From Rhodanobacteraceae bacterium (GTDB lineage: Bacteria > Pseudomonadota > Gammaproteobacteria > Xanthomonadales > Rhodanobacteraceae), in NCBI GenBank assembly GCA_030167125.1, contig CP126531.1, forward strand, positions 1,240,001 to 1,304,000: 64,000 bases of DNA, read 5' to 3'. The notes beneath the pieces are model-generated. The model was not told where the DNA came from. It worked only from the letters and a program-made list of their open reading frames with translations, and searched no databases. The position numbers were made by a program, and so were the translations under genes. Position 1 is the stretch's first letter. Each line of letters starts with the position of its first letter. This document shows positions 1-64,000 of the stretch, one piece after another.

Positions 1-2451
1 CGCGATCCCGACACGCTGGTCCGCGCCATCGTCGACAGCGCGGTGCGTTTCACCGCGGCGCGCTGCGGCGGTTTCGCGCGCAGGAACGGCTCGCGCGAAA
101 GCGTGCTGCTGTCCGACGCGGACCGCGCGCATTTCGGCGGCATGCCGATGGATGCGATCGCGGCGCTGTTCCACCCCATCTTCGATGGCGGGGGCATCGT
201 GCATCGCGGCGACCTGCTGCAGGATGCCGAGCGCGCGTGGAAGCCGCGGCCGATTCGCAGTTTCCTCGCGGTGCCGGTGCCTTCGCACAACGGCACGGTG
301 ATCGGCGCGCTGTTCCTCGGCCACCCGGAAGCGGGCGCGTTCGACACGCGCGACGAACTGATCCTCGCCGGCATCGCCACGCAGGCGACCTTCGCGATCG
401 AGAACGCGCGCCTGCTGGATGCCAGCCGGCAATGGCGCCGCGACCTGCAGCGCGCGGTCGCGCAACGCACCGAGGAGTTGCGCCGCAGCGAGCTGCACCT
501 GGAAACGCTGCTGGCCGGCATCACCGACTACGCGATCATGCTGCTGGACGCCGAAGGCCGCATCCTCACCTGGAACACCGGCGGCGAGCGCATCTTCGGC
601 TACGGCGCCGACGAAATCCTGGGCAGCCACTTCTCGCGCTTCTACACGCGCGCCGAACACGACGAGGGCGCCTCGCAAGGCGCCCTGCGCGTGGCCCGCG
701 AAAAAGGCACGCACGAGATCGAGGCATGGCGCACGCGCAAGGACGGCTCGCGCTTCTGGGCCAGCGCGATGCTGATGGCGATCCGCGACGACGACGGCCG
801 CGTCACCGGTTACGCCAAGGTGATCCGCGACCTCACCGAAGCGCGCGTCGCCGAGGAGCGCCTGCAACAGGCGCAGCGCATGGAAGTGGTGGGCCAGCTG
901 ACCGGCGGCATCGCGCACGACTTCAACAACCTGCTGACGATCATCCTCGGCAACATCGACGAGGTGCTGCGCCTGCATCCGGACGACAACGCGGTGCGCA
1001 CGGCGGCCGAACGCGTGTCGGGCGCCGCCGAACGCGCCGCCACGCTGACGCGGCAGTTGCTGGCGTTCTCGCGGCGGCAGGCGCTGAAGCCGGTGCCGGT
1101 GAACGCGACCATGCTGCTGGCCGGCATGTCCGACATGGTGCAGCGCACGCTGGGCGAAAACGTGCGCGTGCGCACCACGTTTTCCGGCAACTGGCCGTGC
1201 GAGGTGGATGTGCACCAGCTCGAATCGGCGATCCTCAACCTGGCGATCAACGCGCGCGATGCGATGCCCGACGGCGGCTATCTGTCGCTCGACGTTTCCA
1301 ACGCGCACCTCGACGACGCGATGCTCGGCGACGATCGCGTCAGCGGCGATTTCGTGGTGATCACGGTCGCCGACACCGGTACCGGCATGCCGGCCGAAGT
1401 CCTGGAACGCGCCTGCGAACCATTCTTCACCACCAAGCCGCTGGGCCGCGGTACTGGCCTCGGCCTGTCGCAGGTGTACGGTTTCGTGCGCCAGTCCGGC
1501 GGCTATCTCACGATCGCCAGCGAACCCGGCACCGGCACCACCATCCGGATTTTCCTGCCGCGTTCGCACGAGGAAAGGATCCCGCCGGCGAGCACCGCCC
1601 TGCCCGCCGCGATGCCGCGCGGCCACGAAACCGTGCTGCTGGTCGAGGACGAAGCCGGCGTGCGCCAGTATTGCGCGGCATTGTTGCGCGAGCTTGGTTA
1701 CACGGTGCTGGAAGCCGGCGATGCGCTGGGCGCGCTGCGCGTGCTCGACGAACATCCCGGCGTCGACCTGCTGCTGACCGACGTCGGCCTGCCGGTGATG
1801 AACGGCGGCGAACTGGCCAAGCGCGCGCAGGCGAAGCGCCCGGGCCTGGCGGTGCTGTTCGCGTCGGGTTATCCGCGCGGCATCGTGCAACAGCGCGGAC
1901 AGTTGCCGTCCGACGTCGAATTGCTCTCGAAGCCTTACACGCGCACGCAGCTTGCGCAGCGCGTGCGGGCGCTGCTCGATGCGAAACCGCCGCGCGACGA
2001 CGGCGCGCGCGTGCGCGCGCTGCTGCTGGAAGACGACGCCGCGCTGCGCCAGACCGTCGCGCAACTGCTGCTGCTCATCGGCGTGTCGGTGGTGGAAGCC
2101 GGCAATCTCGCCGACACGCGCGCCGTGATCGCGAACGGGCCGGCGATCGATCTCGCGATCGTCGACATGAACCTGGGCGGCGAAAACGGCATGGACGCGA
2201 TCCGCGAACTGCGCGCGAAAAATCCGGAACTGCCAGTGATCATCGCCAGCGGCTATGGCGACGCGGTACAGCGCAACGCCGGCGAGGGCGACGCGCGCAC
2301 CGTGATCCTGCCCAAGCCGTACAGCCTGTCCGTGCTGAAGCGCACCATCGTGTCGCTGGGCTTCGAACTGGGCTCCGAGGAAATAGCGTCGGGGGGGTGG
2401 GTGAAGAAATCCGTTTCACGCCAGCAGCTTACGAAGCATATTGAAGGTTAA
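1..2451 (+). CDS. Hybrid sensor histidine kinase, 5' end cut by the window
   Basis: The reading frame is open from base 1, so the true start lies upstream; 816 residues are visible. Order of domains: the end of a GAF domain (to about base 420), a short coiled linker, one PAS domain (about 490-840), a HisKA dimerisation domain whose phospho-accepting His is in GGIAHDFNNLL (codon at 916), an HATPase domain with DTGTGMP and GRGTGLGL boxes, then two receiver domains with phospho-acceptor Asp in LLTDVGLP (1780) and AIVDMNLGG (2164). It should autophosphorylate and relay phosphate internally. No transmembrane segment is visible in this part, and no output partner gene is adjacent. The signal it senses cannot be told from sequence. 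A convergent glycosyltransferase gene follows. Confidence 0.9.
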   Translation, partial: RDPDTLVRAIVDSAVRFTAARCGGFARRNGSRESVLLSDADRAHFGGMPMDAIAALFHPIFDGGGIVHRGDLLQDAERAWKPRPIRSFLAVPVPSHNGTVIGALFLGHPEAGAFDTRDELILAGIATQATFAIENARLLDASRQWRRDLQRAVAQRTEELRRSELHLETLLAGITDYAIMLLDAEGRILTWNTGGERIFGYGADEILGSHFSRFYTRAEHDEGASQGALRVAREKGTHEIEAWRTRKDGSRFWASAMLMAIRDDDGRVTGYAKVIRDLTEARVAEERLQQAQRMEVVGQLTGGIAHDFNNLLTIILGNIDEVLRLHPDDNAVRTAAERVSGAAERAATLTRQLLAFSRRQALKPVPVNATMLLAGMSDMVQRTLGENVRVRTTFSGNWPCEVDVHQLESAILNLAINARDAMPDGGYLSLDVSNAHLDDAMLGDDRVSGDFVVITVADTGTGMPAEVLERACEPFFTTKPLGRGTGLGLSQVYGFVRQSGGYLTIASEPGTGTTIRIFLPRSHEERIPPASTALPAAMPRGHETVLLVEDEAGVRQYCAALLRELGYTVLEAGDALGALRVLDEHPGVDLLLTDVGLPVMNGGELAKRAQAKRPGLAVLFASGYPRGIVQQRGQLPSDVELLSKPYTRTQLAQRVRALLDAKPPRDDGARVRALLLEDDAALRQTVAQLLLLIGVSVVEAGNLADTRAVIANGPAIDLAIVDMNLGGENGMDAIRELRAKNPELPVIIASGYGDAVQRNAGEGDARTVILPKPYSLSVLKRTIVSLGFELGSEEIASGGWVKKSVSRQQLTKHIEG

Positions 2452-2506
2452 AACTGCTGATCGAAGCGGCCCTCACGTCCCCGTTGCCGCGCGTTCAAGT
2501 CAAAAA

Positions 2507-2625
2507 CACATGTCTGCAAAGGACGCAAAAGACACCAGGAAAAGCGTCAATGCTTTGCCTGATCTTGGCTCTGCCTTCTTCGCCTTCTTCGTGTTCTTCG
2601 CGGACAAATGCTTTTGTCACTTCAC
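2507..2625. repeat. Imperfect inverted repeat between convergent genes
   Basis: The 184-base gap between the kinase stop and the convergent glycosyltransferase stop contains two related arms: TGTCTGCAAAGGACGCAAAA near 2511 and, inverted, the CTTCGTGTTCTTCGCGGACA stretch near 2588-2607. The purine-rich AAGGACGCAAAG pattern resembles dispersed noncoding repeats of proteobacteria. A small frame crosses this region (2441-2893) but shows no conserved features and runs antisense into the glycosyltransferase, so I do not call it a gene. It may act as a bidirectional transcription end; there is no clean U-tract hairpin. Confidence 0.35.
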
Positions 2626-2635
2626 GCACAAACCT

Positions 2636-3760
2636 TCAAGCGCAACGCTGAAGTTTGCGCGACAGCATCTCGTCGTAAGTTCGCTGGCAATCGTCCGCCA
2701 TCAGCGCCGCCGTCATGAACATCGCGCGGCGCTGTGCACGCGCACCCAGATGTTCGCGCAACGCGTCATCACCGATCAGGCGCAGCAAGGCATCGCGCAG
2801 CGCGTCACCATCGTCGGGTGGCGCGAACAACGCGGCGTTGTCCCAGTATTCGCGCAAGTCGGCGATGTCGCCCAGCACCAGCGCGCATCCTGATTGCGCG
2901 GCCTCCAGCACCGACAAGCCGAGCGGCTCGTAGCGCGCGGGCAGCGCATAGATCGCGGCGCGCGCGAACCAGCGCTGCATCGCCGCGGGGCGCAACGCAC
3001 CGAGTTGGCGCACGTGCAGGAACGCGGCGCGCGTATCGCCGGGCGCCACGTCTTCAGCCGCCACGCAAATCGGCCACGGCACGCATGGAGCGACCGCGGT
3101 AAGCCGTCCGAGGTTCTCGCCTTCGTCGCCAAACCGGCCCGCTGCGAAAATCAATGCGCGCTTCTTGCAGGTCGCCGTGTGTCCGTGGATGCCGGTGGCG
3201 ATGACCCGTACCGCTCGCTGCAATCCGTATTCGGCGTGCAGCGCCATCGCCATGGCACGGCTGGGTGCAGCGATCACATCGGCCGCCTGCAATGCCGCGC
3301 GCACGTGTTCGCGGTAACGGTCCCAGCGCGACGGCGCCGGCACGCCGTACACCGCGCGCCACCACGACGCCATGCACGAGTGCGCCATGCACAGGACCGG
3401 CGCCGGCCATGCCAGCGCGACGTGTCCGAAATCGTTGGCGTGCACGATGTCGGGGCGCACCTCCGCGGCAAGGCGCAGCAACCATTCGCCGGTCTCGCGC
3501 AGGTCGGTCCATGGATCTTCCATCCACACCAGCTTGCACGCGCGCGATCGCAGCGTAAGTCCGATGGCCGCCGCTTCCAGACGTTGCGCGCGGCTCGGTG
3601 CGGGACCCATCGCAGCCAGCGTCACGCCGTGCCCGCAGCGGCACAATTCGCGCGACAGCTCCATCGCGTATCGCCACGCGACGGTCAACGTATCGCACGT
3701 CATCAGGACGCGCAGCGGGTCTTCGCCCGGCATCGGGAAATCAGCGGCCATGCTGCCCAT
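2636..3760 (-). CDS. Glycosyltransferase family 4-like protein
   Basis: A 374-residue GT-B fold glycosyltransferase. The N-terminal half begins with a Rossmann-like strand (LRVLMTCDTLTV) and contains the acceptor-side motif HANDFGHVALAW. The C-terminal half has the nucleotide-sugar-binding pattern typical of GT4 enzymes: ALPARYEPLGLSVLEAAQSG, with the EPLGLSVLEA E-x7-E-like element, followed by ALVLGDIADLREYW. It probably transfers a sugar from an NDP-sugar to a polysaccharide or small acceptor; the substrate is not predictable. Possible alternative starts are at 3751 and 3733; none has a strong ribosome-binding site. It lies 305 bases downstream of topoisomerase IB and probably has its own promoter. 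Confidence 0.8.
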   Translation of the reverse strand: MGSMAADFPMPGEDPLRVLMTCDTLTVAWRYAMELSRELCRCGHGVTLAAMGPAPSRAQRLEAAAIGLTLRSRACKLVWMEDPWTDLRETGEWLLRLAAEVRPDIVHANDFGHVALAWPAPVLCMAHSCMASWWRAVYGVPAPSRWDRYREHVRAALQAADVIAAPSRAMAMALHAEYGLQRAVRVIATGIHGHTATCKKRALIFAAGRFGDEGENLGRLTAVAPCVPWPICVAAEDVAPGDTRAAFLHVRQLGALRPAAMQRWFARAAIYALPARYEPLGLSVLEAAQSGCALVLGDIADLREYWDNAALFAPPDDGDALRDALLRLIGDDALREHLGARAQRRAMFMTAALMADDCQRTYDEMLSRKLQRCA

Positions 3761-4065
3761 CCACGCGGTGGCGCGGCGCGTGCCGCGAACAAATCAGCCA
3801 CACGCAGATGTCATCCATTCCAGGAACTCCTTGGGCCAGCATGGCCGACGCTGGGATAGCAAAATGCGTGCCGCACGCGCTGCGTGCGTTCAGATTTGAA
3901 TCGCGCTGCCACGCGCACGGCATTGTTCCGTTGTTTTTGATGCGACCGCCTGGCGCGGGTACGCCTGCGCGCACAGCCGGCAACGCTGCGAACCACGCCG
4001 CGATCCGGAATCACTTACCCATCGCCGCGCGAACCGGGAGTTTTTTTCGCGCCGCGCCGCGGTCT
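3761..4065. other. 305-base gap between glycosyltransferase and topoisomerase genes
   Basis: No supported gene. An inverted repeat with 7-base arms (GCGCGAA ... TTCGCGC, 4027-4052) and an internal run of seven T residues sits just after the topoisomerase stop; it is a weak candidate transcript end rather than a standard terminator. The remainder presumably holds the glycosyltransferase promoter, but I see no convincing -35/-10 pair. Short frames here look like shadows. Confidence 0.4.
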
Positions 4066-5127
4066 TCAGCGCACGTTATCGAGGCAATGCCGCAGCAGCC
4101 GGATCGCGCGCTTTTCGAGGCGCCGCGCGTGCGCCACGTCGGCTTCAGGCACGAGGCGATGCAGGTCGCCGGCCACCCAGCCGTGCAGCACCTGCGGACA
4201 CACGTAGGCCTTGCGCGCGACCGCCGGCGTGTTGCCGAGTTGTTCAGCGGCAAGATCGATCGCATGCTTGATCGCCGCTTTGCGCGCGCGTTCGCCGCCG
4301 CGAACCGGCAGCGGCGTGCCGGCAAGACACCCGATCACCGTCAGCGTGCCGGCCCAGGTTCGGAAGTCCTTCGCGCTGAAGCGCTCGCCCAGCGTGTCGC
4401 GCAAGTAATCGTTGAGTTGCGCCGCGGTCGCGCGCCGGTGCACGCCCTCGTCGTCGTACTGGAACAGCGAAGGCCCGGACAGGCGGCTGCAACGGCGCAC
4501 CAGGCGCACCAGCCGGCGATCGGTCAATTCCGCTTCGCGTTTCTGCCCGCTCTTGCCCGCGAAGCGGAACAGCGCGGTGCCGTCGCGCCGGAAGGAGACG
4601 TGCCGCGAACGCAGCGTGGTCAGCCCGTAGGAATGGTTGGTGCGCATGTATTCGGCGTTGCCGATGCGGATCGCGGTGGCCATCTCCACCGCGGTCATGA
4701 TCGCCAGCACCTTGTCGCGCGGCAGGCCTTCGATGCGGCGGTCGCGGCGTACGCGCGCGCGCAGCGCGGGCAGCCGTTCCGCGAAGCGCAGCAGGCGCCG
4801 GTACTTCTTCGCCTCACGTCGATCTTCCCACGTGGCGTGATAGCGGTACTGTTTGCGTCCGCGCGCATCGCGGCCGGTGGCCTGCAAATGACCGCGATGG
4901 TCGACGCAGATCCAAACGTCGGTATACGCCGGCGGAATCGCCAGCGCGCGAATGCGCGCCAGCGTGGCTTCGTCACGGATGCGCTTGCCTTTCGCATCCA
5001 GGTACACGAAGCCGCGGCCGACGCGGCGCCGCGTGATGCCGGGCTCGCCGTCGCTGACATAGCGCAACGCGCGCGCACGTGCCCGGTTGTTTTGTCGCAT
5101 GCGCTGGTCGGTTCCGCTTTTCCGCAT
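4066..5127 (-). CDS. DNA topoisomerase IB (poxvirus/eukaryote-like)
   Basis: A 353-residue type IB topoisomerase, which relaxes supercoils through a 3'-phosphotyrosyl intermediate. The N-terminal domain has the family pattern GFVYLDAKGKRIRDEATLARI and IPPAYTDVWIC. The catalytic domain shows KYRRLLRFAERLPALR, AIRIGNAEYMRTNHSYGLTTL (Arg pocket), FRFAGKSGQKREAEL (the general-acid Lys region) and the C-terminal nucleophile Tyr in KAYVCPQVL. Length matches bacterial members (about 330-370). I chose the ATG at 5127; the frame also allows a TTG at 5139. It lies 26 bases after a ferritin-like gene and is probably the last gene of that operon. Grouping with DNA-protection and NHEJ genes suggests a role in damage or stress tolerance, which is inference. 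Confidence 0.9.
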   Translation of the reverse strand: MRKSGTDQRMRQNNRARARALRYVSDGEPGITRRRVGRGFVYLDAKGKRIRDEATLARIRALAIPPAYTDVWICVDHRGHLQATGRDARGRKQYRYHATWEDRREAKKYRRLLRFAERLPALRARVRRDRRIEGLPRDKVLAIMTAVEMATAIRIGNAEYMRTNHSYGLTTLRSRHVSFRRDGTALFRFAGKSGQKREAELTDRRLVRLVRRCSRLSGPSLFQYDDEGVHRRATAAQLNDYLRDTLGERFSAKDFRTWAGTLTVIGCLAGTPLPVRGGERARKAAIKHAIDLAAEQLGNTPAVARKAYVCPQVLHGWVAGDLHRLVPEADVAHARRLEKRAIRLLRHCLDNVR

Positions 5128-5153
5128 GGCGGCGCGCAATCAGGCGGGCGTGC

Positions 5154-5933
5154 TCAATGCATCGGCCCCTGCCGACTTTCGGCGTTGTACTGCATGTCGG
5201 CCAGCGCGGCCTTGCCCAGCCATTCGCGCACGCGCCGCTTGTGGATTTCCTCGGTGGCGAGCGCGTCGCGGAACTGGCTGGCCATGTCGGATTGCCCGGT
5301 GCCCTCGGCCATTTGCACCAGCAGATCCCAGCCATCCGAATCGACGTCCTCCAGCACCAGCAGCGCGTGCAGCGCCTGCGAAAGCGAGGCGCGCGGATCG
5401 GCCAGCACCTTGAACACGCCGGATGCTTCGACCGCGGCGACGTCCGCCGACGGCGTCATCGCGGTGGGATCGGCGCCGAAATGTTCCAGCATCTGCTTCA
5501 GCATGTGGAAGTGTTGCAACTCGTCGTTGCATTGTTCCTGCACGAGTTCGCGTGTCGGGCCGCCCTGCCACGCGCCCATCGCCTCCACTTTCACCAGCAC
5601 CGCTTCGTAGGCGCGCACGCCGGAACGCTCGAACGCCAGGCGCTCGCCGAGCTTGTCGATGAACGACGCCAAGCGATGGCCTTCGAGCGCGTGCAGCGCG
5701 GTTTCCGCGAGGCCCGTCGCGGTGGCCACCGGCGGCACCGAACCCAGGCGATCGGCCTGCCGCGTGAAACTCTCGCGCGTCATCGTCGCTTCCAGCGATT
5801 CCGTGCTGGGCGGCGGCGGACTGTCCGATGCAAGGCGCTCCAGCGAATGGCCGTCCATCGGCGATGCCTTGATGCCGGTGCGGTTGTGGCCGACCGGTTG
5901 TTCGCGTGTTCGCATGGCTTGCATGTGCATCAT
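5154..5933 (-). CDS. Ferritin-like domain protein
   Basis: A 259-residue soluble protein with a disordered N-terminal third (about residues 1-75) and a four-helix ferritin-like domain after it. Candidate metal ligands sit in two E-x-x-H elements: QCNDELQHFHML and LATEEIHKRRVREW, with an upstream Glu in GERLAFERSGVRAYEA. This layout matches bacterial ferritin-like proteins of unknown substrate; iron or peroxide handling is inferred from the fold. The start codon lies right after GAGGA, with further ATGs at 5930 and 5924, so the exact start is uncertain. It is only 6 bases after the gene before it, so the two are cotranscribed and their products may act together. Confidence 0.75.
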   Translation of the reverse strand: MMHMQAMRTREQPVGHNRTGIKASPMDGHSLERLASDSPPPPSTESLEATMTRESFTRQADRLGSVPPVATATGLAETALHALEGHRLASFIDKLGERLAFERSGVRAYEAVLVKVEAMGAWQGGPTRELVQEQCNDELQHFHMLKQMLEHFGADPTAMTPSADVAAVEASGVFKVLADPRASLSQALHALLVLEDVDSDGWDLLVQMAEGTGQSDMASQFRDALATEEIHKRRVREWLGKAALADMQYNAESRQGPMH

Positions 5934-5939
5934 TCCTCG

Positions 5940-7121
5940 TCAGGCGGCTTTGCGCGGATCGCGTGCGGCCAGTTCGGTGCCGGGACGCCACGCGTAGTTT
6001 TCGGCGACGACCTCGGAGAACGAACCGTCCTTGTTCAGGTGTTCGCGGTAGCCGGCCGAGCGCGTACCGTCGCGCAACGCTTCCGGCGGCCCGATGCGAT
6101 GGCCTTCCGCCGCGTAGTCCACTTCGCGCGCCAGCACCTTGCGGATGAATTCGCGGTGCGCGTTGTAGCCGATCATGTCGGGAAGCTCATCGGGCAACAC
6201 CTCGGCGGGATCGCGGCGCTCAATCTTCTTGAACAGGTCCATCACATACTGGAGATGCCCGAACTCGTAATCGAGGCAGCGTTCCCAGATCGCGCGGATG
6301 CGCGGATTGCTCTCGTATTGCAGGCAGCTGTGGTAGTTGTACGCCTCGGTCGCTTCGTACAGCAGCCATTTTTCCAGCCAGGTTTCCGCGGGATCGCACA
6401 GCGAGCCGTACTGGGTGACGTGCTGTTCCTCGATCGACGCGATCTCCGCGTACAGGCCGCGCGCGACCGGATCGGTGTACATCGGACCGATCGTCATGTA
6501 GTAGTTGCGCGTCTGGTACTCGCCGGTGAACAGCGTCAGCGCGTGCACCTTCGACAACGGCTCCGCGGTCCTGCGCTGGTAGTGCGCACGCAAATCGTCG
6601 TGCGGATCGCGATGCTCGGCGCGGGTCGGCCGGCCGGGCAGGACATCCGTGTAGGACTGCAGGATGTTGTTGGCGTCCTTGCCCTCCAGCCGGTCGGCCA
6701 GCGCCGCGTAGCGGTAAAGATGGTCGAAGTCTTCGAGCAGGCCGAAACGGTAGACCTGCGCGAGATATTCATCGGGTTCGTGCTCGGCGATGCTGGCGGT
6801 CACTTCGATCGCGACCTGCTCGTAGCCGAGCGTGATGTCGAGCGGCGAATCGTCGGGCGACAGCAGCCAGTTCACCATCGTCTGCTGGTGGTGTTCGATG
6901 CGCCGCACCCGCGCCAGCGCTTCGCGCAGGTTCTCGTTGAACGCGGCGGCGAGGTGCTGGAAACGGTTGGCCCCCGCCTCGATGCCGTTCATCAGGATGA
7001 TGCGCACGCGCGTGAAGGCGTCGTCGTCCAGCTTGCTCATCGGCGCGGGCGCCAGTTCGCGCAACGTGAAGCGCTGCCGTTCCAGCGGCGTGCCCTTCTC
7101 TTCCATGAGTTTCAAAGCCAT
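5940..7121 (-). CDS. Large ferritin-like protein
   Basis: A 393-residue, mostly helical protein without signal peptide or membrane segment. Possible di-metal ligands are in IEHHQQTMVNWL, EIASIEEQHVTQYG and LDYEFGHLQYVM, which give several E-x-x-H pairs as in ferritin-like and rubrerythrin-like folds. It is conserved in stress-type loci but has no assigned enzyme activity that I can support. The start has a good ribosome-binding site (ACGGAG eight bases upstream). It lies 33 bases after the EF-hand gene and 6 bases before the second ferritin-like gene, giving an operon EF-hand, this gene, ferritin-like, topoisomerase IB. Confidence 0.72.
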   Translation of the reverse strand: MALKLMEEKGTPLERQRFTLRELAPAPMSKLDDDAFTRVRIILMNGIEAGANRFQHLAAAFNENLREALARVRRIEHHQQTMVNWLLSPDDSPLDITLGYEQVAIEVTASIAEHEPDEYLAQVYRFGLLEDFDHLYRYAALADRLEGKDANNILQSYTDVLPGRPTRAEHRDPHDDLRAHYQRRTAEPLSKVHALTLFTGEYQTRNYYMTIGPMYTDPVARGLYAEIASIEEQHVTQYGSLCDPAETWLEKWLLYEATEAYNYHSCLQYESNPRIRAIWERCLDYEFGHLQYVMDLFKKIERRDPAEVLPDELPDMIGYNAHREFIRKVLAREVDYAAEGHRIGPPEALRDGTRSAGYREHLNKDGSFSEVVAENYAWRPGTELAARDPRKAA

Positions 7122-7154
7122 GCGAAATCTCCGTGGCGGTGCGGGCAGGCCGGA

Positions 7155-7553
7155 TCAGGGTTGGCCGCCGGATGCGTTCTGGCATTTCCGGTACTCGGAA
7201 CGCGTGAGCTTGCCGTCGTGGTTCTTGTCGCACTGCTGGAAGTGGCTGGACAGCCACGGATCCTTCTGCGCTTCGGATCGGGTCACGTAGCCCTTCGAAC
7301 CCGCCAGCAACGAAAAATCCTGACGGCGCACGCTTTTCCCGCTGCTGTCGCGATCGGTGGTGTTGTTGTCATAGCAGTTGCCGCCGTTGCCGCACTGGAT
7401 GTTCTGCGTGGTGGCGGGCACCGCGGGCGTCGGCTGCGTGGGCGGTGTTTGCGGCTGCGGCTGAGACGTCGGCGTCTGCTGCGCGCCCGCGGCGCAGGCC
7501 AGCAGCAACGCCGTGGGCAACGCGGCCAGCATGGACATGGATCGGCGTTTCAT
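7155..7553 (-). CDS. Secreted EF-hand protein
   Basis: A 132-residue exported protein. An N-terminal signal peptide (KRRSMSML followed by a hydrophobic stretch ending ACAAGAQQ) leads into a Pro/Gln/Thr-rich linker, then two EF-hand-like loops. The first (DRDSSGKSVRRQ) is degenerate; the second (DKNHDGKLTRSE) has the full D-x-N-x-D-G-x-x-x-x-x-E calcium-binding pattern. Two cysteine pairs may form disulfides. The ATG at 7553 was chosen because AAGGAG lies seven bases upstream and the signal peptide begins there. It heads the ferritin-like/topoisomerase operon and has a TTCACG-type motif 56 bases before the start. Function unknown. Confidence 0.8.
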   Translation of the reverse strand: MKRRSMSMLAALPTALLLACAAGAQQTPTSQPQPQTPPTQPTPAVPATTQNIQCGNGGNCYDNNTTDRDSSGKSVRRQDFSLLAGSKGYVTRSEAQKDPWLSSHFQQCDKNHDGKLTRSEYRKCQNASGGQP

Positions 7554-7609
7554 CTTCGCACTCCTTGCGGTGAGTGCGGATTGAAGCAACACCTGTGCCA
7601 CGTTGTCGC

Positions 7610-7621
7610 GGCGGCGTGAAT
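7610..7621 (-). promoter_or_regulatory. TTCACG-type motif upstream of the EF-hand operon
   Basis: On the minus strand this reads ATTCACGCCGCC, 56 bases before the start of the EF-hand gene. The same 12 bases occur upstream of the hemerythrin gene, and close variants lie before ligD and four other genes in the window. It could be a -35-like element of an alternative sigma factor or a regulator site; the assignment rests on recurrence and position only. Confidence 0.4.
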
Positions 7622-7749
7622 CCGTTCGGCCGCATTCAGGGTGTGTCGCGAACCGGCGCGGCGCATGGCCGGCAGGCCCATGGCAACGCTCGACGCACGC
7701 GGCGATGCGCACGCGCGCGTCCTCTTCCACATCGAAAGCCTTTCACGCG

Positions 7750-7766
7750 GGCGAAAATTTTTCGCC
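7750..7766. promoter_or_regulatory. Perfect palindrome, candidate operator
   Basis: GGCGAAAATTTTTCGCC: two 8-base arms around one central base, AT-rich at its centre in otherwise GC-rich DNA. It sits midway between the divergent starts at 7553 and 7856. The form fits a dimeric repressor site; a weak hairpin is the alternative. Confidence 0.4.
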
Positions 7767-7792
7767 ATGCACGACGCTGCCGCGGCGCACGT

Positions 7793-7804
7793 GTTCACGC
7801 CGCC
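7793..7804 (+). promoter_or_regulatory. TTCACG-type motif upstream of ligD
   Basis: GTTCACGCCGCC, 51 bases before the ligD start. Nineteen bases after TTCACG lies CTAGGCT, which differs at one position from the extended -10 pattern C-T-A-Y-R-C-T favoured by RpoS. Role inferred from recurrence at seven genes in this window. Confidence 0.4.
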
Positions 7805-7855
7805 TAGATGTCTGCCTGCTAGGCTGAAAAACCCGCAGCCGACAGGGCTTGATGG

Positions 7856-10384
7856 ATGGCAGGACGCCGAACCCCGCAACGTTCCGAAGCAGGGCTTGCG
7901 ACGTACCGGCGCAAGCGCCATTTCGGGCACACGCCGGAGCCGGCTGCGACGTCCCGCGCGCAGCGTCCCGCCGCCGCCGGCCGCACGTTCGTGATCCACC
8001 TGCACCACGCGCGCCGCCGCCACTTCGACCTGCGCCTGCAGGTCGGCGGCGTGCTGCGCAGCTGGGCCGTGCCGAAAGGGCCGTCGCGCGATCCTTCGAT
8101 CAGGCACCTCGCGGTGCAGGTGGAAGACCATCCGCTGAGCTATGGTTCGTTCGAAGGCACGATCCCGGAAGGCCATTACGGCGCGGGCACGGTGGCGATC
8201 TGGGACGAAGGCACCTGGAGCACCGAAGGTTCGGCCGCGCAGCAGATCGACAAGGGTCATCTGCGTTTCGAACTGCACGGCGCGCGCCTGCACGGCCACT
8301 GGTCGCTGGTGCGCACGCGCGTCGAGCGCGGCAAGGCGCAGTGGCTGCTGATCAAGGGCGACGACGAATTCGTGGTGCCGGGCGACGTGGCCGACGACAC
8401 GCCACTGTCGGAATGGAAGGCGGAACACGGTATCGCGGACACTCAGCGCAAGCCGCGTGCGCGGCGCGCGACACGCAAGGCCGCCGCCCTGCCCGCGCCG
8501 GACGCATTCGAATTCGAACTCGCGCGCCTGTATCCGCGCGCGCCCGAGGGCGAGGACTGGCTGCACGAGGTGAAATACGACGGATACCGGATGCTCGCTT
8601 GGCGGAACGGTCGCGACCTGCAACTGCTGTCGCGCAACCGCCTCGACTGGACGGACAAGCTGCCCGCGATCGCGCAAGCCATCCTCGCGCTCGACTGCCA
8701 CGGCTGCGTGCTCGACGGCGAGCTGGTGGTGTTCGACGAAAGCGGCCGCAGCCGCTTCGACCTGTTGCAGAAGGAATTCAACCGCGCGCAGGCCGAAGCC
8801 GTGCGCTACGCGGTGTTCGACCTGCTGGCCTTGAACGGCGACGACCTGCGCGACGCGCCGCTGCTGGAACGCAAGGCAGCGCTGTCGCGCCTGCTCGAAT
8901 ACGCCGAGGCGAATCCTTCGACCAGCCCGCTGGTCGTTTCGGGTTTCCTGCGCGGCAACGGCGCGCTCGCGTACAAGCGTGCATGCGAAGCGGGACTGGA
9001 AGGCATCATCGCCAAATCGGCGAACGCGCCGTATCGCGGCGGACGCGGTGACGCGTGGCGCAAACTGAAATGCATCGACTCCGACGAATTCGTGATCGTC
9101 GGTTACACGCCCGGCAAGGGTTCGCGCGGCGCGCTGGGCGCGCTGCTGCTGGCCGAACCGCGCGGCAAGCAATGGCGCTACGTCGGCCGCGTCGGCACCG
9201 GCATGGATACCGAAATGCTGGAACGCCTGCACGCGAAACTGAAACCCGCGAAGCACAAGCCCGAACTGATCGACGCGCCGAACGCCAAGCAGTTGCGTGG
9301 CGGGCGCCCGGTGTGGGTGGAACCCGACACCGTGGTGGAAATCGCGTTCCGCGGCCGCACCGGCGATGACTTCCTGCGCCAGGGCAGCTTCAAGGGCCTG
9401 CGCCCCGACAAGTCGCCCGCCGATCTCCGCGACAGCGACCGCGCACCCAAGGAGTCCAGCATGCCTGCACGAAAGACGTCCTCGAAGGCCCGCGCGAAGC
9501 GCGCGGAGCCCGAGTCCGGCATCAACCTGACGCACCCCGATCGCGTACTGATTGAAAAGCCGCGCGTCACCAAGCAAGGGCTCGCCGAGTTCTATGCGAG
9601 CATCGCGGATCACCTGTTGCCCGGCGTCATCGGCCGCCCGTTGTCGCTAGTGCGCTGCCCCGACGGCGCGGGTGGCGAATGTTTTTTCCAGAAGCATCCG
9701 ATGACCGGCATGCCGGAAGCGATCGGGATCGGCGACGCGCGCAGCGCCGAAGGCAAGAAGCAGGAGTACGTGTACGTCAAGGACATCGAAGGCGTGATCG
9801 GTTTGGTGCAGATGAACGTGATCGAGATCCATCCGTGGGGTTCGACCATCGCCGATCTCGAACATCCCGATCGCATCGTGTTCGACCTCGATCCCGACAC
9901 CGGCGTCGAATGGCCGCGCGTGCGCGACGCCGCGCGCACCGTGCGCGAGCGGCTGCAAGCCGTCGGGCTGGAAAGTTTCCTGCGCACCACCGGTGGCAAG
10001 GGCGTGCACGTGGTGGTGCCGCTGAACCCGCGTCCGGATTGGGAAACCGCCAAGGCGTTCGCGCACGCGCTGGCGCGCACGCTGGAACAGGAATCGCCGA
10101 AGGACTTCGTGTCGGTCGCCACCAAGAACCGCCGCAAGGGCCGCATCTTCGTGGACTACCTGCGCAATGCGCGCGGCTCCACGGCGGTGGCGTCGTACTG
10201 CGTGCGCGCGCGGCCCGGCGCCGGCGTGGCGACGCCGCTGCGCTGGGAAGAATTGGCGCGATTGAAATCCGGCGCGCAATACACCTTCGACAACATCGCG
10301 CGGCGGTTGAAAACGATGAAGCAGGACCCGTGGCAGGGTTTCGATGAAGTGCGGCAGGCGTTGCCGCAATCGCGTGGAGCGTAG
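7856..10384 (+). CDS. ligD: NHEJ ATP-dependent DNA ligase D (PE-LIG-POL)
   Basis: 842 residues with the three activities of bacterial NHEJ ligase D in the Pseudomonas order. The phosphoesterase domain (about 40-190) has its metal-binding His/Asp cluster in HHARRRHFDLRL and the later VEDHPLSY His. The ligase domain (about 215-510) has the adenylated Lys240 in EVKYDGYR, plus LDGELVVF and GLEGIIAKS. A Lys/Ala-rich linker leads to the primase-polymerase domain (about 560-835), with the metal-binding D677-L-D679 in FDLDP and a GGKGVHVVVPL strand. It fills and seals double-strand breaks with Ku, encoded 127 bases downstream on the same strand. A competing ATG at 7852 is out of frame. The stop codon is embedded in a palindromic repeat. 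Confidence 0.96.
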   Translation: MAGRRTPQRSEAGLATYRRKRHFGHTPEPAATSRAQRPAAAGRTFVIHLHHARRRHFDLRLQVGGVLRSWAVPKGPSRDPSIRHLAVQVEDHPLSYGSFEGTIPEGHYGAGTVAIWDEGTWSTEGSAAQQIDKGHLRFELHGARLHGHWSLVRTRVERGKAQWLLIKGDDEFVVPGDVADDTPLSEWKAEHGIADTQRKPRARRATRKAAALPAPDAFEFELARLYPRAPEGEDWLHEVKYDGYRMLAWRNGRDLQLLSRNRLDWTDKLPAIAQAILALDCHGCVLDGELVVFDESGRSRFDLLQKEFNRAQAEAVRYAVFDLLALNGDDLRDAPLLERKAALSRLLEYAEANPSTSPLVVSGFLRGNGALAYKRACEAGLEGIIAKSANAPYRGGRGDAWRKLKCIDSDEFVIVGYTPGKGSRGALGALLLAEPRGKQWRYVGRVGTGMDTEMLERLHAKLKPAKHKPELIDAPNAKQLRGGRPVWVEPDTVVEIAFRGRTGDDFLRQGSFKGLRPDKSPADLRDSDRAPKESSMPARKTSSKARAKRAEPESGINLTHPDRVLIEKPRVTKQGLAEFYASIADHLLPGVIGRPLSLVRCPDGAGGECFFQKHPMTGMPEAIGIGDARSAEGKKQEYVYVKDIEGVIGLVQMNVIEIHPWGSTIADLEHPDRIVFDLDPDTGVEWPRVRDAARTVRERLQAVGLESFLRTTGGKGVHVVVPLNPRPDWETAKAFAHALARTLEQESPKDFVSVATKNRRKGRIFVDYLRNARGSTAVASYCVRARPGAGVATPLRWEELARLKSGAQYTFDNIARRLKTMKQDPWQGFDEVRQALPQSRGA

Positions 10385-10457
10385 GTTGGGGTGAGCCGCT
10401 TTTGCGAACCCCAACGATGTTGGGTTTCACCGATGAAGCCGGCTCAACCCAACCTAC
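10381..10457. repeat. GTAGGTTGGG-type palindromic element
   Basis: An 18-base arm (10381-10398, starting GTAGGTTGGGGTGAGCC) is mirrored at 10440-10457 with a single mismatch. A nested pair, AACCCCAAC and GTTGGGTTT, lies inside. The first arm overlaps the ligD stop codon. It fits a REP-like element and may serve as a transcript-stabilising or attenuating hairpin between ligD and ku. Confidence 0.75.
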
Positions 10458-10511
10458 ACAACTTTCGCAGAAATGGCGACATTCGATGTGACGCACAGCA
10501 GGAGAACCATC

Positions 10512-11420
10512 ATGGCGGCAAGACCCATCTGGAGCGGCACCATCACCTTCGGCCTGCTCAACATCCCGGTGCAGCTGATGCCGGGCGAGCGGCACGTCGA
10601 CCTGCATTTCCGGATGCTCGACTCGCGCAACAACGCGCGCATCCGCTACGAACGCATCAACGAGGAAACCGGCGAGGAAGTGCCGTGGAAGGAAGTGGTC
10701 AAGGCCTTCGAATACGACAAGGGCAATTACGTGGTGCTCGAAAAGGAGGACTTCGAGAAGGCTGCGCCGGAATCCACCGAATCGGTGGACATCGAAGCCT
10801 TCATCGACGCCGGCGACATCGGTCCCGAGTATTTCGAGAAACCGTATTACCTGGTGCCGGCGAAGAAGGCGGAGAAAGGCTACGTGCTGCTGCGCGAAAC
10901 GCTGAAGCGCCTGAAGACCGCCGGCCTCGCGCGCGTGGTGATCCGCACCCGCGAATATCTCTCGCTGGTGCTGCCGCGTGACGACGCGCTGCTGCTGATG
11001 CTGCTGCGCTATCCGCAGGAAGTCATCGCGGACGACGAATACGCTTTCCCGGACAAGAAGATTTCGGCCTACCGCGTGACGCAGAAGGAACTGGACATGG
11101 CCGAGACGCTGGTGAAATCGATGGTCGGCAAGTGGAAGCCCGGCGAATACCACGACGATTTCCGCGAGCGCCTGACCAAGGTAATCGAGGCCCGCATCAA
11201 GGCCAAGGGCGTGGTGCGCGCGCCCGCGGCGGAAGAAGCCGCGATGCCGAAGAACGCCTCCACCAACGTGGTGGATTTCATGTCGCTGCTGCAGAAGAGC
11301 ATCGACAACAAGCAGCGCACGCCGGCGAAGGAATCCGGTGCGACTGCGAAGAAAGCCGGCCACCGCGGCAGCGCGCGGCGCAAGTCCAGCACGCGGAAGA
11401 AAACGGCGAAACGTTCGTGA
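10512..11420 (+). CDS. ku: NHEJ end-binding protein Ku
   Basis: 302 residues. The Ku core begins ARPIWSGTITFGLLNIPVQL, followed by RYERINEETGEEVPW and KGYVLLRETLKRLKTAGLAR, all characteristic of bacterial Ku, which forms a ring-shaped homodimer on broken DNA ends and recruits LigD. After the core (to about residue 255) comes a Lys/Arg/Ser-rich tail of about 40 residues, as in other proteobacterial Ku proteins where it helps DNA binding. The ATG at 10512 was preferred to an upstream frame extension because AGGAGA lies nine bases before it and Ku homology starts at once. Same strand and next to ligD. Confidence 0.96.
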   Translation: MAARPIWSGTITFGLLNIPVQLMPGERHVDLHFRMLDSRNNARIRYERINEETGEEVPWKEVVKAFEYDKGNYVVLEKEDFEKAAPESTESVDIEAFIDAGDIGPEYFEKPYYLVPAKKAEKGYVLLRETLKRLKTAGLARVVIRTREYLSLVLPRDDALLLMLLRYPQEVIADDEYAFPDKKISAYRVTQKELDMAETLVKSMVGKWKPGEYHDDFRERLTKVIEARIKAKGVVRAPAAEEAAMPKNASTNVVDFMSLLQKSIDNKQRTPAKESGATAKKAGHRGSARRKSSTRKKTAKRS

Positions 11421-11429
11421 CGCTGTAGC

Positions 11430-11512
11430 TCCCTCCCCCGGGCAAACCGATCCCAGGTTCCCCCCGCCGCAACGCGGGCGGCCCCGGGATGACGAGAGTT
11501 TCTTTACTGACG
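11430..11512. repeat. Partial copy of the TGACGAG-ended repeat family
   Basis: The sequence after ku ends GCCCCGGGATGACGAGAGTTT, matching the end of the larger repeats at 14172-14318 and 31010-31137 (CCGGAATGACGAGCAAA). An internal hairpin CCCGC ... GCGGG is followed by a short T-rich stretch, so it may also end the ku transcript. Confidence 0.45.
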
Positions 11513-11527
11513 CCGCAGATCCAGTTG

Positions 11528-11974
11528 CTACTTGGCCTTGCTGATCGTGAAGGCCTCGAACCCCGCGCCGATGTCCCAACCCTTGCCGGTGCCGGTCAAC
11601 GCCAGCGACACGTTGCCCTTGGTCATCGCCGCCGCGTGCGAGGAACCCACCACGCCGGCGTGCGCGTTGGCGGTCGCGTAACCGCCGGGGATGTCATCGA
11701 TGCTGGTGACGCCGCTGAAATGGCCGACGCCGTTGTCGAGCTTGTACTTGCCGACGGTCAGGCCGCCGCCCTTGGCGCTGATGTGGACCCTCATCGTCTG
11801 CCCGTTCGCGCAGCTCACCCTGCCGTGCCCGTCGGCGGTCTGGTAAATCGCCGACCAGCCCGAGAGCGTGAAATGCATCGTGCACTTCATCGTGTCCGCC
11901 GCGTGCGCGCCGGGTGCGGCCACAGCCGCCGCGGGTGCCAGCAGCAATGCCATCCACAACGCCTTCCTGGTCAT
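11528..11974 (-). CDS. Secreted protein of unknown function
   Basis: A 148-residue protein with a clear signal peptide (TRKALWMALLLAPAAAVAA, cleavage near AHAADT). The mature part is a small Gly-rich beta-type domain with two cysteines (CTMHF and VSCANG) likely to form a disulfide. I recognise no enzyme motif. The ribosome-binding site GGAGGA is well placed. A TTCACG-type motif lies 59 bases upstream, shared with several stress-type genes here. Convergent with ku. Confidence 0.7.
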   Translation of the reverse strand: MTRKALWMALLLAPAAAVAAPGAHAADTMKCTMHFTLSGWSAIYQTADGHGRVSCANGQTMRVHISAKGGGLTVGKYKLDNGVGHFSGVTSIDDIPGGYATANAHAGVVGSSHAAAMTKGNVSLALTGTGKGWDIGAGFEAFTISKAK

Positions 11975-12033
11975 GACCTTTCCTCCGTTTCGTTGAAAAC
12001 GATTGTTGCTCCGTGAGCACTCGATTATGGGCA

Positions 12034-12045
12034 GGCGCCGTGAAT
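12034..12045 (-). promoter_or_regulatory. TTCACG-type motif upstream of a secreted protein gene
   Basis: ATTCACGGCGCC on the minus strand, 59 bases before the start at 11974; a second, weaker GTTCACTCCGC lies further upstream (12057-12067). CATAATCG follows nine bases after TTCACG and could be a -10 region. Confidence 0.35.
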
Positions 12046-12083
12046 GCGGCGAGAAAGCGGAGTGAACGCGCGCACTGGCGCCG

Positions 12084-12950
12084 TCAATGCGTGTCGCTGC
12101 GCACCTGCGCGTGGCTGATCAGCGTGAAGATCAGCGTGCCGCCGACGATGTTGCCGGCCAGCACCGGCCCCAGGTAATGCCGGAACACTTCCGGCCACGG
12201 CAGCCGCCCCGCGAACAGCAGGTAGAACACCTCGCCCGCCGAACCGATCACGTGCACCAGCCCGGCCGCCGCGATCAGCCAGGTCAGGCCGACGATGATC
12301 CACAGCCGCGCCGATTCGGCCGCCGGCATCAACCACACCATCGTCGCGATGATCCAGCCGCCCGCGATGGCCTTCACGAACATCTCCGGCACCGGATACG
12401 ACATCAGCGTCGTGCCCAGCGCGGCGATCGCGCGATCGACCGGCGGTGCGAACAGCGGCAGCTTCGCGACCGCAAGCGCGACGATCGCGACGCCGATGAT
12501 GTTCGCGACGAACACGACGCTCCACAGCCGCAGCATCAGCCCGAGCTTGCCCCAGCTGGGCGCGGAGATCAGCGGCAGCACCACGGTCAGCGTGTTCTCG
12601 GTGAACAACTGCTGGCGCGCCATGATCACGATCACGAAGCCGGTGCTGTAGCCGAGCGCGGTGGTCAGGTGCGCGAACGGCGCGTCCGGCAGGTACGCCT
12701 GCAGTGCGCCGCTGGCGATCATCGAAAAACCCATCGACAAGCCGGCGGCGAGTCCCGACCACATCAACGCCGACGGCGTGCGCTTCAGTTCCTCTTCGCC
12801 CACCGCGCCGATGGCTTCGTGCAGCACCGCCGCGCGCGGCGGCATCCGGCGCTCGGCGTCGTGCAGTTCCTCTTCGTCCAGCGCCGGCGCGTAGCGGCCC
12901 CCGCCGGCCTCAGCGCGATCCGCATCCTGCTGATCGCCGGACCGGTTCAT
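12084..12950 (-). CDS. Formate/nitrite transporter family membrane protein (YfdC-like)
   Basis: 288 residues. A polar N-terminus rich in Glu/Ala is followed at about residue 65 by SGLAAGLSMGFSMIASG, then about six membrane segments with the FNT-type elements QLFTENTLTVVLP and GNIVGGTLIF. These pentameric channels pass small monovalent anions; the YfdC branch with the long acidic N-terminus has no proven substrate. The ATG at 12950 overlaps the stop of the preceding DUF421 gene (ATGA), so the two are translationally coupled. An upstream extension of the frame runs antisense to nothing useful and was rejected. Confidence 0.85.
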   Translation of the reverse strand: MNRSGDQQDADRAEAGGGRYAPALDEEELHDAERRMPPRAAVLHEAIGAVGEEELKRTPSALMWSGLAAGLSMGFSMIASGALQAYLPDAPFAHLTTALGYSTGFVIVIMARQQLFTENTLTVVLPLISAPSWGKLGLMLRLWSVVFVANIIGVAIVALAVAKLPLFAPPVDRAIAALGTTLMSYPVPEMFVKAIAGGWIIATMVWLMPAAESARLWIIVGLTWLIAAAGLVHVIGSAGEVFYLLFAGRLPWPEVFRHYLGPVLAGNIVGGTLIFTLISHAQVRSDTH

Positions 12951-13447
12951 GCGGGTGCTTTGATTTTGATTTCGGGTTCGCGCTTCTGCACGGTGATGCT
13001 GCCGTTGGGTTCCAGGATCGCCAGCTCCACCATTGCGAGATCGCGGCAGCCGTGCTTGCGCATCGACGCGACGAAATCGCTGCGCGGAATCTTGCAGCGT
13101 TTCAGCACGTCCTCGAACAGTTCGCCGTCGCGCGCCAGCAGCACCGGCTTGCCCTGCAGCCAGCGGTCGCCGGCCTTGTAATGCGTGGCCACCCAGGTGC
13201 TGATCCAGTCCAGCAGCAACAGAACCGCCACCACCATCAAGCCGCCTTGCAGCGACTTGTCGTTGCCGATCAGCGAAGTGCGCACCGCGCTGCCCAGCAC
13301 GATCACCACGATCAGGTCGAAGATGCTGAGTTCGCCCAGCGTGTGCTTGCCCGACAGGCGGATCAGCACGAACAGCACGACGTACACGACCACCGCGCGC
13401 ACGATGAGTTGCCACCACGGCATTCCGAACTGGAACATTCCGTCCAT
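12947..13447 (-). CDS. DUF421 family membrane protein (YetF-like)
   Basis: 166 residues: three N-terminal membrane helices (WWQLIVRAVVVYVVLFVLIRL, then FDLIVVIVLGSAVRTSL, then GLMVVAVLLLLDWIST), followed by a small cytosolic alpha/beta domain with GKPVLLARDGELFEDVL and the conserved RKHGCRDLAMVELAILEPNG. This is the standard YetF/DUF421 layout and length. Biochemical function is unknown; homologues are often stress-induced. The ATG at 13447 has GGGAGG upstream. It overlaps the FNT gene by four bases, and a TTCACC-type motif lies 51 bases before the start. Confidence 0.85.
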   Translation of the reverse strand: MDGMFQFGMPWWQLIVRAVVVYVVLFVLIRLSGKHTLGELSIFDLIVVIVLGSAVRTSLIGNDKSLQGGLMVVAVLLLLDWISTWVATHYKAGDRWLQGKPVLLARDGELFEDVLKRCKIPRSDFVASMRKHGCRDLAMVELAILEPNGSITVQKREPEIKIKAPA

Positions 13448-13498
13448 TGCAACCTCCCGATGCGGGTTGGCTTGCCAGTTCAGCCGATGCGCCGTCAA

Positions 13499-13784
<286 letters not shown>

Positions 13785-13810
13785 GCGCAAAGCAACGAGC
13801 CACCTCCATT

Positions 13811-13962
13811 GCGCTGCGCGCGCATTCCGGAAAAGACAAAGGCCATCCCCCTCAATCCCCCTTCGTTCCGAAGGGGGAAGAAAAGCAAAGGCCGCTGCGC
13901 TTTCATCCCCTTCCAAAGGAAGGGGGTCGGCGCGAAGCGCCGGGGGATGCAAACGGCGAGCG
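13811..13962. repeat. Palindromic repeat family A, first of two tandem copies
   Basis: About 150 bases repeated almost exactly at 14008-14157. It contains two hairpins, CCCCCTTCGTTCCGAAGGGGG and CCCCTTCCAAAGGAAGGGG. The outer part GGCCATCCCCCTCAATC pairs with the family element GATTGAGGGGGATGGCC. The same family is found in and after actB. Confidence 0.8.
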
Positions 13963-14007
13963 GCGCCACGCATTGACACGCAGCGCCAAGAACCATCCCC
14001 TCGTCCA

Positions 14008-14157
14008 CGCTGCGCGCGTTCCGGAAAAGACAAAGGCCATCCCCCTCAATCACCCTTCGTTCCGAAGGGGGAAGAAAAACGAAGGCCGCTGCGCTCTCAC
14101 CCCTTCCAAAGGAAGGGGGTCGGCGCGCAAGCGCCGGGAGGATGCAAACGGCGAGCG
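14008..14157. repeat. Palindromic repeat family A, second tandem copy
   Basis: A direct repeat of 13811-13962 with scattered substitutions, some of them in paired stem positions. About 45 unrelated bases separate the two copies. No coding potential is supported. Confidence 0.8.
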
Positions 14158-14171
14158 CGATGGCTTTTTTT

Positions 14172-14318
14172 TCGTCATCCCGGCGAAAGCCGGGACCCAG
14201 TGACTTTGCTCTTCGGCCTCGCCCAAAAGTCACTGGGTTGACTCGCGCCATCCCTGGCGCTCGCCCTTCGGGCCGCTGGGTTCCGGATCGCCGCTGCGCG
14301 GCGTCCGGAATGACGAGC
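14172..14318. repeat. Repeat family C (CCCAGTGACTTT inverted repeat)
   Basis: A 12-base perfect inverted repeat, CCCAGTGACTTT (14196-14207) and AAAGTCACTGGG (14226-14237), is framed by further stems and by CGTCATCC at one end and GGAATGACGAGCAAA at the other. A second full copy is at 31010-31137. It could double as a transcript end for the gluconate-dehydrogenase operon, whose last stop is at 14351. Confidence 0.8.
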
Positions 14319-14350
14319 AAATCAATTTCGCCTCGGCGATTTCTTCATCA

Positions 14351-15598
14351 CTATTGCGGCGCGCTGGCCAGCGTGCTCCGCAGCTTGGCGACGTCGCCGC
14401 TGGACACTTCGCCGCCGCGATTGCCCCAGGCGTTGCGGATGTACGTGGTGAGCGCGGCGACTTCGGCGTCGTCCAGCTTGCTGTTGAATGCGGGCATCAT
14501 CAGGCCGCTGGGTTTGGATTCAGTGACCGGCGAACGCGCGCCTTGCAGGATCACCGCGATCAGCAGTTCCGGCTGCGCCGCCTGCACCGCGGAACTCGCG
14601 CGCAGCGGCGGGAATGCGTTGGCGAGGCCCGCGCCGTCGTTCATGTGGCAGCCGGCGCAGTTGTCGACGTACAGCGCCGCGCCTTCCTGCATCACATCCT
14701 TGCCGGGTTCATTTGGCGTTTCGGGTTTCGGGCCTTCCAGCGACTTCAGGTACGTCGCCATCGCTTCGAGGTCGCGCTGCTTCAAATACTGCGTGGACGC
14801 CTGCACCACTTCCGCCATCGGGCCCGCCGCGGTCGCGTAGCGGTTCGATCCGGTGGCGAGGTATTCGACGATGTCCTCGCGCGTCCAGCTGCCCAGGCCG
14901 TCGCGTTCGCCCGCGCCGAGGTTGGGCGCGAACACGTGCTCGGCCATGCCGCCCTGCATCTTGCCGCCGGTGGGACCGCCCAGCATGTTCTTCGACGTGT
15001 GGCAGGCCGCGCAGTGGCCAGGGCCTTCCACGAGGTACGCGCCGCGATTCCATTCCGCGGACTCCTTCGGATCAGGCTCAAACTGTTTCGCATCGAGGTA
15101 CAGCTTGTCCCACACCGCCAGCACGCTGCGCATGCTGAAAGGCCAGCCGAGCTCGGGCGCGCGGTTGACCTGGCGCACCGGCTTGATCGTGTCGAGGTAG
15201 GCCTTGATCGCGTCGACGTCGCCGCGCGTCATGTGCGTGAACCACGGATACGGGAACGCGGGATACAGGCGCTCGCCCTTCTTGTCGATGCCTTCGTGCA
15301 TCGCGCGGTAGAACTCGTCCTCGCTCCACGCGCCGATGCCGGTGTCGGGATCGGGCGTGATGTTGGTCGAATAGATGATGCCGAACGGCGTCGGAACCGG
15401 ACGCCCGCCCGCGTATGGCTTGCCGCCTTCCGCGGTGTGGCAGGCTTCGCAATCGCCGGCGCGCGCGAGATAGCGGCCATCGCGGATGTTCGACCAGGTC
15501 TGGTCGGAGCGCGTCGGCGCATACACCTGCACTGCCGCGAACGCGGCACCGGCCGACGCCAGCACCAGCACGCCCGCAATGAGCAGCTTCGTGTTCAC
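14351..15598 (-). CDS. Triheme cytochrome c subunit of a gluconate/alcohol dehydrogenase-type complex
   Basis: 415 residues. A signal-anchor (NTKLLIAGVLVLASAGAAFA) precedes three cytochrome c domains with haem-binding motifs CEACH, CAACH and CAGCH. This is the standard form of the cytochrome subunit of membrane-bound gluconate 2-dehydrogenase, sorbitol and alcohol dehydrogenases, which passes electrons from the flavoprotein to ubiquinone or an oxidase. The GTG at 15598 was chosen because it overlaps the stop of the flavoprotein gene (GTGA) and the signal sequence starts there. It is the last gene of a three-gene operon. Confidence 0.9.
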   Translation of the reverse strand: MNTKLLIAGVLVLASAGAAFAAVQVYAPTRSDQTWSNIRDGRYLARAGDCEACHTAEGGKPYAGGRPVPTPFGIIYSTNITPDPDTGIGAWSEDEFYRAMHEGIDKKGERLYPAFPYPWFTHMTRGDVDAIKAYLDTIKPVRQVNRAPELGWPFSMRSVLAVWDKLYLDAKQFEPDPKESAEWNRGAYLVEGPGHCAACHTSKNMLGGPTGGKMQGGMAEHVFAPNLGAGERDGLGSWTREDIVEYLATGSNRYATAAGPMAEVVQASTQYLKQRDLEAMATYLKSLEGPKPETPNEPGKDVMQEGAALYVDNCAGCHMNDGAGLANAFPPLRASSAVQAAQPELLIAVILQGARSPVTESKPSGLMMPAFNSKLDDAEVAALTTYIRNAWGNRGGEVSSGDVAKLRSTLASAPQ

Positions 15599-17355
15599 GT
15601 CTGCACCAGCGGCTGCGGGTTCCTGATGTAACGCTTCATCGCGTCGGCGGCCCAGAACGCCAGCGCGCCGCCGGTGCCGGTCGGGTTGTAACCGGGGTTC
15701 TGCGGAAACACCGTGGAACCCATCACCCAGAGATTGGGCACGTCCCACGATTGCAGGAACGGATTGACGAAACTGGTGCGCGGATCATTGCCCATCGCCG
15801 CGCCGCCGGTGTTGTGCGTGGTCTGGTACGGGATGATCGAGTAGTGGCCCTTGCGCGGCTTGGGATTGATGCCGCGGTTCGGAATGGCCTTGGCGATATC
15901 CGTCGCGCGATCGGTGAGGAACTTCGACATCGCGTGTTCGTTGTCGTAGAAGTCGAAGGTCAGACGCAGCAGCGGGTTGCCATAGTCGTCGGTCCAGGTC
16001 GGATCAAGATCGAGATAGTTGTTGCGGTAGCTCATCATCCCGCCATGGCATTGCATGTGCGTGGAATAGAGGTAGTCGTCGTGCAGCGCCTTCTTCCAGC
16101 CGCCGCCCCACTTGGGCGTGCTTTCGGGCAGGTACTCCTGCAGGATCGGCCGGCCGCCGGTGTTCCACAGCGCGATGTAACCGCCGCCGATGAAGCCCTT
16201 GCCGGTGTGGTCGAAGTTGTCGCCGTTGAAATCATCGACGACTTGCCCGAGCGCGCCCGCGCCCATGAAGGGGTTCAGGCGTTCCTTGCAGGTGACGTTG
16301 ACGTCACTCGACAGTTGGTACGCATAGTTGCGCCCGACCACGCCCGTCTGCGACTGCGGGTCGTAGGGCGTGCCGATCTTCGACACCAGCAGCAGGTGCA
16401 CGTTGTGGTGCGCGAACGCGCACAGCACCACCATCTGCGCGGGCTGGATGAATTCGTTGCCAGCCGCATCGACGTACACCACGCCGGTCGCGCGCTTGCC
16501 GGTGGAATCGGTGAGCACGCGCGTCACGCTGCAATGCGTGCGGAAACTGAAATTGTCCTTCTTCAGCAGCACCGGCAGGATCGTGGTCTGCGGGCTGGCC
16601 TTGGAATAATTCGCGCAGCCGAACCATTCGCAATAACCGCAGAACGTGCACTGCCCCATCTGCACGCCGAGCGGATTCAGATACGGTTTGGACGTATTGG
16701 CGGCCGGCGCGGGAAACGGGTGCAGGCCGACTTCGCGTGCGGCCTTGTCGAACAGCACCGTCGCCGCGCTGCGCTTCAGCGGCGGCAGCGGATATTCACG
16801 GCGGCGCGGGCCTTCGAACGGATTGCCGCCGGGCTGGATCTTGCCGCCGATGTTGCCGGCCTTGCCCGAGATGCCGCACAGGTATTCCCACTTGTCGTAA
16901 TACGGTTCCAGTTGCTCGTAGGTGATGCCCCAGTCCTGGATCGTCATGTCGGCGGGGATCGCCTTCTTGCCGTAGCGCTGTTCGTTGTGGCTGCGCAGCT
17001 GGAAATCGGTGGGCAGGAAGCGCCAGTTCTGGCCGTTCCAGTGCACGCCCGCGCCGCCCACGCCCGCCGCCGGCAGGAACGATCCGAGTTCGCGCATCGG
17101 CAGCGCGAGCTGGTCCGGGCGATTGCGGAAGGTCAGCGTGCTGCGCTGGGTTTCCTCGAAGATCTGCTTACGCACCGCGTAGCGCAATTCGTCCTGGATG
17201 TGCGTGACCGAGAAATCCGGCACCGTGTCGCGCCAGCCGCCGCGCTCCAGCGCGAGCACATTGGCGCCGGCGTCCGTGAGTTCCTGCGCGATCACCGATG
17301 CCGTCCAGCCGAAGCCGACCAGCACCACGTCCACCTCGGGAAGTTTTTTTGCCAT
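15595..17355 (-). CDS. GMC-type flavoprotein subunit, gluconate 2-dehydrogenase-like
   Basis: 586 residues. The FAD-binding Rossmann motif is near the N-terminus (VVLVGFGWTASVIAQEL, then LALERGGW). The family active-site region near the C-terminus has HNTGGAAMGNDP and the second conserved block NLWVMGSTVFPQNPGYNPTGT. It oxidises a sugar, sugar acid or polyol in the periplasm; gluconate is the best-known substrate of the family, but the actual substrate is not proven. There is no signal peptide of its own, so export probably depends on the Tat-bearing small subunit. The start is ATG at 17355, in TGATG with the preceding stop; GTG at 17358 is possible. Confidence 0.9.
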   Translation of the reverse strand: MAKKLPEVDVVLVGFGWTASVIAQELTDAGANVLALERGGWRDTVPDFSVTHIQDELRYAVRKQIFEETQRSTLTFRNRPDQLALPMRELGSFLPAAGVGGAGVHWNGQNWRFLPTDFQLRSHNEQRYGKKAIPADMTIQDWGITYEQLEPYYDKWEYLCGISGKAGNIGGKIQPGGNPFEGPRRREYPLPPLKRSAATVLFDKAAREVGLHPFPAPAANTSKPYLNPLGVQMGQCTFCGYCEWFGCANYSKASPQTTILPVLLKKDNFSFRTHCSVTRVLTDSTGKRATGVVYVDAAGNEFIQPAQMVVLCAFAHHNVHLLLVSKIGTPYDPQSQTGVVGRNYAYQLSSDVNVTCKERLNPFMGAGALGQVVDDFNGDNFDHTGKGFIGGGYIALWNTGGRPILQEYLPESTPKWGGGWKKALHDDYLYSTHMQCHGGMMSYRNNYLDLDPTWTDDYGNPLLRLTFDFYDNEHAMSKFLTDRATDIAKAIPNRGINPKPRKGHYSIIPYQTTHNTGGAAMGNDPRTSFVNPFLQSWDVPNLWVMGSTVFPQNPGYNPTGTGGALAFWAADAMKRYIRNPQPLVQT

Positions 17356-18218
17356 CACAGGTTCCCGGCTGGCCAGACCTTGCCGGTCGTGGTGGTGAGC
17401 GCGTCGTAGTGCACCTTGGCCGGCATTTGCGCGTACTCACAGCCGGGTCCGCGGAAACGGCCGGTCGGCGAATCGCCGAAGCGGCACATCACCGGATTGG
17501 TGCCGCCGAGGCTGACGTAGGGCGCGTCGTAGGGCTTGCCGAACTTGTCGACGTCGTCGAGGTAGTTGTAGCGCGGTCCGTTGTAGCCGATCAGCTTCCA
17601 GCCCGCGAAGTCGCGGTTGCCGCCGTAGATCGGATCGGCGAGGAAGCCTTCCTTGGTGTTCTGCAGCAACAGGCCGAAGAAATCGCCCGGCTGGATTTCG
17701 CCGAGGTCGATCTTGCCGTCCTCGAGGTCGTGCAGGATCTTGTCCTGCTGATCGGGCTTCAGTTGCGCGAAGACATTGCCGAGGGTTTTCCTGCAGTGTT
17801 CGTCCACGCGCTGGATGCCGAGGCGATACACCTGCGCCGGCGTGAACGGCAACTGGTAGCCCTGCTCCGTGTCGCCCAGGTGGAAAGGCGGCTGCATGTA
17901 GATGCCGGTGGCCTGTCCGAACGGGCCGGCCAGCTGCGCATCGATGAACACGTCGACGCCCGCGTCGACGGCGCCCGCTCCCAGTGCATCCCTGGGGATC
18001 AGCCGATCGATCGCGGCGCGCACGAATTCGCGCTCGCCGGGCTGGAGGAAGCGCGGCGCCACCACTTCGCGCGTCGAGTCGCCGCCGCCGCAGCCGCCGA
18101 GCAGCAGGCTGGACGATATGAAGATGGCGCTGCCGAGCAGGAATGTCCTGCGGGACGGGGAATCGCACCGTTCCGTCGTGCATGCCCGATCGAGCCCGAT
18201 GTTCCCGCGCTGTTCCAT
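17355..18218 (-). CDS. Gluconate 2-dehydrogenase subunit 3 family protein (Tat lipoprotein)
   Basis: 287 residues. The N-terminus carries a twin-arginine signal (SPSRRTFLLG) running into a hydrophobic stretch and the lipobox-like LLLGGC, so the protein is probably exported folded and lipid-anchored. The body matches the small subunit of membrane gluconate dehydrogenases (LQPGEREFVRAAIDRLIP, GYNGPRYNYL). It likely carries the flavoprotein across by hitch-hiking and anchors the complex. The ATG at 18218 begins just before the Tat motif; longer frames to 18311 have no support. First gene of the operon, diverging from the actA operon. Confidence 0.88.
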   Translation of the reverse strand: MEQRGNIGLDRACTTERCDSPSRRTFLLGSAIFISSSLLLGGCGGGDSTREVVAPRFLQPGEREFVRAAIDRLIPRDALGAGAVDAGVDVFIDAQLAGPFGQATGIYMQPPFHLGDTEQGYQLPFTPAQVYRLGIQRVDEHCRKTLGNVFAQLKPDQQDKILHDLEDGKIDLGEIQPGDFFGLLLQNTKEGFLADPIYGGNRDFAGWKLIGYNGPRYNYLDDVDKFGKPYDAPYVSLGGTNPVMCRFGDSPTGRFRGPGCEYAQMPAKVHYDALTTTTGKVWPAGNL

Positions 18219-18441
18219 GCGCCGCCGTTCGTGAGGACGTCGGTGATTCTGCGAGGCGTTCGGTGAAAGCCGCGTCAACCGCCGGAGAATTTTTCCGTCC
18301 TCCTCTCTCACGGCATGTCGACATTGCGCGGCAGAGACTAGGCAGCGATGCGCGCGGGTGCGGTGCCGCCTGCGGCGCGCATCGGCACAGGCGCGTTGAT
18401 CGATCGTTCGACGCTGGTCACTTCACCGGGCAGGGAGGCGC

Positions 18442-19089
18442 GTGGCGCAGCTCTTTTCCAAGCGTTTCACGTTGTGGTTCCAGTTGTGCGTGCTGGCGGT
18501 GCTGATCAGCTTCGTGTCGTGGGTGTTCCTGTGGCGCTGGGCGATGGCCGATCCGGTCGGCGTGCACGATCCCGTCGAGCAGGTCGTGCCCTTCAGCCAC
18601 AAGCACCACGTCGGCGACGACGGCATCGACTGCCGCTATTGCCATCAATCGGTCGAACAGTCGGCGTTCGCAGGCATTCCGCCGCTCTCGACCTGCATGA
18701 CCTGCCACTCGCAGTTGTACACGCAGCAGAAGATGCTGGCGCCGCTGGTCACCGCGTTCGACAGCGGCGTGCCATTGCATTGGCAGCGCGTCTACAAGCT
18801 GCCCGATTTCGTCTATTTCAACCACGGCATCCATATCGCCAAGGGCATCGGCTGCGCGAGTTGCCACGGCCCGGTCGACGAGATGCCGCTGATGGCGCGC
18901 AACGAACACCTGACGATGCAGTGGTGTCTTGCGTGTCATCGCGATCCCGCCAGACACCTGCGCCCGCGCGACGAGGTGTTCAACCTGCACTGGCACGCGA
19001 AGGACCAGTTGGCGCTGGGCGCGGTGCTGCTGCGCAAGTACCACATCGACACGCGCCGGCTCACGGATTGTTCGACATGTCATCGATGA
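18442..19089 (+). CDS. actA: Alternative complex III subunit A, pentaheme cytochrome c
   Basis: 215 residues. One N-terminal membrane anchor (FTLWFQLCVLAVLISFVSWV) is followed by a periplasmic domain with five haem motifs: CRYCH, CMTCH, CASCH, CLACH and CSTCH. Distal His ligands occur in FSHKHH and FNHGIH. This is the expected form of ActA, the pentaheme subunit of the quinol:cytochrome c oxidoreductase that replaces bc1. The start is GTG at 18442, six bases after GGGAGG. It is the first gene of a run of twelve that ends with the oxidase genes. The 223-base gap upstream is shared with the divergent dehydrogenase operon. Confidence 0.93.
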   Translation: MAQLFSKRFTLWFQLCVLAVLISFVSWVFLWRWAMADPVGVHDPVEQVVPFSHKHHVGDDGIDCRYCHQSVEQSAFAGIPPLSTCMTCHSQLYTQQKMLAPLVTAFDSGVPLHWQRVYKLPDFVYFNHGIHIAKGIGCASCHGPVDEMPLMARNEHLTMQWCLACHRDPARHLRPRDEVFNLHWHAKDQLALGAVLLRKYHIDTRRLTDCSTCHR

Positions 19090-22000
19090 TGCCAATCGCG
19101 AATGATGCTCTCGAGGATCGCGTCGATCCCGCTGCGATCCGCGCGAAGCTTGCGGGCCAGCGCGGGCCGCGCTTCTGGCGATCGCTGGAGGAATTGGCGG
19201 ACTCCGAAGGCTTTCGCGCATGGCTGCGTTCTGAACATCCACAACTCGCGGAAGCCGCTTCGCTGGATCGCCGTGATTTCCTGAAGCTGCTCGGCGCATC
19301 GCTGGCCTTGGCCGGACTCGCCGGCTGCAGCCATCCGCCACGCAGCCAGATCGTGCCCTACGTGCACAAACCCGTCGGCCAGGTCGACGGCCTGCCGCGC
19401 TACTTCGCGACCACGTTGACGCGCCAAGGTTATGCACACGGCGTGTTGGTGCGCGACGACATGGGCCGCCCGACGAAAGTGGAAGGCAACCCGCAGCACC
19501 CGGCCAGCCTCGGCAGCACCGGCATCTTCGCGCAGGCGGCGATCCTGCAACTGTGGGATCCGGACCGCTCGCAATCGGTGATGCACGGCAATTCGGTGGC
19601 GACGTGGGACGACTTCGCGGCGGCGCTCACCGAACGCGTCGCGCGTTTCCACGCCAACGGCGGCGAAGGATTGCGCCTGTTGATCGCGCCCACGACTTCG
19701 CCCACCTTGACCGCGCAACTCGCTGCGTTCGAAAAGCGGTTCCCGAATGCGCGCTGGCACGTCGATGATCCCGCCGGCATCGCAGGTCGAAGCGAAGTCG
19801 CACGCTGTCATTTCGATCGCGCGAAGGTGATCGTGTCGCTGGATGCGGATTTCCTTTCCGATCCCGCGGCCGGCGTGCGCCGTTCGCGCGACTTCATCGC
19901 GGCGCGCGATCCGGAAGCCGGCGCGATGTCGCGACTGTACGTGATCGAGCCGACGCCCAGCGTCACCGGCGGCATGGCCGATCACCGCTTGCCCATTGCG
20001 TCGCGCGACATCGAAGCCTTTGCAGCGCAGCTAGCGGCGCGAATCGGCGCGGGCGGAGCCGCAGGTTCGAATTCCGCGCACGCGCGCTGGATCGATGCGA
20101 CCGCAAAGGATCTTGCCGTCAACCGTGGCGCTTCCATCGTCGTCGCCGGCAATACGCAACCGGAATCGGTGCACGCGCTCGCACGCGCAATGAACGCGTC
20201 GCTCGGCAACGTGGGCCGCACCATCGAATACACGCCATCGCCTGTGGCGATGCCGACGAATGGCGATGGCTCGCTGGCCACGCTGGTTGACGACATGCAC
20301 GCGGGCAAGGTCGATACGCTGCTGATGCTGGGCGTCAATCCCGTGTACGACGCGCCCGCGGACGTGGACTTCATCGCGGCAATGCGCAAGGTCCCGCATA
20401 CGCTTCACCTCGGCTTGTACGACGACGAGACAGGCCAACTCGCCGCATGGCATGCGCCGCAGGCGCACGAACTGGAAGCCTGGGGCGACGCACTCGCGTT
20501 CGACGGCACGATCAGCCTCGCGCAGCCGCTGATCGCACCCTTGTACGACGGCCACTCCGCCATCGAAACGATGGCGCTGCTACTGGGCGATCCGGTGGAT
20601 GGGCATACCCTGATTCGGCGGCAGTGGCAGTCGCAGCTTGCGGACGACAAGGCGTGGAACGAGGCGTTGCAGGTTGGTGTCGTGAACATCCCAGCGCGCC
20701 CTCGGCGCGACAGCATCCCCCCGCCGCTACGCGGCGACCCCCTTCCTGCGGAAGGGGGTGGAGCTTTCTTCCCCCTTCCAAAGGAAGGGCGGAGCGCAAG
20801 CGAACGCGCGCGAAGCGCGACGAGGGGGATGGCTTCTGCTGCAAATCGCGACATCCCCCCGCGCCTTCGTGCCGAAAGGGGTGAAAAGCTGGAACTGCTG
20901 TTCCGCCCCGACCCCACCATCGGCTACGGCGAATGGTCCAACAACGGCTGGCTGCAGGAACTGCCCAAGCCGCTGACGCAACTTACCTGGGACAACGTGG
21001 TGCTGGTGTCGCCTGCGCTGGCGAAACAGAAAGGCCTCGACAATTTCGATGGCGTGGAACTGCGCAGCGGCGGACGCTCGGTGCGCGGTGCGGTGTGGAT
21101 CATGCCCGGCCAAGCCGAACGCAGCGTCACGATCCATTTCGGCTACGGCCGCAGGCACGCGGGTCGCGTCGCCGACGGACAAGGCTTCGACGCATACGCG
21201 TTGCGCACGAAGCATTCGCCGTGGTCAGCGGCCAACCTGGAAATCATCCCGACCGGCGAGCGCTACGAGATCGCGCAGACGCAACACCACTTCGCGATGG
21301 AAGGCCGCGATCCGTTGCGCGTCGGTACGTTGGATGAATTCAAATCCAACCCGAAATTCGCAACAGCGCACGACCGCTACGGTTCCAAGCCTCCCAGCCT
21401 CTATCCCGACGAACCGCCGGCCGATTACGCCTGGGGCATGAGCATCGACCTCAATGCCTGCATCGGCTGCAAGGCCTGCACGATCGCCTGCCAGGCCGAG
21501 AACAACATTCCCATCGTCGGCAAGGTGCAGGTGCGGCGCGGGCGCGAGATGCACTGGATACGCGTCGATCGCTACTACGACGGCGAAGCCGCGAACCCCA
21601 AAAGTTACAGCCAGCCCGTGCCTTGCATGATGTGCGAGCACGCGCCCTGCGAGGTGGTGTGCCCGGTCGACGCCACCGTGCACAACGCCGAGGGCCTGAA
21701 CGTGCAGGTGTACAACCGCTGCGTCGGCACGCGCTTCTGTTCCAACAACTGCCCGTACAAGGTGCGGCGCTTCAACTTCATGCAGTACGCCGACAAGACG
21801 ACGCCGCAGTACATGGCGATGCGCAACCCGGAAGTGACAGTGCGGCGGCGCGGCGTGATGGAGAAGTGCACGTACTGCATCCAGCGCATCGAGACCGCGC
21901 ACATCGAGGCGGACAAGGCCAACCGCCGCATTGCCGACGGCGAAATCGTCACCGCCTGCCAGGCCGCGTGTCCGACGCAGGCGATCCGCTTTGGCGACAT

Positions 22001-22145
22001 TGCCGACAAAGAATCCGGCGTTTCGAAGGCCAAGGCCTCGCCGCGCAACTACGCGATGCTCAACGAACTCGGCACGCGCCCGCGCACCACCTACCTCGCC
22101 CGCATCCGCAATCCGAATCCGGCGTTGGAGGAAGGCGAGCCATGA
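19077..22145 (+). CDS. actB: Alternative complex III subunit B (molybdopterin-oxidoreductase-like plus Fe-S domain) with in-frame repeat
   Basis: 1022 residues. A Tat-like signal lies inside the N-terminus (DRRDFLKLLGASLALAG, then AGC). A large domain resembling molybdopterin oxidoreductases follows, as in other ActB proteins that have lost the cofactor, and then a ferredoxin domain with four cysteine clusters (CIGCKACTIAC, CMMCEHAPCEVVC, CVGTRFCSNNCP, CTYC ... CQAACP). It carries electrons from the quinol site toward the cytochrome subunits. The ATG at 19077 overlaps the actA stop; 19086 is an alternative. Odd feature: codons about 545-603 (20710-20886) are encoded by palindromic repeat family A and give a Pro/Arg/Gly-rich segment foreign to the family, just before KLELLFRPDPT. 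Confidence 0.93.
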   Translation: MSSMMPIANDALEDRVDPAAIRAKLAGQRGPRFWRSLEELADSEGFRAWLRSEHPQLAEAASLDRRDFLKLLGASLALAGLAGCSHPPRSQIVPYVHKPVGQVDGLPRYFATTLTRQGYAHGVLVRDDMGRPTKVEGNPQHPASLGSTGIFAQAAILQLWDPDRSQSVMHGNSVATWDDFAAALTERVARFHANGGEGLRLLIAPTTSPTLTAQLAAFEKRFPNARWHVDDPAGIAGRSEVARCHFDRAKVIVSLDADFLSDPAAGVRRSRDFIAARDPEAGAMSRLYVIEPTPSVTGGMADHRLPIASRDIEAFAAQLAARIGAGGAAGSNSAHARWIDATAKDLAVNRGASIVVAGNTQPESVHALARAMNASLGNVGRTIEYTPSPVAMPTNGDGSLATLVDDMHAGKVDTLLMLGVNPVYDAPADVDFIAAMRKVPHTLHLGLYDDETGQLAAWHAPQAHELEAWGDALAFDGTISLAQPLIAPLYDGHSAIETMALLLGDPVDGHTLIRRQWQSQLADDKAWNEALQVGVVNIPARPRRDSIPPPLRGDPLPAEGGGAFFPLPKEGRSASERARSATRGMASAANRDIPPRLRAERGEKLELLFRPDPTIGYGEWSNNGWLQELPKPLTQLTWDNVVLVSPALAKQKGLDNFDGVELRSGGRSVRGAVWIMPGQAERSVTIHFGYGRRHAGRVADGQGFDAYALRTKHSPWSAANLEIIPTGERYEIAQTQHHFAMEGRDPLRVGTLDEFKSNPKFATAHDRYGSKPPSLYPDEPPADYAWGMSIDLNACIGCKACTIACQAENNIPIVGKVQVRRGREMHWIRVDRYYDGEAANPKSYSQPVPCMMCEHAPCEVVCPVDATVHNAEGLNVQVYNRCVGTRFCSNNCPYKVRRFNFMQYADKTTPQYMAMRNPEVTVRRRGVMEKCTYCIQRIETAHIEADKANRRIADGEIVTACQAACPTQAIRFGDIADKESGVSKAKASPRNYAMLNELGTRPRTTYLARIRNPNPALEEGEP
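20710..20886. repeat. Palindromic repeat family A inserted in frame in actB
   Basis: About 177 bases made of one and a half copies of the family seen at 22187-22292: a half element ending CTTCCTGCGGAAGGGGGTG, then a whole one with CCCCCTTCCAAAGGAAGGG and GAGGGGGATGGCTTCTGC. It is read through without a stop in the actB frame, and the flanking protein sequence is normal on both sides. Exact boundaries are approximate. Confidence 0.8.
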
Positions 22146-22186
22146 GGGCCTCACTTCTCCGCGGCGAGAAATGGTGCGAGCTTCGC

Positions 22187-22292
22187 CTCCCCCTTCCAAA
22201 GGAAGGGGGATCGAGGGGGATGGCTTTTGCACCGCAAAGCGGCATCCCCCCGCGCCTGCGGCGCGACTCCCTTCCTTCGGAAGGGGGTGAGA
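22187..22292. repeat. Palindromic repeat family A between actB and actC
   Basis: The element starts CCTCCCCCTTCCAAAGGAAG and ends CCTTCGGAAGGGGGTGAGAA, filling most of the 184-base gap between actB and actC. Most neighbouring gene junctions in this operon overlap by four bases, so the gap itself probably results from the insertion. Confidence 0.8.
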
Positions 22293-22329
22293 ACCGCCAC
22301 GGCGCCGGCGCGGCAGAAGGAAAGCTGCC

Positions 22330-23703
22330 ATGAGCGCCGTGCTGCCCCGCGACACGCTGCCGCCGGTGATCGCGCCGGACGAAACCAACGCGTCGATCAG
22401 CGCGAAGATCAGCGACGCGACGCTGCGTCGCCCCACCGGCTGGCTGTGGCTGGGCGGATTCGGGTTGTCGCTGCTGCTGTGTGGTGTGCTGTTCGTCGGC
22501 ACCTGCTGGCTGCTGTACGCGGGCATAGGCATCTTCGGCCTGAACATCCCGGTCGCTTGGAGCTTCTTCATTGCGAACTACGTGTGGTGGATCGCAATCG
22601 GCATGGGCGGCACCTTCATCTCCGCCGCGATGTACCTGACGCGGCAGGGCTGGCGCAATTCGATCAACCGCTTCGCCGAGGCGATGACGGTGTTCGCGGT
22701 GTCGGTGTCGGGCATCTTCCCGATCCTGCACTTGGGGCGCCCGTGGTTTTTCTATTGGCTATTCCCCTACCCCGACATCATGAACCTGTGGCCGCAGTGG
22801 CGCAGTTCGCTGGAATGGGATTTCTGGGCGATCCTCGCGTACCTGATCGTGTCGATCCTGTATTGGTACATCGGGATGCTTCCCGATTTGGCGACGCTGC
22901 GCGACCGCGCGCCCACGCGCGCGCAGGCGCGCTTCTACGGGCTGCTGTCGCTGGGCTGGCGCGGCGAAGCGCGGCACTGGATGCGCTTCGAACAATTCAA
23001 CCTGATCACCGCCGGCCTCGCGGTGACGCTGGTGTTCTCCGTGCACAGCATGGTGGCGCTGGATTTTTCCGAAGGCCTGGTGCCCGGCTGGCACGAGACG
23101 ATCTTTCCGCCGTTCTTCGTCGCCGGCGCGCTGTTCTCGGGCTTCGCGATGGTGCTGGTACTCGGCATCCCGCTGCGCAAGTGGTTCGGCTTCGAGGCGT
23201 ACCTCACCGAACGCCACATCGTGAACATGGCCAAGATGATGCTGGCCGCGGGACTGTTCGTCGACTACAGCTACTTCTCGGAAATCTTCACCGCGTTCTG
23301 GTCGATGGACAAGTACGACATGGCGATGACGATGCATCGCGTGGTCGGCCCTTACGCGTGGGTGTTCTGGGGCACGGTGCTGTTCAACGTGCTGCTGATC
23401 CAGTTGCTGTGGCTCCCGCGCGTGCGACGCAGCGCCGACGCTGTATTCGTGATCGCGCTGGGCGTGCTGGTCGGCATGTGGCTGGAGCGATTCATGCTGG
23501 TCGTCACCAGCCTGTACGAGGACTTCCTGCCGTCCGCGTGGGGCATGTTCTGGCCGACCGTGTGGGACCTCCTGTTCCTGATCGGCTCGATCGGCCTGTT
23601 CTTCTTCATGTTCCTGTTGTTCACGCGCATGCTGCCGATGCTGTCGATGTTCGAGTTGCGCAAGCTGGCTGCATCGTTGCAGCGCAAGGAGGCGCGGCCA
23701 TGA
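22330..23703 (+). CDS. actC: Alternative complex III subunit C, NrfD-like quinol-site membrane protein
   Basis: 457 residues with about ten transmembrane helices. After a polar N-terminus the first helix begins WLWLGGFGLSLLLCGVLF; IANYVWWIAIGMGGTFISA and ISGIFPILHLGR-type elements (here VSGIFPILHLGRPWFFYW) match the NrfD/PsrC family. In alternative complex III this subunit forms one of the two quinol-handling membrane modules and may conduct protons. AAGGA lies seven bases before the ATG. Its stop overlaps the actD start (ATGA). Confidence 0.93.
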   Translation: MSAVLPRDTLPPVIAPDETNASISAKISDATLRRPTGWLWLGGFGLSLLLCGVLFVGTCWLLYAGIGIFGLNIPVAWSFFIANYVWWIAIGMGGTFISAAMYLTRQGWRNSINRFAEAMTVFAVSVSGIFPILHLGRPWFFYWLFPYPDIMNLWPQWRSSLEWDFWAILAYLIVSILYWYIGMLPDLATLRDRAPTRAQARFYGLLSLGWRGEARHWMRFEQFNLITAGLAVTLVFSVHSMVALDFSEGLVPGWHETIFPPFFVAGALFSGFAMVLVLGIPLRKWFGFEAYLTERHIVNMAKMMLAAGLFVDYSYFSEIFTAFWSMDKYDMAMTMHRVVGPYAWVFWGTVLFNVLLIQLLWLPRVRRSADAVFVIALGVLVGMWLERFMLVVTSLYEDFLPSAWGMFWPTVWDLLFLIGSIGLFFFMFLLFTRMLPMLSMFELRKLAASLQRKEARP

Positions 23704-24242
23704 GCGTGCCGCTGCACGGTTTGCTGGCGGAATTTTCCGAAGCGGAGCATCTGCTCGCGGCGGTGCGGCGTGCGCGCGATGAGGGTTACTACGCGGCGTG
23801 CATCGAAGCGTACTCGCCCTACCCCGTCGAAGGCCTGGACAAGGCGCTGGACGCACGCCACCACTGGGTGCCGTTCTGGATGCTGATCGGCGCGATCGGC
23901 GGCGGCGCGTTCACCTATTGGCTGGAATGGTGGTCGGCGGCGGTGAACTATCCGATCAACGTGGGCGGCCGGCCGACATTCTCGTGGCCCGCATTCATTC
24001 CGCCCGCGGTGGAGATGACGATCCTGTGGGCGGTGCTGCTGGGCGTGCTGGCCGTGTTGTACGGCGCGCGCCTGCCGCGCGTCCACCATCCGCTGTTCGA
24101 AAGCCGTGAATTCGAACGCGCGACCAGCGACCACTTCTTCCTGCTGGTGCGCGGCAACGATCCGTCGTTCGATGCGCAACGCACGCAGGCGTTCTTGGAA
24201 AGCCTCTCGCCGCTGTCGGTCGTGGAGGTGGCGGAAGAATGA
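23700..24242 (+). CDS. actD: Alternative complex III subunit D
   Basis: 180 residues. A cytosolic N-terminal segment with the family feature LLAEFSEAEHLLAAVRRARDEGY (a DUF3341 domain) is followed by PYPVEGLDKAL and two membrane helices (FWMLIGAIGGGAFTYWLEWW and VEMTILWAVLLGVLAVLYGA) and ends in a domain with HFFLLVRGNDPSFD. All three parts match ActD. It is a structural subunit with no cofactor. Four-base overlaps link it to actC and actE. Confidence 0.92.
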   Translation: MSVPLHGLLAEFSEAEHLLAAVRRARDEGYYAACIEAYSPYPVEGLDKALDARHHWVPFWMLIGAIGGGAFTYWLEWWSAAVNYPINVGGRPTFSWPAFIPPAVEMTILWAVLLGVLAVLYGARLPRVHHPLFESREFERATSDHFFLLVRGNDPSFDAQRTQAFLESLSPLSVVEVAEE

Positions 24243-25174
24243 ACGCCCGCATGCCCGCGAGTTTTTCCCTCACCCTAGCCCTCTCCCGCGAGCGGGAGAG
24301 GGGACAAAAGCGAGCGCGATGCTGTTCCTTCCCCCGCTTGCGGGGGAAGGTGGCCGCAGGCCGGATGGGGGGAATACTCGCGATATGCGCGATCGCACTG
24401 GCGCTTGCCGGCTGCGAACGCGGCATGCACGAGATGTACGACCAGCCGAAGTACAAGCCGCTGACGTCGAGTCCGTTGTGGCCGGACGGCAATTCGTCGC
24501 GTCCGCACGTGCCCGGCACGCAGCCCTTTTCCGCGGGCGCCCTGGCCGGCGTTTCGAGTGGACGCCTGGATCGTGTCGCGCTGGTGCCGCCGGCCGGTCC
24601 TGTGACGGGTGTCGACGCGAACGGCAAGCCGCTCGCGCAGGCCGGCGCCGCCGCCGCGCCCGGCTATTCCAACCCACTGTCGATCACGCCGCAACTGCTG
24701 GCACGCGGCCAACAACGCTTCGACATCTATTGCGCGCCCTGCCACAGCCGCGTGGGCGACGGCGACGGCATGATCGCCGAGCGCGGCTTCCCGCATCCGC
24801 CGAGTTACCACACGGACGCGCTGCGCGACGCGCCGGACAGCCACTTCTACCAAGTGATCACCGACGGTTACGGCGTGATGTATTCCTACGCCGACCGCGT
24901 GTCGCCGCATGATCGCTGGGCGATCGTCGCGTATATCCGCGCCTTGCAGTTGAGCCAGCATGCGCCGAAGTCGGATTTGAGTGCAGACGATCTCGCGAGG
25001 CTCGCCCCCATCCGACCTTCGGCCACCGTTGCTAGGCTCGCGCATCCTGCGCTCGCCAAGCAACCCGGCCCTCAACATCCTGCTTCGGGCGTTCGCCAGC
25101 GCGCGAACGGCCCCCAGCCGTTCGCAAACGCGCTGGCTCACCCCCGCAAGCGGGGGAAGGAGAAAACCCGATGA
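24239..25174 (+). CDS. actE: Alternative complex III subunit E, monohaem cytochrome c lipoprotein, repeat-modified at both ends
   Basis: The frame is 311 codons from the ATG that overlaps the actD stop (ATGA). A hydrophobic lipoprotein signal (GGILAICAIALALAGC) begins only at codon 44; everything before it is encoded by a palindromic repeat. An internal ATG at 24365 sits right before the signal, with GGAAGGTGG from the repeat about 11 bases upstream, and may be the start now used (269 residues). The core has family features HEMYDQPKYKPL, one haem site CAPCH and a Met-ligand region GVMYSYADRV. The last 45 or so codons (after LARLAP) are again repeat-derived, ending exactly at the ATGA overlap with actF. 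It hands electrons to the oxidase. Confidence 0.9.
   Translation: MNARMPASFSLTLALSRERERGQKRARCCSFPRLRGKVAAGRMGGILAICAIALALAGCERGMHEMYDQPKYKPLTSSPLWPDGNSSRPHVPGTQPFSAGALAGVSSGRLDRVALVPPAGPVTGVDANGKPLAQAGAAAAPGYSNPLSITPQLLARGQQRFDIYCAPCHSRVGDGDGMIAERGFPHPPSYHTDALRDAPDSHFYQVITDGYGVMYSYADRVSPHDRWAIVAYIRALQLSQHAPKSDLSADDLARLAPIRPSATVARLAHPALAKQPGPQHPASGVRQRANGPQPFANALAHPRKRGKEKTR
24262..24364. repeat. Palindromic repeat family B at the 5' end of actE
   Basis: Contains the stem CCCTCTCCCGC ... GCGGGAGAGGG and a second hairpin CCCCCGCTTGCGGGGG, then GGTGGCCGCAGGCCGGATGGG. It separates the coupled start of actE from the signal-peptide codons and offers a Shine-Dalgarno-like GGAAGG for a new start at 24365. 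Confidence 0.8.
25002..25166. repeat. Mosaic palindromic repeat at the 3' end of actE
   Basis: Starts GCCCCCATCCGACCTTCGGC, the inverted counterpart of the end of the 24262 element, and finishes with CCCCCGCAAGCGGGGGAAGG. The middle holds other short inverted segments (CCGTTCGC near 25120, GGGCGTTCGCC near 25087). It is translated as the actE C-terminus, and its last GGGGGAAGGAG may be the ribosome-binding site of actF. Confidence 0.7.
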
Positions 25175-26295
25175 ACGCTTGGCTGCCGCGCACGCTCGCG
25201 CAATGGTTCGCGCTGCCGATCGGCATCGCGGCGCTGGTCGCGTGCGCGCTGCTCGGCTTGTGGGATGATCCGAAGCAAACGATGCTTTCGTGGCTGTACG
25301 CGTTTTTCTTTTTCACTGGCCTTTCGGTCGGCAGCCTCGCGCTGCTGATGACGCATTCGCTCACCGGCGGCGCGTGGGGCTGGTGCATTCGCGCGCCGTT
25401 GCTGGCCGCTGCGAGACTGTTGCCGCTGATGGCTGTCGCGGTGATTCCGCTGCTGGTCGAGATGCGCGTGTTGTATCCGTGGACCGCGCCGGCGCCGAAC
25501 GCTCAGGCGCCGGCGCAAAGCTGGTATCTCGCCGACACGTTTTTCATTGTCCGCACCGTGGTGTATTTCGCGGTGTGGATCGGCTGGCTGACCGCTTTCA
25601 CGCGCAACATGCACGACCGTGTGATCGCGCGCCGCATCGCCGCGCCCGGCCTGATCCTGTTCGGCATCACGTCGTATCTCGCCGCCACCGACTGGGCGAT
25701 CTCACTGACGCCGCACTGGCACTCGTCGGTGTTCGGAATGATGGTGGGCGCCGGCTGGATGCTGGTGGCGTGCGCGTTCGCTACCGCAATCGTGGCATGG
25801 ACGCGCGTGGAAAACGAACTCGCGACGCCGGACGTGCTGCACGACCTCGGCAACCTCATGCTGATGTTCGTGCTGGCGTGGGCGTATCTCGCCTTCATGC
25901 AGTACCTGACGATCTGGATCGCCGATCTGCCCGACGAGAACGCGTGGTACATCCCGCGCACGCTGACGTCTTGGCGGTACCTCGCGTGGTTCCTGATCGC
26001 GTGTCTGTTCGTGTTGCCGTTCCTGGCGTTGCTGTCGCGTGCCGCGAAGCGCCGGCGCATATGGTTGCGCACGATCGCGTCGATGCTGGTGATCGCGAAC
26101 TTCGCCGACGCGTTCTGGCTGATCGTGCCGGGCCTGCGCCCGTTCGGTTTCACGCTGCACTGGACCGACCTGTGCGCGCCGCTGGGCCTGGGCGCATTGT
26201 GGTGGTGCGGCTATCTCGGCCAACTGCGGCACGCACGGCGCGAACTCGTCATTCCTTCGGACGCCGTCGCCGGCATGGAGCGCTCGCATGGCTGA
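25171..26295 (+). CDS. actF: Alternative complex III subunit F, NrfD-like membrane protein
   Basis: 374 residues with about ten transmembrane helices, from FALPIGIAALVACALLGLW to LGLGALWWCGYL. Conserved points include TDWAISLTPHWHSSVFGMM and the late MQYLTIWIADLPDE. It is the paralogue of ActC and forms the second membrane module of the complex. The ATG overlaps the actE stop by four bases, and GGGGAAGGAG from the upstream repeat lies in front. It overlaps the next gene by eight bases. Confidence 0.9.
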   Translation: MNAWLPRTLAQWFALPIGIAALVACALLGLWDDPKQTMLSWLYAFFFFTGLSVGSLALLMTHSLTGGAWGWCIRAPLLAAARLLPLMAVAVIPLLVEMRVLYPWTAPAPNAQAPAQSWYLADTFFIVRTVVYFAVWIGWLTAFTRNMHDRVIARRIAAPGLILFGITSYLAATDWAISLTPHWHSSVFGMMVGAGWMLVACAFATAIVAWTRVENELATPDVLHDLGNLMLMFVLAWAYLAFMQYLTIWIADLPDENAWYIPRTLTSWRYLAWFLIACLFVLPFLALLSRAAKRRRIWLRTIASMLVIANFADAFWLIVPGLRPFGFTLHWTDLCAPLGLGALWWCGYLGQLRHARRELVIPSDAVAGMERSHG

Positions 26296-26698
26296 GATGG
26301 AAAAACCTTTCGGCCACGAGCCGGATGCGATCGACTACCGCACGATCCTGATTAGCGCAGGCATCCTCGCGGCGGCCGTGATCGGCGTGGTGCTGGGCCT
26401 GCACGCGGTCCTCACCGGTGCGGTGATGCCCAACTACGCCGAAGTCGCCGCACGACCGGGCCAGGTTCCACCGGAACCGCGCCTGCAGCCGCACCCGCAA
26501 GCCGACCTCGCGAAGTTCCGCGCGCAAAAGGAGGCGCTGCTGTCGGGTTACGCATGGACCGATGCGCAACACGACTACGCGCGCATTCCGATCGAGCGCG
26601 CGATGCAGATTTATGTGCAGAAGCATGCGCGTGCGAAGACCGCACCGGCGTCGGCTTCGAGCAGCGCCAAAGCGGCAGTGCCGGGAGCACAGCGATGA
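26288..26698 (+). CDS. Small membrane-anchored protein of complex III/oxidase operons
   Basis: 136 residues: a short cytosolic start, one membrane helix (TILISAGILAAAVIGVVLGL), then a periplasmic domain with SGYAWTDAQHDYARIPIERAMQIYV, a pattern that recurs in small genes next to Sco and cox genes. The tail is Ala/Ser/Lys-rich. It has no cofactor motif and is probably an assembly or accessory factor. It overlaps actF by eight bases and sco by four (ATGA). Confidence 0.7.
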   Translation: MAEMEKPFGHEPDAIDYRTILISAGILAAAVIGVVLGLHAVLTGAVMPNYAEVAARPGQVPPEPRLQPHPQADLAKFRAQKEALLSGYAWTDAQHDYARIPIERAMQIYVQKHARAKTAPASASSSAKAAVPGAQR

Positions 26699-27705
26699 AC
26701 CACGAGCGCCGGCTTTTGGCTCCCTCTCCCCCAAACGGCTTTTTGTTTGGGGGAGAGGGCTGGGGTGAGGGGGCGAACCTTCCCGTTCACCTCAACGGTA
26801 TGGCTCACCGCGAGGTCAACCCCCTCACCCTGCCCTCTCCCCCATCGAGAAGCGATGGGGGAGAGGGTTCAAACGCGCGCGCACTCGTCGCGCTTGCGGG
26901 CGTGCTGGCGCTCGCGTTGTTACTGGTGGCGAATGCTTGCTTTGCCGCGACGCCGGCGTCCCACGTCCGCGCCCCGCCCGACTTGCACCAGCGCGTCGGC
27001 TTCGATCAGGAACTCGGCGCGCAGGTGCCTCTCGATGCGGTCTTCAACGACGCGAACGGCAATCCCGTAACACTGCGCAACCTGCTGCACGGCAAGCCCG
27101 TGCTGCTGGTACCAGGCTACTTCACCTGCAAGACGCTGTGCAGCATCGTGCGTACGGGCGTCGCCAACGGCGTGCGCGGCAGCGGCTTCGCGCCGGGCCA
27201 GCAATTCGACGTGGTGCTGGTCAGCATCGATCCGAAGGAGACGCCCGAAGATGCGCGTAACGCGCAGCGCATCGACGCGGCGAACCATCCCGATGCCGGT
27301 GTCGCGCAATGGCATTACCTCACCGGCCCGCAAACGTCGATCGCGCCGTTGATGCACGCGATCGGCTTCCGCTACCTGTTCGATGCGCGCAGCGACCAGT
27401 TCGACCACGCGACGGGCGTGGTGGTGCTGACCCCGGAGGGACGGATTTCGCAGTACCTGTTCGGTGTGAAGTTCCCGGCCGAAACGTTGCGGCTGGCGTT
27501 GTTCAATGCGTCGAACGGACACGTCGGCAACCTGATCGACCGGCTGGTGCTGCTGTGCTGCCAGTACGACACGTCCACCGGCCGCTACACCTTGACGATC
27601 CACCGGATCATGCAAGGACTCGGCATTTCCTTCGCGGTATTGCTGGCGGGCTTCGTCGTATTCCTGCGCCGCGGCGAGATGCAACGCAAGCGGAGGGAAG
27701 CATGA
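26695..27705 (+). CDS. Sco/SenC copper chaperone with repeat-encoded N-terminal extension
   Basis: 336 residues. The Sco thioredoxin-like fold starts around LHQRVGFDQELGAQVPLD and has the copper-binding C-x3-C in FTCKTLCSIV and the distal His in DQFDHATG. Sco delivers or reduces copper for the Cu-A site of oxidase subunit II, encoded next. A signal/anchor (ARALVALAGVLALALLLVA) and a second C-terminal membrane segment (GLGISFAVLLAGFVVFL) are present. Between the coupled start (ATGA with the previous stop) and the anchor lie about 58 codons encoded by palindromic repeat family B, including an in-frame ATG at 26800. The extension is foreign to the family. Confidence 0.9.
   Translation: MNHERRLLAPSPPNGFLFGGEGWGEGANLPVHLNGMAHREVNPLTLPSPPSRSDGGEGSNARALVALAGVLALALLLVANACFAATPASHVRAPPDLHQRVGFDQELGAQVPLDAVFNDANGNPVTLRNLLHGKPVLLVPGYFTCKTLCSIVRTGVANGVRGSGFAPGQQFDVVLVSIDPKETPEDARNAQRIDAANHPDAGVAQWHYLTGPQTSIAPLMHAIGFRYLFDARSDQFDHATGVVVLTPEGRISQYLFGVKFPAETLRLALFNASNGHVGNLIDRLVLLCCQYDTSTGRYTLTIHRIMQGLGISFAVLLAGFVVFLRRGEMQRKRREA
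26719..26870. repeat. Palindromic repeat family B, two hairpins, in frame within sco
   Basis: Hairpin 1 has arms CCCTCTCCCCCAAAC and GTTTGGGGGAGAGGG; hairpin 2 has arms CCCTCTCCCCCATCG and CGATGGGGGAGAGGG. Hairpin 1 is the same as one near pgm (about 49000). The spacer contains GGGTGAGGGGG and CCCCCTCACCC in opposite orientation. There is no stop codon in the sco frame. Confidence 0.85.
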
Positions 27706-28660
27706 ACGCCGGCGGCTTCTGGCATCTGCTGCCCAACGCCTCGACCAACGCCAAGCCGCTGGACGAATTGTGGTGGGCGATGGTCGGGTTGTGCGCGCTG
27801 GTGGCGATCGGCGTGTTCGTGGTGATGTTCGTATTCTGCATCCGCTATCGCAAAGGGCGGCCTGCTGATCGCCATCTCGCCAAGGACACGCTGCCAGTGG
27901 AACTTACCTGGACGGCCGTGCCGTTCCTGATCTTCATGGGCGTGTTCGTGTGGAGCCTCACGCTGTACGCGCGCAGCCGCACGCCGCCCGCGAATGCGGA
28001 AACCATTTACGTGGTCGCCAAGCAGTGGATGTGGAAGATCCAGCATCCCGGCGGCCAGCGCGAGATCAACACGCTGCACGTGCCGACCGGCGTGCCGATC
28101 CGGCTGATGATGACGTCGCAGGATGTCATCCACAGTTTCTTTGTTCCCGCGTTCCGCGTGAAGCAGGACGTACTGCCCGGCCGCTACACGCAACTGTGGT
28201 TCACCGCGATCGAGCCCGGCGATTACCCGCTGTATTGCACGCAGTACTGCGGGCTCGATCACTCGAAGATGGGCGGCCAGGTGATCGTGATGCGGCCGCG
28301 CGCCTACGCGCGCTGGCTGGATGAGAACAACACCGGCACCAGCCTCGCCGCGCAGGGCGCCGCGCTGTTCCGCGCCAAGGGTTGCAGCGGCTGCCACGGC
28401 GCGAACGCGTCGGTGCACGCGCCGGATCTCGACGGCATCTACGGCCGCATCGTGCATCTGTCGGACGGCAGCACCGTCGCCGCGGACGACCGCTACATCC
28501 ACGACTCGATCATGCTGCCCGACAAGCAGATCGTCGCCGGCTATGCGCCGATCATGCCGTCGTTCTCGGGCGAACTCACCGAGAGCCAGGTGCTCGCGAT
28601 CATCGCGTACCTGAAGTCCACCAAGCCGGGCGCGCAGCCCGCGCATGAGGGCACCAAGCA

Positions 28661-28664
<4 letters not shown>
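27702..28664 (+). CDS. coxB: Cytochrome c oxidase subunit II with fused cytochrome c (caa3 type)
   Basis: 320 residues. Two membrane helices ([20 protein letters not shown] and [14 protein letters not shown]) precede the cupredoxin domain, with the aromatic electron-entry element [10 protein letters not shown] and the Cu-A site [14 protein letters not shown]-terminal cytochrome c domain follows with CSGCH and a Met in APIMPSFSG. The fusion marks a caa3-type enzyme, which can take electrons directly from complex III. The ATG overlaps the sco stop (ATGA). Confidence 0.95.
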
Positions 28665-30312
<1,648 letters not shown>

Positions 30313-30316
<4 letters not shown>

Positions 30317-30972
30317 ACAGCAGCATCGCCGAGCTTCGCGCGCGCGGATTGATCGCGGAACAGTTCGACGACGCGGAACAGCAGCACGCGACCGCGCAGT
30401 TCGGGATGTGGGTGTTCCTCGCCACCGAAGTGCTGTTCTTCGGCGTGCTGTTCGCGGGCTACGCGGTGTGCCGCGTACGCGATCCGGAAGGATTCCTGCT
30501 GGGCAGCCAGCACACGGAAATCCTGTTCGGCGCGGTCGAGGCCGGGATTCTGCTGCTCTCCAGCGCGACCGTCACTTTTGCGGTGAACCTGATCAAGTTC
30601 GACGCGCGCCGGATGGTCGTGGTGCTGCTGGCGATCACCGCGCTGCTGGGCGTCGTCTTCCTGGTGCTGCACGGCGTCGAGTATTCCCACGAACACGACG
30701 AACACCTGATGGTCGGCGTCGACTTCGCGCAGCACGGACCGCACGCGCGCGGCATCGAACTGTTCTTCTTCCTCTACTACGCGATGACGCTATACCACAG
30801 CCTGCACGTGCTGGTCGGCGTGTGCGTGATCGCGACGATGGGTGTGCTGGTGTGGCGCGGAAAAATCCGTGGCGAATACACCACGCCGCTGGTGGTGGCG
30901 GGACTGTATTGGCACCTGGTGGACATCGTGTGGATTTTTTTGTTTCCGTTGATGTATTTGATCGGACGGTAG
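30313..30972 (+). CDS. coxC: Cytochrome c oxidase subunit III
   Basis: 219 residues with about five to six membrane helices. Motifs: [21 protein letters not shown] at the first helix and the late [21 protein letters not shown] and [18 protein letters not shown], all typical of subunit III. It stabilises subunit I and has no redox centre. Its ATG overlaps the coxA stop. A repeat-rich gap of 193 bases follows before the next gene. Confidence 0.94.
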
Positions 30973-31009
30973 GAAGAGTGCCTCGTCTAGTCCGTCAGCC
31001 TCTTCTTTC

Positions 31010-31137
31010 TCGTCATTCCGGACAAGCCCGCGTAGCGGGCGCGACCCGGAACCCAGTGACTTTGCTCTCACTCGAAAAGTCACTGGGTTCCGGGTTCCAC
31101 CCGCAAACAGCGCGGATGGCCCCGGAATGACGAGCAA
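31010..31137. repeat. Repeat family C between coxC and coxD
   Basis: A second full copy of the 14172-14318 element, with CCCAGTGACTTT (31052-31063) and AAAGTCACTGGG (31076-31087) and the outer ends CGTCATTCCGG and CCGGAATGACGAG, which are themselves mirror images. It may partly terminate transcription before coxD. Confidence 0.82.
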
Positions 31138-31165
31138 AAAGAGATCGATTCCTGAGAGTCGAACC

Positions 31166-31471
31166 ATGAACCGCGAAATCCTGAAACAAACCGCACGCAC
31201 GCCGGCATTGGCATTGCTCGGATTGCTGGCACTGCTCGCCATCAACATCGGCCTCGCCTACACGCCGATCACGCAATACCTGCGCCTGCCGGTGAAGCTG
31301 ACGATCTGCTTCGGGATGGCGTTCACGCTGATGGTGTTCTGCATGCACCTGCATCGCGCGACCGGCCTGCTGCGGCTGGCCGCGGCGACGGGGTTCGCTT
31401 GGCTGGCGATCATGATCGGGCTGATGCTCACCGATTACTTCACGCGCGTGCCCTTGCCGCCGCAGTGGTGA
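31166..31471 (+). CDS. coxD: Small membrane subunit, cytochrome oxidase subunit IV-like
   Basis: 101 residues with three membrane helices (ALALLGLLALLAINIGLAY, LTICFGMAFTLMVFCMHL and GFAWLAIMIGLMLTDYF). Size, topology and position after coxC match the small subunit IV of caa3-type oxidases, although sequence alone is weakly diagnostic. The ATG at 31166 has GAGAG upstream. Last gene of the actA-cox operon. Confidence 0.75.
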   Translation: MNREILKQTARTPALALLGLLALLAINIGLAYTPITQYLRLPVKLTICFGMAFTLMVFCMHLHRATGLLRLAAATGFAWLAIMIGLMLTDYFTRVPLPPQW

Positions 31472-31542
31472 TGGACGAGTTCAGGAGAGGTTGCGTGCCG
31501 GACACCCACACTCCGTGGACGGACGAGACAAGGAGAATCCGC

Positions 31543-31986
31543 ATGGAACAGCAATGGGACTTCTTCAAGCAAAGCGAGACGTCGATGGGCGTCTTCTATC
31601 CGATGCACTACATCGTCGCGGGCTACAACGACATGCACGAAGCGCAGGCCGCCGAAGCGGCGTTCCGCGAATCCGGCGTCGCCGCCGATGACGTGCGCGC
31701 CGCGACCGGCGGTTTCGTGGCGGGCCAGCTCGAAACGCGCCCCGACCGGAACCTGCTGGACAAGATCGGGAACGCGGTGGTCAAGCACGTCGGCACCGAA
31801 AAAGGCTACATCGCCGAAGACAAGATGCACGCCGACGATGGCGGCGCGTTCCTGTTCGTGTACGCGCCGGAAGACGCAGACGCCGCGAACGCGAAAGCGG
31901 TCTTCGAAAAGAACCCGCCGGTGTTCGCGCGGCGTTACCTGCGTGTGGCCATCGAGCAGATCGTCAGGAACCCGAAAGCGCCGTGA
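31543..31986 (+). CDS. Conserved small protein of unknown function
   Basis: 147 residues, soluble, no signal peptide. The pattern HYIVAGYNDMHEAQAAEAAFRESG and a later FLFVYAPEDADAANAKAVFEKN suggest two ferredoxin-like alpha/beta halves, as in small stress-related domains that sense or bind ligands; no catalytic residues stand out. AAGGAGA lies eight bases upstream of the ATG. The last 23 bases overlap the convergent histidine kinase gene. Confidence 0.65.
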   Translation: MEQQWDFFKQSETSMGVFYPMHYIVAGYNDMHEAQAAEAAFRESGVAADDVRAATGGFVAGQLETRPDRNLLDKIGNAVVKHVGTEKGYIAEDKMHADDGGAFLFVYAPEDADAANAKAVFEKNPPVFARRYLRVAIEQIVRNPKAP

Positions 31987-34468
31987 CCGCGCCTTCCGCC
32001 ACCAGCCGCTCGATCAGTTCGCTGACGTGCATGGCGTCCAGCGGCTTGACCAGGTGCTCGTTGAATCCCGCCGCGATCGCACGCGCGCGGTCGCTGGCCT
32101 GACCGTAACCGGTGATCGCCACCAGCGGCAGATGTTCGAACCCGGCGGTGCGCCGCACCGTTTGCGCCACTTCGTAGCCGTCGATCACCGGCAAGCCGAT
32201 GTCGACCAGCGCGACCTGCGGGTTGAACGCCTGCATGGTCGCGAGCGCCGCCGCGCCGTCGCTGGCGACCGCGGTGCGGTAGCCCATTTCCTGCAGCAGC
32301 AGCGCGAGGTTTTCCGCGGCCGGCGCGTAGTCGTCGACGACAAGGACGCGGATGCGCTCGGCAAGCGCAGCCGCCTTGGCGGGCAGCGCGTCCTGCTCCG
32401 TCGCGGCGCCGGCATGCGTGCGATCGAGCAGCGGCAGCCGCACGGTGAATTCGCTGCCCTTGTACGCGCCGTCGCTCGCGGCGGCAACGCTGCCGCCGTG
32501 CAGCAGCACGATGCTGCGGACGATGGACAGTCCGAGCCCGAGGCCGCCGCGCGAACGGTCGAGCGCGCGTTCGTCCTGGATGAAGGATTCGAAAATCCGC
32601 GGCAGCAGGTCCGGCGCGATGCCCTGCCCCTCGTCGCGCACGCGCAGCACCACCTGCCCGTCTTCGGCCTTGGCCGAAAGCCACACGTTGCGGTCGGGCG
32701 GCGAATACTTGGCGGCGTTGCCGAGCAGGTTCACCAGCACCTGCACCAGCCGGCGGCGGTCGCCGCGAACCACCAGGCCTTCCTCGACGTGCACGTGCAG
32801 GGTCTGCCGGCCGGATTCCATCGCGGGCTGCGTCGTTTCGACCGCGGCGGCGACGATGCCGGCGATGTCGACGCGCTCCGAATCGAGCTCCACCTTGCCG
32901 GTCGCGATGCGCGCGACGTCCAGCAGGTCGTTGACGAGCCCGGTGAGATGCTGCACCTGCGCCTCGATCACCCCGCGTTCGCGCGTCAGCACGTCGGGTG
33001 CGCGCAGCTTCATCAGTTGCAGGGTGGTGGCGATGGGCGCCAGCGGGTTGCGCAACTCGTGGCCCAGCATCGCGATGAATTCATCCTTGGCGCGGCTGGC
33101 ACGCTGCAACTCGGCCTCGCGTTCGCGCAGCGCCGCATCCTTGCGCGCACGTTCGATGGCCGACCACGCGCGCTCGGCAACGTCTTCGACCAGCCGCACT
33201 TCCTCGGGCGTCCATGCGCGCGGCGTACGGCTGCCCACCACCAGCGCCCAGACCGGATGTTGCCCGGTCGCGCGCAGGGGCGCCGCGATGAATGCGGCAT
33301 GGCCTTGCAGCGCGAGCAGCGCCTGCCTTTCGGCGGCGGAGAAGCCGGGTTCGGCGCGGACATCGTCGACCGTCAATGGCTCGGTTTCCAGCCGCCGCAT
33401 GCACGCGGGAAAATCCGAGAGCGGCACTTCGCCCTCCATGCCGTACGCGGGCGGCAGGTCGCCGCCGCGATGTTCCGCGATCATCCGCGCGCGATTGTCG
33501 GCAAGCGACACCTGCGCCATGTAGCAGCGGTCCACCTCCAGATGCTGGGCCAGCATGCGCACGCATACCGCGCCGATGGCGTCGCCGCCGGGCTGCTCGC
33601 GCAGCGCATCGGAAAGCGTCAGCAGGAACTCGTGCCGGTGCTCGCTCTCGCGCAGCACGCGGTCCACCTGCTTGCGCGAACTGATGTCGCGGGCGATCTT
33701 CGAGGCGGCCACCACCTTGCCGTGGCGGTCCATGATCGGCGAGACGGTGAGCGCGATGTCGATCAGCGAGCCGTCCTTGCGCTGCCGCACCGTTTCGTAA
33801 TGATCCACGCGCTCGCCGCGGCGCAGCCGTGCGAGGATGCCGGGTTCCTCGTTGACGCGGTCGGGCGGCATCAGGATCGTGACCGGCTTGCCGATCACCT
33901 CGTCCGCGGTGTAGCCGAAGATGCGTTCCGCGCCCGCGTTCCAGGTTTCGATGATGCCATTGAGATCCTTGCGGATGATCGCGTCATCGGAACTCTCGAC
34001 GATCGCGGCCAGCCGGCTGTTGGTGATCTCGGTCTGCTTGCGCTCGGTGATGTCGTTGAACACCACCGCGAGCAGGCGGCTGCCCTCACCGCCGATGCGC
34101 GAATAGCGCACGCTGAACCAGCGCCCGAGGTCGGACTGGAAATTCTCGATGCGTTCCGGCTGGCCGCTCCGCAGCACGCGCGCGACGGCGTCCAGCCAGT
34201 GCGATTCCGGATGCGGGAACAGTTCGCGCGCCGACTTGCCGACGACGTCCGCGCGTCCCGTATGCCGCTCGAAGGCCTGGTTCACTTCGCGGAAATGCAG
34301 GTCGACGGGCGCGCCGTCCGCACCGAGCTCAACCCGCAGGATGCAAAAGGCCTCCTCGATGCTTTCGAACAGCGCGCGATACTTCGCTTCGCTTTCGCGC
34401 AGCCCGGGTTCCGCATCGCCGCTTTCGCCCACCGTGCGTGCACGATCCGGGTCGCGCTCCGTACCCAT
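31964..34468 (-). CDS. Hybrid sensor histidine kinase (PAS-PAS-GAF-HisKA-HATPase-REC)
   Basis: 834 residues, no membrane segment, so a cytosolic sensor. Two PAS domains (about 28-160 and 150-280, the second with GYTADEVIGKPV), a GAF domain (about 290-440), HisKA with His470 in MLGHELRNPLAP, HATPase with GNAAKYSPPDRN and GLGLGLSIV, and a C-terminal receiver with Asp756 in ALVDIGLPVIDG. It should sense a diffusible or redox signal and relay phosphate to its own receiver; no response regulator with a DNA-binding domain is adjacent. The ATG at 34468 follows GAGGTGG. The upstream 273 bases hold no recognisable gene. Confidence 0.9.
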   Translation of the reverse strand: MGTERDPDRARTVGESGDAEPGLRESEAKYRALFESIEEAFCILRVELGADGAPVDLHFREVNQAFERHTGRADVVGKSARELFPHPESHWLDAVARVLRSGQPERIENFQSDLGRWFSVRYSRIGGEGSRLLAVVFNDITERKQTEITNSRLAAIVESSDDAIIRKDLNGIIETWNAGAERIFGYTADEVIGKPVTILMPPDRVNEEPGILARLRRGERVDHYETVRQRKDGSLIDIALTVSPIMDRHGKVVAASKIARDISSRKQVDRVLRESEHRHEFLLTLSDALREQPGGDAIGAVCVRMLAQHLEVDRCYMAQVSLADNRARMIAEHRGGDLPPAYGMEGEVPLSDFPACMRRLETEPLTVDDVRAEPGFSAAERQALLALQGHAAFIAAPLRATGQHPVWALVVGSRTPRAWTPEEVRLVEDVAERAWSAIERARKDAALREREAELQRASRAKDEFIAMLGHELRNPLAPIATTLQLMKLRAPDVLTRERGVIEAQVQHLTGLVNDLLDVARIATGKVELDSERVDIAGIVAAAVETTQPAMESGRQTLHVHVEEGLVVRGDRRRLVQVLVNLLGNAAKYSPPDRNVWLSAKAEDGQVVLRVRDEGQGIAPDLLPRIFESFIQDERALDRSRGGLGLGLSIVRSIVLLHGGSVAAASDGAYKGSEFTVRLPLLDRTHAGAATEQDALPAKAAALAERIRVLVVDDYAPAAENLALLLQEMGYRTAVASDGAAALATMQAFNPQVALVDIGLPVIDGYEVAQTVRRTAGFEHLPLVAITGYGQASDRARAIAAGFNEHLVKPLDAMHVSELIERLVAEGAVTALSGS

Positions 34469-34741
34469 CCGCCACCTCGCCCCACGACAATGCCTCGCGG
34501 GCTGCAAGTATGGCACGCGGCGGCCGAGCAATCCGCGCGCGGCGGATCGCCGACGATGCTGAAAATTTTTCCGGATCGAAACCTTCTGGAACGGTTCGTG
34601 TCGAGTCCTTCGGCGAAGCCAAGACGGGCTGTACGAGGCTGAGTTTCGCGAAATCGAAACACCGTCACTCCGCGGCGTGCAGCGCTCCGACTTCCTCGCA
34701 ATTCGCGGCGCTACGCCCGTGGGGTTTATGTTCCGCCGTCG

Positions 34742-35212
34742 TCACTCCGCTTCGGCGTGCTCGCGGATCAGCTCTTCCTTGCGGCTGGCCAGCTGTTTGC
34801 CGAGCTTCTCCAACTCGTCGCTGGAGAAAAGCTTGCGCGCCCGCTTGAACATGGTTTCCTCTTCCTCGTCCGCGTGGTGGTCGACCAGTTCCTTGAGCAC
34901 CTTGGCGCGACCGCCGAATTTCTCGGAACTGGTCGGCGTGTTCTGCAGGTCGGGCAGCACCAGGTCGCCGACGGCGCGGTGTTCTTCCAGCGCTTCGAAG
35001 TAGAGCTTGTCGTTTTCGTCGTCGCCGCTGGCCTTGCGGAAGGCGGGATAGAAGATTTCTTCCTCGATCTGGGTGTGCACCTCCAGATCCAGCGCGATCT
35101 CCCCGAGCAACTCTTCGCGCTTGTCCGTGTCCCGTTCCGAGGTTTTGGCCAGTTCGGCGAGCGCCGCGCGAACCTTCTTGTGATCTTCGGTCAACAGCTT
35201 CGTCGCGTCCAT
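34742..35212 (-). CDS. Hemerythrin HHE-domain protein
   Basis: 156 residues, a single four-helix HHE domain. Likely di-iron ligands: His in LTEDHKKVRAAL, the HTQIEEEIFYPAF His/Glu group, EALEEHRAVGD and DHHADEEEETMF. Such proteins bind oxygen or nitric oxide, or protect iron-sulphur clusters; which applies here is not known. The ATG at 35212 was chosen because GGAG lies nine bases before it; ATGs at 35221 and 35227 are in frame. A TTCACG-type motif lies 50 bases upstream. Confidence 0.85.
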   Translation of the reverse strand: MDATKLLTEDHKKVRAALAELAKTSERDTDKREELLGEIALDLEVHTQIEEEIFYPAFRKASGDDENDKLYFEALEEHRAVGDLVLPDLQNTPTSSEKFGGRAKVLKELVDHHADEEEETMFKRARKLFSSDELEKLGKQLASRKEELIREHAEAE

Positions 35213-35262
35213 TCGATTCATCTCCATGCATGGAGCGTGAAACGTAGCATCACGATCGTCGA

Positions 35263-35274
35263 GGCGGCGTGAAT
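35263..35274 (-). promoter_or_regulatory. TTCACG-type motif upstream of the hemerythrin gene
   Basis: ATTCACGCCGCC on the minus strand, identical over 12 bases to the site before the EF-hand operon. CTACGTT follows 20 bases after TTCACG and may be a -10 region (one mismatch to C-T-A-Y-R-C-T). Confidence 0.4.
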
Positions 35275-35319
35275 CCGGATGGCGGGCGTAGCGATGGCGG
35301 GCGGCCGGCCGCGCGGGTT

Positions 35320-36522
35320 TCACGCCGCGGATGCCATGCCCGGCTTCAGTACCACCTTGATCGCGCCGTCCTGCTTCTTCTGGAAAATCTCGTAACCGTG
35401 CGGCGCGTCGTCCAGCGGCAATCTGTGCGTGCACAGGTCTTCCGCGCCCAGCGGATCGGCGTCGTCCAGCAGGTACGGCATGATGTCCGACACCCAGCGC
35501 TTCACGTGCGCCTGGCCCATCGCGATCTTCACGCCCTTGTCGAACATCCGCAGCATCGGCAGCGGATCGGTCTGGCCGCCGTACACGCCGATGATGGAAA
35601 TGGTGCCGCCGCGCCGTACCGTTTCGATCGCCGCCATCAATGCGGCCAACCGATCGATGCCCGCCTTCGGAATCATCTTCTGCGACAGCGCATCCGGCAG
35701 CATGCCCGCGGATTTCTGCATGAACTCCTGCACCGGTGCACCGTGCGCTTCCATGCCCACTGCGTCGATTACGCTGTCGGGGCCGCGCCCATGGGTTTGC
35801 TCGCGAAGGTACGCCGCCACGTCCTCGACCTTGTTGCTGTCGATCGTTTCGACGCCGTGTCGCGCGGCCATCTGCAAACGTTCCGGAACGAGATCGATGC
35901 CGAACACGCGTTCCGCGCCGCGCGCAAGCGCGACACGGCAACACATCTGTCCGATCGGACCGAGCCCGAACACCGCCAGCGTGCCGCCGTCTGGAACGTT
36001 GGCGTACTCGACTGCCTGCCACGACGTCGGCAGCACGTCGGAAAGGAACAGGAAACGCTCGTCGTCCGGGCCTTGCGGCACCTTGATCGGGCCGAACTGC
36101 GCCTGCGGCACGCGCAGGTATTCGGCCTGGCCGCCGGGCACCTGCCCGTACAACTTGGTGTAGCCGAACAGCGCGGCGCCGTTGCCGTGCTCCTTCACCT
36201 GCGTGGTTTCGCACTGCGCCATCAGGCCGTGGTTGCACATCCAGCAATTCCCGCAGGAAATGTTGAACGGCACCACCACGCGATCGCCCGGCTTGATCTG
36301 GGTGACTTCGCTGCCGACCTCCTCGACGATGCCCATGGGTTCGTGGCCGACGATGTCGCCCTCTTCCATGAACATCGTCAGCACGCCATAAAGGTGCAGG
36401 TCCGAACCGCAGATCGCGGTCGACGTGATGCGCACGATCGCGTCGGTGGGTTGCTCGATCTTCGGATCGGGCACGTTGTCGACGCGGAAATCCTGCTTGC
36501 CGTGGAACGTGACTGCTCGCAT
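35320..36522 (-). CDS. Zinc-dependent alcohol dehydrogenase, formaldehyde-dehydrogenase-like
   Basis: 400 residues, medium-chain dehydrogenase family. Catalytic zinc ligands are in ICGSDLH and GHEPMG; the structural zinc site is the four-Cys lobe CGNCWMCNHG ... QC. The Rossmann motif is FGLGPIGQMC with an acidic residue ending the second strand (GIDL), which favours NAD. The insertion around DSVIDAVGMEAHGAP is shared with glutathione-independent formaldehyde-dehydrogenase-like members. As the last gene of the PQQ dehydrogenase/oxidase run, 47 bases after the CtaG fusion, it may oxidise the aldehyde produced in the periplasm; that link is inference. GGAAGG is well placed before the ATG. Confidence 0.82.
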   Translation of the reverse strand: MRAVTFHGKQDFRVDNVPDPKIEQPTDAIVRITSTAICGSDLHLYGVLTMFMEEGDIVGHEPMGIVEEVGSEVTQIKPGDRVVVPFNISCGNCWMCNHGLMAQCETTQVKEHGNGAALFGYTKLYGQVPGGQAEYLRVPQAQFGPIKVPQGPDDERFLFLSDVLPTSWQAVEYANVPDGGTLAVFGLGPIGQMCCRVALARGAERVFGIDLVPERLQMAARHGVETIDSNKVEDVAAYLREQTHGRGPDSVIDAVGMEAHGAPVQEFMQKSAGMLPDALSQKMIPKAGIDRLAALMAAIETVRRGGTISIIGVYGGQTDPLPMLRMFDKGVKIAMGQAHVKRWVSDIMPYLLDDADPLGAEDLCTHRLPLDDAPHGYEIFQKKQDGAIKVVLKPGMASAA

Positions 36523-36569
36523 GTTGGAATCCTTCCCTGGGTTCGCGCTGCCGGTTCCGTCCGGCGGCA

Positions 36570-37775
36570 TCATTTGATGGTGTCGAGATAGGCCGCGATG
36601 TCGCGCGCTTCCCGTTCCTTGATGCCCATGTCCGGCATGTCCACGCCGGGCACGACTTTCTGCGGATGCTCGATCCAGAATTGCAGGTTGTCGGTATCGT
36701 TCGGCAGCACGCCCGCGATGTAGCTGCGCCGGCTCCAGTGCGTCAGCGGCGGACCGACCAGTCCATCCGCGCCGTTGATGCCCGGAATCGTGTGGCAGGA
36801 GCCGCAGCCGTAGTGCGAGATCAGCTGCGCACCACGCTGCTCGGCAATGCGCTGCGAGCGTTCCTGCGGATCGTTGCCCGCGCAGCCGGCGAGCATCAGC
36901 GCGAGCAGCGGCGCCACCACCAGCAACATCGGCAGCGCATGTGGGATGCTTCGGAACGCGCGCGCAGCACGGCGTTCGTCGGCGCGGAACCACGCGAAGA
37001 ACACCGTGCAAAGCGCCGCCGCGTGCACCAGGTTCGACGGAATCCACATGATGATGCCAGCGAGCTGCTGGTCGTCCAGCGGCGCCAGGCCGTACGCCCG
37101 CGTTGTGTGCAGGTACACGCCGTACAGCGGCGTGGGCGCAAACGTCAGCACCGCGCCGATCATGCCCATCACCGTGCCCGACGACACCACGAACACCACC
37201 GTCGCGCCGTAGCCCAGCGCGCGGCGCTGGCCGTAGGGTTCGATCACCAGCGTCCAGAACTGCAGCGACACCGCGAGGAAACTCAGGTGTTCGAGATCGT
37301 GCAGCCATTCGTGCCGCACCGCCGCGTCGTACGGACCCGGCACGTGCCAGAAGCACAGCGCGAGCGTGAGCAGGAGCCATACGAACAGCGGCCGCATCAA
37401 CCAGCGGAATGCCGTGTCGAAACCCGTGCGCTTCCAGCCGCGCGTGATCGCGCGTCGCTCCCTCAGATCGAATGCCCACAGCCAAGTGATCACCGGCCGG
37501 CCGTACACCAGCAGTGGCGGGATCACCAGCAGCAGCAACATGTGCTGCAGCATGTGCGCGGAGAACAGGTCGTCGGCGATGGCGTCGAGCGGCGAGACGA
37601 GCGCCAGCAGCAGCACGAACAAGCCGCCGAAAAACGACGCCGCGCGCCAGCGTCCCAGGATCACGCCGCGTTGCGCGCCCATCCGGCGCATGCCCAGCAC
37701 GTACGGCACCGCCACCGCCGTGACGCACGCGAGCAGCCAGGGCTCGAATTGCCATTGCATCAACAGTTGCGACAT
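36570..37775 (-). CDS. CtaG-type oxidase assembly membrane protein fused to cytochrome c
   Basis: 401 residues. The first 300 or so form a seven-helix caa3-type CtaG domain (SAHMLQHMLLLLVIPPLL, FWHVPGPYDAAV, GMIGAVLTFAP), associated with copper delivery to haem-copper oxidases. A last hydrophobic segment ends in LMLAGC, followed by a cytochrome c domain with CGSCH and a C-terminal Met pair in GVDMPDMGIKE. The fusion suggests a membrane-tethered electron carrier or redox partner for Cu handling. The ATG at 37775 is close to AAGGGA. It lies 140 bases after the small membrane gene, across a palindromic repeat. Confidence 0.85.
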   Translation of the reverse strand: MSQLLMQWQFEPWLLACVTAVAVPYVLGMRRMGAQRGVILGRWRAASFFGGLFVLLLALVSPLDAIADDLFSAHMLQHMLLLLVIPPLLVYGRPVITWLWAFDLRERRAITRGWKRTGFDTAFRWLMRPLFVWLLLTLALCFWHVPGPYDAAVRHEWLHDLEHLSFLAVSLQFWTLVIEPYGQRRALGYGATVVFVVSSGTVMGMIGAVLTFAPTPLYGVYLHTTRAYGLAPLDDQQLAGIIMWIPSNLVHAAALCTVFFAWFRADERRAARAFRSIPHALPMLLVVAPLLALMLAGCAGNDPQERSQRIAEQRGAQLISHYGCGSCHTIPGINGADGLVGPPLTHWSRRSYIAGVLPNDTDNLQFWIEHPQKVVPGVDMPDMGIKEREARDIAAYLDTIK

Positions 37776-37797
37776 TCCCTTGTTACCGTCAGATTCC

Positions 37798-37896
37798 TCC
37801 GTTCGTCCTGAGCGTAGGCGCGCAGCGCCGAAGTCGAAGGACACGGGATGCGCTTCGACTTCGCTTGCATTCGCAAGCTACGCTCAGCGCGAACGG
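37798..37896. repeat. Palindromic repeat family E (CGAAGTCGAAG type)
   Basis: Outer arms CCGTTCGTCCTGAGCGTAG and CTACGCTCAGCGCGAACGG are near mirror images, and inner arms GAAGTCGAAG and CTTCGACTTC pair perfectly. This type of element is commonly dispersed in related genomes. It lies between two genes of the second oxidase operon and may modulate mRNA stability. Confidence 0.7.
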
Positions 37897-37915
37897 TTGT
37901 TGAAGAGTCCTGCAC

Positions 37916-38329
37916 TCAATAATTGCAAACCGGTTCGATGAACAACATCACGATCGTGAACACCACCGCGATCGCGAACAGCGTGCTGGTCAGCACCGAC
38001 CAGTGTGCGATGAAACGGTTGCGGCGTTCGCCCGGGTTGCGCGGATCGACGCCGCGCCACGCAACGTGGCAGCCCCACGCGGTGAACAGCGCCGCGCCGG
38101 CGACGATCACCGCGCCAAGGTCGATGCCGACCAGCCACCACCACAGGCGCGGCCACACCGGCATCACCAGCGGCACGTCGAGCGGGAAACACGCGTGCGC
38201 CGACAGCGCGTAGCCGAAACACAGTTGCAGGAACCACGCCACCGGCGCGCCGAACACCGCGAACACCAGCGCGGCGCCAACCGGCAGGCGCGCGACTTCG
38301 GGCCCAGTCGCGGAATCGACATGGTTCAT
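37916..38329 (-). CDS. Small membrane protein of oxidase operon
   Basis: 137 residues with three membrane helices (VGAALVFAVFGAPVAWFLQL, WWLVGIDLGAVIVAGAALF and VLTSTLFAIAVVFTIVMLF). It has no cofactor motif. Coupled to subunit III by an ATGA overlap; it occupies the position of accessory or fourth subunits in cox operons. Function unknown. Confidence 0.65.
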   Translation of the reverse strand: MNHVDSATGPEVARLPVGAALVFAVFGAPVAWFLQLCFGYALSAHACFPLDVPLVMPVWPRLWWWLVGIDLGAVIVAGAALFTAWGCHVAWRGVDPRNPGERRNRFIAHWSVLTSTLFAIAVVFTIVMLFIEPVCNY

Positions 38330-38949
38330 GGCGGAGCTCCGTGCGGCGTGATCCACGGCAGCAGGTACAGCGTGATGAACACCGCGATCCACGCCGCCAC
38401 CACGAAGTACCAGTACAGCGCGACCACCGTGACCGCGGAATTGCGCCGCGGCGTGATGTAGCCCATCGCGCACCAGCCGATGATCGCCGCCACGATCAGC
38501 ACGCCCACCGCCGCGTGCAGCACGTGGAACGCGGTGATCGCGTAGAACATCGAGGCGTACGCGCCGCTGTTGGCGAGGAACGGTTCGTTGCGCCAGTCGA
38601 AGCACTGCAACGCGACGTAGCCGATGCCCAGCAGCAGCGTCGCGACGAAACCGGAATACAGGCGCGCCGGCCTGCCGAGGCGCATCCCGCGATCGGCCCA
38701 CCACGTCGTCGCCGCGCTGACCAGCAGCAGCGCGGTGCCGGGCGCGGACCAGCGCAGCGGCGGCAATCCGCTGGGCGGCCACGGTTCGGATGTCTGCGAT
38801 TGCAAATAGAAGTAACTGAAGATCAGGTACGCGAACACCGCCGCTTCGGTACCGATCAACGCCAGCACGCCCCACCATCCGGGCGTGCGCCGGCCCGCGG
38901 GTCCGATCGGCAGCGGGCGCGGCAACGTGCGTTCGTCGTATGCCGTCAC
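38326..38949 (-). CDS. ctaE: Cytochrome c oxidase subunit III, second oxidase
   Basis: 207 residues with five membrane helices: GWWGVLALIGTEAAVFAYLI, then LLLVSAATTWWAD, FYAITAFHVLHAAVGVLIVA and VALYWYFVVAAWIAVFITLYLL. The FHVLHA and YWYFV elements are subunit III hallmarks. The start is GTG at 38949, overlapping the subunit I stop (GTGA). Different from coxC upstream in the window, so this is an independent oxidase. Confidence 0.9.
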   Translation of the reverse strand: MTAYDERTLPRPLPIGPAGRRTPGWWGVLALIGTEAAVFAYLIFSYFYLQSQTSEPWPPSGLPPLRWSAPGTALLLVSAATTWWADRGMRLGRPARLYSGFVATLLLGIGYVALQCFDWRNEPFLANSGAYASMFYAITAFHVLHAAVGVLIVAAIIGWCAMGYITPRRNSAVTVVALYWYFVVAAWIAVFITLYLLPWITPHGAPP

Positions 38950-40886
38950 GGTCGCGCCCTCTCGGCGAAGCCCATCTCGGGACTCGGCCAGAACCACCAC
39001 AGCAGCGCGGGAATCATCGCCAGCAGGCAACCGGCCGCCACCCACCACATCGACATCAGCAATCCGACGAACGTGCCCGCGATCAGCAACGCCAGCGAGA
39101 TCGGCGCCAATGTCGTGTGCGGCATCTTCATGATCGCGTCGGGCTCGGCATCCAGCACGGTGGTGGCGGGAATCTCGTGCTCCTCGTCCAGCACCGCGCC
39201 TTCGTTCAACGCGCTCTGCCATGAACCGTCGAGGCGCTCTTCCCACAACGGATGCAGCGTCGCGACGCGCGGAATCACCGCGAAGTTGTAGCTGGGCGGC
39301 GGCGATTCGGTCGCCCATTCCAGCGTGTCGGCATCCCACGGATTGGGCGGCGCCAGCGCGCCGTGCTTGTGGCTGCGCACCACGTTGACCACGAACAGCA
39401 GCACACCCAGCGCGAACACGAACGCGCCGATCGTGGTGACGAGGTTCAAGTCGCCCCAGCCGAGGTTCGCCGGATACGTGTAGATGCGGCGCGGCATGCC
39501 TTCGAGTCCCGAGATGTGCATCGGGAAAAAACCGAGGTTGAAGCCGATGAACATCAGCCAGAAATTCCACCAGCCCAGCCGCTCGTCCATCATGCGTCCC
39601 GTCATTTTCGGGAACCAGTGATAGATGCCGCCGACCACCGGGAACACGTTGATGCCGATCAGCACGTAGTGGATGTGTGCGACCACGAAATAAGTGTCGG
39701 TGAGCTGCCAGTCCAGCGGCACGGCGGCGGTCATGAAACCGGACACGCCGCCGATCACGAACAGCACGATCTCGGCAGCGAAGAACTTGAAGGCGGTGGT
39801 GAAGACCGGACGCCCGGTCCAGATCGTCGCGACCCACGCGAACACCGACACCGCCGACGGAATCACGATCACGAAACTCGCGGCGCTGAAGAATCCCATC
39901 GCGATCACCGGCAAGCCCGTCGAGAACATGTGGTGCACCCACACGCCGAAGCCCAGCACCATCGTCAGGATCGTCGCCAGCACCACCGCGGGATGCGCGA
40001 CCAGCGGGCGCCGGCAATACACGGGCAGGCCTTGCGACACGATGCTCATCGCGGGCAGCACGATCGCATACACCCACGGGTGTCCGAAGATCCAGAACAG
40101 GTGCTGCCACAGCAACGGACGGCCGCCCATTTCGGGATTGAAGAATTGCGTGCCGAAGCGGCGGTCCAGCCACAGCATCAGGAAATCCAGGCTCACCGCC
40201 GGCACGGCAAAAAGAATGCCGACGTTCGCCACCAGCGTGCCCCAGATCATGATCGGCACGCGGCTGATCGACATGCCCGGCGCGCGCGTGCGGAACATCG
40301 TCGCGATGAAATTCACCGCGCCCGCGGTCGTGGAGATGCCGAGGAAGATCATCCCCAGCGAATAGATGTCCACGTTCCAGTCGGGGTTGTACGCACGCTC
40401 GGCCAGCGGCACGTAGTTGAACCAGCCGACGTCGGTGCCCTTGCCGCCCCAGAAACCGATGTAGAGAAAGATGCCCGCGAGCAGGAACACCCAATAGGTG
40501 AACGCATTGAGGCGCGGGAATGCCATGTCGCGCGTGCCGAGGATCAGCGGCCACAGGTAATTGCTGAAGCCCGACAGGATCGGCAGCGAGTAAAGGAAGA
40601 TCATCGTGAAGCCGTGCATGCTGAAGAACTGGTTGTACAAACCCGGCGACAGGAGGTGCTCGTTCGGCTGCGCGAGCTGCAGGCGCATGCCCAGCGCCTC
40701 GAGTCCGCCCACCAGCAGGAACACGAACGCGGTGACGAGATAGCGCTTGCCGACCTTCTTGTGGTCGGTGGTGCCGAACCAGCCGTGCAGCGTCGGCGGA
40801 TCCGACCACATGCCCTCCATCTTCTCGCGGAGTTCCGCGTTCGGCTGCGCGATCACCGGCGTCTTGAAGGTTGGGTTCGCTGCCAC
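38946..40886 (-). CDS. ctaD: Cytochrome c oxidase subunit I, second oxidase (HPWVY variant)
   Basis: 646 residues, longer than the 551-residue coxA product by a C-terminal extension that adds two helices (LALLIAGTFVGLLMSMWWV and LLAMIPALLWWFW). It has SMHGFTMIF, the Cu-B site FGHPWVYAIVLP (His269, Tyr273), VWVHHMFSTG and VAHIHYVLIG. The D-channel Glu position is Trp271, and the Tyr-Ser pair of A2 enzymes is Phe-Gly here, so the proton path differs from both standard types. Part of the run cytochrome c, subunit II, I, III, small protein, CtaG fusion. Confidence 0.93.
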   Translation of the reverse strand: MAANPTFKTPVIAQPNAELREKMEGMWSDPPTLHGWFGTTDHKKVGKRYLVTAFVFLLVGGLEALGMRLQLAQPNEHLLSPGLYNQFFSMHGFTMIFLYSLPILSGFSNYLWPLILGTRDMAFPRLNAFTYWVFLLAGIFLYIGFWGGKGTDVGWFNYVPLAERAYNPDWNVDIYSLGMIFLGISTTAGAVNFIATMFRTRAPGMSISRVPIMIWGTLVANVGILFAVPAVSLDFLMLWLDRRFGTQFFNPEMGGRPLLWQHLFWIFGHPWVYAIVLPAMSIVSQGLPVYCRRPLVAHPAVVLATILTMVLGFGVWVHHMFSTGLPVIAMGFFSAASFVIVIPSAVSVFAWVATIWTGRPVFTTAFKFFAAEIVLFVIGGVSGFMTAAVPLDWQLTDTYFVVAHIHYVLIGINVFPVVGGIYHWFPKMTGRMMDERLGWWNFWLMFIGFNLGFFPMHISGLEGMPRRIYTYPANLGWGDLNLVTTIGAFVFALGVLLFVVNVVRSHKHGALAPPNPWDADTLEWATESPPPSYNFAVIPRVATLHPLWEERLDGSWQSALNEGAVLDEEHEIPATTVLDAEPDAIMKMPHTTLAPISLALLIAGTFVGLLMSMWWVAAGCLLAMIPALLWWFWPSPEMGFAERARP

Positions 40887-40986
40887 GGTGGCGTCCTTGC
40901 CTTAAGCAACTCCTCTCGATCCCGACGGCTTCCTCATCGGGCGGGAGCGGGAACGAGATGGAATGAGGGAGCGCATGCGCAGCGAA

Positions 40987-41081
40987 CCCCCTCTCCCCCG
41001 CGATGGCTTCATCGTCGCGGGGGAGAGGGTCGGGGTGCCCTGCCCTCTCCCCCGAGCTTGAAGCGCTCGGGGGAGAGGGTT
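40987..41081. repeat. Palindromic repeat family B between subunits II and I
   Basis: Two hairpins with arms CCCTCTCCCCCGCGA/TCGCGGGGGAGAGGG and CCCTCTCCCCCGAGC/GCTCGGGGGAGAGGG. The fixed outer part and changed-but-paired inner part are typical of this family. They sit in the 248-base gap between the two oxidase genes. Confidence 0.85.
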
Positions 41082-41134
41082 CGAGGCACGCACGGCGGTT
41101 GCATGCGAAATGGTCGATGGGCAGATCGTCACAT

Positions 41135-42148
41135 TCATTTCAATGTCTTCAAATACGCCAGCAACGCCTGCAACTGCGGCCCGGTGAGGTTTTCGGGCGG
41201 CATGTCGACGCCGGGCTTTTGCGCAGGCGCGTCGCTGATCCACGCGGCGAGGTTGCCGGGCGTATTGGTCAGCGTGCCCGCGGCGATGGTGCGGCGGCTC
41301 ATCAGGTGCGTGAGATCGGGACCGAGCGTGCCTTGGCTGCCCGGCTTGCCGCGCACGCTGTGGCAGATCGCGCAGCGCGTGTCGAAAACCTGTTCACCCT
41401 GCCCCGCCAGGCCCGGCGCCGACGCGGCGGCCGGCTGCAACTGCTGTCCCCACCACGCGTCGAATTGCTGTTGCGGCTGCGCGATCACGTACAGCGCCAT
41501 GTGCGCGTGCTGCAAGCCGCAGAACTCGGTGCACTGCCCGCGGTACACGCCGGGCTTGTCGGCTTCCAGCCACGCATGGTTGATCTGGCCAGGGATGGTG
41601 TCGGTCTTGCCGGCGAGCTGCGGCACCCAGAAGGAATGGATCACGTCGGTGCTGGTCACGTGCACTTCCACCGGCACGCCGACCGGGATGTGGATTTCAT
41701 TCGCGGTCTCGAAGCTGCGCCGTGGATCGCCGAACCACGCGTAGCGCACTTCCCACCACCACTGGTGGCCGATCACTTCCACGGTGATCTTCGGATGCCC
41801 CGGCGCTGCGGCGGCCGTGCCCAGCACGTAGAACGTCCAGATCGCCGACAGCAGCAACAGCACGATCGCGATCGGCACGCCGAAGGTCAGCCACGGCAAT
41901 CCGTTGCGGCCGTGCGACAGCACCGGCCAGCCGCGCGCGTCGTAATCGCCCTCGCCGCGTTTCCACCAGATGCCGACCAGCACCGCGAACGCGATGAACG
42001 CCGCGACGAAAATCGAAAGTCCCAGCAAGCCCCATCCGAGTCTGGTGATGGGATTGGCCGCGGCGCCATGCGACACCATGAAGGTCATCGGCCCGGCGTG
42101 CGCGAGCAGCGGCACGAGCGTCAATGCGATGGCGAATGCGCGGCGCAT
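41135..42148 (-). CDS. ctaC: Cytochrome c oxidase subunit II with cytochrome c domain, second oxidase
   Basis: 337 residues: signal peptide (RAFAIALTLVPLLAHAG), two membrane helices, cupredoxin domain with electron-entry motif GHQWWWEVRY and Cu-A site C-T-E-F-C-G-L-Q-H-A-H-M, then a cytochrome c domain with CAICH and Met ligand candidates in GVDMPPENL. The extra cytochrome marks a caa3-like form. The ATG shares one base with the preceding stop (TGATG). Confidence 0.94.
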   Translation of the reverse strand: MRRAFAIALTLVPLLAHAGPMTFMVSHGAAANPITRLGWGLLGLSIFVAAFIAFAVLVGIWWKRGEGDYDARGWPVLSHGRNGLPWLTFGVPIAIVLLLLSAIWTFYVLGTAAAAPGHPKITVEVIGHQWWWEVRYAWFGDPRRSFETANEIHIPVGVPVEVHVTSTDVIHSFWVPQLAGKTDTIPGQINHAWLEADKPGVYRGQCTEFCGLQHAHMALYVIAQPQQQFDAWWGQQLQPAAASAPGLAGQGEQVFDTRCAICHSVRGKPGSQGTLGPDLTHLMSRRTIAAGTLTNTPGNLAAWISDAPAQKPGVDMPPENLTGPQLQALLAYLKTLK

Positions 42149-42774
42149 CAGTGTCCGCCGCTCGTCGAAGCCGGCGCGGCCGGGGGCTTGGGGCTCGGCG
42201 TGATCGCGGGCGCGGGATACGGCGGTTCGGGCTTCGGCCTGGGATGCACCGGTCCGCGCGGCGGAATCTTTTCAGACGCCGGATGCGGCGTATTGCCGGG
42301 CATCGGATGCACGCCCTGGCGGGTGTTCGCTTCGAACTCCGGGTTCGGCTGCGACAGCGTCTCAACGTAGGTCACCAGTTCCCAGATCGCCTTGGGCGGT
42401 AACGCGTTGCCCCACTGCGGCATGCCGTTGGGACGGCCGTGCAGGATGGTCAAGTAGATGTCAGCGGGACTGCCGCCATAGATCCAGTTGCCGTCCGACA
42501 ACGACGGCCCCATGCCGCCACCGCCGCCGGGCGCATGGCAACCCGCGCAGTTCAGCGCCTTGAACAGCTTCTTGCCCTGCATCCACGCGTCGCGATCGCC
42601 CGCGTACGGATTCTTCAGCTGCGCGGGCATGCCCATGTGCAGGCCCGAAACCGGGGTGTGCTGCAACTGTTCGGCGGGCGAACCCTGCAGCTGCGGCGCC
42701 GCCATCTGCGCGAAGCCCAATGCGGAGACCGCCAATGCCAGCGCAAGCAGGATGGCCACCTGGATCGTTTTCAT
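42148..42774 (-). CDS. Monohaem cytochrome c with Pro-rich tail
   Basis: 208 residues. Signal peptide (KTIQVAILLALALAVSALGFA), one haem site CAGCH followed by a Gly-rich loop, and a Met-ligand candidate in NGMPQWGN. The last 50 residues are Pro-rich (PRGPVHPRPKPEPPYPAPA). The ATG at 42774 lies five bases after AAGGAGG. Lying between the PQQ dehydrogenase partner gene and oxidase subunit II, it is the natural electron carrier from the alcohol dehydrogenase to the oxidase, like XoxG; this role is inferred from position. Confidence 0.85.
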   Translation of the reverse strand: MKTIQVAILLALALAVSALGFAQMAAPQLQGSPAEQLQHTPVSGLHMGMPAQLKNPYAGDRDAWMQGKKLFKALNCAGCHAPGGGGGMGPSLSDGNWIYGGSPADIYLTILHGRPNGMPQWGNALPPKAIWELVTYVETLSQPNPEFEANTRQGVHPMPGNTPHPASEKIPPRGPVHPRPKPEPPYPAPAITPSPKPPAAPASTSGGH

Positions 42775-42802
42775 CATGCCCTCCTTGGCCACCGCGCACC
42801 GG

Positions 42803-43747
42803 TCAATCCTGCGAATCGCCGCCGCCGGCGCGCGCCTGCAGTTGCGCCGCGCCCGGTTTCGCGATGTCGAGCTGCGGTACGCCGTATTGCGCGAGCAGCT
42901 CGTGCACGGCGGCGCGGTGCGCCGCGAGGAACGCGTTCAACTTGTCGCGCAACGCGGTGTTGCCGTACCGCACCGCCATCGAAATCGAGAACTGGAACGG
43001 GAGGATCGTGTGCTCTTCCGTCAACGGCACCACTTCCAGCTTCACCGGTTCGCGGCTGGCGAAATAGCCGGCCAGCGGACCCCAGGCGATCGCCACATCG
43101 ACGTTGCGGGCGGCGACCGCATCGATCAGGTCCGCGGATGGATTGGCGCGCGCGGTGTTCGCGAACAGCGCGTAGACATGGACGTTGTCGACGATGCCGC
43201 GATGCGCCAGCGTCGCGCCGCCCGGCAGATCGACCCAGTCGTCGCCGGTCGCGTGCACCCCGATCTGCAGGCTGCGCAGGCGCGGATCGTCCAGCGACTT
43301 CAACCGGTACGGCGCATCGGCGCGATAAACCAGCGCGTACGATGATCGATAGTAAGGCCGCGTCGTGAGCACGCCCCAGGCATGGTCGTCGGTCGGCAAG
43401 CCCATCACCACGTCGCAGCGGTCTGCATCCAGGGTGTCGCGCAGGAAATCCTTGCCTTGCGCGTGCCACACGAACTCGACCTGCCTGCCGAGCGACTGCG
43501 CCAGCATCTGCGCCAGCTTGTTCTCGAAGCCCTGCCCGGCCCGGTTGGAGAACGGCAGGTCGTTCGGATCGGCGCACACCCGCAGCGGCGCACTGGCCGC
43601 TGCCGGCGCCGCGCCGGGATATTGCGTGTGGGTTTGCGCGAAGGCGGACGCGGGTGCGAACAGCAGCGCGAGCAGCAGTCCTCTCCCGCGCTGCTTCAGC
43701 GGGGAAAAGGCGGCGCGCGGCGCCAAGCGCAGGACGGACGCGTCCAT
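42803..43747 (-). CDS. Quinoprotein dehydrogenase-associated periplasmic binding protein (MoxJ/XoxJ-like)
   Basis: 314 residues. A signal sequence (GLLLALLFAPASAFA) is followed by a type II periplasmic-binding fold beginning LRVCADPNDLPFSNRAGQGFENKLAQ, which is typical of the substrate-binding-like proteins encoded beside PQQ dehydrogenases. In methylotrophs the homologue is thought to help activate or mature the dehydrogenase. The ATG at 43747 overlaps the dehydrogenase stop (TGATG). Confidence 0.88.
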   Translation of the reverse strand: MDASVLRLAPRAAFSPLKQRGRGLLLALLFAPASAFAQTHTQYPGAAPAAASAPLRVCADPNDLPFSNRAGQGFENKLAQMLAQSLGRQVEFVWHAQGKDFLRDTLDADRCDVVMGLPTDDHAWGVLTTRPYYRSSYALVYRADAPYRLKSLDDPRLRSLQIGVHATGDDWVDLPGGATLAHRGIVDNVHVYALFANTARANPSADLIDAVAARNVDVAIAWGPLAGYFASREPVKLEVVPLTEEHTILPFQFSISMAVRYGNTALRDKLNAFLAAHRAAVHELLAQYGVPQLDIAKPGAAQLQARAGGGDSQD

Positions 43748-45603
43748 CACGGCGAACCTCCCGGCTGCGGCAGCGCGAACACGTACAGCACGCCGCCCTT
43801 GGCGGTGTAGTCCGGAAGATCCTGGGTCGCGCCGACGAAACCCAAGGCGCCGTACGGATCGCGTGGATCGAGATCGCCCGCCACCACCGCGCCGGACCAG
43901 CCGCCGACGCCGGCCAGCACCGCGATGTATTCGCGGCCGTCCGGTCCCTTGAATGCGATCGGCTGCGCGCTGATGCCCGAACCCACGCGGAATTTCCACA
44001 GCAGCTTGCCGGTTCTGGCATCCACCGCCTTGAACCAGCGATCCATGGTGCCGTAGAACGCGACGCCGCCCGCGGTGACCAGCGCGCCGCTCCACACCGG
44101 GAAGTTCTCGTGATCCGACCAGATCACCTTGGCGTGCACCGGATCGTACGCGGTGAACGCGCCACGCCAGCCGCCCGGCGCCGCCTTCATCGCGACTTTC
44201 GCGCCGACATACGGCGTGCCTTCGATGTAGCTGACCTTGCTGACCTCCTCGTCCTGGCACAAATGGTTGTGCGGGATGTACAGCAGGCCCGTCACCGGCG
44301 AGTACGCGCTCGGCTGCCAGTCCTTCCCGCCGGTCGAGGCGGGGCAGATGTCGTGGACGGTCTTGTCGAGCTGCGGCACCTTGGCGGGATTCACCACCGG
44401 CGCGCCGGTGACCAGGTTGACGCGCTCGACGGTGTTGGTGCCGGGCATGAACGGCTGCGCGGAAATGATCTTGCCGGTGGTGCGGTCCTGCACGTACAGG
44501 AAGCCGTTGCGATCCGGATGCGCCAGCAGTTCGCGCGGCTTGCCGTCGATGTCGGCATTGAACAGCACGCTCTCGTTGACGCCGTCGTAGTCGTGCGTGT
44601 CGTGCGGGTTCCACTGCACCGCCCACTTCGCCATGCCGGTATCGGGATCGCGCGCGAACAGCGTGCAGGTCCAGAAGTTGAGGCCGGGGCGCTGATAGGC
44701 GTTCCACGGTCCCGGGTTGCCGGTGCCGTAGTAGATGAGGTTCGCCTTCGGATCGTAGGTGATCCAGCCCCATACCGGCCCGCCGCCGATTTCCCACGCG
44801 GCCTTGTTGGGCCAGCTGCTTTCGCCGAGGTTCGGGCCCTTGTCCTCCGGATAGGGCGGATTGAAGTCGTTGCCGATCAGCACGTCCTTGTCGGGACCAG
44901 TCGAATACGCCGTCCATTGCACCTTGCCGGTGTTGGTGTCCAGCGATTTCAGCCAGCCGCGCACGCCCAGTTCGCCGCCGCTGACGCCCACCAGCACGTG
45001 GTTCTTCACCACCAGCGGCGCCATCGTGATGGTCTCGCCGTGGCTGATGTCGCCGAGCTTGGTGTTCCAGACCTGCTTGCCGGTCGCGGCATCGACGGCG
45101 ATCGTGTGGTCGTCCAGCGTGTTCATGAAGATCTTGCCGTCCGAATACGCGACCCCGCGATTCACCACGTCGCAGCACGCGACGCCTTGCGAGGCACGCG
45201 CGGGATGCGGCTTGAACACCCATTTGATGGCGCCGTCCCTGGACAGGTCGAGCGCATAGAGGATGTCCGGCCACGGCGTGATCACGTACATCGTGTCGCC
45301 GATCACCAGCGGCGCCGCTTCGTGGCCGCGCAGCACGCCGGTCGAAAACGTCCACGCCACCGAAAGTTTTTTCACATTGGCGGCGTCGATCTGCTTCAGG
45401 CCGCTGAAGCGCGTGCCCGCATAGTTCTTGGCCGGCATCGGCCAGTCGGCGGGATCGTTCTCGAGCTGCGTGAGGCTTTCGCCGGCCGCGGGCTGCGCGG
45501 CACTGCTGCGCGCGGACGCCGGCGCCGTGTGCTTCTGCGCGCGCGCCTGCACTGTCGCGAACAGCGCGGTGGAAATGGCGACGGCCAAGGCGAGTCTTTT
45601 CAT
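43747..45603 (-). CDS. PQQ-dependent alcohol dehydrogenase with lanthanide-type D-Y-D motif
   Basis: 618 residues: signal peptide (KRLALAVAISTALFATVQARA) and an eight-bladed quinoprotein propeller. It has the adjacent-cysteine ring of methanol/ethanol dehydrogenases (Cys143-Cys144 in GVACCDVV), tryptophan-docking repeats such as TGKLLWKF, and the catalytic Asp338 in HDTHDYDGVNE. The residue two positions on is Asp340; in calcium enzymes such as MxaF this is Ala, while XoxF and PedH/ExaF-type lanthanide enzymes have Asp. So a lanthanide-PQQ cofactor is predicted. The substrate is a short alcohol by family. AAGGAGG lies six bases before the ATG. First gene of a run that leads to its own oxidase. 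Confidence 0.92.
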   Translation of the reverse strand: MKRLALAVAISTALFATVQARAQKHTAPASARSSAAQPAAGESLTQLENDPADWPMPAKNYAGTRFSGLKQIDAANVKKLSVAWTFSTGVLRGHEAAPLVIGDTMYVITPWPDILYALDLSRDGAIKWVFKPHPARASQGVACCDVVNRGVAYSDGKIFMNTLDDHTIAVDAATGKQVWNTKLGDISHGETITMAPLVVKNHVLVGVSGGELGVRGWLKSLDTNTGKVQWTAYSTGPDKDVLIGNDFNPPYPEDKGPNLGESSWPNKAAWEIGGGPVWGWITYDPKANLIYYGTGNPGPWNAYQRPGLNFWTCTLFARDPDTGMAKWAVQWNPHDTHDYDGVNESVLFNADIDGKPRELLAHPDRNGFLYVQDRTTGKIISAQPFMPGTNTVERVNLVTGAPVVNPAKVPQLDKTVHDICPASTGGKDWQPSAYSPVTGLLYIPHNHLCQDEEVSKVSYIEGTPYVGAKVAMKAAPGGWRGAFTAYDPVHAKVIWSDHENFPVWSGALVTAGGVAFYGTMDRWFKAVDARTGKLLWKFRVGSGISAQPIAFKGPDGREYIAVLAGVGGWSGAVVAGDLDPRDPYGALGFVGATQDLPDYTAKGGVLYVFALPQPGGSP

Positions 45604-45658
45604 CGATGCCTCCTTGGCATCATCCGCAGCCGGCATCCCGCCGGGCGAAAGCCGGCGC

Positions 45659-46186
45659 TCAGTGATCGCCGTTGTTCTGGTCGGCGGCCTGCTTCAGGGT
45701 GTGCAGGTGCTTCTTCAGCACCGGCAGCGCCGATTGCGCGAGCTGCTTCACCTGCGGCGACGAACCGTGCTGGATTTCGCGCTCGGTCAGCTCGATCGCC
45801 TTGACGTGGCCGTCGGCTTCATCGTGTGTCCAGGTCTGGTCGAACTGCGTGCCCGACAGCGCCTTGAACGCCTTGGCTTCCTGCTTCTGCTCCGCGTTCG
45901 GTTCGGCCGGCAGCTCCACGCCCAGCTGCTGTGCAACGGGCCGCAGCTTGGCGTCGAGTTGCGCGTGATCCTTGCTCAGCATGCGCCCGGCGTTGCGCAC
46001 CGCGTCGGTGTGGCCCTTTTCGGCCGCGAGATTGCCGGACTGGATTTCCGCGAGGTTGTCCTGGTGCGCGGCGGTCAACCAGCTGTTGTCCTGCGACGCG
46101 GTTTGCGGACTCGCGGCCAGCGCGGCGACGGCGGCGGCGGCGGCGGGAAGAGCGAACAGGACGAGAAGCAACGAAATCCTTTTCAT
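45659..46186 (-). CDS. DUF4142 periplasmic protein
   Basis: 175 residues: signal peptide (KRISLLLVLFALPAAAAAV) and a helical ferritin-like DUF4142 domain with SWLTAAHQDNLAEIQSGNLA, MLSKDHAQLDAKL and the C-terminal LPVLKKHLHTLKQA. Family members are often stress-induced; no activity is known. AAGGAGG precedes the ATG. A TTCACG-type motif lies 67 bases upstream. It lies 55 bases before the PQQ dehydrogenase start on the same strand and could be read into that operon. Confidence 0.82.
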   Translation of the reverse strand: MKRISLLLVLFALPAAAAAVAALAASPQTASQDNSWLTAAHQDNLAEIQSGNLAAEKGHTDAVRNAGRMLSKDHAQLDAKLRPVAQQLGVELPAEPNAEQKQEAKAFKALSGTQFDQTWTHDEADGHVKAIELTEREIQHGSSPQVKQLAQSALPVLKKHLHTLKQAADQNNGDH

Positions 46187-46253
46187 GACGTCAGGCCTCC
46201 TTGCCCGATGCTGGAGTACTGCATCCGTTTGCAGCACGCCGGAGTCTATGCAG

Positions 46254-46265
46254 CCCGCCGTGAAC
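46254..46265 (-). promoter_or_regulatory. TTCACG-type motif upstream of the DUF4142 gene
   Basis: GTTCACGGCGGG on the minus strand, 67 bases before the start at 46186, with CATAGACT following nine bases after TTCACG, at the same offset as CATAATCG in the site at 12034-12045. Confidence 0.35.
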
Positions 46266-46271
46266 CCGGCG

Positions 46272-47180
46272 TCACGATGCGCCGGGTTGCGGCGGCGTGC
46301 CGTCGGATGCCTGCGCGCGCAGCGCGTGCGCCTTCGGCTGGATGGGTTTGCCGAACCGGCACGCGACCACCTTGGTGATCTGCGCGCCGAGGAACAGGAT
46401 CAGCGCGCTGTAATAGACCCACACGACGATCAGGATCAGCGAGCCGGCCGCACCCGCGGAGCTGTAGCGCAGGCGCGCAAGATAAACGCCCAGCACGAAC
46501 TTGCCGGCGGTCAGCAATGCCGCCGTGATCAGCGCGCCCGCCATCACTTCGTGCCAGGCGATCTCGGCGTCGGGCACGTACTTGAACAACAACGCGATCA
46601 GCCCGACCAGGATTCCGAAGGAAACCAGCGCGCCGGCCACGCGGATCGCGATGCCGGCGCCCGGGAAAAGCTGCGAGAGGTGATCCTGCGCGCCCGCGAG
46701 CGCGACGCTCAACGCCATTGATACCAGCAGCACGAACGCCATGCCCAGCACGATCGCCAGCGCGAGCACGCGCGAACCGAGCAGGCGCCACACCACGTTG
46801 CGCGCAGGCGCTGCGCGCACGTTCCAGATCTGGTTGAGCGCGGTCTGCAGGTGCGCGAACACGGTGGTGGCGCCGACCACCAGCACCGCGACGCCGACGA
46901 TGGTCGAAACCACGCCGGCGTGGTGGTTGCCGGCCTGCGTCATCAGCGCGCGCACCACGTCGGCTTCCTGCGCGCCCACCATCGCGTCGACGTATTGCAG
47001 CAATTGTTCGCGCGCGGTGGCCTCGCCGAAAACCAGTCCCGCCAGCCCCGTCAGCAACAGGAGCAGCGGCGCCATCGAAAGCAGCGTGTAGTAACTCAGG
47101 GCCGCGGCGAGCTGGAACGGCTTGTTCTCGAAAAAGCCGGTGGCGATGGCCTTCAGCGTTTGCCACGTCGTCCTGAACAC
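46272..47180 (-). CDS. YihY/UPF0761 family inner-membrane protein
   Basis: 302 residues with about six membrane helices. The N-terminal family pattern is FFENKPFQLAAALSYYTLLSMAPLLLLL; later GVAVLVVGATTVFAHLQTALNQIWNV and ILIVVWVYYSALILFLGAQ are diagnostic of the YihY/BrkB family (once mis-annotated as ribonuclease BN). Function unknown, possibly a transporter. GGGAGG lies before the ATG. Confidence 0.87.
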   Translation of the reverse strand: MFRTTWQTLKAIATGFFENKPFQLAAALSYYTLLSMAPLLLLLTGLAGLVFGEATAREQLLQYVDAMVGAQEADVVRALMTQAGNHHAGVVSTIVGVAVLVVGATTVFAHLQTALNQIWNVRAAPARNVVWRLLGSRVLALAIVLGMAFVLLVSMALSVALAGAQDHLSQLFPGAGIAIRVAGALVSFGILVGLIALLFKYVPDAEIAWHEVMAGALITAALLTAGKFVLGVYLARLRYSSAGAAGSLILIVVWVYYSALILFLGAQITKVVACRFGKPIQPKAHALRAQASDGTPPQPGAS

Positions 47181-47335
47181 GCCGGCCTCCCTCGCGCATA
47201 CACATCGAAAGGATGCCAGCTATCTCGATGCGATATGTCGACGCAGCGTGTTGATCCCGTTCGCGCCCAACCGGTTGCCGCAGCGCACCCAGTTTGCGCG
47301 CAGCTGGACGGCTGGCGCGGTTCCCGAAGCGTGGA

Positions 47336-48985
47336 TCAGGCGATCGCCTTATCCACGACCTGTTGCGCCTCGGCGAGGATCGATTGCAGGTGTCGTTCGT
47401 CCCTGAAGCTCTCTGCATAAATCTTGTAGATGTCCTCGGTGCCCGATGGCCTTGCTGCAAACCAGCCGTGTTCTGCGACCACCTTGACGCCGCCGATCGG
47501 CGCGCCGTTGCCGGGTGCCTTGTCCAGCACCGCTTCGACCTTGTCGCCGCCCAGCGTATCCAGCTTGATTTCACTCGCGGAAAGCCTGGAAAGCTTTTGT
47601 TTCTGCGCGGCATCGGCCGCCGCCTGGACGCGGTTGGCGAACGGACGGCCGAACTCGCGGGCGAGCGCGCCGTACACCTCGCCCGGATCGCGTCCCGCCT
47701 TGGCGGTGATCTCGGCCGACAACAACGCAGGCACGATGCCATCCTTGTCGGTGGTCCAGACCGAACCGTCCATGCGCAGGAACGAAGCGCCCGCGCTTTC
47801 CTCGCCGCCGAAACCCAGCGAACCGTCGAACAATCCCGGCGCGAACCACTTGAAGCCGACCGGCACTTCGAACAGCTTGCGAGCGGCCTTCTTCGCCACC
47901 CGGTCGATCAGCGCGGTGCTGACCACGGTCTTGCCGACCGCGGCAGTAGCCGGCCATCGCTTCCGCTCGCGGAACAGGTAGTCGATCATCACCGTCAGGT
48001 AATGATTGGCGTTGAGCAATCCCGACGAACGCGTCACCACGCCGTGGCGGTCGTGGTCGGTGTCACAGGCGAACGCCACGTCATATTTGTCCTTCAGCGC
48101 GAGCAGGCGCTGCATCGCGTATTCGGACGAAGGATCCATCCGGATCTTGCCGTCCCAATCCACGGTCATGAACGCGAAGCGCGGATCGACTTCCTCGCTG
48201 ACGACGGTCAGGTCGATCCCGTAACGCTGGGCGATCGGCGCCCAGTAATGCACGCCGGCACCGCCCAGCGGATCGACCGCCAGCTTCAACCCCGAACCGC
48301 GGATCGCGTCGAAGTCGATCACGTTCGCGAGGTCGGAAACGTAGGCGTCGAGGTAATCGTGGGTGTGCGTGGTCGACGCCGCGCAGGCCTGCGCGAACGG
48401 CACGCGCTTGACGCCCGCCAGCCTGTTTTCGAGATAGTGGTTGGCCTGCTTCTGCACCCAGCCGGTGATTTCGGTTCCCGCAGGCCCGCCGTTGACCGGG
48501 TTGTACTTGAAGCCGCCGTTGTCGGGCGGGTTGTGCGACGGCGTGATCACGATGCCGTCGGCCAAGCCCGATTCGCGGCCGCGGTTGTGCACGAGGATCG
48601 CGTGCGAGATCGCAGGCGTGGGCGTGAACTCACCGCCCTTCGAGGTCATCACTTCGACGCCGTTCGCCGCCAGCACCTCCAGCGCATTGCGGAACGCCGG
48701 CTGCGACAGCGCGTGCGTGTCGAACCCGATGAACAGCGGCCCGGTGACGGATTCCTTGGCGCGGTAGTCGCAGATCGCCTGCGTGATCGCGAGGATGTGC
48801 CACTCGTTGAAACTGCCGTCCAGCGACGAGCCGCGGTGGCCGGATGTTCCGAACGCGACGCGCTGCGCCGGATCGGACGGATCCGGACGTCTATCCGCAT
48901 AAGCGGCCAGAAGCTTGTCGACGTCGACCAGGATGTCCCTCGGCGCCGGCCTGCCCGCGAGCGGACTGATCTTTTCGCCGCTCAT
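47336..48985 (-). CDS. pgm: Phosphoglucomutase
   Basis: 549 residues, alpha-D-phosphohexomutase family. Catalytic phosphoserine in [15 protein letters not shown], metal-binding loop [11 protein letters not shown], sugar-binding loop [12 protein letters not shown] and phosphate-binding loop [13 protein letters not shown]. It interconverts glucose-1-phosphate and glucose-6-phosphate. The ATG at 48985 begins the conserved [15 protein letters not shown] start; GGGGAAGG directly beyond a palindromic repeat serves as ribosome-binding site. Downstream of pgi on the same strand, separated by 190 repeat-rich bases. Confidence 0.95.
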
Positions 48986-48997
48986 GGCGTACACCTT

Positions 48998-49144
48998 CCC
49001 CTCTCCCCCAAACGGCACTTTCGTTTGGGGGAGAGGGCCAGGGTGAGGGGAGATTCATTCGGTGCGACTGGGAGATTCCAGCAATGCGAGACCCATTCCC
49101 CCTCACCCCAACCCTCTCCCCCGGGCAAAGCTCGGGGGAGAGGA
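48998..49144. repeat. Palindromic repeat family B between pgi and pgm
   Basis: Hairpin 1 has arms CCCTCTCCCCCAAAC and GTTTGGGGGAGAGGG, the same stem as in the sco gene. Hairpin 2 has arms CCTCTCCCCCGGGC and GCTCGGGGGAGAGG with one G-T mismatch. The edge of the element supplies the GGGGAAGG before pgm. Confidence 0.85.
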
Positions 49145-49175
49145 AGACAAGCGCGCGATGCGCGTGAAAGCAACA

Positions 49176-50807
49176 TCATCGGCCACCCTTGCGCGCCGCG
49201 CGATAACGGCGGATCAGCGCGTTGGTGGAGCTGTCGTGTTCGAGCTTCGGCTCCGTCGCATCCTGCAGCTGCGGGATCACCTTCTTGGCGAGCTCCTTGC
49301 CGAGTTCGACGCCCCATTGATCGAATGAATCGATGTGCCAGATCGCGCCTTGGGTGAACACGCTGTGTTCGTACAGCGCAACCAGCGCGCCCAGCGAATG
49401 CGGCGTCAGGTTTTCAGCGAGGATGGTGTTGGTGGGGCGGTTGCCTTCGCAGACCCGATGCGGCACCAGCCATCCCGGCGTGCCTTCCGCACGCACCTGC
49501 TCCGGCGTCTTGCCGAACGCCAGCGCTTCGGTCTGCGCGATCAGGTTGGCCATCAGGAGATCCTGCTGGCCGCCCAGCGGATTCAATGAATGCAGGAAGC
49601 CGATGAAGTCGCACGGAATCAGGCGCGTGCCCTGGTGGATCAGCTGATAGAACGAATGCTGGCCGTTGGTGCCGGGCTCGCCCCAGTAGATCGGGCCGGT
49701 CGGGTAATCGACATGCTGGCCGGACAGCGTCACGTGCTTGCCGTTCGACTCCATCGTCAACTGCTGAAGGTACGCGGGGAAGCGCTTCAGGTATTGCGCG
49801 TACGGCAGCACCGCGACGGTCTGCGCGCCGAAGAAATCGTTGTACCAAGTCGAAAGGAGGCCCATCAGCAAAGGCAGGTTCCCTTCGGCCGGCGTGCTCT
49901 TGAAATGCACGTCCATCGCATGGAAGCCCGCCAGCATTTCGCGGAAGGCTTCCGGCCCGATCGCCAGCATCGTGGACAGGCCGATCGCCGAATCCATCGA
50001 ATAGCGGCCGCCGACCCAGTCCCAGAAACCGAACATGTTGGCGGTGTCGATGCCGAACTTTCCGACTTCTTCCGCATTCGTCGAAACCGCGACGAAATGT
50101 TTCGCGACGGCGGACTCGTCGCCGCCGAGCTTGTGCAGGCACCAGTCCCGCGCGGCGTGCGCGTTGGTCAGCGTCTCCAGCGTAGTGAAGGTCTTGGAGC
50201 AGATGACGAACAGCGTTTCCTCGGCATCGAGGTCGCGCGTCGCTTCCACGAAATCGGTGGGATCGACGTTCGACACGAACCGGAACGTCATGTCACGGCG
50301 GCTGTAGTGCTTCAGCGCCTCGTAGGCCATCACCGGACCCAAGTCGGAACCGCCGATGCCGATCGAAATGACGTTCCTGATCGGCTTTCCGGAATGCCCT
50401 TTCCATTCGCCGGAACGTACCTTGTCGCTGAAGGCGGCCATGCGGTCGAGCACTTCGTGCACGACATCCTTGCCATCGACCAAAATCTTTTCGCCGCGCG
50501 GCGCGCGCAGCGCCACGTGCAGCACCGCGCGTTTCTCGGTTTCGTTGATCCTGTCGCCGCGGAACATCGCGTCGCGCCGCGCGAACACGCCGCGCGCCTT
50601 CGCGAGCTTCTGCAACAGGCGCAGGGTTTCAGCGTTGACGAGGTTCTTGGAATAGTCGAGGTACAGCCCCGCGCCTTCCGCCGTCAGCCGCGTGCCGCGA
50701 TCAGAATCGGCGTCGAACAGTTGCTTCAGCGTGGTGCCGCGCAGCGACTGCCAATGCTTCGCCAGCGCCTGCCATTCCGGCGAGGCACGCAGCGAGGGCG
50801 CACTCAC
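49176..50807 (-). CDS. pgi: Glucose-6-phosphate isomerase
   Basis: 543 residues, full length. Signature [24 protein letters not shown] block (here [14 protein letters not shown]), the second family signature around [15 protein letters not shown] (preceded by FGFWDWVGG), catalytic Glu in [12 protein letters not shown] and catalytic Lys in the C-terminal region. It converts glucose-6-phosphate and fructose-6-phosphate. The GTG start at 50807 overlaps the transaldolase stop (GTGA). Confidence 0.95.
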
Positions 50808-51910
50808 GGACGCGCTCCCTGCCCCGCGGCTTTCGATCCGATCGTCGAACTTTTCTGGGTGATGCGTTCCAGCAGGTCGTTCCAGGATTTCACGAACGCG
50901 TCCGCACCCTCGCGCTGCAGGCGTCCGGCGAGTTCGGCATCGTCGATGCCGGCGGCCTTGAACTGCGCGATCACCTGCTCGCAGTCGCCGCCGTCCTTCG
51001 CCATCGCGCCATGCAGCTTGCCGTGGTCGGCGAAGGCCAGCAGGGTCTTGTCGGGCATCGTGTTGATGGTGTCGGGCGCGGCCAGCGCCTCGACGTACAG
51101 CGTGTCCGGCGCCTTCGGATCCTTGGTGCCGGTGCTGGCCCACAGCAGGCGCTGCGGATGCGCGCCGGCGGCGACGATCTTCTTCCAGCGCGGCGTCTCG
51201 CGCAGCTCGCAGTACGCCTTGTAGGTGCGCTGGCCGATCGCGATGCCCAGGCGGTCCTTCAACTCCGCCGGCACCTTGTCGGCGACCGCGACGTCCCAGC
51301 GGCTGATGAACAGCGACGCCACCGAATCGACATTGGGCGACTTGCCCTCGGCGATGCGGCGCTCGATGCCGCGCATCCACGCTTCCGCCGCGGCGAGGTA
51401 TTGCTCGCGCGAGAACAGCAGCGTCACGTTGATCGGTATGCCGCGGTAGATCGACTCCTCGATCGCAGGGATGCCTGCGGCCGTGCCGGGAATCTTGATG
51501 AACAGGTTGTCGCGGCGCGCCTTGCCGTGCAACGCGGCGGCCGACTGGATCGTGGACTCGGTGTCGTCGGCAAGCAGCGGCGAGACTTCCAGCGAGACGA
51601 AGCCGTCCACACCGTCGCTGGCGTGGAAGGCCGGCTTGAACAGGTCGGCGGCACGGGTGAGGTCCTGCAGCGCCAACGCGAAGAACAGGTCTTCGCCGTG
51701 CTGCCCGTCGGCGAGCAGGTCCGCAATCGCATCGTCGTAGTCGTGTCCGCCGGAGATCGCCTTGTCGAAAATCGACGGATTAGAGGTCAGGCCGGTCACG
51801 TCGTGCTCGGCGATGTATTTCGCCAACGTGCCGTCGTTCAACATCCCGCGGGTGATGTTGTCCAGCCAGATGCTCTGGCCGAGGTCGTGCAGTTGCTTGG
51901 TTGCGTTCAT
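50804..51910 (-). CDS. tal: Transaldolase
   Basis: 368 residues, the longer TalB-related form found beside pgi and zwf. Signatures: [13 protein letters not shown] at the N-terminus and the Schiff-base Lys in [16 protein letters not shown], then [12 protein letters not shown]. It moves a dihydroxyacetone unit between sugar phosphates in the non-oxidative pentose phosphate pathway. Four-base overlaps link it to pgi and to the HAD gene upstream. Confidence 0.95.
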
Positions 51911-52626
51911 GGGTGCTCCGTGGCGGTGGCCGGTTTTGAAGAGGAATGGCCGGAAGGGGAAACAAAGGCACCGGCATCCAGGTCGCAGAGTTCGCGGATG
52001 CCGCCGAGTTCGATTTGCGCGGGCGGATATTCCTTGCGCGCGGCAGGGTCGTTCGCGTAGTGGCCCTGGCGCAAGAACACCGTGGTCAGGCGCTCGCGCC
52101 AGCGGCGCTTCATGCCGTCCAGCACGCGCAGCTTGTCCTCGACCATCACGTAATGCTGCGCGGGAAAACGCCGGGCCACATCGTCCAACATGCGTTCCTT
52201 GTGCACGTAGATCAAGACCCGATCCTGCACCGCGCGGGCGATACCGGATGCCGCGATCTTGCGCGGTTGCAGCACCACGTCGCCATCGGAAAGCACCACG
52301 CATTCGCCGAAACGCGACAGGTGCGCGATGGCATCGAACGCGCCCGGATACACGCGATCCGCAAACGGATAGTTGAGCAGCCACGCGGCCAGATCCTGCG
52401 CGCGCACCTCGTCGTCACACTCCAGCCGGAACTGCTGGATCGCGCCGAGGTAATCGGCGTAGCCGAGCTTCTCGCGCAGGGTTTCATAGATGTTCCAGTA
52501 CGTCTTCGCTGCGTCCGCGCCGAATAGTTTCGCGATGTGCGCGTCGAGGTCCGCCTGCACCCGGTCGTTGTCGAGCAGCGTGTTGTCGACATCGAGCAGG
52601 AACACCACGGGCGCGGCTGTATTCAT
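51907..52626 (-). CDS. HAD-family hydrolase
   Basis: 239 residues. Motif I is [12 protein letters not shown] (nucleophile and acid Asp), motif II is VVLSDGD, and motif IV is [13 protein letters not shown]; a helical cap lies between. It is probably a phosphatase for a sugar phosphate or phosphoglycolate-like compound; the substrate is unknown. Its place between zwf and tal with overlaps on both sides (ATGA) suggests a housekeeping or damage-repair role for the pentose pathway. Confidence 0.85.
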
Positions 52627-54020
52627 TGTTCGCCCTTGGCCGCCGGGTCGACCTTGGGATCGTTCCAGCCGCCCGCCTCCGCGATCAACGCGTCGGCCTG
52701 CTTCGGACCCCACGTGCCGGGTTTGTATTTGTGCACGGGCACCTTGTCGCCGATGATCGGATCCAACACGCGCCACGCTTCTTCCACGCAATCGTCGCGC
52801 GTGAACAACGCCGAGTCGCCGTCGATCGCGTCACCCAGCAGGCGTTCGTACGGCATCATGCCGGTGCGGATGTGGCGATGCGCGACCAGTTCCACCGGAT
52901 GGCCCTTCATCGCTTCGCCGGGTTCCTTCACCCGCGCACCGATCGAGATGATCACATCGGGACTCAGGCGGAAGCGGAAATGGTTGACCGCGCCGTTCGA
53001 GGGATCGTCGAACACCTGCTGCGGCGGATTCTTCAGGCGCACCAGCACCTCGGTGCACTTCACCGGCAACTGCTTGCCCGCGCGGATGAAGAACGGCACG
53101 CCGGCCCAGCGCCATGTATCCATGTGGATGCGCAGCGCGGCGAACGTCTCGACCTTGGAGTGCTTCGCCACGCCCGGCTCCTTCAGGTAACCATCGAACT
53201 GACCGCGCACGACGTCTTCCGGCTTCAGCGGGCGCATCGAGCGGAACAACCGCAGCTTCTCGTCGCGCATCGCGTCGGCGCTGCGGTTGGCGGGCGGGCT
53301 CATCGCCAGCAGCGCCAGCACCTGGAACATGTGGTTCTGCACCACGTCGCGGATCGCGCCGACCTCGTCGTAGAAGCGGCCGCGGCCCTGCACGCCGAAA
53401 TCCTCGGCCATGGTGATCTGCATGCTGGCGATGTGGTCGCGGTTCCAGAGCGGTTCCAGCAGTGCATTCGCAAAACGGAAATACAGCAGGTTCTGCACCG
53501 GTTCCTTGCCGAGGTAATGATCGATGCGGAAGATGTCGTGTTCGCGGAAGAAGCGGTGCAGCGTGCGGTTCAATGCGCGCGCGGATTTGAGGTCGCGGCC
53601 GAACGGCTTTTCGACGATCACGCGCGCGCCTTGCGAGCAACCCGACGCCGCCAGGCCCTTCACCACCGGCACGAACATGCTGGGCGGAATCGCGAGGTAG
53701 TGCAGCGGATGTTCGGCGTCGCCGAGTGCGTTGCGGAGTTTCTCGTAGGTGGAGGCGTCGCCGTAGTCGCCGTCGATGTACTGCATCTGCTTCGACAGCT
53801 TGGCGAACGCCGCCTTGTCGACCCCGCCGTGCTCCTTGAGGCTGTCCTCGGCGCGCTTGCGCAGCTTTTCGACGTCCCAGCCGGAACGCGCGATGCCGAT
53901 CACCGGCATGTCCAGCTTGCCGTCCTTGATCAACGCCTGCAGTGCCGGAAAGATCTGCTTGTACGCGAGGTCGCCGGTGGCACCGAAAAACACGAAGGCA
54001 TCGGACTTGGACGTTGCCAT
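52623..54020 (-). CDS. zwf: Glucose-6-phosphate 1-dehydrogenase
   Basis: 465 residues. Nucleotide-binding motif [17 protein letters not shown], active-site signature [15 protein letters not shown] with catalytic His, and [11 protein letters not shown]. It oxidises glucose-6-phosphate to 6-phosphogluconolactone. The ATG shares one base with the GH94 gene's stop (TGATG). Together with pgl and gnd further right, the whole oxidative branch is in the window. Confidence 0.96.
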
Positions 54021-57000
54021 CAACTGGGATCCTTTTGCAGGGCGACGCGGACGTGGTGGGTGGCGCCGTCGTCGACGAGCGGAACGCCGCCACCTGAATC
54101 CTGCAACGTTACACCATCCAATTCGATCGCGGCGACCCCGCGGCAGGCGTGGCCGGGGTTTTCCACCTCGACGCGGTACGCGGTCTTGCCGCGGCGGAAG
54201 GTCATCGCAAAACCTTTCCACCGGCGCGGAATGCAGGGCTCGATGCGCAGCCGATCGCCGTGCAGGCGGAAGCCCAGCACCCATTCGACGATCGCGCGGT
54301 ACAGCCAACCGGCCGAACCCGAGTACCAGGTCCAGCCTCCGCGGCCGGCGTGCGGCGCGACCGAATAGACGTCCGCGCATTCGGCGTAGGGTTCGACCTT
54401 GTAGCGCTCCAGTTTTTCCGGCGTGTCCGACTTCCAAATCGGATCGAAGATCCCCAGCAGTTCGCCGGCCTTGTCGCCGTCGCCCTGCATCGCGAACGCG
54501 ATCAGCGACCAGATCGAACCGTGCGTGTACTGGCCGCCGTTTTCGCGCAGGCCCGGCGGATAGCCCTTGATGTAACCGGGATCGTGCGCGGTCTTGTCGA
54601 AGGGTCCGGAAAACAGCGCGACGAAACCTTCGGACGGCCGCACCAGGTTCTCGTTGACCGCGCGCATCGCGCGTTCGGCGCGCTCCGCATCGCCGCGCCC
54701 GCTGATCACCGCCCACGACTGCGCCATCGAATCGATGCGGCATTCGGTGTCGGCCGATGTCCCGAGCGGCGTGCCATCGTCGTAGAAGGCGCGCCGGTAC
54801 CAGTCGCCATCCCACGCTTTCGTTTCCAGCGCCAGTTCGAACGCACGCGCGCTGTCGCGCCAGCGTGAGGCGCGCGCGTCGCGGCGATCCTCGGCGAACG
54901 GCGCGAAATCGCCGATAACCTTGATCAGGAACCAACCCATCCACGCGCTCTCGCCCTTGCCGCCCGCGCCGACGCGGTTCATGCCGTCATTCCAGTCGCC
55001 GGTGCCCATCAGCGGCAGGCCGTGCACGCCGGTGTCGAGGCTCACGTCGATGGCGCGCGCGCAATGTTCGAACAGGTTGGCGGCCTGCGGAGAAACATCG
55101 GGCTTGAAGAACGAATCCGTTTGCCCAGGTTTCAAGGCATCACCGCGCAGGAACGGCACGCGCGCTTCGAGGATCGCCACGTCGCCGGTCGTCCGTATGT
55201 AATGCGCCACCACGAACGGCAGCCACAGCCGGTCGTCGACGATGCGCGTGCGCACGCCCTTGCCCGACGGCGGCAGCCACCAGTGCTGCGCGTCGCCTTC
55301 CTCGAACTGGCGCGATGCGGACAGCAGGATGTGTTCGCGCGCGAGATCGGGCCGCGCGATGCACAACGCCGCGACGTCCTGCAACTGGTCGCGGAAACCA
55401 TAGGCGCCGCTGGCCTGGTAGAACGCGGTGCGCGCCCACAGCCGGCACGCGAGCACCTGGTACGGCAGGCAGCGGTTCACCAGCAGGTCGACCGAACGTT
55501 GCGGCGTTTCGATTTGCAGCGCGCCGAGCACGCCGCCCCACAACTTGCGCGCGTCCGCAAGCACTGTTTCGAAGTCGATACGGCGATAGCGATCGACCAG
55601 CGCCTGCGCGGTTTTTCGGTCTTCGCCTTCGCCCAGCACGAAAATGACTTCGGTGCTTGCACCGGGCGCAAGTTCGACCGTCGCGACGACCGCACTGCGC
55701 GGGCCGGTATCGCTGCCCGGCTTCGCCTCTTTCGCGCTGCAGGCAATGAAAGCAACGGCCTGCGCGAACTCCTCGCGCCAGGCATTGCGCGCGAATACCG
55801 CAGCGCGTTTCGTGTCCGATTCGACCTGCATGGTCGCGCGCGGATCGCTGCCGATCGGTCCGAGCATCCAGTCGACCATTTGCGCGACGCCGATCCTGCG
55901 CGAACGCGCGCTGCGATTGTGCAGGCGCAGGCGCGACACCTTCACCGGATCGTTCGCGGCCACGCACTGCGTCAACCCGGTTTCGATGCCGTGCACGCTG
56001 GCGTCGAAACGCGCGTAGCCCGGCCCGAAGCGCGCGACGTAAGCCGCACCGCCGGCGCGGATCGGCGACGCCGTGGCGCTCCATTCGATGCCGTCAACCG
56101 CGTCGCGCAGCAGGAACACTTCGCCCGGCGGATCGCATGTCGCGTCGTTCGACCACGCGGTGATCTGGTTCTGCTGGCTGTTGACGGCCCACGCGTAACC
56201 ACCGCCCGTCGCCGTCACCAGGAATCCGAAGCCGGGATTGGCGACGAGATGCGACCACGGCGCAGGCGTGCTGGCGCCCTCGCGCAGGACCGTGACGTAT
56301 TCGCGCCCGTCTTCCGTGAAGCCGCCGAAGCCGTTCCAGAAGCGCAGTTGCCTTGGCGACGGCATCGAGGCCGGTTGGCCGCCGCGTACGTTCGGCGTTT
56401 TCGCACCCGGTACCGAAACGATCGATGCGTCGTCGTGTCCACGGCGCGCCACCTGCGCGGCGAGATCGCCATCACGGCCTTCCAGCACGATGCACGCGGC
56501 GGCGCGCAAACCGTCGCGCAATCGATCATCGAGATCACTGTCGCGCAACACGAACGACGAGCCTTGCGACTTGTCGCCCTGCTCGACCTTCGCCGCGAGT
56601 TCCTTCAATGCAGCATCCACCGCACCATCGCCGCCATCCGGCGCCGCGTTCACGATCACGATGTCGGCCGGCAACTGGCGCGCGCGCCACCAGCGCTGCG
56701 CATCGAGCAGTTCCTTCGCGATGGACACCTGAGCGGTATCGTCGAGGCGCAGCAGCACAATCGGCAGATCGCCGGAAATACCCTTGGCCCACAACACCGG
56801 CGCGCCGCCTTCGGCTTGCGCGATGGCTGCCGTGTTTGCACGCCAAGATTGATCGCTGCCCAGCAGCGCGCCGACGAGGCACTGGAACGTGCGCGCGACT
56901 TCGGCATCCTTCAACGCTCGCGGCGCCGTCTCGCGTGCACGCGCGAACACCTCGGCGCACGCATCCGGCGACAAATAACGGCGTATCAATGCGAGCACTC

Positions 57001-57769
57001 CATCCCGCGACTTCGCCACCGCGGTGACGAACGCTGCGCGGCGCGTCTGCCCCGGCCCGACCGCAACCGACGTGCGCAGGCTGAAGATCGGGTCCAGCAC
57101 CGTCCCGACCGTTCCGGACAAGCCGCCGCGCAATGCCGCGGGCGCAGCGAGCGAACCATCGCGGCCGATGAAGCGCATCCGGTCGGTTTCCCGCTCGCGC
57201 GCGCCGCGTTCATCGCCATCGACGACCAGCGCGTGCGCGGCCCAGATGTCCGGTTCCGATGGATCCTTCTTGCGCCGCCACGCCAGCAGCACGCCGTCGT
57301 CGATACGGGTCTGCACGAACATCTTCGAGTACGCGGGATGCGCGTTGTCGGCCTGTTGCGAACCCAGCACCAGTTCGAGGTACGACGTCAGTTCGACCTC
57401 GCGCCCTACCGGACCCTCGTTGCGCAACCCTACGCCGCGTACTTCGACCGGATGCCCGGGATCGACCGCGACTTCAAGCGTGGTGACCAGCGCGCCGTCG
57501 CGACGCGCAAAACGCGCCATGGCTTCGTCGCACCAGCGACGAACCGAGCCACCGCACGGCGCGGCCGATGCCGACCACACGTTCCCGCCCGCGTTGTCGC
57601 GCAGGTAAACATAGCCACCCGCGGGCGACCGATCCGCCGCACGCCAGCGCGAGACCGCCAATCCGTTCCAGCGGCTGCATCCCGCACCCGACGCATCCAG
57701 CATTACGGTGTAATCCTCCCCGCCCAACAGATGGACCGGGGCGTAGGACACGGCGTCGTCAGCAGGCAT
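54020..57769 (-). CDS. GH94 family phosphorylase-like protein (C-terminal half of cyclic glucan synthase type)
   Basis: 1249 residues. It begins with the region [19 protein letters not shown] that marks the start of the GH94 part of cyclic beta-1,2-glucan synthases, repeats a similar domain from about residue 470, and ends in an alpha/alpha barrel with the catalytic Asp928 in [10 protein letters not shown] and late [13 protein letters not shown] and [20 protein letters not shown]. The glycosyltransferase half of full NdvB-type enzymes is missing. Family members cleave beta-glucosides with phosphate to give glucose-1-phosphate. First gene of the zwf-HAD-tal-pgi-pgm run, which can use that product. 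Exact linkage specificity unknown. Confidence 0.85.
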
Positions 57770-57926
57770 GACCGGAGGCTTCCCTGAACCGTGCGCGATC
57801 GCACAACCGTTCGAGTATGCGCGGCCTCACTTCAATCGTTCGTGAAAACATGCGGCGGTGCAGCTTGACGCCGCCCGGGCGCAGGCACACGATGCGCCGT
57901 TTGATCGCCCGCACGGGAGGAACCCG

Positions 57927-58742
57927 ATGTCCGAGATCGCGACCAAGGCAGGTGCGTGCCCCGCGCACGCGATGGATGTGGCCAAACCCGAAGTGTTGCC
58001 GGCCAGCGCCGCGCCGCAACTCACGTGCTACCAGGTCGATCCGCGCGCGGCGCCGATCATTCCCGGCCGCCGCGACCGCGCGTGGATGGACCAGACCAAC
58101 GATCACTACGCGTATCGCTGCCTGCCGCTGTCGATGGCCAACACCAGCGGCTGGGAAATCACTTCGCCGCTGGATTTCGAGGTCACCTGGAACGGCGGCC
58201 AGGGCATCGACGCGATTACCGCGCGCGCACCGGGCGTCGATCCGAACGCGTTGCGCGCGCTCATCACCTCGCACTTCGGCCACGGCGTGCTGACCTTCCA
58301 CACCGGCTGGCTGTTCCGCACCTCGCCCGGCTGGGGATTGTGGGTGCGCGGCGCGCCCAACTACGCGAAGGACGGTATCCATGCGCTGGACGGCATGGTC
58401 GAAACCGACTGGCTGCCGTTCCCCTTCACGATGAACTGGCGCTTCACCCGGCCGTGCACGGTGCGCTTCGAAAAAGGCGACCCGTTCTGCTTCATCACCT
58501 TCTGTCCGCACACGCTGATGGACGACGTCGCGCCGCGGCGCGCGAGCATCGACGAAGACCCCAAGCTCGAGGCCGACTACACCGAATGGGGCAAGTCGCG
58601 CGCCGAGTTCAACAAGCTGCTGCACGACGGCGATCCCGCGACGGTCGCGCGCAAATGGCAGCGCGGCTATTTCCAGGGCAAGGCCATCGACGGCGACGCG
58701 CCGTTCCACGTCAACAAGCGGCGGCTGAAACCGGTCGAATGA
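57927..58742 (+). CDS. DUF6065 family protein
   Basis: 271 residues, soluble, no signal peptide. Family features: RDRAWMDQTNDHYAYRCLPL, FEVTWNGGQGIDAI, FGHGVLTFHTGWLFRTSPGW, and GMVETDWLPFPFTMNWRFTRP. No known reaction. The ATG at 57927 follows GGGAGG. It diverges from the GH94 gene across a 157-base gap with no clear promoter elements. Confidence 0.8.
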   Translation: MSEIATKAGACPAHAMDVAKPEVLPASAAPQLTCYQVDPRAAPIIPGRRDRAWMDQTNDHYAYRCLPLSMANTSGWEITSPLDFEVTWNGGQGIDAITARAPGVDPNALRALITSHFGHGVLTFHTGWLFRTSPGWGLWVRGAPNYAKDGIHALDGMVETDWLPFPFTMNWRFTRPCTVRFEKGDPFCFITFCPHTLMDDVAPRRASIDEDPKLEADYTEWGKSRAEFNKLLHDGDPATVARKWQRGYFQGKAIDGDAPFHVNKRRLKPVE

Positions 58743-58749
58743 CGCTTGA

Positions 58750-60597
58750 TCAATGACTCGCTGACGATGTCGACGAATCCGCCGGCGGCGTATCGAACTT
58801 CCACGTCGAGCCGACGTCGGCCTTGATGCCCGCGGCCTTGACGTTGGGCCAGTACGGCCATTCGGTTTGCAATCGCCCCGAACGCAGGTTCGCGCGAACG
58901 GCATCGTTGCTGCCTGGATGCAGCGGCGGAAACGTCATCGATTCGACCGGTTTCCACTGTGCCTGCGCATCGCGCGCGAACAATTGGCATACCGTCACGA
59001 ACGCCTGCGCTTCGACATCGCACAACAAAGCTTGATGCCGCCCGTCGCCCCGCAAATCCGGGGTCAACAGCACACAATCCGATCCGCGCATGGTGCATTC
59101 CGTGGCGATCGCCAGCCTGCTCGCCAGCACCATTGAGTACCAGGCGTCGTCCGGCGCCACGGCTCCGGGCGCAAGCGCGATCTGCGCGCGCAACGCGGCA
59201 ACCGTGGGAACCGACAGCTGCTTCTGCTGCGCGTCCGTCAGCCATTGTTGCCGTTGCTGGCGCGCAACGATGTGCGTCAGTTTCGCCAGTGCCGCGGAAT
59301 CGGCACGCATCGCGGGATCGCGTTGCAGCGCGACTGCGGCCTGATACCCGCGCCGCCCGCTGTCGAAACGCAACTCGGCCAGGTCGAGTTTGCCGGGCGC
59401 GACGCGGCCACTGTGCAATCGCGCGATCTGGCTGCCCACGCTAATGCGATACGGATCGAGCGCGGGCGAATTGGCAAGGATCGCCAGCACGATCACCACG
59501 CCCGCCAGCGCCACGTTCACCCGCCGCAACCACAGCAGCCATTCGCCCTTCACACGCAGCGCCGCCAATGCATAGCCGATTGCATGGCACGCGAGCACCA
59601 CCGCCACCAGCACGGCCCAGAAACGCTGGTCGGTCCAGCCGTACTGGCCGATGCGCAACGCGAGTGCGTACAAGGCCAGCGCCGCATAGATTGGCGACAG
59701 GATCAGCGCCGCGTCGATCAACCATCGCAAGGCACGTGGATACGGCTTCACGCCGACACCGTCCTGCCACACCGCGTTGACGAACACCACCAGCAACAGC
59801 AACAGGCCCAGCAACAGACTGGCGGCCGAACGCGTCGCCCAAAGCGGCGCCAGGCCCGTGAACGGCAGGCTCGCGAGGAACATCAAGGCGACCAGCGCCA
59901 GCATCGGCAGCAGGCCGCGGCACACCGCGAACAGGATCTGGCGTGCCACGCGCAATGGGTGCTGCTGCGTGCGCCCGATCAGGATGCCGAGCCCCGCGAA
60001 CAACCCAGTGGCGAAGTACGCGAACGGCTTGTTGTCGAAAAACAGATCCTTGAAGAAATGGATGTGCACCAGCGCGAACAGTTGCGCCCACAGCGTCAGC
60101 ACCACCCAGCACACGCCGGTGAACAGCAGCGCGACGACAAGGGTCAATCCGTTCTGCCAGGCGTGATCGAACAATTCCGGATAGGCGGCGCGCCAGTGAC
60201 CGCTCTCCTGGCGGCATTGCAGGAACGGCCACGCCACGAACAACGCGCCGCCGACGGTGATCGCGAACGGCGCCAGCACCGACGCGATGTCGATGCCGGG
60301 CGCGCCGGTGACGCTCCACGCGGCCCAGCTCGCGAGCAGCGCATACACGATCGCGACACCCAGCGCGTTCTGCCAGAAACGCCGGTCGTCGAGTCGGTGC
60401 ACCGACAGCGTCATCGTGGTCGGCACCGCGAGGATCAGCGTGTACCAGTACACCTGCGGCGTGTACGGCGAAAGCCACCACCATACGCGCTCGTGCCCCA
60501 GCCACGCCAGGTACAGCAACAAGGCCTGCACCAGCGACACCAGCACGATGAAGGCGCGGGCGTCGCGGGACAACGTCGCGGATGCTTGGTCGGTCAT
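58750..60597 (-). CDS. DUF4153 membrane protein
   Basis: 615 residues. About twelve membrane helices occupy residues 15-385, then comes a periplasmic domain with RISVGSQIARLHSG, GRRGYQAAVAL and two cysteines in ATECTMRGSDCVLL. This layout matches DUF4153 proteins of related genera. Function unknown. Convergent with the DUF6065 gene (7 bases apart) and divergent from gnd. Confidence 0.8.
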   Translation of the reverse strand: MTDQASATLSRDARAFIVLVSLVQALLLYLAWLGHERVWWWLSPYTPQVYWYTLILAVPTTMTLSVHRLDDRRFWQNALGVAIVYALLASWAAWSVTGAPGIDIASVLAPFAITVGGALFVAWPFLQCRQESGHWRAAYPELFDHAWQNGLTLVVALLFTGVCWVVLTLWAQLFALVHIHFFKDLFFDNKPFAYFATGLFAGLGILIGRTQQHPLRVARQILFAVCRGLLPMLALVALMFLASLPFTGLAPLWATRSAASLLLGLLLLLVVFVNAVWQDGVGVKPYPRALRWLIDAALILSPIYAALALYALALRIGQYGWTDQRFWAVLVAVVLACHAIGYALAALRVKGEWLLWLRRVNVALAGVVIVLAILANSPALDPYRISVGSQIARLHSGRVAPGKLDLAELRFDSGRRGYQAAVALQRDPAMRADSAALAKLTHIVARQQRQQWLTDAQQKQLSVPTVAALRAQIALAPGAVAPDDAWYSMVLASRLAIATECTMRGSDCVLLTPDLRGDGRHQALLCDVEAQAFVTVCQLFARDAQAQWKPVESMTFPPLHPGSNDAVRANLRSGRLQTEWPYWPNVKAAGIKADVGSTWKFDTPPADSSTSSASH

Positions 60598-60717
60598 CGG
60601 CGCCTCCCCTGTCGACGCGGAGAGTATTGCAGAAAAACCTGCACGCCCATTCGCCCGGCGCTACCATCGCGGATTGCGATGCATCCCGTCGCGCGAACGC
60701 TTTCCAAGGAGACCCGC

Positions 60718-61623
60718 ATGCAACTCGGAATGATCGGCCTCGGCAAGATGGGCAACTTCATGGCGCAGCGCCTGATGAAGGCCGGCCATGACGTGATCGG
60801 ATTCGATCCCAACGGCGACGCGCGCAAGGCGCTCGCGGACGCCGGCGGCAAGGCCGTCGATTCGCTCGACAAGCTGGTCGAGGCGCTGCAGCCGCCGCGC
60901 GCGGTGTGGGTGATGGTGCCGGCCGGCAAGATCGTCGACCAGACCGTCGCCGCGTTGAACGACAAACTCGCCAAGGGCGACGCCGTGATCGACGGCGGCA
61001 ATTCCAACTACAAGGACGACCAGCGCCATGCGGCGGAACTCGCGCCCAAAGGCATCGACTACGTCGACTGCGGCACCAGCGGCGGCGTGTGGGGATTGAA
61101 GGAAGGCTACAGCATGATGGTCGGCGGCGACGAGAAAGTCGTCGATCGACTGAAGCCGATCTTCGAAGCGCTGGCACCCGGCAAGGACAAGGGCTGGGGC
61201 CGCGTCGGCCCGGTCGGTTCGGGCCACTTCGTCAAGATGGTCCACAACGGCATCGAATACGGAATGATGCAGGCCTACGCCGAAGGCTTCGCGATTTTCA
61301 AACACAAGGACGAGTACGAACTCGATCTCGGACAGATCGCCGAGATCTGGCGCTACGGTTCGGTGGTGCGCTCGTGGCTGCTCGACCTCACCGCCGACGC
61401 GCTGCAACGCAACCCCGACATGCAGGGCATAGCGCCCTACGTGGTCGATTCCGGCGAAGGCCGCTGGACCGTCGCCGAAGCCATCGACCTCGACGTGCCC
61501 GCGCCCATCATCACGGCCTCGCTGATCGAGCGCCTGCGTTCGCGCGACAGCGATTCGTTCACCGACAAATTGCTGTCGGCGATGCGCAACGAATTCGGCG
61601 GCCACGCGATGAAGAAGGAATGA
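60718..61623 (+). CDS. gnd: 6-phosphogluconate dehydrogenase (decarboxylating), short form
   Basis: 301 residues, the short GntZ/Gnd-type. Nucleotide-binding motif MIGLGKMGNFMAQRL; the second strand ends in GFDPN, whose Asp favours NAD over NADP. Substrate motifs VIDGGNSNYKDD and GTSGGVWGLKEGYSMM and catalytic GSGHFVKMVHNGIEYG (Lys, Asn, Glu) are present. It turns 6-phosphogluconate into ribulose-5-phosphate. AAGGAG lies eight bases before the ATG. Coupled to pgl by ATGA. Confidence 0.95.
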   Translation: MQLGMIGLGKMGNFMAQRLMKAGHDVIGFDPNGDARKALADAGGKAVDSLDKLVEALQPPRAVWVMVPAGKIVDQTVAALNDKLAKGDAVIDGGNSNYKDDQRHAAELAPKGIDYVDCGTSGGVWGLKEGYSMMVGGDEKVVDRLKPIFEALAPGKDKGWGRVGPVGSGHFVKMVHNGIEYGMMQAYAEGFAIFKHKDEYELDLGQIAEIWRYGSVVRSWLLDLTADALQRNPDMQGIAPYVVDSGEGRWTVAEAIDLDVPAPIITASLIERLRSRDSDSFTDKLLSAMRNEFGGHAMKKE

Positions 61624-62333
61624 TCCGCGTACCCGCCGCCCTGCCCGCGCAAGTCCTGCGCTGGCACGAGTTTCCCGACGACACTTCACTGCTCGCCAAT
61701 GCGTTGGCGCGCGTGCTCGCCGCGTCGCGCGACGCCATCGCGCAACACGGCGCGTTCGACATCGTGCTGGCCGGCGGCAACACCCCGCGCAAGCTCTATC
61801 GCACGCTGTGCCACGCCGACACCGACTGGACGCGCTGGCACGCCTGGTTCGGCGATGAGCGCTGCGCGCCGCCCGACGATCCCGACCGCAACAGCCGCAT
61901 GGCGCGCGACGAATGGCTCGACCACGTCGCCATTCCCGCCGCCAACGTGCACCCGATTCCCGCCGAATCCGGCGCGCGCGACGCGGCAGTTCTCTACGCG
62001 CGCGAATTGCGCGGTGTCGATGCATTCGACCTGGTGCTGCTGGGCCTGGGCGAAGACGGCCATACCGCCAGCCTGTTTCCCGGACACGACTGGGGCGCGC
62101 ACACCGATTCGCCGGATGCGCTCGCCGTGTCCAACGCACCCAAGCCGCCGCCGGAACGCGTCAGCTTGAGCGCGCAACGCCTGTCGCGCGCGCGGCACGT
62201 GCTGTTCCTCGTCGAAGGCGCCCGCAAGCGCGATGCGATCACGGCATGGAAACGCGGCGATGCGATTCCCGCCGCTTCCATTGCGCCGGAAGCCGGCGTG
62301 GATGTGCTGCTGGATGCCGCGGCCGCGGCTTGA
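61620..62333 (+). CDS. pgl: 6-phosphogluconolactonase
   Basis: 237 residues, SugarP_isomerase/DevB type. Motifs: FDIVLAGGNTPRKLY, WFGDERCAPPDDPDRN and LLGLGEDGHTASLFPG. It hydrolyses 6-phosphogluconolactone from zwf. The ATG overlaps the gnd stop. Transcription probably ends in the 200 bases downstream. Confidence 0.94.
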   Translation: MIRVPAALPAQVLRWHEFPDDTSLLANALARVLAASRDAIAQHGAFDIVLAGGNTPRKLYRTLCHADTDWTRWHAWFGDERCAPPDDPDRNSRMARDEWLDHVAIPAANVHPIPAESGARDAAVLYARELRGVDAFDLVLLGLGEDGHTASLFPGHDWGAHTDSPDALAVSNAPKPPPERVSLSAQRLSRARHVLFLVEGARKRDAITAWKRGDAIPAASIAPEAGVDVLLDAAAAA

Positions 62334-62364
62334 CCACGCAGCGAAACCGCTGCCTGTCGATCAA

Positions 62365-62472
62365 TCACATCGCTCGTGCCGAATCGCCTCGCAACGCTTG
62401 CTGCCAGACGTGCTGGTAAACGTTGGCGGCAACACGCTCCTTGTCTTCGGCACTGAAGGGAGGCGTTTGCGG
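62365..62472 (-). pseudogene. Possible C-terminal remnant of a lost gene
   Basis: In one minus-strand frame an open stretch of 35 codons, closed by a TGA just upstream and ending in a stop, reads like the end of a normal protein (PPFSAEDKERVAANVYQHVW, then QQALRG). It has no start codon or ribosome-binding site. The segment 62465-62515 next to it is visibly AT-richer than its surroundings. I cannot name the parent gene with confidence. Confidence 0.3.
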
Positions 62473-62538
62473 TCAAGATTATTTCCGTATTGCTGGCATT
62501 GTTGCTTGTGTGGGCCTCGGCGAGACTGGATGGGCGGT

Positions 62539-62943
62539 TCACGGGCATATCAGCATCAGCTTCGGGTAGTAGGTGCGGTAACGCCTGGCGTCGCGCGTAA
62601 GCAGTTGCATGCCTTCGATGGCGGCATGGGCGCCGATGTAGAAGTCGGGCAACGGTGAAGTGCGTACACCTTTGGCCCGCCGGTAGCCGAGGAATGCCTT
62701 GCCGGCCAGAAAGCCGGCTTCCCACGGTAGTGGCAGGCGCAGGAAAACATCGGGTGCCAACGCGGCATCGAGATCTTCGATGCGTTCGAAGCCGACGGAC
62801 ACTTCCGCGTAAATGATCGGGTTGACGGCAAGCTCCCCCTGCGCAGCGACCGCATTCAGCTGCGCGGCCGACCACGAACCCCACTGCGGGTCGTCGGTGA
62901 GTACGTCCAGCAGGACGTTGGAATCGACCAGCACGCGGCTCAT
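62539..62943 (-). CDS. vapC: PIN-domain toxin, VapC-like
   Basis: 134 residues, a single PIN domain: acidic residues in LVDSNVLLDVL, Glu in NPIIYAEVSVGFER, and Asp in PLPDFYIGAHAAI, followed by LLTRDARRYRTYYP. These form the Mg-dependent RNase site. Such toxins cut tRNA or rRNA when freed from the antitoxin. The ATG overlaps the antitoxin stop (ATGA), so it depends on antitoxin translation. Confidence 0.87.
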   Translation of the reverse strand: MSRVLVDSNVLLDVLTDDPQWGSWSAAQLNAVAAQGELAVNPIIYAEVSVGFERIEDLDAALAPDVFLRLPLPWEAGFLAGKAFLGYRRAKGVRTSPLPDFYIGAHAAIEGMQLLTRDARRYRTYYPKLMLICP

Positions 62944-63305
62944 GCGCCGCGCGTCAGTTGCATGATCTGGTCGGTACTGAGACGCGAGGTGGCACGGCCA
63001 CGCAGGCGTGCCGCCACGTCGGGTGTCGCAGCTTTGCTTGCGTGCACCGTGCCTTGCACCTGATCGAGGGCCCGCTGCAGTCGCTTGTTCGGTTTGAAGG
63101 GTTTGTCGAGTGCCGCCAGCAGGCGTCGGGCCTCGGCCGCCGAAAGCGTTACGGCGCCCGTTTCGGCAGCCACCGCAGCAGCTTCGCGCAACGCGGCTTG
63201 CCGCACGAAAGTTGCCAGCGGCACGCCGCGCAGGTCGGCGGCGTGGGTAATCTTGTCCTTGTCCTCGGCATCCAGGCGCAGATCGAGGCGAGCGGTGGCG
63301 GTCAT
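62940..63305 (-). CDS. Ribbon-helix-helix (DUF1778-like) antitoxin partnered with a PIN toxin
   Basis: 121 residues. The N-terminal half (ARLDLRLDAEDKDKITHAA, then PLATFVRQAALREAA) is a DUF1778-type ribbon-helix-helix DNA-binding domain. The C-terminal part is Ala/Arg-rich and ends LSTDQIMQLTRGA, like the toxin-binding tail of VapB antitoxins. DUF1778 antitoxins are normally found with acetyltransferase toxins, so this pairing is unusual. AGGAG lies seven bases upstream of the ATG. The site at 63323-63341 is its likely operator. Confidence 0.82.
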   Translation of the reverse strand: MTATARLDLRLDAEDKDKITHAADLRGVPLATFVRQAALREAAAVAAETGAVTLSAAEARRLLAALDKPFKPNKRLQRALDQVQGTVHASKAATPDVAARLRGRATSRLSTDQIMQLTRGA

Positions 63306-63322
63306 GGGCTGTCTCCTCTTGT

Positions 63323-63341
63323 GTACGGTAGTATACCGTAC
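63323..63341. promoter_or_regulatory. Operator of the toxin-antitoxin operon
   Basis: GTACGGTAGTATACCGTAC: two perfect 8-base arms around a 3-base centre, 17 bases before the antitoxin start. It covers the -10 box, so binding by the ribbon-helix-helix antitoxin would block the promoter. This is the expected design for autoregulation. Confidence 0.75.
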
Positions 63342-63358
63342 GAGGCCGAACGGCCCAA
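63330..63358 (-). promoter_or_regulatory. Promoter of the toxin-antitoxin operon
   Basis: On the minus strand a -35 box TTGGGC (63358-63353) is followed after exactly 17 bases by a -10 box TATACT (63335-63330), five of six matches to TATAAT. It is among the clearest sigma-70 promoters in the window and is overlapped by the operator. Confidence 0.7.
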
Positions 63359-63441
63359 CCACCAGGCCTCGCGCTGGTCATCGAGGCGCCGGGATTCCGG
63401 AGCTGGCGTCGTGCAGGCATCGACGCCGCACGATCCTGCCC

Positions 63442-64000
63442 TTACCGCTCGTCGGCCAACCCCGCCAGATCGCCCATGTGCCCGCGGTAGTAGCGCAACT
63501 CCTCGATCGAGTCGCGGATGTCCGACAGCGCGGTATGCGCGGAGTCCTTGCTGAAGCCCTTGTACACCGCGGGCGCCCAGCGGCGCGCGAGTTCCTTCAG
63601 CGTGGACACGTCGAGGTTGCGGTAGTGGAAGAACTTCTCCAATGCCGGCATCTGGCGATACAGGAAGCGGCGGTCCTGGCAAATGGAGTTGCCGCACATC
63701 GGTGACTTGCCGGGCGGCACCCACTGCTGCAGGAATGCGAGTGTTTCGGCTTCGGCTTGCGCGTGCTCGACACCCGATTCCAGCACGCGTTGCCACAATC
63801 CCGATTTGCCGTGCTGGTGGCGATTCCAGTCGTCCATCGCCAGCAGGCGAGCTTCCTCGTGACGGATCGCGAATTGCGGGCCTTCGGCCAGTATTTCGAG
63901 ATTGCGGTTGGTGACCACGGTGGCGATTTCGATGATCGAATCGGTATCGGGGCACAGGCCCGTCATCTCGAGATCGATCCAGACCAGGTTGTCGTCAGCA
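63442..64000 (-). CDS. orn: Oligoribonuclease, N-terminal end cut by the window
   Basis: The frame runs off the right edge; eleven codons before the first visible ATG (63966) read [11 protein letters not shown], so the true start lies just outside. DEDD exonuclease motifs: I in [11 protein letters not shown] around [15 protein letters not shown] and [13 protein letters not shown], and III in [21 protein letters not shown] with catalytic His and Asp. It degrades 2-5 nt RNAs to mononucleotides and is essential in many gammaproteobacteria. Separated from the toxin-antitoxin operon by 80 bases beyond its promoter. Confidence 0.93.

Follow-up and report, generated by a model that had tools for sequence, protein, structure and literature searches.

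In-frame palindromic repeats in a linker of ActB from a Rhodanobacteraceae genome and its relatives

Introduction

The Rickettsia palindromic elements (RPEs) are described as palindromic sequences of about 100–150 bp that occur in several families per genome, many of them between genes and some in frame within conserved genes (PMC10969869, PMC2229807). Nearly half of the RPEs of R. conorii are reported to fall in genomic open reading frames (ORFs), each with a conserved peptide (PMC10969869, PMC2229807). REPs have likewise been found inside ORFs in many bacteria, sometimes two per gene, and it was suggested that these intragenic insertions may be neutral owing to their position in flexible linkers or loops (PMC3733652). 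In-frame fusions between genes and small repeats of the ERIC, YPAL, and QMITE kinds have also been described, with ERIC occurring in several conserved genes (PMC2229807, PMC5896051). As these sources present them, in-frame repeats in genes, and the idea that they are tolerated by flexible linkers, are already known.

Here, we examine a 64,000-nucleotide stretch of DNA from a Rhodanobacteraceae bacterium (the window; its genome is referred to as G000), in which a first-pass annotation had proposed that a palindromic repeat is translated within actB, and had likened the case to the RPEs. As an analogy in the way of working, that likeness is apt.

The ActB linker and its repeat array

The features of actB, in window coordinates, are as follows.

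19077..22145, + strand: actB, 1022 aa, the molybdopterin-like plus Fe-S subunit of alternative complex III (ORF and PDB matches).
20682..20888, + strand: ActB linker, residues 536–604, between a helix (524–533) and a strand (605–610).
20687..20887, + strand: repeat-derived DNA, an array of family A palindromic elements in an open frame, under unbroken cover by repeat-library matches.
About 20687..20712, + strand: degenerate right-half copy, whose global alignment to the 22242–22270 copy was equalled by 1 of 2000 shuffles.
20713..20758, + strand: right-half copy with two hairpins, 85% identical to 22242–22289 and to 13904–13950 (reverse).
20771..20887, + strand: longer family A copy, with a left hairpin (20771–20789), central arms (about 20820–20860), and a decayed right end.

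The actB product matched the ActB chains 8k9e_B, 6lod_B, 6f0k_B, and 6btm_B in a phmmer search (E values from 7.3e-295 to 4.6e-131), and the top five PDB hits in a fold search with its predicted model were also ActB chains. Its linker is 69 aa long in this genome, as against about 30 aa in distant homologues, and is repeat DNA almost end to end: BLAST against a repeat library built from this genome and from G010, a second species of the genus—much of that library having been gathered by similarity to the ActB insert—covered 20687–20887 (201 bp, about 67 codons) without a gap, in 91 hits. The in-frame repeat that was first placed at 20700–20895, with about 59 codons, is real, and slightly larger than first drawn.

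In an AlphaFold model of ActB (94 sequences, mean pLDDT 70, pTM 0.74), residues 544–601 are predicted to lack secondary structure, at a pLDDT below 50, which agrees with the suggestion of the first-pass annotation that a loop there may tolerate the insert. Low pLDDT is weak evidence for disorder in this linker, because parts of the Fe-S half (e.g., 848–932) also score low. That annotation had also put the segment near the junction before the Fe-S half, a placing that proved to be off, since the next domain is molydopterin-binding-like (Pfam match at 643–700, below the family cut-off) and Fe-S matches begin only near 790 (Pfam residue numbers being those of the AlphaFold model plus 4).

The reading frame is uninterrupted from 19077 to 22145, and ActB sequence picks up again at LELLFRPDPT (20889). 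By itself this is unsurprising, given that 46% of 5000 simulated 57-codon stretches with the dinucleotide make-up of the insert were open; 26 of 29 family A copies (47–157 bp) are also open in the ActB frame, and copies are open in most frames. For these two reasons the open frame was rejected as evidence on its own. Because the gene is conserved and coding-like on either side of the segment, we infer that the segment itself is translated.

The array (20712–20884) is predicted to form a strong RNA fold (z = −6.15; none of 200 shuffles was equally stable). Very stable predicted hairpins of this kind would suit a segment that is absent from the mature protein, whether bypassed by ribosomes, spliced out, or cleaved. 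A segment that is removed could do without an open frame, but the cases verified in DNA are open in the coding frame, and Rfam gave no match at gathering score in window 13700–22500; we regard removal as very improbable.

Repeat copies elsewhere in the genome

Five further repeats in the window are listed here; homologues of ActB are numbered from P0001 in the order of a protein search described below.

22180..22292, + strand: complete family A element in the actB–actC spacer, between genes, with a different coding frame on either side.
13818..13962, − strand: family A element between genes, first of a tandem pair.
14012..14157, − strand: other member of that tandem pair, a family A element with 94% identity to its partner.
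14160..14340, + strand: family B (CGTC-REP-like) repeat, whose relatives make up the ActB linker in G010 and, as judged from protein matches, in other homologues.
26712..26867, + strand: family D repeat between genes, translations of which match the linkers of P0002, P0015, P0019, and P0021.

Family A is present as dozens of copies in this genome, mostly intergenic, and the ActB insert has at least 63 matches genome-wide among the matches listed (40 of 177 first-look candidates scored). The intergenic copies first reported at 22187–22292 and 13811–14157 were confirmed at 22180–22292 and 13818–14157; a complete copy (22187–22292) is about 106 bp long. In G010, the actB stop and the actC start overlap in ATGA, with no spacer between them. 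At window 22138–22337, the 8 bases GCCATGAG stand at both ends of the extra actB–actC stretch, as a target duplication might leave them. Within the genus, the complete intergenic copy found matches in 10 of 16 genomes and none in the other six (up to 40 candidates scored per genome), and copy number varies widely, with at least 52–64 family A matches in each of G000, G005, G007, and G009. A search for a transposase partner with PF01797 gave two matches in G000, both below the cut-off and neither convincing for family A, and none in G001–G003, though G003 has at least 13 family A matches.

The position of copies relative to genes was judged by a codon score trained on seven gene pieces of the window, the best frame being compared on both flanks of each site. 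Long ORFs around other family A copies had looked plentiful; codon scoring put nearly all of these copies between genes. Apart from L031, 30 loci with family A sites were compared in this way, some of which overlap. One frame runs across both flanks in ActB and in L058, and also across a 31-bp hit in the overlapping loci L047/L059, which was open on read-through. At L050, L037/L046, and L060 the flanks share a frame that contains stops, and the remaining family A sites change frame or strand.

A 464-kb sample (20 stretches of 20 kb plus the window) contained 44 multi-copy repeat blocks, three of which lie in one open coding frame. Five of the 44 passed the preset same-frame test, three with stops and two open (ActB and one in L198), and three others were same-frame but low-scoring, two with stops and one open (L206 7209–7259). 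This third in-frame block came from a read-through of same-frame sites that were at first passed over because of a low score, stops, or a short hit, other than those already displayed with their stops; the read-through yielded two true in-frame copies (in an RmlD-like gene and a CT_C_D protein) and five sites with stops (L050, L037/L046, L060, L198 9332–9385, and L205 1213–1261). Repeats are mostly kept out of genes.

Two more multi-copy blocks of the window (37811–37895 and 48999–49153) have flanks that change coding frame and likely lie between genes. At 24239–24400, a lipoprotein-like ORF of the act operon begins upstream of its signal peptide and crosses a multi-copy repeat (24327–24370); its called start may be wrong.

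ActB linkers in relatives

From the ActB protein search, the best 120 of 7999 hits were taken and divided into near (P0001–P0044) and far (P0045–P0120) homologues at a border chosen after the linkers had been inspected. Within this set of 120, the linker is at least 42 aa long in 40 of 44 near homologues vs 4 of 76 far ones, and measures 28–38 aa in 72 of the 76. Among 233 family genomes, 21 (own genome included) match ActB at E ≤ 1e-20; the seven outside the genus that were read cleanly by pattern have linkers of 30–32 aa, and outside the genus the stretch between the two matched halves is at most about 110 bp. In the comparison suggested by the first-pass annotation, the segment thus proved to be missing from more distant ActB. 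The same residues in unrelated homologues, which it had named as the observation that would count against it, did not appear: among the best 120 of 7999 homologues, similar linkers are confined to the closest relatives.

Linker peptides were then compared with a repeat library of 97 pieces (25 kb). At E ≤ 1e-5, matches were obtained for 24 of 44 near linkers, none of 76 far ones, and 14 of 2200 shuffled near linkers; at 1e-3, the counts were 33 of 44, 3 of 76, and 196 of 2200, and with another E-value base, also at 1e-3, they were 33 of 44, 4 of 76, and 71 of 880. Some of the 20 near linkers above 1e-5 may represent families missing from the library; the linker peptide types of P0005, P0010, and P0025 gave only weak matches to DNA repeats.

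Family labels, assigned by hand from linker hits with E up to about 3e-5, were A for P0001, P0003, P0004, P0007, and P0012; D for P0002 and P0021; D followed by B for P0015 and P0019; and B for 16 others. P0028 (E 8e-8, a match with stops) was left without a label, and P0009 (family B by eye, E 2.9e-4) is without a label in the 45-row tree described below and counted as short in the 56-row tree. Assignment to a family was mostly made at the protein level, and linker DNA was examined for ActB of G000 and G010. P0044 is the ActB of G010, as judged by its identical linker sequence. The DNA of that linker belongs to family B and has 11 matches in G010, counting itself, as well as 42 in G000. One and the same ActB site therefore holds family A in one species and family B in another of the same genus. 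Because relatives carry different repeats there, the spot is likely to be a flexible linker that tolerates any in-frame repeat.

No preferred encoded peptide was seen across the linkers. One strand of family B encodes SSSRRKPGPSD (window 14172–14210) and, in another register, PAKAGTQ (from 14180); the family is read as VIPAKAG in ActB of G010 and, at the protein level, as SSPRRKPGPSD in P0009 and P0018. Reading of families A and B in different frames argues against selection for a given peptide.

The distribution of labels was followed on a careful tree (IQ-TREE, LG+G4, 45 rows, linker removed), from which the shorter proteins P0008, P0019, and P0020 and all homologues from P0049 on were excluded. 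Leaving aside rows without a label, this tree requires a minimum of 11 changes between the states A, B, D, D+B, and short. With a set of six labels it takes 22 changes where shuffled labels take 24.2, and 33 of 200 shuffles reach as low a count; on a quickly built tree of 56 rows, the corresponding numbers of changes were 13 and 25, with 2 of 200 shuffles as low. Since the labels are hardly more clustered than shuffled ones, they are hardly inherited at this distance, with few exceptions such as P0043 and P0044, both B. Branches in the nearest clade of the 45-row tree are weakly resolved; when only starred branches of the tree are relied on, the changes still required number 8 for B, 5 for short, and 2 each for A and D.

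These results bear on the proposal of one ancestral, RPE-like in-frame insertion into ActB that was inherited and later diverged. P0001, P0003, and P0004 have common family A peptides read in one frame, which makes a degree of inheritance likely, and several ThiL homologues form a group with one family A reading. A single insertion is contradicted, for the whole family, by the family B DNA at the same place in G010, and D and D+B linkers stand among A linkers on the tree, albeit around a poorly resolved clade; we consider it quite unlikely.

An artefact of assembly or gene calling was weighed as well, given that repeats break short-read assemblies and that 4 of the 6 nearest C-half fragments (P0121–P0126) have their start within the linker or immediately behind it. 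All four lack an initial Met and two carry the label "partial", which makes contig edges likely, though some may be split genes. The genome of the window is a single contig of 3.28 Mb (99.85% complete), the flanks carry a coding signal in one frame, and other assemblies show repeats at the same place, which makes an artefact hardly credible. The C-half search for a split or bypassed ActB gave no clear split gene; closed-frame copies would escape notice in a protein database, which shows mainly open genes.

ThiL and other genes with in-frame repeats

Repeats were found in frame in four further genes.

G000:C1:74487-75551: thiL (L058/L241), with a family A repeat in frame between the AIRS and AIRS_C domains.
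L198:2441-5692, − strand: type ISP restriction-modification enzyme, 1084 aa, with an in-frame family B repeat inside the Type_ISP_C match and a further in-frame repeat-like peptide, both in the C-terminal domain.
L206:6923-7777, + strand: CT_C_D (carboxyltransferase C and D subdomain) protein, 284 aa, with an in-frame family D repeat.
L047:1-1164, − strand: RmlD-like gene, in which a decayed piece of family A lies in frame.

ThiL repeats the pattern seen in ActB. Of its 120 listed homologues, 17 (that of G000 included) have a linker of at least 30 aa, and library matches at 1e-5 were found for 13 of these 17 vs none of the 103 shorter ones, the ThiL piece of G000 not being counted as a hit. 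In the genus, thiL DNA was found in 15 of 16 genomes and the linker could be read in 11 (G008, G010, G012, and G015 were unread by the pattern): it consists of family A in three species (G000, G009, and G007), of family B in a fourth (G004; 90% identity to a copy in G010), and of a repeat of 7-base units in G011, and six genomes gave no library match. The G011 linker (L249) is partly a tandem array of the unit GGGACTC, which is also present in repeat stretches of G000. As for the other genes, the family D repeat of the CT_C_D protein, whose sole Pfam match is CT_C_D, is 75% identical to the window copy at 26712–26867 and lies just ahead of the main matched stretch, and the surroundings of the L047 hit match family A elsewhere (74 bp, 82%, E 9.7e-13).

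Family A is read in different frames in the two core genes, as SIPPPLRGDPLPAEGG in ActB and ESHPPRFPFLRKGE in ThiL. This difference, together with the unrelated peptides that unrelated repeats in different frames provide, speaks against the idea that the inserts are useful, i.e., that repeats supply a selected linker, for example one rich in Pro and Arg. Persistence of inserts in conserved genes and the greater length of most near linkers would fit such usefulness; P0039 and P0034 have kept short linkers within the same clades, and we judge it unlikely that the peptides were selected.

Proposed origin and significance

The reading that we favor, and hold to be probably correct, is that the ActB linker, which joins two folded domains and is predicted to be disordered, is a neutral sink built from dispersed palindromic repeats, in which only in-frame outcomes survive. 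Dispersed repeats would enter linkers as they enter spacers (e.g., the element between actB and actC in G000), moving as mobile repeats by transposition or by recombination between repeats. Outcomes that close the frame or break the fold would be lost, and the others would drift, stack, and replace each other. Of the clean insertion into a loop that was first envisaged, the predicted lack of structure stands; the insert is an array, several unrelated repeats occupy the site in relatives, and a linker of the ancestral type, about 30 aa long, has been largely replaced.

A broader and more tentative suggestion, which we think somewhat doubtful, is that, in this lineage, certain inter-domain linkers of core genes act as landing pads, in which whole linkers are swapped repeat for repeat by insertion into, or recombination with, a resident repeat. 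If so, new disordered protein segments would continually be made from dispersed noncoding repeats, a bacterial counterpart of exonisation.

In-frame repeats in genes are known mostly as separate cases; the two core genes described here each have a single linker that was filled on several occasions. Fillings by unrelated repeats, in different frames and across related species, amount to a natural replicate experiment in which the tolerance of a site can be told apart from the usefulness of a peptide, and from which the rate and rules of noncoding repeats becoming protein could be measured. At a practical level, such repeats within the linkers of genes may interrupt short-read assemblies and lead gene callers astray.

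Comparison with known systems

The likeness to RPEs concerns the way of working. Family A is palindromic, with a complete copy of the length given above and a strong predicted stem-loop fold, and has in-frame copies inside conserved genes (ActB, ThiL, and the RmlD-like gene), while other families lie in frame in the type ISP enzyme and the CT_C_D protein. The differences are that no conserved peptide with one preferred frame is found, the frames differing between genes; that the host, judging by homologue names, belongs to the Rhodanobacteraceae, a gammaproteobacterial family; and that, relative to what the RPE sources describe, few copies lie inside genes (3 of 44 blocks) and a single site of orthologous genes is occupied by now one, now another of several unrelated families.

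REPs of the GTAG/CGTC kinds are marked by a tag beside a stem, which in the CGTC type has 8–9 bp and a loop of 4–5 nt. By eye, the family B linker of G010 shows CGTC followed by a stem with a GAAA loop, whereas family A has neither a GTAG nor a CGTC tag. A hallmark of GTAG-type REPs is an associated RAYT-type Y1_Tnp transposase, for which the genome of the window offers the two sub-cut-off PF01797 matches. The portions consulted of PMC3733652 do not describe unrelated repeats that alternate at a single linker among orthologues. The ERIC, YPAL, and QMITE examples, as far as their sources present them, concern mostly gene ends, hypothetical proteins, and new loci (PMC2229807, PMC5896051), whereas the copies described here are internal to conserved enzymes, and relatives show refilling of the same linker.

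Searches of the open-licence PMC literature turned up no paper on turnover of repeats in ActB or ThiL, and the portions consulted of PMC10969869, PMC2229807, PMC5896051, PMC5656822, PMC3733652, and PMC2635572 do not describe recurrent filling of one linker by several families in orthologous core genes. Relative to these sources, the new part is the recurrent turnover, in several families and several frames, at one linker of orthologous core genes.
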